This document shows positions 1 to 25,721 of a stretch of 25,721 bases of DNA, piece by piece. This DNA comes from a virus: positions 1 to 25,721 of IMG/VR virus record IMGVR_UViG_3300048007_000150, one strand, 5' to 3'. Position 1 is the first letter of the stretch. Every line of letters begins with the position of its first letter. Made by a program: the position numbers and the translations under genes. The notes under the pieces are model-generated. The model was given only the letters and a program-made list of their open reading frames with translations. It did not search any database and was not told the DNA's origin.

Positions 1-880
1 ATTGGAAAGTAACTCTTGGTGTATATCCAAAGTTAGCTGTTCCATGTGGCATATTACACCAATCGTATGTTATACATTCGCCTGCTTTATACTGATGATA
101 ATATGTATTACCAAATTGCCATACATGTCCATAATCCCAATCTTGTAGCATAACTAAAAACCTTCTTAATTTTAAAGGATTTTTATCAGCGCCAGCTTTA
201 GTCCATACTTCACGCCATCCTGGTCTTGCATATCTCATTTGTTGATCAATATGAATAGGAGTAACTTGTCCTAGTCTTTGAATATGTAATCTGGATTGAT
301 GAACATCTACTCCTAATGCATCTATCATTCTAAGTAGTATTGCATACTCTGGTGATTCATTACGCTTTGCGAAATAGTTTTTTCCATCTTTATCAAATCT
401 TGCTCTAACAACCATGTCATGATACATACTACTTACGTCTTCTTTACCAGAAGCAAGTAGAACGTCTTGTATTTCTCCGTCATGTAAATCTTTATCTTGT
501 TTACTTAGATTACGCTGTCTATAATTTCCTATAGTCATTTCTGTTGCAGTTTTTAGTGCATGCTGTACTGCTTCACTAAAATCTCCTTCAAATCTACAAG
601 GTACTACAAATGTTTCTTCATGTGGATCAGCAAAAGTATCAAAGTGCCAATCGGCACGTAATTTATTATGCTCCCATCTGCTTGGAACTCCATCTACTTT
701 AAAAATGTTATCCATTTTGTCATGTTTTTCCATCTGTTCATTACTATACATTTCATCTTTATATGCTGAATCAATTTGGGTATTACCTTCTTGATGTTTA
801 TGTTCTGCTTTTTTAACTGCATCTACAAGGTCATCTATTTTATCGCCACTATAATAATTTTTATCTGTTTTTTGTTTCAT
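1..880 (-). CDS. 2-oxoglutarate/Fe(II)-dependent oxygenase-like protein (3' end outside window)
   Basis: The frame starts at ATG 880 and stays open for 293 codons to the window edge, so the C-terminus is missing. The last third has the double-stranded beta-helix dioxygenase signature: HID at residues 210-212 (iron ligands), distal His279 in MPHGTANF, and Arg289 in YTPRVTF, placed where these enzymes bind the 2-oxoglutarate carboxylate. WQFGN and YKAGE lie between them as expected. The first 90 residues are charged and lack a recognisable domain. The start lies one base after the stop of the upstream oxygenase-like gene (882-1460), so the two are probably translated together. Enzymes of this fold hydroxylate proteins or small molecules; the substrate cannot be read from the sequence. 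Fold assignment is fairly secure, role is not. Confidence 0.8.
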   Translation of the reverse strand, partial: MKQKTDKNYYSGDKIDDLVDAVKKAEHKHQEGNTQIDSAYKDEMYSNEQMEKHDKMDNIFKVDGVPSRWEHNKLRADWHFDTFADPHEETFVVPCRFEGDFSEAVQHALKTATEMTIGNYRQRNLSKQDKDLHDGEIQDVLLASGKEDVSSMYHDMVVRARFDKDGKNYFAKRNESPEYAILLRMIDALGVDVHQSRLHIQRLGQVTPIHIDQQMRYARPGWREVWTKAGADKNPLKLRRFLVMLQDWDYGHVWQFGNTYYHQYKAGECITYDWCNMPHGTANFGYTPRVTFQ

Positions 881-881
881 G

Positions 882-1460
882 TTAATGTTCTTTACAGTTT
901 GGTAACATACTAATAATTGTCTTTAAGTTATTTTCAGTTAAAAACACACTCATCAATATATGATATATGTCGTCTGACATAGCAAAGCTACCGTGTTGTT
1001 TTCTTGTATTTAATATATATGGAACACCAGGTTTAAAATCTATACGTTTGTTTTCGTATATAAAATTCCATTGACTAACATCTGTTTTATTTAATGGAAT
1101 GAAAATTCTAATTTGTGGATTAAGTCTATATGCATCTCTATGCATACTAAAGAACGAACCTGCATTCATGTGTGCAGCTCTACATCTAGCTAAATTTTCC
1201 CATTTAGTAAAAAAATCAATAATTGATGGGCAATTGTGTGTATTAACATTTGGCTCTTGGTATTCTGCATGTTTGCCTTTATGGTCAAGTGTTAAATCAC
1301 CAACTGGTCCTGTTAAATTTACTCCACGTTTTCCGTTAGGTCCTTGTTCCCATTCTAATTGTTTAAGTTCGTTGATAGCTTCGTCTGAATTAAACTTATA
1401 ATCTAATTCAAATATATCTCCGTAACTATTCAGTAGTGGTAGTAGATTTATATCTTTCAT
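882..1460 (-). CDS. Putative 2OG-Fe(II) oxygenase-like protein, 192 aa
   Basis: The C-terminal half resembles the jelly-roll core of 2-oxoglutarate oxygenases of the aspartyl-hydroxylase type. HRD at residues 107-109 could supply the first two iron ligands, PGVPYILNT (144-152) matches the usual strand before the distal histidine, and His156 is the likely third ligand. The Arg normally found some ten residues later is not seen; Tyr166-His167 occupies that stretch, so co-substrate binding may differ or activity may be lost. The ATG at 1460 lies inside the preceding DUF6356-like gene (35-base overlap). The stop is one base before the next oxygenase-like gene. The family call rests on motif spacing only. 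Confidence 0.65.
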   Translation of the reverse strand: MKDINLLPLLNSYGDIFELDYKFNSDEAINELKQLEWEQGPNGKRGVNLTGPVGDLTLDHKGKHAEYQEPNVNTHNCPSIIDFFTKWENLARCRAAHMNAGSFFSMHRDAYRLNPQIRIFIPLNKTDVSQWNFIYENKRIDFKPGVPYILNTRKQHGSFAMSDDIYHILMSVFLTENNLKTIISMLPNCKEH

Positions 1461-1710
1461 TTTTTGGTTGCTTTCTTAATTCGTCCATATCTTTTATATG
1501 CTGAATACGCATAATTTGATGATACATTCTAATTACACCTTTAGGTGCATCTGCTTTCCATAAGAAAGGAAATATTCCGTGTGCAATACTTTTAAATGCA
1601 ATTATAATAAGTGACCAGCTATTTTTAAAACTGTGCCATAAATGATACCAGTAACCCCATCCTGTTTCTACTTTAAGATGATGTACTGATTCCTTGAACC
1701 ATTTTAGCAT
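1426..1710 (-). CDS. DUF6356-like small membrane protein, 94 aa
   Basis: The protein has the pattern I associate with DUF6356: an N-terminal KESVHHLKVETGWGYWYHL stretch, then a hydrophobic segment at about residues 32-52 (SLIIIAFKSIAHGIFPFLW) with the family-like HGIFPF core, and a basic or polar tail ending in a run of Thr. One membrane-associated helix is likely. The function of the family is unknown to me. It sits between a glycosyltransferase-like gene (stop three bases upstream of this ATG) and an oxygenase-like gene it overlaps by 35 bases, so it belongs to the same translationally coupled group. A role in anchoring or serving the neighbouring enzymes is only a guess. Confidence 0.55.
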   Translation of the reverse strand: MLKWFKESVHHLKVETGWGYWYHLWHSFKNSWSLIIIAFKSIAHGIFPFLWKADAPKGVIRMYHQIMRIQHIKDMDELRKQPKNERYKSTTTTE

Positions 1711-1713
1711 TTA

Positions 1714-2811
1714 TCATTCCGTCACTTTCTTTTTCATACTTGCAACAAATTGTTCACGTAACCATTCATAGTCATTAATTTTGTTAAGAGCATCAACATC
1801 TTTTGCATGTTCTTCGCCATACAATTTTCCTTCTAATGCACCTTTAATACAATAACGTCCAAATCTTGCACCGTTGTCTAATGTACACCATGCTTCTAAT
1901 CTGTCTACTGTATCTTTTCTAGGACTATCTGTTTGCTGAATTCCACTTGAAAGTTTTACACATTCACGGAATGCACTACGCCATGTTCTATATGGATCTT
2001 TGTTAAATCTTGTGATGTTTGATACATCTGTAATTGGTTGATAAAAACTAACACCTGTTGTAAAGTCTGGAAGTATATGTCCTAACTCTAACAATTGTTC
2101 TCTTGGAAATAATTTTACACCTCCATATCCATATTCTAAATCATTAATAGGATTTTTAGCACTCCACACATATGTTGTATTTTTACGTTTACTCATTGGT
2201 GGAATATAATCAAAACTAAAATGCGACATTACGTCTGCATCTGCGTCAACAATATATACCATTTCTGATTTAGCTAATTCTGCAACTTTTCTGTGTGCAT
2301 TACCAATGCCTTCAACATTCTTAACATGTTGTGCATCTTTAAATCTATTTCTTAGTTTTTGGAAATTTTCGTCTGCTTCAGCTTCATGGAAACTAATCAT
2401 AAAAATATCAAATTCTGCTACATGATAACTTGAAACAATTTTATTTTGTACTGTAGTGTGTGATACACCATTTGTTGGAACTAAATGAATATCTCCCCAA
2501 CTAACTGGTCTGTTTGTTCTTTTAATTACTCTAGGAAATGTGTGTATTACAGATTTTGCAATACGATCGGTTGGTCTATATTGCCAAGGAAAGTTAGGAT
2601 TAATTTCAGTTTCATCAAATACTACCCAAGCCATATCAGCTGTATCTTTGTATTGTGATGCTTCTTTTAGTAATTCTGTTTCTTCTGTAATTTTTGTAGC
2701 AGTTCTAATTATTGGATATGATTCGAACATAAATCTTTTTAGTCTATCCCAAGGCGTTACTACATTTTGTCCTTGGAACTCTTTACCTTTGTTATTAATT
2801 AAATTAATCAT
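1714..2811 (-). CDS. Glycosyltransferase-like (GT-A type, DxD) protein, 365 aa
   Basis: A DADAD cluster follows a hydrophobic beta strand (MVYIVDADADV, about residues 184-194), as in GT-A nucleotide-sugar transferases where the aspartates bind metal and sugar nucleotide. The preceding FDIFMISFHEAEADE and the AHRKVAELAK helix fit the same fold. The first 130 residues, including FPWQYRPTDRIAKSV, do not match a domain I know. I chose ATG 2811, which has AAAGG eight bases upstream. A GTG at 2838 is in frame and would add nine residues. Either start overlaps the end of the upstream glycosyltransferase gene. Donor and acceptor are unknown. A catalytically inactive or host-directed protein cannot be excluded. 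Confidence 0.6.
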   Translation of the reverse strand: MINLINNKGKEFQGQNVVTPWDRLKRFMFESYPIIRTATKITEETELLKEASQYKDTADMAWVVFDETEINPNFPWQYRPTDRIAKSVIHTFPRVIKRTNRPVSWGDIHLVPTNGVSHTTVQNKIVSSYHVAEFDIFMISFHEAEADENFQKLRNRFKDAQHVKNVEGIGNAHRKVAELAKSEMVYIVDADADVMSHFSFDYIPPMSKRKNTTYVWSAKNPINDLEYGYGGVKLFPREQLLELGHILPDFTTGVSFYQPITDVSNITRFNKDPYRTWRSAFRECVKLSSGIQQTDSPRKDTVDRLEAWCTLDNGARFGRYCIKGALEGKLYGEEHAKDVDALNKINDYEWLREQFVASMKKKVTE

Positions 2812-3454
2812 TGCAATCGCCTTTAACTGTAAATGCACGTGTTCCTATATGTGCAATTCTGTCACTTAATTCGTGACTAATATTTACTTCATATCCTGCA
2901 TTATTTGCAAGGCTACAAAAGTATATATCTTCTCCTACAAGGCTAGTATATGTTTCATTATATTCTATCTTATAGTGAGGTAGAGGAATATTTTCGTATA
3001 CTTCTCTTCTTACTAACATCATTCCACTACCAACTGCCCAAACTTTTTCAATTCCTGTACCTGTTAATACTCTACTATCTAAGTTTGTTTTGCTTTTAAA
3101 AGCAACAGGCCTGTGTGGTGGTACTCTTGTTGCATAATTACCAGCAATAATATCTTTATTGGCTGCTAATAATATATTTAGCGTATCTACCGGAAACTGC
3201 ATATCAGCATCTATCCACATAATATGTGTACAATTTGTTTCTAGTGCTTCAGTTACAAGTTGCTGACGTTGCATAGCTACTTCGCTTCCCATATTAAAAT
3301 GTAAGCTAGTAGATAGTCCAGTCTCACCACACTTTTTTTGAAGCATGGCAAGGCTGTACGCAAAGACCGCGGTAACATTATCTCGCACAGGAACACATAT
3401 TGCTACATTTGCGGTATTGTTATTTTTGTGAAAATAATTAGGTACGCTAACCAT
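2804..3454 (-). CDS. Family-2-like glycosyltransferase, 216 aa
   Basis: The architecture is a compact GT-A domain. VAICVPVRDNV at residues 17-27 is the N-terminal nucleotide-binding strand, HIMWIDADMQFP (77-88) holds the DxD metal site (Asp82, Asp84), VGSGMMLVRREVY (141-153) is the typical acceptor-side strand, and GEDIYFC (174-180) supplies the ED pair where the catalytic base usually sits. His203 may be a further metal ligand. At 216 residues it is close to a minimal catalytic domain, with no membrane segment. It lies three bases after the 140-aa gene and overlaps the next glycosyltransferase-like gene by eight bases. I see no clear Shine-Dalgarno, so coupled translation is likely. Substrate unknown. 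Confidence 0.78.
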   Translation of the reverse strand: MVSVPNYFHKNNNTANVAICVPVRDNVTAVFAYSLAMLQKKCGETGLSTSLHFNMGSEVAMQRQQLVTEALETNCTHIMWIDADMQFPVDTLNILLAANKDIIAGNYATRVPPHRPVAFKSKTNLDSRVLTGTGIEKVWAVGSGMMLVRREVYENIPLPHYKIEYNETYTSLVGEDIYFCSLANNAGYEVNISHELSDRIAHIGTRAFTVKGDCND

Positions 3455-3457
3455 TAA

Positions 3458-3880
3458 TTATTTTTCAGAAGCAAGTTCTGTTTGAAGTTCTGCTTCTACT
3501 TGCTGTACTTCATAATTAAGTTGTTTAGCAATAGCTGTAGCTTGTTTAACACATGCGGCAAATGCTTCATCTTCTAAAGCTACCATATAGTTCATATGTT
3601 CAGGCTGTACTTTACCAATTGTTAAAATATCAATAGCCGCTAATTTTGATAAACGTGCTACCCAATATTCTTCTTCAGACTCTTCAATATTTGCTAATAG
3701 TGCATCAATATCATGCTCAGCTGCAAAATCTTTGTGGATTGCTTCTAAAACTGGTAAGTCTGGATGTTGTTGTTCACGTGCTTGCATAAGCTCCGTGGTT
3801 AATACTTGTGCTTTACGTGACGCTGTTGGATGTGCGCCAAGCACGAACGTTTCGATCTCAAATCGTGTTCTTATACTCAT
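3458..3880 (-). CDS. Uncharacterised phage protein, 140 aa
   Basis: I do not recognise this family. The protein is soluble, acidic and predicted mostly helical, without a signal peptide or membrane segment. Notable stretches are TFVLGAHPTASRKAQVL near the N-terminus, EEEYWVARLSKLAAIDIL in the middle, and a Gln/Glu-rich C-terminal helix. AGGAGA seven bases before the ATG marks a good start. It opens the run of glycosyltransferase, DUF6356-like and oxygenase-like genes and follows the last fibre-type gene after a terminator, so it begins a new transcription unit. No NATAAATA late box lies just upstream, unlike most fibre genes, so another promoter class may be used. A fibre-assembly chaperone is a possible but unsupported role. 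Confidence 0.7.
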   Translation of the reverse strand: MSIRTRFEIETFVLGAHPTASRKAQVLTTELMQAREQQHPDLPVLEAIHKDFAAEHDIDALLANIEESEEEYWVARLSKLAAIDILTIGKVQPEHMNYMVALEDEAFAACVKQATAIAKQLNYEVQQVEAELQTELASEK

Positions 3881-3935
3881 TGTTTTCTCCTGTGTTGAGT
3901 TTACATTTTTTGTAAATATAATTAGTTACTATTTT

Positions 3936-3975
3936 ACAATAAAACGATGATGTTGTCAACAAGTAACAACACCAT
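3936..3975 (-). terminator. Rho-independent terminator after the 73-aa structural gene
   Basis: An 11-bp stem (one G-T pair) is formed by 3945-3955 and 3965-3975 with a nine-base loop. On the minus strand it is followed by GTTTTATTG. It lies 14 bases past the stop of the 73-aa gene and separates the fibre block from the enzyme cluster. Confidence 0.75.
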
Positions 3976-3989
3976 CATTAAATTAATTC

Positions 3990-4211
3990 TTATGGATGTG
4001 TTGGTTCGTCAGTTGTCGGATCTACTCCGGAACTCGTACCCCACGTGTTAGGGTTCTGCCATCCGCCAAACGTAGCCGATAAACTAATGTTTGATGTTAC
4101 TGATGGTGTAATAAACGCACCTAATTGACTTAGTGTTACTGTTCCACTTAGTCCAAAGTAGTTACGTACTTGTCCCATGCTGATTGCTGAACCTGTTGCT
4201 GGTAATGCCAT
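3990..4211 (-). CDS. Small virion structural module protein, 73 aa
   Basis: It begins MALPATGSAISMGQVRNYFGL, a pattern common to many small phage structural proteins and fibre N-termini (MALPxSGxIS followed by a helix of the xVNxELG type). After about 30 residues comes a Ser/Thr-rich part and a Trp/Pro-rich tail (FGGWQNPNTWG). AAGGAG lies eight bases before the ATG. The gene has its own late promoter and its own terminator, so it forms a single-gene late transcription unit at the end of the fibre block. Its short leader starts with a hairpin. The exact position in the virion is unknown. Confidence 0.7.
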   Translation of the reverse strand: MALPATGSAISMGQVRNYFGLSGTVTLSQLGAFITPSVTSNISLSATFGGWQNPNTWGTSSGVDPTTDEPTHP

Positions 4212-4245
4212 TTGTTGACTCCTTGCTTATAATTAACGTTAATCA

Positions 4246-4260
4246 CAAGCATATTGCTTG
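4246..4260 (-). promoter_or_regulatory. 5'-leader hairpin of the 73-aa gene
   Basis: CAAGCA and TGCTTG pair around a three-base loop. Given the late box at 4267-4274, the hairpin would be at the extreme 5' end of the mRNA, where it could protect against decay. Confidence 0.4.
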
Positions 4261-4266
4261 CTTAAC

Positions 4267-4274
4267 TATTTATC
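4267..4274 (-). promoter_or_regulatory. T4-type late promoter box GATAAATA
   Basis: GATAAATA on the minus strand, 55 bases before the ATG of the 73-aa gene, matches the NATAAATA late box of T4-like marine phages, read by the gp55-type sigma factor. Confidence 0.7.
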
Positions 4275-4323
4275 TATATGTCTCATAACATATAAGAGTA
4301 TATTATTTTTCTTTAATATAATA

Positions 4324-5685
4324 TTAAGGTGTTATTTGTAGTGTAGATGGTACTAATTGTATCCAATTTGTTCCGTCATATCCTTCAAATATTTTAGTAT
4401 CAGTATTAAAATAAAACTGTCCTTCTACCGGACTAACCGGTCTTTGTGCTTCTGTACCTTTAGGTGCTACAAACGTAGTAGGTGCATTAGCATAACTTTG
4501 TAAATTAGCTGTAACTGTAGTTATCTGCCCATCTGTATACGAATTTGCTGTATTTACGGCTGCTGTTTTAGTTATTAAATCTTGTTGTTGTGCAAATAAA
4601 TTAGATACTGCTGTTGTTGAATAATTTGATAAATCATTTGGCTGTATTACATTATTAGCATCAGTTAAATCACTTATATCTAATCCAGTTATTGTTGCAT
4701 TAGTAACATCCATTGTATCATTAACTGTTAACTCATCTATTGATGCTACTGTTACTGCTAACTGTGAATCGTTGTTGCCAGTTCCTACTGTAAGTACTGG
4801 GTTATTTGCTAGTGTATCGCCAAGGTCACCATATAGTGTTCCTGTTAAATAAGCATTGTGTCCAAAAAATGTATCTGCTCCAGTAGTATTAACTATTGTT
4901 GCTCCGCCTGATGATGATGGTGCTTTTAGTTTTTCAACTTCAGCATCGTGAATTGTTAATGTATCTCTTACTGCTCCAGTAGTAATGATTGGAACTAGTG
5001 AAGTTGGAGATGTTACATCACCATGCACATCACCATAAAGTCTACCTGTTACATTACCATTTAAACTACCAGTAAGAGAGACTGTATTACTTAGTGCTAC
5101 ACTAACACGAGCGTCTGCATAAGAATTAACTTCGGTTGCAAAATCTACAAAGGCAAATTTACTTGTGCTACTGTCGTATAAAAGAAAATCTCCATTTGCT
5201 ACAGTATCACTAGTATGTCCAACATCTGATAATCCAATTAGTGATTGTGAATTTTGTGATGCTGTAATGCGTGTGTTAATTTCACTTTCAAGGTTTACAT
5301 AACTCCATGTTGAACCATCATATAAAATTAAATCACCAGTTGTAGCTGATCCATTATCAATATCAGTTAAATCAGATAATGTGGAAGGAATATTTCCTGC
5401 AATAATTATATCTGCAGTAAGTGTTCCTACTGATAAATTTCCTTTTTGTGTTATTTGTGCTGCTTCAATTTGGTTACTTGACTCTGCTCCAATGTATCCA
5501 TCAATTACATAAAATGTCTGTGTTTCTGCGTCTCTAACAAATCCTGCATAATTGTTAATACCAATTTTTCCTAAGAAGCCTATATCAGATATACCTGAAT
5601 TATCCTTTCCTAAAATTAGGATAGGATCGGAAAAAGCAGCATCACTAGTGTCAATGTTTGACGTTTGAATTTTTCTAAAAGACAT
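4324..5685 (-). CDS. Tail-fibre-like virion protein, 453 aa
   Basis: The N-terminus (MSFRKIQTSNIDTSDAAFSDPILILGKD) resembles attachment ends of marine myovirus fibres. Two tandem modules follow, LSDLTDIDNG...GDLILYDGSTWSY and LIGLSDVGHTS...GDFLLYDSSTSKF (about residues 102-190). Next come Gly/Asp-rich beta repeats (LNGNVTGRLYGDVHGDV, LTGTLYGDLGDTL). The C-terminus holds RPVSPVEGQFYFNTDTKIF...GYDGTNWIQL, a module frequent in phage fibre and adhesin tips. There is no enzyme motif. A late box lies 27 bases before the ATG with AAGGAA between, so it is expressed as its own late unit. It is probably a long or side fibre; the receptor is unknown. Confidence 0.75.
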   Translation of the reverse strand: MSFRKIQTSNIDTSDAAFSDPILILGKDNSGISDIGFLGKIGINNYAGFVRDAETQTFYVIDGYIGAESSNQIEAAQITQKGNLSVGTLTADIIIAGNIPSTLSDLTDIDNGSATTGDLILYDGSTWSYVNLESEINTRITASQNSQSLIGLSDVGHTSDTVANGDFLLYDSSTSKFAFVDFATEVNSYADARVSVALSNTVSLTGSLNGNVTGRLYGDVHGDVTSPTSLVPIITTGAVRDTLTIHDAEVEKLKAPSSSGGATIVNTTGADTFFGHNAYLTGTLYGDLGDTLANNPVLTVGTGNNDSQLAVTVASIDELTVNDTMDVTNATITGLDISDLTDANNVIQPNDLSNYSTTAVSNLFAQQQDLITKTAAVNTANSYTDGQITTVTANLQSYANAPTTFVAPKGTEAQRPVSPVEGQFYFNTDTKIFEGYDGTNWIQLVPSTLQITP

Positions 5686-5711
5686 TTTTGTGTTCCTTAC
5701 GTATATAGTAG

Positions 5712-5719
5712 TATTTATC
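5712..5719 (-). promoter_or_regulatory. T4-type late promoter box GATAAATA
   Basis: An exact GATAAATA box 27 bases upstream of the 453-aa fibre gene gives a very short leader. It lies just past the terminator of the gene before it. Confidence 0.7.
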
Positions 5720-5743
5720 TATTACGTAATTATATTTAGCCAT

Positions 5744-5773
5744 AAAAAAAGCAGGGTAAAAATACCCTGCTTT
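5744..5773 (-). terminator. Rho-independent terminator after the S74 fibre gene
   Basis: An 11-bp perfect stem (5748-5758 with 5763-5773), a four-base loop and a seven-T run on the minus strand. It lies 21 bases past the stop of the 382-aa gene. Confidence 0.9.
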
Positions 5774-5793
5774 AGTTTAATTAGTAATTTAAA

Positions 5794-6942
5794 TTACTTT
5801 TTAGCTTTAAGTTCTTCTACTTGAGCTGATAATTCTTTAACTGCTTCAATTAGTAGACCTGTGATGTTTCCGTATGCTACTGAATGAACACCTTCTGCAT
5901 CTGTGTGTACTGCTTCTGGAAGAACTGCTTTTAGTTCTTGGGCGATAACACCAGTTGAAGTTGATCCATCTGAGATACGATCAAAAGTTACACCACGAAT
6001 TGCTTCAACTTTACCTAAAGCACCGTCAATTACTTGTACGTTTGTTTTTAGAGTATCGTCTGAGTAAGCTGTAATATCACCAGTTGCTGTAAAGCTACCT
6101 GTGTATGAACCACTCATTGCAAACGATGTACCAGTTAATGATAAACCGTTGCCTGCAGTGTAAGTTGTATCTGCATCACCATTATCAGCATATACTTTTG
6201 CTGCTGCTAGTGCTGCGTCTGCTTTAGATGTTGCGTCTGCTGCCGCTGTTGCTACTGCGTCTGCTTCTGCTGTATCTGTGTAAGCATAAGAGATAGTAAT
6301 TGCTTCAGCTTTTTTAGCATCAGCATATGTATTAGATGCTGAAATAGCTGCTGCTTCTGCCGCATCTGCTTTAGTAGTTGCGTCTGCTGCCGCTGTAGAA
6401 GCCGCTGATGAAGTAACACTAGCGATTGCTGAACTTAGTTCTGAATCTGTTGCCATTGCATCTTGGATTTCTTTCAATGTATCAAACGCTGCGCCTGCAC
6501 CGTTAGTTACTGTTGAAACTGCTGCCGCTTGTGCCGCATCAACATAAGTTTTGTTTGCCGCATCGTTACCTGATGTTGGTGCTGCTAAATCAGTAATTTT
6601 CTTGCTGTTCATGTCGATGGTTTCTTTCATGTCCAGTGTATCGTCTATACGAACACCTTTTTTGAAACGTGTTGTGTTGTTTACGTTAGTACCAAAACTT
6701 GCGTTGTTACCATCGTCAGCTGCACCATCTGTAGTTGTTAGTTTTGTTGCTAGAATTGAAATGTTACGTTCCATGTCCGCCATACGTCTTAGAGACGATT
6801 TTGAACCTGAAATTGTAATTTCTTCTGCACCTGGATCACCAGTAAACTCTGTTAGTGTACCAGTTGAATCGTACTTATATTTCTTTGATTTATCGAATGA
6901 AAAGGTACCTGTAGCACCATTACTTCTTACTTTTCTTGCCAT
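5794..6942 (-). CDS. Tail fibre with C-terminal S74 intramolecular chaperone, 382 aa
   Basis: N-terminal MARKVRSNGATGTFSF leads to a fibre module (MNSKKITDLAAP...AANKTYVDA, about 111-136) and an Ala/Asp-rich helical repeat region (about 137-255). The C-terminal 90 residues are a Peptidase_S74 autochaperone: SDDTLK (294-299) supplies the Ser-Lys dyad, followed by FDRISDGSTSTGVIAQEL, VLPEAV and a closing coiled coil. In this family the domain trimerises the fibre and cuts itself off just before the serine, here between Tyr293 and Ser294. AAAGGAGA precedes the ATG. No late box is visible directly upstream, so it may be read through from the 480-aa fibre gene. A 35-bp stretch is identical to DNA in the 1588-aa fibre gene. 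Confidence 0.88.
   Translation of the reverse strand: MARKVRSNGATGTFSFDKSKKYKYDSTGTLTEFTGDPGAEEITISGSKSSLRRMADMERNISILATKLTTTDGAADDGNNASFGTNVNNTTRFKKGVRIDDTLDMKETIDMNSKKITDLAAPTSGNDAANKTYVDAAQAAAVSTVTNGAGAAFDTLKEIQDAMATDSELSSAIASVTSSAASTAAADATTKADAAEAAAISASNTYADAKKAEAITISYAYTDTAEADAVATAAADATSKADAALAAAKVYADNGDADTTYTAGNGLSLTGTSFAMSGSYTGSFTATGDITAYSDDTLKTNVQVIDGALGKVEAIRGVTFDRISDGSTSTGVIAQELKAVLPEAVHTDAEGVHSVAYGNITGLLIEAVKELSAQVEELKAKK
6218..6252 (-). repeat. 35-bp exact repeat shared with the 1588-aa fibre gene
   Basis: Partner of 11713-11747, lying in the Ala/Asp-rich shaft of the 382-aa fibre. Confidence 0.85.
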
Positions 6943-6996
6943 TTTAATTCTCCTTTAGAGTTGTTTAGCCACGTAGTAGAACTCTGTTCCACCATA

Positions 6997-7038
6997 GCAC
7001 TTATTAAGTGCCTAAGTAGGGGGTTTGGCTCCCCCTAC
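6997..7038 (-). terminator. Two hairpins after the 480-aa fibre gene, weak terminator
   Basis: A perfect 8-bp stem GTAGGGGG/CCCCCTAC (7016-7023 with 7031-7038) is followed by a second hairpin GCACTT/AAGTGC (6997-7011). There is no clear T run, so it may act as a leaky terminator or an mRNA 3' end stabiliser, letting the S74 fibre gene be cotranscribed. Confidence 0.45.
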
Positions 7039-7055
7039 CTTTGGACTAATCTTTA

Positions 7056-8498
7056 TTAGCTAACTAATTTCCATCCTTTGACTTCAATTTCGTCGCCTAC
7101 TTCAATAACATTCGAGTTGAATGTTACTACACCTGTTGATGTGTTAACTGAACTTAATTCAGCTGGTCTAGCCAGTTGTCTGTTAACGTATACTGTGTAA
7201 TCATCTGCTCCAACAACATCAGTAAATGTATATGCTAGTGTTGCCGCATTAGTTACATCAGTTACTGAACTGTGGAATGTTGAAGTTGAAATATTTGCTT
7301 CAATTCCTGCTACTGCTGTTGCAATTGCTGCATCACGTGCTGTTGCTTCTGATGCTACTTTAGAAGTTGCATCTGCACTTGCTGTAGCTTCAGCCGCTGA
7401 TTGAGCTGCGTTTGCTTTAGCTGTTGCATCTGCTGCCGCTGATGCAATTGCATCTGCTTCTGCTGTATCTGCATAAGATTGTAATGATGTAGTTACTGTA
7501 GCAATCTCTGTATCAGTATATGTATTTGCTGACGTTCCACTTGACGAAGCACTTGATGCAATCGCTGCTGTGTAAGCTGTAGTAATTGCTGTTTCACGTG
7601 TATCAGTGTAAGTGCCTGCTGCTGAAATTGCATCTGCTTCTGCTGCATCTGCTTTAGTAGTTGCATCTGTAGCCGCTGTAGTAAGTGCATTAGATACTGT
7701 GTTGTCAGTGTAATTACCTGCTGATGCAATTGCCGCTGTATCACCTGCTACTCTGTTTGATGTTTCTGTTGATACTAGTGTGTTAAGAGCTGCTACGTCT
7801 GCTACTCTTGCCGCATTAGCTGAAACAATCGCTGCTTGGTTAGTAGAGATATCAGCTGCGTTAGTTGCAATGTTTGTATTAGCTGTAGTAAGTGCAGTTG
7901 TGTTAGTTGCAATATTAGCTGTTACTGTTGCACTAAAGTTAGCGTCATCGCCTAAGGCGTTAGCTAATTCATTTAATGTATCTAATGCACCAGGTGCACC
8001 GTTGATAACATTTGCAACTTGCTGGTCTACATATGCTTTGTTTGTTACGTCAGTTGTATCTACTGGTGTTGAGACATTAACGATTCTGTTTGAATCCATG
8101 TCAATTTTATCACCAAATGTTACGGCTGCGCCGCCAGCGTCAGTAATTCTTTTACCAGACGCCATTTGTAATGTTGCGTTTATTGCTAGTGGTACCTGAG
8201 ATGATAAAGTTAAAGCACCAGTACCTTCTGTCTTAATGGTAAGTCCTTGGTCAGTGTCAGATCTAACAATAATAGTTCCAGAATCGTCTTCCAAAACTTT
8301 TTGGTTGTTAATGAATAGTGATCCTTGTGAAAGATATAAGTCTCTCCACTTGAATGAAGTAGAACCTAAATCGAAACCTGTTGTACCATCTGAATCAACA
8401 TTAGGTAGGATTGAACCACCCATTGTTAAGTTTGCTAATAATTCAGAGGCGTCATCAGTTTTGAAACCACCATCAATTATAAATTTTCTTTGTGCCAT
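7056..8498 (-). CDS. Tail fibre protein with N-terminal fibre module and Ala-rich shaft, 480 aa
   Basis: Residues 1-110 hold a module often seen in marine T4-like fibres: LGSTSFKWRDLYLSQGSLFINNQKVLEDDSG, then SDTDQGLTIKTEGTGALTL. After MDSNRIVNVSTPVDTTDVTNKAYVDQQ (residues 134-160) comes a long Ala/Thr/Asp repeat region rich in ADAAEADAI and NIATNTT units, likely an extended trimeric helical shaft. The C-terminal 80 residues are beta-rich (YTVYVNRQLARPAEL...GDEIEVKGWKLV) and are related to the hairpin-type tip of the neighbouring 401-aa protein. AAGGAG lies eight bases before the ATG. Its late promoter overlaps a terminator hairpin. It is a structural adhesin component; which fibre it forms is not determinable. 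Confidence 0.82.
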   Translation of the reverse strand: MAQRKFIIDGGFKTDDASELLANLTMGGSILPNVDSDGTTGFDLGSTSFKWRDLYLSQGSLFINNQKVLEDDSGTIIVRSDTDQGLTIKTEGTGALTLSSQVPLAINATLQMASGKRITDAGGAAVTFGDKIDMDSNRIVNVSTPVDTTDVTNKAYVDQQVANVINGAPGALDTLNELANALGDDANFSATVTANIATNTTALTTANTNIATNAADISTNQAAIVSANAARVADVAALNTLVSTETSNRVAGDTAAIASAGNYTDNTVSNALTTAATDATTKADAAEADAISAAGTYTDTRETAITTAYTAAIASSASSSGTSANTYTDTEIATVTTSLQSYADTAEADAIASAAADATAKANAAQSAAEATASADATSKVASEATARDAAIATAVAGIEANISTSTFHSSVTDVTNAATLAYTFTDVVGADDYTVYVNRQLARPAELSSVNTSTGVVTFNSNVIEVGDEIEVKGWKLVS

Positions 8499-8518
8499 TT
8501 TATGACTCCTTTTTGATC

Positions 8519-8548
8519 AAAAAAGTTATTGCTACATTGAGTAGCAAT
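8519..8548 (-). terminator. Terminator hairpin overlapping the late promoter of the 480-aa fibre gene
   Basis: An 8-bp perfect stem (8528-8535 with 8541-8548), five-base loop, then AAC and six Ts on the minus strand. It begins two bases from the late box 8550-8557, so a transcript started there would lack part of the first arm, while read-through from upstream would form the whole hairpin. Confidence 0.6.
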
Positions 8549-8549
8549 G

Positions 8550-8557
8550 TATTTATT
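8550..8557 (-). promoter_or_regulatory. T4-type late promoter box AATAAATA
   Basis: AATAAATA fits the NATAAATA consensus and lies 51 bases before the ATG of the 480-aa fibre gene. Confidence 0.65.
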
Positions 8558-8598
8558 GCTTTTTTTTAACTATTAACTGCTTTTATAACAATTTTTAG

Positions 8599-8636
8599 TT
8601 AAAAGAGGCATACCCTGTTACCAAGCTATGCCTCTT
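8599..8636 (-). terminator. Rho-independent terminator after the 1588-aa fibre gene
   Basis: A 10-bp perfect stem AAGAGGCATA/TATGCCTCTT (8603-8612 with 8627-8636), loop of 14 bases, followed by TTTTAACT on the minus strand, 30 bases past the stop codon. Confidence 0.8.
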
Positions 8637-8666
8637 AATTTAGGTTATTAAGAAGCGTTATGTTTC

Positions 8667-11600
8667 TTAAACATCAATGTAAGTTGCAATAACTTTCACG
8701 TCTGCTGAACCTGATGTTGGTGTATAAGTTAGTTCTACTGTGTTACCATTCATAGTCACACTTGCATCACCAATTAAGTCGTTTCCGGTATAAACCATCG
8801 CGTACTCTGTAATGTATGCAGTTGTTCCATCATGTACAACTAAAGCTTCACGTGTCTCATAGTTACCATTTGCGTCACCCACTTGGATAACATACTTAGC
8901 TGAACGATACAGTGTACCGTTAAAGCTGTCTACAGTTGTAGCACCAGTTGCTGAAACTGATGATTTCTGTACGTATGCTTTAATATCCGCTGAGAACTTA
9001 TCAAACGTTACCTGACCTGCAACAAGTACTGGCTGTAAGCCTGAAATGTGTGCAACAACTACTGCCGCAGTTCCTACTGGTAGGGCACTGTTGAATGTAA
9101 TTGTTTGTGCAGATGAGTTGATAGTATAGTGAGTTACTGGATCCTGAATAACACCGCCAACAAATACCATGCTGTTTGCTTGGTCTGTTACGAAGTTAAG
9201 TGAATAAGTAGTCGCTACACCGTCACCTGGGATAGTTTGACGTTGGTTACTTGTAAAGATATCTAATGGGCTTACTAGCTCCATTCCATCTTCAGTTGAG
9301 TTAACACGTAATACAAAGTCTTCTTTACCTGTGTAATCTGTGTCTGAGACATCAGTTAAATCAAGTACTGATTCATTTGTATCAATGCTAATAACACCTG
9401 TTGCACTATCGTAAGTTGCTAGGCCGTTGCCTGCTGTATCTGTTACAGATATAGCTGCTCTTGCTTTTGCTGGTGTGTAGTATTCGTTGCTACCTTCAGT
9501 TAAGTCATCTGTAGTGTAAACTGAGATGTCTTGTGACTGAATTGCTGCATCTAATACTGCTTTAGAAACTGCGTCACCTGGGTTGGCTGCTGTTCCTAAA
9601 CCTGATACCATGTTACCGCCCATAGCTACATCACCGCTCATTGTTCCACCAGCTAGTGGTAGTTTAGTTGCGATTACTGTATCTTGTGCTGAGTCAGCTG
9701 CTGCAAACTCTGAACGAATTGCCGCTCTGTCTGTAGTTGCTGCTGCATGGTCTGTATCATTGTCTGATACTTCAGTTGCTAGTGCTTGTGATAGTGCCGC
9801 TTCAGCTGCCAATGCACGAGTTTCCTCTGCACCAATTGCTGTTGAGTTGGCTGCTACCGCACCAGTTAACGTACTGTCTGCGTTTTGGAATGCTGTAACG
9901 ATTTCTGTTAAAGAATCCAAAGCTGCTGGGTCAGTGTTACTGATGATGTCATTAACAGTCGATGTTAAGTTTGTGATTGCTGTTGCATTTGCGCCTTCAG
10001 CTGCTGTTGCTCTAGTTACTTCAGCTGTTAAGTTAGTAGATACAGTAGAAATTGCTGCTGCATTTACGCCCTCTGCCGCTGTTGCTCTAGTTACCTCATT
10101 TGAGATTGCTGTTGCGTTTGCTGCTTCTGCATTCGTTGCACGTGTTACTTCATTTGCTAAATTAGCAGTTAATACACCTTCTGCTGCTGTTGCACGAGTT
10201 TCCTCTGCATTTACTGCTGCATCTAGTTTGTCATCTGCGTCTTTTAGAGTTGAAGCTGTACTGATGTAATTAGCTGAACCATTAGCTGTGTAAGTACCGT
10301 CTGTTGCCAAACCTGCACCTGCTTGTGTAGCTGTAATTTCAGTTAAGTTATTTGCGATATCAGTTGCGTTTGCACCTTCTGCCGCTGTTGCTCTTGTTGT
10401 TTCCGCCGCAATTGCGTTTGCATTTACTAATTCAGCTGCTCTTGCTGTTGTTGCTTCTGCTGTAATTGCGTTTGCATTTACACCTTCAGCTGCTAAAGCT
10501 CTTACTGTTTCTGCTTGGATAGCAGATGCATTAGTTGCAATATCAGTTACGTTGGTTGCAATGTTAGTTGCGTTAGTTGCGATATCAGTTACGTTACTTG
10601 CAATACCTGCCGCATTAGTTGCTACATTAGTTGTTAATGTTGCTTCTGCTGCTTCGGCACGTGTTTTTTCAGCTAAGATTGCCGCATCCAATTTGTTGTC
10701 AGCATCTTTTAAAGATGTTGCACTATCAATTGCATGTGAACCTGTTGCTGCTGTATACGTACCATCTGCATTTAAGCCTGCGCCTAATTGCGATGCGTCA
10801 ACTTCAGTTTGTAAGTTTGCAATACCTGATGATGAACCTGTGTTCAATTCATTAATTGCTTCTGTTACAGTTTGTGCTGTAGTTGTCATTGTTGCAGAAC
10901 CCATTGTTGCTTCTAAAGCATCAATATTACCTTCTTCAGTTGTTAAACGTGTGTCTAACGCTGTATCAGCTGCTGCAAATTCAGTACGGATTGCCGCTCT
11001 GTCTGTTGCCGCTGTAGATGATAACGAAGTGATCGCACCGTTAATTGTGCTATCAGCACTTTGGAATGCACTAACAATTTCTGTTAATGAATCTAAAGCT
11101 GCTGGATCAGTGTTAGTTAGAATTGAATCAATTCTAGCTGTTTCAACATCAATGTTTGATTGTAAAACACCTTCTGCTGATTGTGCTCTAGCTATTTCAA
11201 TGTTTAGGTTTGAAACGTTAGTTGCGATATCAACAACATTTGCTGCGATAGCATTTGTATGTGTTGTATCTGCTGTAGTTGAACGTGATACTTCATTAGC
11301 GATTGCTGTTGCATTTGCACCTTCAGCTGCTAAAGCACGAGTTTCCTCTGCTGTAATAGCATTTGCATTTGCTAATTCAGCTGCTCTTGCTGTTGTTGCT
11401 TCTGCAGTAATTTTACCATCTAATGTTGTATCAGCTGCTGCTCTGTCTGTTGCTTCTGTAGAAATTGCAGTTGCGTTAGTAGCAATGTCTGCTGTATTAG
11501 TAGCAATATTGCCTGCATTAGCTGTAATGTTTAGAGTGTTAGCACCTTCTGCCGCTAAAGCTCTATTTTTCTCAACTAGTACTTCTGCATCTGTGTAAGT

Positions 11601-13433
11601 TTCTGCTGATGCAATTGCATCTAGTTCAGCTTGGTCTGCATATGCTTCTGCCGCTGCTGCTCTTACAACGTCTTTTGCTTCTGCCGCTGTAATTGCATCT
11701 GCTTCTGCTGCATCTGCTTTAGATGTTGCGTCTGCTGCCGCTGTTGCGATTGCATCTGCTTCTGCTGTATCTGCGTATGCTTGTGCTGCCGCTAGTGTTT
11801 GAGCATCACCTGTAGTTCTATTAGTTACTTCATTTGCTAACCCAGTTGTTAGAATGCCTTCAGCTGCTAAAGCACGAGTTTCCTCTGCCGCAATAGCTGT
11901 TGCATTAGTTGCGTCACCGTTTGTACGATCACTTGTTTCTGTTGCCAGATCAGTGATTACTGTGTTAAGTGTTGCAGTTAATACTGAGTCACCATTTTGA
12001 AATGCTGTAACGATTTCTGTTAATGAGTCTAAAGCTGCTGGATCAGTATTGCTAATAATGTTAGCAATGTCTGCTGTGTTGGTTGCAATATTAGTTGCGT
12101 TAGTTGCGATATCAGTTACATTAGTTGCAATGTCTGCTGTTGCAGTTGTTACTTCTGTATGTAGTTCGTTAATCGCTGCACCTAATGAAGTTGCAGTTGT
12201 ATCAAGTGGTGTATTTGCGATATCACCAACAGTGTCTTCTAGTGCTTGTACTTCTGTTTCCAGTGTAGTTGCACGTGCTGCCAATGCAGTATCTGCCGCA
12301 TCACTTGTTGCTGCTCTTGCAACGTCTTTTGCTTCTGCTGCCGCAATTGCGTCTAGCTCAGCTTGGTCTGCTTTAGCTGTTGCATCTGCTGCCGCTGTTG
12401 CGATTGCATCTGCTTCTGCTGTATCTGCGTATGTTTCCATTGCAGTTTGTAGGGCTGTATCTGCTGCTGCAAAATCAGTTCTGATACTTGTATCAGCTAC
12501 TGCTCTAGCATTTGCTTCAGTGTTAATGTCTGCCGCGTTAGCTGCTTCAGCGCCTTGTGCTCTAGTTACTTCAGCTGCTAAGTCAGTTGTTAGCGTTGAA
12601 ATTTCACCGTCTGTAGTGCTGATTTCAGTTGCTAAACCACTTTGTAGTGTGCTGATGTCGCCTTCGTTAACTGTAACTCTTGCGTCTAATGCATTGTCGT
12701 CAGCTAAACGTGTAGCTGCTTCAGTTGAAATAGCTGCCGCATTTGCCGCTTCAACACCTTGTGCTCTAGTTGCTTCAGTTGAAATTGCTGTTGCATTTAC
12801 ACCTTCTGCTGCTGTTGCACGTGTTACTTCTGCTGTGATAGCGTTAGCGTTAGCTGTAATAGCCGCTGTTAATGCACTATCTTGACTTTGGAATTCAGCA
12901 ACGATCTCACTTAGTGAGTCAAGTGCTGCTGGATCAACGTTTGATACGATGTTATTAATTTGTGTTTGTAAACCAGCGTCTGCCGCTTTATAAGCTGTGT
13001 CAAGTGCAGATTCTGCGCCTGTTGCACGACTTACTTCGGTAGCTAGATCAGTAGTTAATACACCTTCTGCTGCTGTTGCACGAGTAATTTCAGCCGCAAT
13101 ATCATTTGCGTTCTGAGTTTCTGCTGCACGTGCTATAACTGCTTCTGCTGCCACTGCATCAGAAATATCTGTTGCAACTGCTGCCTGTGCTCTTGCATCT
13201 GTAAAATACTTAAACCCAGCATTTTCTGCTAAATCTGAAGTATCAAATGATCCAATTAAATCACCAGCTGTTACTTTAGCTAATGATGATGAAGCGTTTG
13301 TGTGTACTAAAAGAGTGTCTAGACTGTCGAGAGATACAGAAGCAGTTTGGCCTGAAACTGAACTTGCATCTAACTTAGTGTTAAGGACCGACTGATCCGC
13401 TAACGCTGGACTCTTAATTTGTCTAAAAGCCAT
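8667..13433 (-). CDS. Giant repetitive tail fibre protein, 1588 aa
   Basis: It starts at ATG 13433 (GGAGA seven bases upstream); a TTG at 13451 is in frame but lies before that ribosome site. The N-terminus MAFRQIKSPALADQSVL...DTLLVHTNA and FKYFTDARAQAA are fibre attachment modules. Most of the protein is a long shaft of about 15-residue units of the type RATAAEGVNATAI and NIATNVTDIAT, interrupted four times by DPAALDSLTEIV.AFQ modules and by ADTAEADAIATAAADAT blocks. Near the end comes MSGDVAMGGNMVSGLGTAANPGDA, then LDLTDVSDTDYTG and beta-rich tip domains (TIPGDGVATTYSLNF, VFVGGVIQDPVTHYTI). No enzyme motif is seen. It has its own promoter and terminator. It is likely a long tail fibre that sets host range. 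Confidence 0.85.
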   Translation of the reverse strand: MAFRQIKSPALADQSVLNTKLDASSVSGQTASVSLDSLDTLLVHTNASSSLAKVTAGDLIGSFDTSDLAENAGFKYFTDARAQAAVATDISDAVAAEAVIARAAETQNANDIAAEITRATAAEGVLTTDLATEVSRATGAESALDTAYKAADAGLQTQINNIVSNVDPAALDSLSEIVAEFQSQDSALTAAITANANAITAEVTRATAAEGVNATAISTEATRAQGVEAANAAAISTEAATRLADDNALDARVTVNEGDISTLQSGLATEISTTDGEISTLTTDLAAEVTRAQGAEAANAADINTEANARAVADTSIRTDFAAADTALQTAMETYADTAEADAIATAAADATAKADQAELDAIAAAEAKDVARAATSDAADTALAARATTLETEVQALEDTVGDIANTPLDTTATSLGAAINELHTEVTTATADIATNVTDIATNATNIATNTADIANIISNTDPAALDSLTEIVTAFQNGDSVLTATLNTVITDLATETSDRTNGDATNATAIAAEETRALAAEGILTTGLANEVTNRTTGDAQTLAAAQAYADTAEADAIATAAADATSKADAAEADAITAAEAKDVVRAAAAEAYADQAELDAIASAETYTDAEVLVEKNRALAAEGANTLNITANAGNIATNTADIATNATAISTEATDRAAADTTLDGKITAEATTARAAELANANAITAEETRALAAEGANATAIANEVSRSTTADTTHTNAIAANVVDIATNVSNLNIEIARAQSAEGVLQSNIDVETARIDSILTNTDPAALDSLTEIVSAFQSADSTINGAITSLSSTAATDRAAIRTEFAAADTALDTRLTTEEGNIDALEATMGSATMTTTAQTVTEAINELNTGSSSGIANLQTEVDASQLGAGLNADGTYTAATGSHAIDSATSLKDADNKLDAAILAEKTRAEAAEATLTTNVATNAAGIASNVTDIATNATNIATNVTDIATNASAIQAETVRALAAEGVNANAITAEATTARAAELVNANAIAAETTRATAAEGANATDIANNLTEITATQAGAGLATDGTYTANGSANYISTASTLKDADDKLDAAVNAEETRATAAEGVLTANLANEVTRATNAEAANATAISNEVTRATAAEGVNAAAISTVSTNLTAEVTRATAAEGANATAITNLTSTVNDIISNTDPAALDSLTEIVTAFQNADSTLTGAVAANSTAIGAEETRALAAEAALSQALATEVSDNDTDHAAATTDRAAIRSEFAAADSAQDTVIATKLPLAGGTMSGDVAMGGNMVSGLGTAANPGDAVSKAVLDAAIQSQDISVYTTDDLTEGSNEYYTPAKARAAISVTDTAGNGLATYDSATGVISIDTNESVLDLTDVSDTDYTGKEDFVLRVNSTEDGMELVSPLDIFTSNQRQTIPGDGVATTYSLNFVTDQANSMVFVGGVIQDPVTHYTINSSAQTITFNSALPVGTAAVVVAHISGLQPVLVAGQVTFDKFSADIKAYVQKSSVSATGATTVDSFNGTLYRSAKYVIQVGDANGNYETREALVVHDGTTAYITEYAMVYTGNDLIGDASVTMNGNTVELTYTPTSGSADVKVIATYIDV
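9870..9953 (-). repeat. DPAALDSLTEIV fibre module, copy in the 1588-aa gene
   Basis: Encodes SNTDPAALDSLTEIVTAFQ and flanks; one of four copies within this gene, the most C-terminal. Confidence 0.85.
11047..11130 (-). repeat. DPAALDSLTEIV fibre module, copy in the 1588-aa gene
   Basis: Encodes TNTDPAALDSLTEIVSAFQ, the third copy from the N-terminus. Confidence 0.85.
11713..11747 (-). repeat. 35-bp exact repeat shared with the S74 fibre gene
   Basis: Identical base for base with 6218-6252 in the 382-aa fibre gene. Both encode the Ala/Asp repeat, so shared codons as well as shared residues point to recent exchange or duplication. Confidence 0.85.
11731..11779 (-). repeat. 49-bp exact direct repeat, copy 1
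   Basis: Identical to 12385-12433 within the same gene. It encodes the YADTAEADAIATAAAD block. Recombination between the copies would remove about 654 bp in frame. Confidence 0.9.
11982..12060 (-). repeat. DPAALDSLTEIV fibre module, copy in the 1588-aa gene
   Basis: Encodes SNTDPAALDSLTEIVTAFQ followed by NGDS, the second copy from the N-terminus. Confidence 0.85.
12385..12433 (-). repeat. 49-bp exact direct repeat, copy 2
   Basis: Partner of 11731-11779 in the same orientation, 654 bp away (a multiple of three). Confidence 0.9.
12870..12955 (-). repeat. DPAALDSLTEIV fibre module, copy in the 1588-aa gene
   Basis: Encodes the more diverged SNVDPAALDSLSEIVAEFQ, the first copy from the N-terminus. 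Confidence 0.8.
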
Positions 13434-13461
13434 AGAGATTTCTCCAATCAAATATATTTGA

Positions 13462-13486
13462 TTTGCATGTAATCTTTACATGCAAA
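13462..13486 (-). promoter_or_regulatory. Leader hairpin of the 1588-aa fibre gene
   Basis: An 11-bp perfect inverted repeat (13462-13472 with 13476-13486) around a three-base loop, 28 bases before the start codon and abutting the next hairpin. It would be in the leader of the mRNA made from the late box at 13545-13552. Confidence 0.5.
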
Positions 13487-13516
13487 AGTATAACCACAGC
13501 TTAACGAGGTTATACT
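13487..13516 (-). terminator. Hairpin after the 401-aa gene, possible terminator
   Basis: A 9-bp perfect stem AGTATAACC/GGTTATACT (13487-13495 with 13508-13516) followed by TTTTGC on the minus strand. It may end the 401-aa transcript, but it also lies inside the leader of the next unit, and the T run is short. Confidence 0.5.
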
Positions 13517-13544
13517 ACATAAGGTCATTACAACCTATGCAATG

Positions 13545-13552
13545 TATTTATT
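13545..13552 (-). promoter_or_regulatory. T4-type late promoter box AATAAATA
   Basis: AATAAATA, 111 bases before ATG 13433, giving the giant fibre gene a leader of about 100 bases with two back-to-back hairpins. Confidence 0.65.
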
Positions 13553-13587
13553 AGATTTGGGAGTTTATTAAGTAATATGATTATTAT

Positions 13588-14793
13588 TTAGATTGGCATA
13601 TATCTGAAATCAACAACTGAATTTGCACCTGGTGCTGTTGTGATTGTTAGTGTTGTTCCATTTATTGTATATTCTGTTGTTGGTAAAATTGAACCATCAA
13701 CAATAACTAGAACACTATGTACGCTATGCCCAGCAGGAACTAGATAATCTGTAGTTGTACTATCTCCTGTGTATTGACTACTAGTATATATCAAATTTAA
13801 ATGCTTATTCTCAATACAGTTATTTGGAAATGCTGTAATATTTGCAAAAGAATATCTATATTTTACATAAATGTCTGCACCAACATGAGGAGTTACACTA
13901 AATGTTAATACTGCACCATTAAGTGAGAACACATCTGGTCTTTGTAATACTTCATCGACATAAACATCAATTGCTTCTTCGGTTGCTGGAGTACTATTTA
14001 AGGTAAAATCTACTTGTATTCCATCACCTGTAAATTCTTGTGCTGGTTCAATACTTGTAGAAGGTAATGCTAAATCATTTCTTAGTAAGTTTTCTAAGTT
14101 TGTTAATTCTGTACTTGTAGCAAACGCTGTATCTGCATTTTGAAACGCATTAACAATTTCTGTTAATGAGTCAAGTGCGGCAGGATCTGTATTTGTTAAT
14201 ATGTCTGCTACTTGTGTCTGTAGTGTAGCAATGTCACTATTAATATTAGCAACAACATTTGGATCACTAACACCAAATTGCCCTGTGTAGACTGCACCAC
14301 TTATATAAACACTTTTTCCTGTAAAGTCTTTTCCATCTGGTAAGTTATCACCAATAAAGTTTAATACACCTGATTGATAATCAAAGAACCATTCATCATT
14401 ATTACCACTACCAGTAACAAATACTTTATTTGCTAAACTTTCTGCATTAGCTGAATCATTGCTATCATGAATATAAACACTAACAAGATATGTACTACCA
14501 AATTCTGGAGTAACCCAATCAGTAACTCCTGTTTTCCAAGTTCGTTTACCTGTTGCTGTAATATCTTCAGTTGCTTCAACTGCTGAGTATATGGTTAATA
14601 CACCCGCTGATGTTGTTGGTTTAACACTTGGTATATCACCAGATTCTGCCCATACTTTATCACCACGTAATAAAAGTGGACTTGGAATACTTTCATTGGC
14701 CGCTAATTTATTAAATATGGTATCTGTTTTAGTTGCACCATATCCTAACTTTTTAAATAGGTAGTCAATTTTTTGATTGTCGGAAATAGCCAT
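13588..14793 (-). CDS. Virion structural or fibre protein, 401 aa
   Basis: The N-terminus SDNQKIDYLFKKLGYGATKTD...NESIPSPLLLRGDKVW is a module I associate with structural proteins of marine T4-like phages. A beta-rich region with VSVYIHDSND and VYISGAVYTGQFGVSDPNV follows, then the fibre module TNTDPAALDSLTEIVNAFQ (about residues 201-220). The C-terminal third carries two related tip domains, FTGDGIQVDFTLNS...VDEVLQRPDVF and YTGDSTTTDYLVPAG...VIVDGSILPTTEYTI. The ATG overlaps the stop of the PKD gene by one base (TAATG), so translation is coupled. Function is structural, probably attached to the fibre or baseplate; the exact position is unknown. Confidence 0.75.
   Translation of the reverse strand: MAISDNQKIDYLFKKLGYGATKTDTIFNKLAANESIPSPLLLRGDKVWAESGDIPSVKPTTSAGVLTIYSAVEATEDITATGKRTWKTGVTDWVTPEFGSTYLVSVYIHDSNDSANAESLANKVFVTGSGNNDEWFFDYQSGVLNFIGDNLPDGKDFTGKSVYISGAVYTGQFGVSDPNVVANINSDIATLQTQVADILTNTDPAALDSLTEIVNAFQNADTAFATSTELTNLENLLRNDLALPSTSIEPAQEFTGDGIQVDFTLNSTPATEEAIDVYVDEVLQRPDVFSLNGAVLTFSVTPHVGADIYVKYRYSFANITAFPNNCIENKHLNLIYTSSQYTGDSTTTDYLVPAGHSVHSVLVIVDGSILPTTEYTINGTTLTITTAPGANSVVDFRYMPI
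14125..14210 (-). repeat. DPAALDSLTEIV fibre module, copy in the 401-aa gene
   Basis: Encodes TNTDPAALDSLTEIVNAFQ. It is the only copy of this exact module outside the 1588-aa gene and shows that neighbouring fibre genes share parts. Confidence 0.85.
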
Positions 14794-17700
14794 TAACTAG
14801 CTTCTCCTATTTGCAAGTTTGTTATTTCTTGACCACTCGTAAGTGCTATTCTAACTAACACAACATTATTAGTTGCATTACTCATATTTTCACTACCTAA
14901 AGTCATTGTATAACTATTATCGTTTATTGTACTGTTTGTAGGAATAACATCTGCGCCTGTTAATGCACAACCGTCAGCACCGTTACCTCCTGTTCCAGTA
15001 TTACTACCAGGAACACCTACACCTGCATATTGACTTGTACCTTCTAGCCAACCACTTAATCCACTTGCAGTATCTATACCAGTACCAGGAGATGCAATCC
15101 ACATACCTGCAATACCATTAGGAGCTGTAAGTCTAATATCAAAGTTAGCAACAACCTGTCTTTGGAAAGCAAAAGTAAAATATTGTGTTCCAGTATCAGC
15201 ACTTCTATCTGGACCAACTGGTAAAAATCCTGTGCTATAGTTTGTTGTATTGTGTTCTAATTGTCCCCAACGTACTGTTGCTTCTTGTGTTCCACTTACT
15301 GCTATTGCACCAGTGAACGGTGTTGCCATATAATCAATAACACTATTAATAGTAGGGGTATTTGTATTACCATATGCTACAAAGTCTGCAATACGTATTG
15401 CATTGTTTGTGATTACTCCATTACCTAGTGTTGTTGCTACTGGTATATCGTCTTCTATTACACCGCTAGGATTAGCTGTATGTACCTGTACAGAGGTGTT
15501 TGTTAGTTCTACATAGTTAGAGCTACCATTAACATTATTTGCTTTAAATTTAAGCGTTTCTACTGCCGCTATATTGGATGTAGTAATGTTAATAAGTTGA
15601 TCTGCTATATTATATGGAGCTGTAAATCCTGTGTTTGAGTTTGGTATACCATTTGTTAAGTATGGTGTTGTTCCACTTTCAAGTTCTGCATAGTCTTTGT
15701 ACTGTGTACTAATTGTTGCACCACTTGTTCCTTCTGAGTTAGTTCCATTAGAAATTTCAAATACATTATTTGTATCTCTATATGCTTGACCAATCCAGTC
15801 AGTAAGCAGTGCACCAGTTAGTACCAACTGTGGACCACCGGTGTTATAATATGGAATTCCAGATATGTATCTGTACGTTCCAGGATTATTCTCTGAGAGG
15901 ATAGAACCAGCAAGGTCAATAGTAGGAACGTTAGTTAAGTCATCACAAATAACTGTTACGTAATTAGTATTTCCTGTTTCTGTATGCTCTATCCTCTGAT
16001 CATTTACACCTAGTGAGTATCCACTGAAGTTGTTAGTAATCTTTGAATCAAATGTTTGGTAAAATCCTGTAGGATAAGTTGACGAACTAATTGTATTATT
16101 TGCATCATCTTGTCCACTAATAACTAAGCTACCAAATGTACCGTTTTCGTTTAGGGAAGTAGTAAAAGATTTTGATCCGCTTGATACTCCGTTAATAATT
16201 GCACTAGCTTCTCCACTTAATCCATTATAAGAATTTTGTGCAATTGTTGTGTCAATTGTACCATTTGTGTATCTTCTTGCTGTATATGTATCTAAGTCAT
16301 CACCTGCTGTTAAAGGAGATGTTGAACTATTATCTATAAAGCCGTTAGCTAATTTTGGATCTATACCTTGCCAAGGGTCTGTTAGTTGAATTGTTTTAGA
16401 TCCTAATCCTTGTGGAGCTGCTGGTACTGCATTAACTTGGAAAGTTAAACTAGCTGTATCTGTTTGTGCAGTTATATCCGGTGTTCCACTTGCTGTAAAG
16501 TCTAATGTATAATTACCCGGTGCTACTCCTGTAAAGTCATGTTGTACGCTGTTTAGTCCTGCTTCAACATCATTTGAACTACTGTCATTCCAATTGTATT
16601 CGTGACTGTCTCCATTTTGAGTTGTATTGTTTACAGTAACTAATGCTCTGTTTACACCATTATAATCTACGCTATCATATACATCGTAAATGTTATCGCC
16701 ATTGCGATCTGAAACTGTGTTTGCACTACCTGAGATGTTTGCTCTAACATCTGGTTCAACATGTATTGTAAATGGTGAACTAGTAAATGGACTGTTTGTG
16801 TGTGAACTGATTACTTTTAAGTTTCCTGTGTAATCTCTAGCTACGCCATTTGCTTGGTCTGAAGCTGATAATGTATATTTGTGATTTATTGTAGTTCCTT
16901 GGTCTCCTGAATTTCCAGACCCAGAATTTACTGTTTGAATACTTCCATCACCAAAGTCCCATTCATATGTTATTCCATAGTTGTTATAACTTCCTACAGT
17001 TGCTTCTGTATTATTTGTAAATGTTACGTTTAATCCATTAACTGAATCTTCATTAATACCTGTTGTTATATCAGATGTTGTATCTGGTGTATGTGTATCA
17101 TAAATTTTAAATGATGCTGTATCATCTAATGGTAATATACCTGGTGTTGCTGAACTATGTACATCTAGTGTTAGTGTTACGTTACGAGTAACATCAATTT
17201 CTGTGCCGGGCTGGAATGTGTGAGCTATTCTAGCACCGGCACTACCACCTGTGACTGTGTCGTCATTAATAACATCATCTGCAAGACCGTCACCCCAGGA
17301 CCAAGTATATTGGACTGTTGCCGCGGTTGCATTTGTTGTAGTATTTTGGAAGTAGACAGTATCACCGTCATTCCAAGTGGTAATCTGATTTCCGCCTGTA
17401 AGTGAATCCCATGCTTGAAAACTTACTGCTGGGTCGGCGGTAAAAATTGTTATATAATCTTCTTTTGTTTTGCTTATAGTGCTACCTGCACCAGTACCAT
17501 TATTATTAAATGCTGTTACTGCTACATCAAAAGGAGATCCTGAATTTGTTGCGTATGTATGTGTAGGTGTGCTGTCGGTTGTCGCTGTAGTTGTATTTCC
17601 ATCTCCCCAACTAATAGTATATCTATTTGGGTTACCTTCTGTACTAATAACTAGAGTTGTTGTTAAGCCTGCTCCACCTGTTGTTATGTTTGCGTTAAAA

Positions 17701-17978
17701 TCAATAGACTTAACATAAGTATTATTTCTTACGTTTTCAATTGTTTCATAAACATCTGTTAGATCAGCTGTAAGTTCGCTATCTTGATTAGAATCAAAAT
17801 TAGCTATCTGAGCTTCAAGGTATGCTTTTGTAACTAGATCTTGTGGATCAACTGGATCACTAGCATTTTTAACTATCTTAGTTGAAACATCAATATTACT
17901 TAATGCATTTGAATCTAGTACTAAATCAGACGATTCTGATGTAATTTTTCCTATGCTGTGATTAATATTAATCGCCAA
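14793..17978 (-). CDS. PKD-domain virion protein, 1061 aa
   Basis: It starts at TTG 17978 with GAGGT seven bases upstream. Residues 41-60 are a fibre entry module (DPVDPQDLVTKAYLEAQIAN). PKD-type Ig-like domains follow with SWGDG at 123-127, SWGDG at 227-231 and WDFGDG at 340-345, plus a degenerate one near NWNDSSSNDV. DRNGDNIYDVYD at 424-435 looks like a dockerin or EF-hand calcium loop. The C-terminal half is Asn/Thr/Gly-rich beta structure ending in a Gly-rich stretch (VPGSNTGTGGNGADG). PKD domains usually mediate protein or sugar contacts on exposed appendages. The gene likely shares a transcript with the 47-aa gene before it and is coupled to the 401-aa gene after it. Confidence 0.8.
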   Translation of the reverse strand: MAININHSIGKITSESSDLVLDSNALSNIDVSTKIVKNASDPVDPQDLVTKAYLEAQIANFDSNQDSELTADLTDVYETIENVRNNTYVKSIDFNANITTGGAGLTTTLVISTEGNPNRYTISWGDGNTTTATTDSTPTHTYATNSGSPFDVAVTAFNNNGTGAGSTISKTKEDYITIFTADPAVSFQAWDSLTGGNQITTWNDGDTVYFQNTTTNATAATVQYTWSWGDGLADDVINDDTVTGGSAGARIAHTFQPGTEIDVTRNVTLTLDVHSSATPGILPLDDTASFKIYDTHTPDTTSDITTGINEDSVNGLNVTFTNNTEATVGSYNNYGITYEWDFGDGSIQTVNSGSGNSGDQGTTINHKYTLSASDQANGVARDYTGNLKVISSHTNSPFTSSPFTIHVEPDVRANISGSANTVSDRNGDNIYDVYDSVDYNGVNRALVTVNNTTQNGDSHEYNWNDSSSNDVEAGLNSVQHDFTGVAPGNYTLDFTASGTPDITAQTDTASLTFQVNAVPAAPQGLGSKTIQLTDPWQGIDPKLANGFIDNSSTSPLTAGDDLDTYTARRYTNGTIDTTIAQNSYNGLSGEASAIINGVSSGSKSFTTSLNENGTFGSLVISGQDDANNTISSSTYPTGFYQTFDSKITNNFSGYSLGVNDQRIEHTETGNTNYVTVICDDLTNVPTIDLAGSILSENNPGTYRYISGIPYYNTGGPQLVLTGALLTDWIGQAYRDTNNVFEISNGTNSEGTSGATISTQYKDYAELESGTTPYLTNGIPNSNTGFTAPYNIADQLINITTSNIAAVETLKFKANNVNGSSNYVELTNTSVQVHTANPSGVIEDDIPVATTLGNGVITNNAIRIADFVAYGNTNTPTINSVIDYMATPFTGAIAVSGTQEATVRWGQLEHNTTNYSTGFLPVGPDRSADTGTQYFTFAFQRQVVANFDIRLTAPNGIAGMWIASPGTGIDTASGLSGWLEGTSQYAGVGVPGSNTGTGGNGADGCALTGADVIPTNSTINDNSYTMTLGSENMSNATNNVVLVRIALTSGQEITNLQIGEAS

Positions 17979-18030
17979 TTTCTATACCTCAATTCTTCTT
18001 CGCTCTTGCGTATATTGTATTTACTTTTTT

Positions 18031-18174
18031 TTAATCTAACAATATAGAAAGTGTAGAGAAACGATTATCAGTGTATAAAATGTTTTGATGCATAGAGTTA
18101 AAAGACGTTCTTAAAACGCCTTCTTTGTTCTCTATAGCTTTTACTCCAAAATCTGGGTTAAAATGTGATGACAT
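18031..18174 (-). CDS. Small unidentified protein, 47 aa
   Basis: ATG at 18174, AGGAA eight bases upstream, and an exact late box 37 bases upstream support a real gene. The protein begins MSSHFNPDFGVKAIENKEG and ends NRFSTLSILLD; it is polar, has no membrane segment, and I know no family for it. It precedes the PKD-domain gene by 52 bases with no terminator between, so it probably leads the transcript that also carries the PKD protein and the 401-aa protein. A small virion or assembly factor is possible but unsupported. Confidence 0.7.
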   Translation of the reverse strand: MSSHFNPDFGVKAIENKEGVLRTSFNSMHQNILYTDNRFSTLSILLD

Positions 18175-18210
18175 AACTCGACTTCCTACTACTTCCTATT
18201 ATTATACATG

Positions 18211-18218
18211 TATTTATC
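18211..18218 (-). promoter_or_regulatory. T4-type late promoter box GATAAATA
   Basis: An exact GATAAATA box 36 bases before the ATG of the 47-aa gene, just past the UUCG terminator. It probably drives the 47-aa, PKD and 401-aa genes, since the stretch directly before the PKD gene has only a poorer match (AGTAAATA, 18018-18025). Confidence 0.7.
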
Positions 18219-18228
18219 AAATAGAAGT

Positions 18229-18256
18229 CAAAAGAAAAGACGCCGAAGCGTCTTTT
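18229..18256 (-). terminator. Strong terminator with UUCG tetraloop
   Basis: A 9-bp perfect stem (18235-18243 with 18248-18256) closed by C(UUCG)G on the minus strand, followed by CTTTT. It ends the transcript of the GC-richer segment at 18257-18506. Confidence 0.9.
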
Positions 18257-18281
18257 CAAAATACAAGCAAAATAGGGAGGA

Positions 18282-18506
18282 TTAGGGTTTACCTCCAACT
18301 CCTCGACAAGATACCATTCTATATCCAGAGAGCCTGTTTCCGTTCGGTAGAACGATGTGACTCAGCGTATTTCTACTACCAAGCCTGGGTACCACCCCTA
18401 AACAGCCAAGTTCGACAGTCTGGTTACTGCCTCTTCCTTGCACTATAAACATTGAGCCGCTAAACTCTTTGTTGCTTATGTACTTAATATATAACGTTTT
18501 GATCAA
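18282..18506 (-). CDS. Possible small protein (56-74 aa) or structured RNA
   Basis: A frame opens at TTG 18506 (74 aa, AAGG eight bases upstream) or at ATG 18452 (56 aa, weak AAAGAG). The peptide is Gly/Arg/Ser/Val-rich, for example GRGSNQTVELGCLGVV and HIVLPNGNRLSGYRMVS, with two Cys and no recognised family. Against a plain gene: base composition is visibly richer in G+C than the neighbours, the codons lack the A/T-ending preference seen around it, ribosome sites are poor, and the opposite strand is also open. For expression: a strong terminator follows 26 bases after the stop. The RNA can form hairpins such as CGTTC/GAACG with a four-base loop (18341-18354 region). Treat as a gene or an RNA of unknown function. 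Confidence 0.4.
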   Translation of the reverse strand: MIKTLYIKYISNKEFSGSMFIVQGRGSNQTVELGCLGVVPRLGSRNTLSHIVLPNGNRLSGYRMVSCRGVGGKP

Positions 18507-18533
18507 AAGGTCAACCTTTTTTTTTAAAAAAGA

Positions 18534-18686
18534 TTAAATTTTTTGTAGTCTTGGATCTGAACTTAGTATGTTTTTCTGAGCACGTGGTCTAGACAAAGGT
18601 CTTTCCATTTGTCTTCTATGCAATGCTTTATGTGCTTGCTTAGTACGCTCTTTTTTACGAGCTAGTTCGAAGTCTCTGTGATTCAT
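18534..18686 (-). CDS. Small basic protein, 50 aa
   Basis: ATG 18686 is preceded by AAAGGAGAG, and an exact late box lies 74 bases upstream, so the gene is convincing despite its size. The protein is very basic and helical in its first half (FELARKKERTKQAHKALHRRQ) with a PLSRPRAQKN turn and a short tail. No family is recognised. The charge suggests contact with nucleic acid or with acidic core or fibre proteins. It lies between the tRNA and the GC-richer segment. A weak AAAAGG/CCTTTT hairpin follows its stop (18505-18520). The leader carries small hairpins TCCC/GGGA and GCG/CGC. Confidence 0.75.
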   Translation of the reverse strand: MNHRDFELARKKERTKQAHKALHRRQMERPLSRPRAQKNILSSDPRLQKI

Positions 18687-18760
18687 AACACTCTCCTTTT
18701 TACAGTTAAGTGCGTTCCTTCGCTATTGCTACTTCCGTCCCATTGGGATGAACGTATTAT

Positions 18761-18768
18761 TATTTATC
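18761..18768 (-). promoter_or_regulatory. T4-type late promoter box GATAAATA
   Basis: An exact box lying five bases past the CCA end of the tRNA gene and serving the 50-aa gene. Confidence 0.65.
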
Positions 18769-18773
18769 TAAAT

Positions 18774-18847
18774 TGGCATGAGTGAAAGGAATCGAACCCT
18801 CATTTGCGGAGTTGGAAGCCGCCGTGTTACCATTACACTACACTCAC
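18774..18847 (-). tRNA. tRNA, best read as Trp (CCA)
   Basis: A 74-base cloverleaf with CCA encoded. Acceptor GTGAGTG pairs with CACTCAT (one G-T), the D stem is GTGT/ACAC with GG in the loop, and the T arm is GAGGG-TTCGATT-CCTTT. Counting from the D arm, the anticodon stem is GCGGC/TCCGC with a C-T mismatch at the loop-closing pair, and the loop TTCCAAC puts CCA at 34-36, reading UGG (Trp). The discriminator base is G, as in bacterial tRNA-Trp, whereas tRNA-Gly normally has U. Sliding the loop by one base would give UCC (Gly) but breaks two stem pairs. The 5' end directly abuts the T run of the terminator at 18848-18884. Confidence 0.88.
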
Positions 18848-18884
18848 AAAAAAAGCCCCTAATAAAATTAATTACTAGGGGCTT
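18848..18884 (-). terminator. Rho-independent terminator just before the tRNA
   Basis: A 9-bp perfect stem AAGCCCCTA/TAGGGGCTT (18876-18884 with 18853-18861 on the minus strand), a 14-base loop, and a run of seven Ts ending at the first base of the tRNA. It follows the 20-codon ORF by 29 bases. Confidence 0.85.
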
Positions 18885-18913
18885 ACTAAAATAACTTTTG
18901 TTAAAAAGTCACA

Positions 18914-18976
18914 TCAAGACATACCCCAAATTAATGGTGGCCAATTTGTAATATAAATTGTATTAGTCTGTGACAT
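18914..18976 (-). CDS. Possible 20-aa leader peptide with two Trp codons
   Basis: ATG 18976 to TGA 18914 encodes a 20-residue peptide ending TNWPPLIWGMS. Trp codons are at positions 12 and 17, the first followed by Pro-Pro, a slow-translating pair. AAAGGAA lies twelve bases upstream, a little far, and a CATAAATA late box lies at 19020-19027. A terminator follows and then a tRNA read as Trp. The unit lies between the gp23 terminator and this second terminator, with nothing else in it. It could be a leader peptide for attenuation, a small structural peptide, or a chance ORF in a small RNA. No homologue is known to me. Confidence 0.4.
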   Translation of the reverse strand: MSQTNTIYITNWPPLIWGMS

Positions 18977-19019
18977 GTTAAAATTTCGTTCCTTTATTAT
19001 GTATGTAATATACTACACA

Positions 19020-19027
19020 TATTTATG
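19020..19027 (-). promoter_or_regulatory. T4-type late promoter box CATAAATA
   Basis: CATAAATA just past the gp23 terminator. The only things downstream before the next terminator are the 20-codon ORF and its leader; read-through would reach the tRNA. Confidence 0.6.
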
Positions 19028-19056
19028 AAAGTCAACCACTTAATGAAAAAAAGATC

Positions 19057-19086
19057 AAAAAAATAGGGCCCCTAAAGGCCCTATTT
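19057..19086 (-). terminator. Rho-independent terminator after gp23
   Basis: A 10-bp perfect stem (19061-19070 with 19077-19086), six-base loop and a seven-T run on the minus strand, 23 bases past the stop of the major capsid gene. Confidence 0.92.
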
Positions 19087-19109
19087 CTATATCTGTTCCT
19101 TGTTCTCTA

Positions 19110-20273
19110 TTATGAGAATGAAAGGTTACCAGCGTTAACACCAATTTTAGCTAGGTAGTCAGCTGCGTTACCAAGAGATGAAGCTTGGTTGTTTAGCTCT
19201 ACATAACCGTAACGTGTCATGAATGACACTGTTGGTTCGAATGTTGCTGGATCAAGTACTGTGCCTGAAGACATTAGTGGGATGTATGGGCAATAGAATG
19301 CTGCCGCATCAATTTCACCGTCGCCTTTGTAGCCAACTAGTACTGGAGCATCGTCTGCTGCATACTGATCTACAAACACTCTCATAGTGTTATTTAAAGT
19401 TCCAACAAATTTAGTGTTAGTTGGTGCTTCAAAAGGACCTTCAGTTGTTCTTGCGAATGCTGAAGTTGTCGCTGATTGTAGTACTGTTAACATTGTTGGT
19501 GAGATAACAACGTAGTTACCTGCGCCACGTCTTGTACGTGTAGCGATTAGGTTAGCTGCTCTGTTAATTAGAACTGCTAGTGCCGCATGTTGGTCTCCAA
19601 CGAAAGTTGCTTGACCTGATACGTTACCTTGATCGTATGTGTCTGTGGCTGCGCCTGCTAGTGTACGTAGTGAAGTAAGAACTTCTTGGTCAATCTCAGC
19701 AGTAATTTCTTGTGCAAGTGCTTGCATGATTTCTGCTTCAACGTCTAGACCGTGCATTGAATTAGCATCTTGTGCTGCTTCAAAAGTCCAACGTGCTGAT
19801 AATTTACGTGTTTTAGCTTCAACAGTTTGTTTCAATACTTGGATTGAAAGTTTACGACCTGCTTCTGCTTCTAGAGCTGAAGTTGAAGTCGGTCCACCTG
19901 TTGATGCGTCACCTGAGTAACCTTTTGCAATTGCAAATGGTGATAGTGCTTCGTCACCAGCTGTTACGCCAGCTGCTGTTTGGCCATATCTTACTCTTAG
20001 TGTGTGGATTTGTCCTACTGGACCTGTCATAGGTTGTACACCTACTAGTTCGTTCGCGATAACTGTTGGCATAACACGACGAATAACTGGTAGAATCACT
20101 TTGTTAAGTGATGCAACGTTACCTGCCATTGTTGTACCTGCGGTTGCTGATTCTGAAAGATAGTTTCTTGTGTTTTCAAGAACTGATTCCATAACAACCT
20201 TTTTGTTACCATTTAAACCATCTGTAAGGGCGTCTTTTGTTACGTCCCAATTTTCAAATAGATTCTGTGTCAT
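19110..20273 (-). CDS. gp23: Major capsid protein, T4 gp23-like, 387 aa
   Basis: The HK97-fold capsid subunit of T4-like heads. Recognisable blocks are NKVILPVIRRVMPTVIANELVGVQPM (57-82), ARWTFEAAQDANSMHGLDVEAEI with ALAQEITAEIDQEVL (160-201), ATRTRRGAGNYVVISP, and the C-terminal FMTRYGYVELN. An N-terminal propeptide is likely: YLSE at 38-41 followed by SATAG fits the [LI]xE site of the gp21 protease, so the mature protein would begin near Ser42. TAAGGAGATC precedes the ATG. At 387 residues it is clearly shorter than T4 gp23 (521), suggesting a reduced or absent insertion domain. It follows gp22 by 12 bases and ends in a strong terminator, so it shares the core-gene transcript. Confidence 0.95.
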   Translation of the reverse strand: MTQNLFENWDVTKDALTDGLNGNKKVVMESVLENTRNYLSESATAGTTMAGNVASLNKVILPVIRRVMPTVIANELVGVQPMTGPVGQIHTLRVRYGQTAAGVTAGDEALSPFAIAKGYSGDASTGGPTSTSALEAEAGRKLSIQVLKQTVEAKTRKLSARWTFEAAQDANSMHGLDVEAEIMQALAQEITAEIDQEVLTSLRTLAGAATDTYDQGNVSGQATFVGDQHAALAVLINRAANLIATRTRRGAGNYVVISPTMLTVLQSATTSAFARTTEGPFEAPTNTKFVGTLNNTMRVFVDQYAADDAPVLVGYKGDGEIDAAAFYCPYIPLMSSGTVLDPATFEPTVSFMTRYGYVELNNQASSLGNAADYLAKIGVNAGNLSFS

Positions 20274-20285
20274 TTGGAGATCTCC

Positions 20286-21380
20286 TTAGTTGATTCCTGC
20301 TAACTTTTTAAGGTTAATAATTTCGGCTGCACTATCAGTTACCTGGGTCGTGTCTGCCTTGTTACCTGTAATCTCAGTCTTCTGAGATTCGTTTAGTTTC
20401 TGTGATTTAGTTGTGCTTGATTCGTTAAGTACCGTTGGTAGGTATTTGTTGAATTGAGCTTTTAGCTTACTTGTGCTTACGCTTTCAAGTAAGTTGTTCA
20501 TTAATTCACGTTTGTCTTTTGATAGTGGTGACATAAGTTCAGCCATAACTGACTCACGTTCACGGCTTTCATTAATTCTAGTAACTTTATCAGTTGCTTC
20601 AGTAATTTTTGCCTCTCTATCTTTAATTTCTTTATGTGATTCGTCAAGTTGACTCTTCACGTCTGAAAGTTCTTTTGAAAGTTTTGAAATATGTGTACCT
20701 TCAGCTAAGTGAGAACCCATAAATTCTGCTGCGAATGTTTCAAACAACTTACGTCCAAACATATTTTCTTTAGCAGTTTTAATATCTTCTTTTAAAGTAC
20801 CTAGTTCTTTTGAGAGTGTGCCCTCAACAATACCAGCTAGTTTAGTAGAAGCTTTATCTACGAATTCAGCTTTCGCTTTAGTGATCATTTCTTTACCTTC
20901 GGCGACAAGTTTTACCTTTTGTTCAATAAGGTCTTTCTTGTCATTATGGAATTCATTAAGTTCTGAAGTAAGTTGTTCCATCACAAAATCTTCTAACTTC
21001 TCAAAGTTACCTTCTTGAAGTTTTCTGTCTTTGCGTAGTTCTGTAATTTCCTTGTTAAGAGTTTCCATAACAAACTTATCAAGTAGATTAGCGTGTTCCG
21101 CAATCTTACGTTTGTACTCAACTTGAGCTTCTACTGCTGCTTTTTTGTCCGCTGCAAATTCTTTCAACTCAGTATTAATTGTATCTGATACCATCGCGTC
21201 TAGTGCTTCCACCATTGATGTTTTATCAGTTTCATATCTGTTTGCGAATTCTTCACGTAATTCAGCAGTGATCTCTTCTCGAGCCTCACCTAATTTTACT
21301 TCCCATGCTTCTGAAAGTGTTGAACGCACTTCTTCCGATAGGACTTCTGAACTTAGGAGTTGTTCTATTGCATTAGCCAT
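20286..21380 (-). CDS. gp22: Prohead core scaffolding protein, gp22-like, 364 aa
   Basis: Position between the prohead protease and the major capsid gene, plus a highly charged and almost entirely helical sequence, mark it as the main scaffold that fills the prohead. Coiled-coil stretches run through most of the protein, for example LSKELSDVKSQLDESHKEIKD (about 231-251) and KLEDFVMEQLTSELNEFHNDK. The C-terminal part has several [LI]xE sites (LLES, LNES twice), the cut signal of gp21, in line with the scaffold being degraded into small peptides during maturation. The ATG directly follows the gp21 stop (TAAATG), with AGGAGA inside the gp21 end, so the two are translationally coupled. It ends in KKLAGIN, a compact C-terminal tip. 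Confidence 0.9.
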   Translation of the reverse strand: MANAIEQLLSSEVLSEEVRSTLSEAWEVKLGEAREEITAELREEFANRYETDKTSMVEALDAMVSDTINTELKEFAADKKAAVEAQVEYKRKIAEHANLLDKFVMETLNKEITELRKDRKLQEGNFEKLEDFVMEQLTSELNEFHNDKKDLIEQKVKLVAEGKEMITKAKAEFVDKASTKLAGIVEGTLSKELGTLKEDIKTAKENMFGRKLFETFAAEFMGSHLAEGTHISKLSKELSDVKSQLDESHKEIKDREAKITEATDKVTRINESRERESVMAELMSPLSKDKRELMNNLLESVSTSKLKAQFNKYLPTVLNESSTTKSQKLNESQKTEITGNKADTTQVTDSAAEIINLKKLAGIN

Positions 21381-22010
21381 TTAGTTTCTCCTAATATCTA
21401 GTTTTTCAATGAACTGTAGTACTTCCTTCTGGAGGTACTCCTCAGCTAATTTGTCGTTGTTTGCCGCGTTTGCTACGTCAAGTAAGATGTTACCACGTTT
21501 CCCATTCATAATTTGTTCATAAATTGGATTTGGGTATGCATCTGGTGCACTTGGATTAGCTACAATATCAACTGTTTGTATTTCAAAATCGCTAACATTG
21601 CCATTGTCTGTAACATTACCGCTACCCCTTGACGAAACGCCAAGTTTGACTCCATTGTCTAAAAGGGTTTTACAAATATTTCCCATCGGAGTTGGTAATA
21701 GCTTTAAACGACCATAACCGTCTTGACCATCCATCCACATTTTTTCAATCATGTGTGACACACGGTCTAAATTTACTTGCAGATCATCTGGGTGATCTGC
21801 TTCACCTAATACAGAGTAACCAGTATCAATCTTTTCTTGGATGACTTTAACAGCCTTACCAATTTCTGATACTGGATATACTCTCTGATTTTGATTACGC
21901 TTTTCACCTTGGACGAAAATTCCTTGCATATATAGGTTCTTACCATCTTCTGAAGATTCAGTGATGATATTTGCCTGGTCGTATGTTAGGTTTTCTTTAA
22001 GTGTGAGCAT
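21381..22010 (-). CDS. gp21: Prohead core protease, gp21-like, 209 aa
   Basis: A serine protease of the herpesvirus-assemblin-related prohead family (T4 gp21, peptidase U9 type). GEADHPDD holds the likely catalytic His73, GVSSRGSG holds the nucleophile Ser126 or Ser127, and VDIVANPSAPDA (147-158) is the conserved block that closes the active site. The N-terminal NQNQRVYPVSEI matches the usual substrate-cleft segment. The length is typical. It cleaves core proteins and the capsid propeptide after [LI]xE, and probably itself. AAGG lies ten bases before the ATG, which follows the acidic core gene by two bases. The gene order core, 21, 22, 23 is that of T4. Confidence 0.95.
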   Translation of the reverse strand: MLTLKENLTYDQANIITESSEDGKNLYMQGIFVQGEKRNQNQRVYPVSEIGKAVKVIQEKIDTGYSVLGEADHPDDLQVNLDRVSHMIEKMWMDGQDGYGRLKLLPTPMGNICKTLLDNGVKLGVSSRGSGNVTDNGNVSDFEIQTVDIVANPSAPDAYPNPIYEQIMNGKRGNILLDVANAANNDKLAEEYLQKEVLQFIEKLDIRRN

Positions 22011-22012
22011 AA

Positions 22013-22858
22013 TTATTCAGCCTTGCCTTTTTTCTCTGCGCCGTGACCTTTAGACTCTGGAGATAATTTTGCACCGTCACCTGGGTGAGTTACATTCATA
22101 TCTTTTGCATCGCCTGTTAAGCCTTTTGAATCGCCGCCGTCTGATTTAGCAGACATATCAACTGCTTTGCCGCCCATGTCATTTTTACCTGCAACTGGTG
22201 ATGCTTTACCATCGTCACCTGCTGGCATATCTGCTGGGTGCATGCCGTCTTTACCTACTTTAGTTAAATCAGCTGCTTCTTCGATTTCTTCCGAGTCTTC
22301 ATCAGCTTCCGCTGCAGTTTCTTCAACTACTGCTTCTTCCATTTCTGGTTCCATATCCATTTCTGGAGCTGGATCTGCTGCTGGCTCGTCGCCCATAATT
22401 TTAGCAAATTCTGCTTTAAGATCTTCTAGTGCGTCTTCAACGTTTACTAGCTTATCTTCAATTTCTTCGTGATCTTCTTCGTGATCGTCTACTTCACCAT
22501 CACCATTTAAATCACCGTCATCGTCTGATGCTAATTCCATTTCAGCTTCTGGCTCTGCTAGATCTGATTCAGGAGCGTCTTCGCCCTCTTTATCTTCTCC
22601 GTACATTTCCTCTGCTTCAATTTCGTCATCATCTTCTTCGATGTCGTCGATAAAGTTATCAGCTTTTTCGTCACCGATCGCTTCATCTAATTCTTCTTCC
22701 GCTACTTCATCTTCTACAACTTCGTCTGCTTCGACTAAGTCGTTCCAAATTTCACGTGCTTTTTCTACGAATGCTTCGTGTAGTAGGTCAGAAGCTTTTG
22801 CTTCTTCGCCATTCACTAGGCTTTCTATCACTTTAATATAACGTTCGCGAGTACTCAT
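22013..22858 (-). CDS. Acidic prohead core protein, gp67-like, 281 aa
   Basis: I chose ATG 22858 because AAAGGAGA lies just upstream; an ATG at 22891 has no ribosome site. The N-terminal 45 residues form a helix (RERYIKVIESLVNGEEAKAS... LLHEAFVEKAREIW) similar in pattern to the start of T4 gp67. The rest is strongly acidic, then turns Gly/Lys/Asp-rich. It is far longer than T4 gp67 (80 residues). DLNGDGEVDDHE (116-127) is a textbook EF-hand calcium loop with Asp, Asn, Asp, Gly, Val and Glu at the expected places. Position between gp20 and gp21 supports a prohead core role. A weak late-like box ACTAAATA lies at 22893-22900. The name gp67 or gp68 is uncertain. Confidence 0.8.
   Translation of the reverse strand: MSTRERYIKVIESLVNGEEAKASDLLHEAFVEKAREIWNDLVEADEVVEDEVAEEELDEAIGDEKADNFIDDIEEDDDEIEAEEMYGEDKEGEDAPESDLAEPEAEMELASDDDGDLNGDGEVDDHEEDHEEIEDKLVNVEDALEDLKAEFAKIMGDEPAADPAPEMDMEPEMEEAVVEETAAEADEDSEEIEEAADLTKVGKDGMHPADMPAGDDGKASPVAGKNDMGGKAVDMSAKSDGGDSKGLTGDAKDMNVTHPGDGAKLSPESKGHGAEKKGKAE
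22478..22513 (-). other. EF-hand-type calcium loop in the prohead core gene
   Basis: Encodes DLNGDGEVDDHE, fitting the EF-hand loop pattern D-x-[DN]-x-D-G-x-[ILV]-x-x-x-E at all key places. Single loop; no clear flanking E and F helices beyond general helix propensity. Confidence 0.6.
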
Positions 22859-22929
22859 TAGCTTTTCTCCTTTATCGAGGTTATAACACATGTATTTAGT
22901 CTTACTACAAGGTAAGATATCTTAAATAC

Positions 22930-22957
22930 AAAAAAAACCGCGGTTTTGACACCGCTG
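22930..22957 (-). terminator. Rho-independent terminator after the 65-aa gene
   Basis: A short stem GCGGT/ACCGC (22951-22955 with 22940-22944 on the minus strand), a six-base loop, extra partial pairing, then GG and eight Ts. It would end the gp20 transcript before the core genes. Confidence 0.65.
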
Positions 22958-22989
22958 GTATAAAAATAACAGTTATGTAGGTATTTTAT

Positions 22990-23187
22990 CTACTCTTCTG
23001 CTTGGCTAGCGCCGTATTGTAACTGTACATCTTCGATCTTAGACGTATGCTCACTACGAGCCATTTCACGTCTATTACGCATCTTATTTAGATGTTTCAG
23101 TGTCAATCTAGGTCTACGGGTATCGTCAAGATCCCATTTGTTCAAGTTATCATCTTCTGGTTTTTGAGCAAGTTCATTAAACCTCAT
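22990..23187 (-). CDS. Small basic head-assembly protein at the gp67 position, 65 aa
   Basis: ATG 23187 has GGAGA eight bases upstream; an earlier in-frame ATG at 23208 lacks a ribosome site. The start overlaps the gp20 stop by 11 bases. The core is RRPRLTLKHLNKMRNRREMARSEH, a basic helix seen, as far as I recall, in small proteins encoded next to gp20 in marine T4-like phages; their function is not known to me. By gene order it sits where T4 has gene 67, but the sequence lacks the acidic tail of gp67, so homology is not claimed. Close linkage to the portal suggests a part in prohead initiation. Confidence 0.75.
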   Translation of the reverse strand: MRFNELAQKPEDDNLNKWDLDDTRRPRLTLKHLNKMRNRREMARSEHTSKIEDVQLQYGASQAEE

Positions 23188-24844
23188 TTGATGTATCTCC
23201 CATATCATCGTTCAGTTCAGCATCTGGTGTGTCAGTTGGACCATCCATGCCTGTATCTGCATTCTCTGCATCAACGTCAGTTGGTTGGAAACTATCAACA
23301 TCGGAACCTCTAATACCTAATGCTCCTAAATCTCCTGTTGCTGTACTGTCAGGCATATTGCCTTTTTGATTTTCTTCTTTCCACAATCTTTCGTTCTCAA
23401 CCATTTCTTCTTCATTTAGTCCTAAGTACCTATCAAGTAAGAATCTTCTTGACAAGTATCCCACGCCTTCAAGCTGACCAAATAGTTGTGCTTTTTGTGC
23501 ATCAATTTCAATTTGTCTATACTGTGAGAAACTTTGTGGTTCAACAAAGTTTAGTTCAAATAAACTAGAACTAACATCTAGTCCTCTGTGTTTACAGAAC
23601 ATTTTAAATTCTTTGTCTAATGTATTTTGCAATGTAAGTTGTAGTCTTTCACAATACTTTGCAAAACGGAATTCTTGTATCATTGCTGTACCTATACGTC
23701 CATCGTTAAATGCCGCTATACCATCTTCACTTCCAGTAGGAAGGTACGATGTTGGTACACGAAGTCCACGCATAAGTTTGTTATTAAAGTACTTTAAATC
23801 ATCAATCTCACCAAGGTTTTCACCGCCCGGTAATACTTCAACTTTAGATCCACGTCCTTCTGCTGTTTGAGCAAAGAAGTAATCTTCCATTATTGATAAT
23901 GGGTTATAAGCCGCATCCACAACTTTAGTACCGCCACCACTCATATTTGGAATACGTGTTTGGTGTACTTCGTTTTTAACTCTTTCAACAAAGCCCATTG
24001 CTTTATGTGCTGGCATATTACCTACGTCAATATAGAACACACGTCTTTCTGGTGCTCTTTGTACACGATAGATAATAATACTATCTTCTAGTAATTCTTT
24101 TTGTTTATATACTTTAAATACAGATTCTAATATACTGTTACCAAATGGCCAATTTGCATTCATGCCATCACTTAGGCTTACGTGTACTACGTTCTTAGAA
24201 TCAACTGCATACTCTGAATTAACACCTTGTGAATTGTTTGCATTAACAACACCACTGTTTCCTTTACCAACACTATAACCTGTTGTAGGATTAACCGCAG
24301 TTGAATCTGCATGTTTCTTAGTATCTGTTGCAACCATATCATGTAAATTTAGTGCAATATTTTTAATTATGTATTGATCAATTTGTCTGCCTTCGCTTTC
24401 GTTAACAATAGCTTTAGCAACATCGCCTGGTTGTACCCATATAAGTTTATATGTTTCTGGATCTCTAATAAAAAATTGATCTCCGTATTTAATACATGAT
24501 CTAAACATAGTAAATATTCTACGTTCAAAATCATTAATTCTAACCCACTGTTTTAATGCAGTTTCAAGGGCAGTAACTTCTGTATCAGTTGGAGATGTTT
24601 TGTACTTAATTCCAAAAGGAATACTTGATTGTGGATCTAATTGTGTACTAAATTCAGCAATAGTATCTAGTGCCGCATTAATTTCACTGTCTTGGTCCAT
24701 TTGATCATATTGAGTATAACGTTCAACTCTGTTTGGTTGCCCTGAATATACCTCAGGTAGCCAACTCTGCCAACGGTTTGTTTTAGTATTACCCGCTGTT
24801 CCATCATTAACGTTATATCTTGTAAAGTGTTTTTTCCAACTCAT
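23177..24844 (-). CDS. gp20: Portal protein, gp20-like, 555 aa
   Basis: The portal ring subunit that starts prohead assembly, admits DNA and joins head to tail. The sequence shows family blocks throughout: WLPEVYSGQPNRVERYTQYDQMDQDSEINAAL near the N-terminus, FRSCIKYGDQFFIRD, MNANWPFGNSILESVFKVYKQKELLEDSIIIYRVQRAPERRVFYIDVGNMP in the middle, then VLPGGENLGEIDDLKYFNNKLMRGLRVPTSYL and FAKYCERLQLTLQNTLDKEFK. The length is normal for the family. The tail after about residue 490 is acidic and variable. AAAGGAT and a CATAAATA late box lie upstream. It shares its transcript with the 65-aa gene it overlaps. Confidence 0.96.
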   Translation of the reverse strand: MSWKKHFTRYNVNDGTAGNTKTNRWQSWLPEVYSGQPNRVERYTQYDQMDQDSEINAALDTIAEFSTQLDPQSSIPFGIKYKTSPTDTEVTALETALKQWVRINDFERRIFTMFRSCIKYGDQFFIRDPETYKLIWVQPGDVAKAIVNESEGRQIDQYIIKNIALNLHDMVATDTKKHADSTAVNPTTGYSVGKGNSGVVNANNSQGVNSEYAVDSKNVVHVSLSDGMNANWPFGNSILESVFKVYKQKELLEDSIIIYRVQRAPERRVFYIDVGNMPAHKAMGFVERVKNEVHQTRIPNMSGGGTKVVDAAYNPLSIMEDYFFAQTAEGRGSKVEVLPGGENLGEIDDLKYFNNKLMRGLRVPTSYLPTGSEDGIAAFNDGRIGTAMIQEFRFAKYCERLQLTLQNTLDKEFKMFCKHRGLDVSSSLFELNFVEPQSFSQYRQIEIDAQKAQLFGQLEGVGYLSRRFLLDRYLGLNEEEMVENERLWKEENQKGNMPDSTATGDLGALGIRGSDVDSFQPTDVDAENADTGMDGPTDTPDAELNDDMGDTSNEV

Positions 24845-24869
24845 ATTGTTATTATCCTTTGTATTTTAG

Positions 24870-24877
24870 TATTTATG
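24870..24877 (-). promoter_or_regulatory. T4-type late promoter box CATAAATA
   Basis: CATAAATA in the short gap between the upstream gene's stop and the gp20 ATG, 25 bases before the start. Confidence 0.65.
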
Positions 24878-24880
24878 CCT

Positions 24881-25721
24881 TTAACGGAAGTTACTGTTTC
24901 TTTCCTTTAAGGCTTTTTCTAATACTGCATCCTCTTCGGCTTTTATTGTCTTTTGCAACGCCGCAATTTGTTTTTCCAATAAAGACATTTCTGTATTGAT
25001 CAAACGTTTTTCTCTAGGATGTTTAGTTATTTTAACCGATTCTTGTCGATCTGTCAACCTATCTTTGAGTATAGCTAGTTCCTTACTCTTAGGTATATCC
25101 TTTGGAACTGCTAATACTGGTACAGTAGAAGGTACGTTTTCACTGAGGTTCATAGGATTGCTAGCTGATCTTCTTAAAATGTCATCTTGATATACGTCAG
25201 ATGTTTTATTAGGTAATGGAGCTGTTCCTAGTTCTGTTTCAGTTATTGCTTCATTAAAGAAGTTAGTTGATTTATCTTTAATTGTTTCTGAATTGTCACT
25301 AAACCAATTTGAAACAGTTTCAATTTTTGTTGATAAACTATTTAAATTTAATGTAACAGCGTTTTGTGCTCTCAAGAACATTTTGCTTGCATCGTTCATT
25401 GCTTGTACTGTACTACCTGATGCTGTTAATTTTGCTCGGGTTTTCTTATTAAGTGCTTCAATCTCATCAGCACTTAACTTTGCATATTTTCCAAAGTTCT
25501 TTTTGATTAATACACCGCTTGATTGTAACTCTGCAATTGCTTGAAGTATACTATTATCTACTGCACCAGCATTTGCCATTTTAGTCATATCCATATTAGT
25601 AAAACTTTGCAATATGTAGTTACCAGCTTCTTCTCCTCGCAGTTCTCCTGTTTGAATCATTCTTTCAATATTATTAAAAAAGTCTTCTCCCATTACTTTT
25701 GTAAATGCTGCTCTTGTTTCA
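24881..25721 (-). CDS. Large probable structural protein, C-terminal part (5' end outside window)
   Basis: The reading frame stays open through the window edge, with ETRAAFTKV before the first in-window ATG at 25693, so the true start probably lies beyond the window. The visible 280 residues are mostly helical: NNIERMIQTGELRGEEAGNYIL, LSADEIEALNKKTRAKL and AQNAVTLNLNSLSTKIETVSNW, followed by a Pro-rich linker (VPSTVPVLAVPKDIPKSK) and a C-terminal coiled coil (LINTEMSLLEKQIAALQKTIKAEEDAVLEKAL). No enzyme motif is seen. Position directly before gp20 is where T4-like phages carry tail-tube and related structural genes. The pattern would fit the end of a large virion or tape-measure-like protein, but this is not established. 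Confidence 0.65.
   Translation of the reverse strand, partial: ETRAAFTKVMGEDFFNNIERMIQTGELRGEEAGNYILQSFTNMDMTKMANAGAVDNSILQAIAELQSSGVLIKKNFGKYAKLSADEIEALNKKTRAKLTASGSTVQAMNDASKMFLRAQNAVTLNLNSLSTKIETVSNWFSDNSETIKDKSTNFFNEAITETELGTAPLPNKTSDVYQDDILRRSASNPMNLSENVPSTVPVLAVPKDIPKSKELAILKDRLTDRQESVKITKHPREKRLINTEMSLLEKQIAALQKTIKAEEDAVLEKALKERNSNFR

Follow-up and report, generated by a model that had tools for sequence, protein, structure and literature searches.

Why phages carry tRNA genes, and whether those genes are regulated, is an open question, and the locus considered here poses it in concrete terms. The window, a stretch of 25,721 nucleotides (25.7 kb) from a T4-like virus, contains a ribosome-binding site, a short open reading frame (ORF) with Trp codons, a terminator and a tRNA gene in a row. 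An earlier note, made from the letters alone, had read this arrangement as a possible leader-peptide attenuator. For amino-acid operons, leader peptides are a textbook means of attenuation; could the same device govern a phage tRNA gene? The attenuator reading is supported by 62 relatives and by mutually exclusive predicted folds, the regulation itself being inferred, and it is very likely that the unit works as a ribosome-mediated transcription attenuator for the phage tRNA-Trp gene behind it, a judgement reached without expression, ribosome-profiling or termination data.

Organisation of the leader unit

All parts of the unit lie on the minus strand (Table 1). The Shine-Dalgarno sequence, the 20-codon ORF with its two Trp codons and the terminator 29 nt further on are all where the earlier note had put them, as are the GGGG and CCCC tracts that it had picked out as potential partners. 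Its reading of the tRNA as Trp-CCA also survived the test that it had named as capable of refuting it, since ARAGORN assigns the anticodon CCA. The leader of the window folds better than shuffled sequences, with a z-score of -5.42.

Table 1. Features of the leader unit and its surroundings, in window coordinates
Feature	Position	Strand	Basis or detail
Major capsid protein	19110-20273	minus	phrog_138, E 9.5e-100
Sigma70-type promoter, TTGACT-17-TATATT	19007-19035	minus	sequence
Late-type box CATAAATA, inside the promoter spacer	19020-19027	minus	sequence
Shine-Dalgarno AAGGA of the leader ORF	18990-18994	minus	sequence
Leader ORF MSQTNTIYITNWPPLIWGMS and stop; 20 codons, Trp12 and Trp17	18914-18976	minus	ORF translation
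Conserved Trp codon 12 of the leader ORF	18943-18941	minus	in-frame Trp in all relatives
Region 1, CAUGUCACAGAC	18966-18977	minus	pairs with region 2, covers the start codon (predicted)
Region 2, GGGGUAUGUCUUGAUGUG	18910-18927	minus	predicted 5' half of the antiterminator; contains the UGA stop codon and GGGG (18927-18924)
Region 3	18875-18892	minus	predicted 3' half of the antiterminator, which doubles as the 5' arm of the terminator; CCCC at 18881-18878
Intrinsic terminator (regions 3:4), then a T run	18853-18884	minus	29 nt past the stop codon
tRNA-Trp (CCA), presumed regulated gene	18774-18847	minus	ARAGORN; Rfam tRNA, 58.1 bits
Glutamine riboswitch aptamer (RF01739)	18709-18756	minus	53.3 bits; between the tRNA and the 50-aa ORF
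50-aa ORF after the aptamer	18534-18686	minus	
Near-threshold manA RNA (RF01745)	18266-18464	minus	52.1 bits against 55.2; after the 50-aa ORF

Behind the capsid gene, then, the proposed attenuator, the tRNA, the riboswitch and the near-threshold manA RNA lie one after another. In 41 related loci the 50-aa ORF is again preceded by the aptamer sequence; L041 and L042 seem to have a tandem pair of aptamers. The manA RNA has been described in T4-like cyanophages (PMC2864571).

Conservation among relatives

A search pattern that contained the Trp-Pro-Pro codons led to further loci, all of them continuing into tRNA-Trp. Because this pattern fixed the Trp codon, the conservation of Trp12-Pro-Pro that it gave was set aside as ascertained by the pattern, and a Trp-free pattern was chosen for the main scan of IMG/VR DNA. 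The latter, GGGGTAYGTNTTGAN{1,3}TGAMTTT, specifies neither a Trp codon nor a tRNA; it does include region 2, and hence fixes the 5' arm of the antiterminator. Over about 100 contigs it returned 102 stretches that reduced to 65 distinct cores, 62 of them with enough sequence. Applied to bacterial and archaeal genomes totalling 257 billion bases, the same pattern gave four matches with no leader around any, which were dismissed as chance.

In each of the 62 distinct relatives a Trp codon stands in frame at position 10-12 of the ORF, with an ATG-to-TGG spacing of 33, 30 or 27 nt and a TGG-to-GGGG spacing of 10, 13, 14, 15, 16 or 19 nt. Every unit therefore has what an attenuator requires ahead of the gene that it controls, a short ORF with a codon for the amino acid being sensed. 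The earlier note had proposed conservation of both Trp codons as a check, and this holds only for the equivalent of codon 12; Trp17 is not conserved and is incidental. An SD-like sequence is found in 59 of the 62 relatives, and a sigma70-type promoter precedes 54 of them, against 1.1 expected in shuffles; the late box to which the note had drawn attention is indeed there in the window, but is less general among relatives than this promoter. The ORF stops ahead of GGGG in L162 and L172 and ends in another frame in L187, L202, L205 and L212, the region-2 RNA being retained in all six (region 2 is part of the scan pattern). As the ends of the ORF vary while this RNA stays, the reading frame is evidently important as far as the Trp codon but less so beyond it.

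When the 50-aa ORF downstream of the window's tRNA was used as the query, 41 loci were recovered, in which the unit precedes every tRNA-Trp found and, where the unit is absent, tRNA-Trp is absent too. Four (L002-L005) share the layout of the window; in a second group (L013, L014, L020-L027, L029, L030, L032 and L035) the unit lies behind the 50-aa ORF, which indicates relocation of the unit in one piece. When sibling leaders were sought without any requirement for Trp or GGGG, one locus was added, L224, which again has a TGG in frame with its ATG; read by eye, a tRNA whose anticodon loop contains CCA comes after it.

Alternative RNA folds

Folded alone, regions 2 and 3 are predicted to form one long hairpin that includes the GGGG:CCCC pairing in 61 of 61 folded units, with energies of -13.6 to -24.3 kcal/mol. 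The earlier note had allowed the alternative pairing only 4-5 bp, an underestimate for a hairpin that reaches -15.8 kcal/mol in the window; the GGGG/CCCC contact, whose retention in relatives it had proposed to check, is kept as part of the full antiterminator. In the predicted folds the antiterminator and the terminator are mutually exclusive. Two-sided covariation in the antiterminator is slight in a MAFFT alignment, in part because the scan pattern had fixed the 5' arm, and because so little could be gained from the alignment a spacer-shuffle test was used, in which region 2 and GCCCC were held fixed and the natural spacer was compared with shuffles of it. The median z was -3.06, and 37 of 41 distinct spacers were significant at p<=0.05; the window alone gave a weak result (z -1.44, p 0.09). 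The terminator, the conservation of which had been another proposed check, is kept in relatives and shows covariation: both sides had changed in 28 cells, where shuffles gave 8.8. The intrinsic terminator that attenuation demands between leader ORF and regulated gene is thus in place.

A further helix, 1:2, pairs CAUG-UCAAGAC, where the ORF begins, with GUCUUGA-YRUG, where it finishes. Over 43 sequences 91.7% of its cells are paired, compared with 20-51% when the arms are slid; one compensatory pair occurs in the alignment (L187) and a second case, L212, lies outside it.

The effect of a ribosome on these helices was modelled by folding with a 31-nt mask placed on the Trp codon or on the stop codon. 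For transcripts ending after region 3, the antiterminator forms in 58 of 61 units when the Trp codon is masked and in 3 of 61 when the stop codon is. The remaining structural requirement, an antiterminator that excludes the terminator and is freed when a ribosome stalls, is thus fulfilled in predicted folds only. The finished, ribosome-free transcript has the terminator in 61/61 and helix 1:2 in 60/61. Even with the Trp mask, the terminator remains the minimum-energy fold of the finished transcript (60/61), which implies that the switch would have to be decided while the polymerase is moving, as in the classical trp attenuator. In truncated ribosome-free transcripts the antiterminator, not helix 1:2, is the minimum-energy fold in 50/61.

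tRNA genes behind the leader

ARAGORN identifies the first downstream tRNA as tRNA-Trp(CCA) in 61 of the 62 units, and in the remaining one, L196, Rfam puts a tRNA at the expected position, its anticodon loop containing CCA. The regulated gene of an attenuator should be tied to the amino acid that is sensed, and with tRNA-Trp(CCA) first in 62/62 it is. These tRNA-Trp genes diverge down to 42% identity, and in many units they are followed by further tRNAs, most often Pro or Cys. A tRNA-Trp gene lacking the leader was seen in L043 and as a second copy in L156; the capsid protein of L043 is 97% identical to that of the window.

In some units the gap between terminator and tRNA-Trp holds a conserved structured RNA. 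One kind, of about 92 nt, is present in L132, L134, L139, L142, L148, L151, L158, L160, L166, L174, L191 and L193, and a second, of about 77 nt, in L144, L145 and L197. Both have a closing stem and internal hairpins, and no Rfam match was obtained for the insertions in L134 or L144.

A Cys beside the leader Trp is associated with a tRNA-Cys in the operon. Where a Cys adjoins the Trp, the operon has a tRNA-Cys in 25 of 48 leaders, compared with none of the 14 leaders without an adjacent Cys (Fisher p 0.0003; 0.001 after collapsing, with no correction for phylogeny); L024, L132, L144, L195 and L197 are among the loci concerned. L195 and L197 combine Tyr-Trp in the leader with a tRNA-Tyr.

Distribution among phages

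A covariance model of the leader recovers the window at E 1.4e-21, with nothing significant in the other 99 sources, and picks out a single strong leader in every one of 11 large contigs. The model found no leader in two large contigs with the window's capsid type or in four isolated jumbo phages (best E 0.02, PA5oct), and blastn likewise found none in isolated phages. Leader-bearing contigs of 275, 237 and 228 kb have no T4-like capsid match, whereas both control contigs have one, and one of the three carries a ClpP-type head protease. On these grounds the element probably occurs in more than one kind of phage, and its spread over large marine phages, with or without a detected T4-like capsid protein, suggests a cassette that moves as a unit.

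A proposed mechanism

In the mechanism envisaged, RNA polymerase would start at the promoter and make the leader, and a ribosome would translate the mini-ORF. Were charged tRNA-Trp scarce, the ribosome would stall at Trp12 with its leading edge just before GGGG, separating region 1 from region 2 and leaving region 2 to pair with region 3 as the antiterminator; the polymerase could then read on and make tRNA-Trp. With fast decoding of Trp, the ribosome would reach the stop codon and cover region 2, so that the 3:4 terminator would end transcription before the tRNA. Pairing of 1 with 2 would keep an untranslated leader off. The parts, their conservation, the mutual exclusion of the predicted folds and the tie to tRNA-Trp are established here, while translation of the ORF, stalling, termination and regulated read-through are inferred, and the direction of the response (more tRNA-Trp when its charged form is scarce) is an inference from the layout. 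Scarcity of charged tRNA-Trp probably switches on the phage tRNA-Trp, often together with Pro or Cys tRNAs, the response to charging being itself inferred.

Several features sit less easily with this scheme. Helix 1:2 is not the minimum-energy fold of most truncated transcripts without a ribosome, two-sided covariation in the antiterminator is slight, the spacer test is weak for the window alone, and some tRNA-Trp genes have no leader. Only one Trp codon is conserved, whereas classical leaders have runs, and region 1 lies upstream of the footprint expected for a ribosome at Trp12. Disruption of helix 1:2 must consequently come from a ribosome sitting between its arms.

Alternative explanations

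Pro-Pro slows ribosomes (EF-P), and the signal could be ribosome arrest, caused by the nascent chain or by an EF-P-dependent Pro-Pro stretch, instead of the supply of Trp-tRNA. Trp-Pro-Pro does occur in most members (42 of the 54 with Trp12), and it resembles an arrest motif derived from SecM. The Pro-Pro that the earlier note had singled out after the first Trp is nevertheless not conserved as a family feature: many members without it (WPL, WPS, WCL) keep the Trp codon, the RNA folds and the tRNA-Trp. The residues around the Trp vary (MIKTNTTYINCWPPSGGMF, MSRSIQQYILNWCLHRGMS, MFKTNTTSIICWPSRKWGMS, MIKSNTSTLWCPPKSGGMS), and such variation before it speaks against a specific nascent-chain arrest. 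Arrest in general is judged distinctly unlikely as the signal; arrest at WPP as a general rule was rejected, the scan that did not require WPP having found Trp without Pro-Pro.

Conservation of the ORF together with promoter, SD sequence and terminator would also be expected if the mini-ORF encoded a functional micropeptide with a terminator of its own, the tRNA being transcribed independently. Such a peptide should not vary at its C-terminus, through a change of frame or an early stop, where the RNA is retained, nor does it account for Trp always being the first tRNA or for the conserved alternative folds, and there is very little to recommend it. The nearly fixed place of UGG before the antiterminator, and its link to tRNA-Trp, would equally suit a T-box-like element that binds uncharged tRNA-Trp directly, without translation. 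Against this, a T-box covariance model gave no match to the window at E<=1, the UGG is always in frame with an ATG, and most units have the SD-like sequence, so that direct binding is very unlikely.

Relation to known systems and implications

The attenuator proposed here shares with the trp operon leader (trpL) and other proteobacterial amino-acid leaders, such as Phe_leader and Thr_leader, a short ORF with the sensed codons, the exclusive 1:2, 2:3 and 3:4 helices and an intrinsic terminator before the regulated gene. It differs in being phage-borne, in having a single conserved Trp codon, in the position of region 1 at ORF codons 1-4 and in controlling a tRNA gene, where those leaders control a biosynthetic or synthetase gene. 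No Rfam family reaches its cut-off on the leader, Phe_leader scoring 23.4 bits against 55. In T-box riboswitches, too, tRNA charging sets termination through an antiterminator, but these have a specifier loop in place of which the phage leader has an ORF that is inferred to be translated.

Phage tRNA genes have been found to counter host defences that cut tRNAs (PMC10264068; PMC11555353). The leader unit resembles these anti-defence tRNAs in that the supply is phage-borne, and differs in that this supply appears to be under feedback control; a text search of PMC10264068 yielded no mention of attenuation or promoters, and no report of leader-peptide attenuation, whether of a tRNA gene or in phages, was found in the open-access literature. 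It is possible, as a tentative extension, that the leader reads more than one amino acid, the Cys, Tyr or Pro codons beside Trp matching the other tRNAs of the operon, and that the phage responds to the depletion of several charged tRNAs, such as tRNA-cutting host defences could cause, by releasing replacements. An attenuator that reads the codon of the very tRNA whose gene it controls would place tRNA supply under direct feedback. The function of phage tRNAs becomes testable in this way, as the switch itself names the shortage that is sensed.
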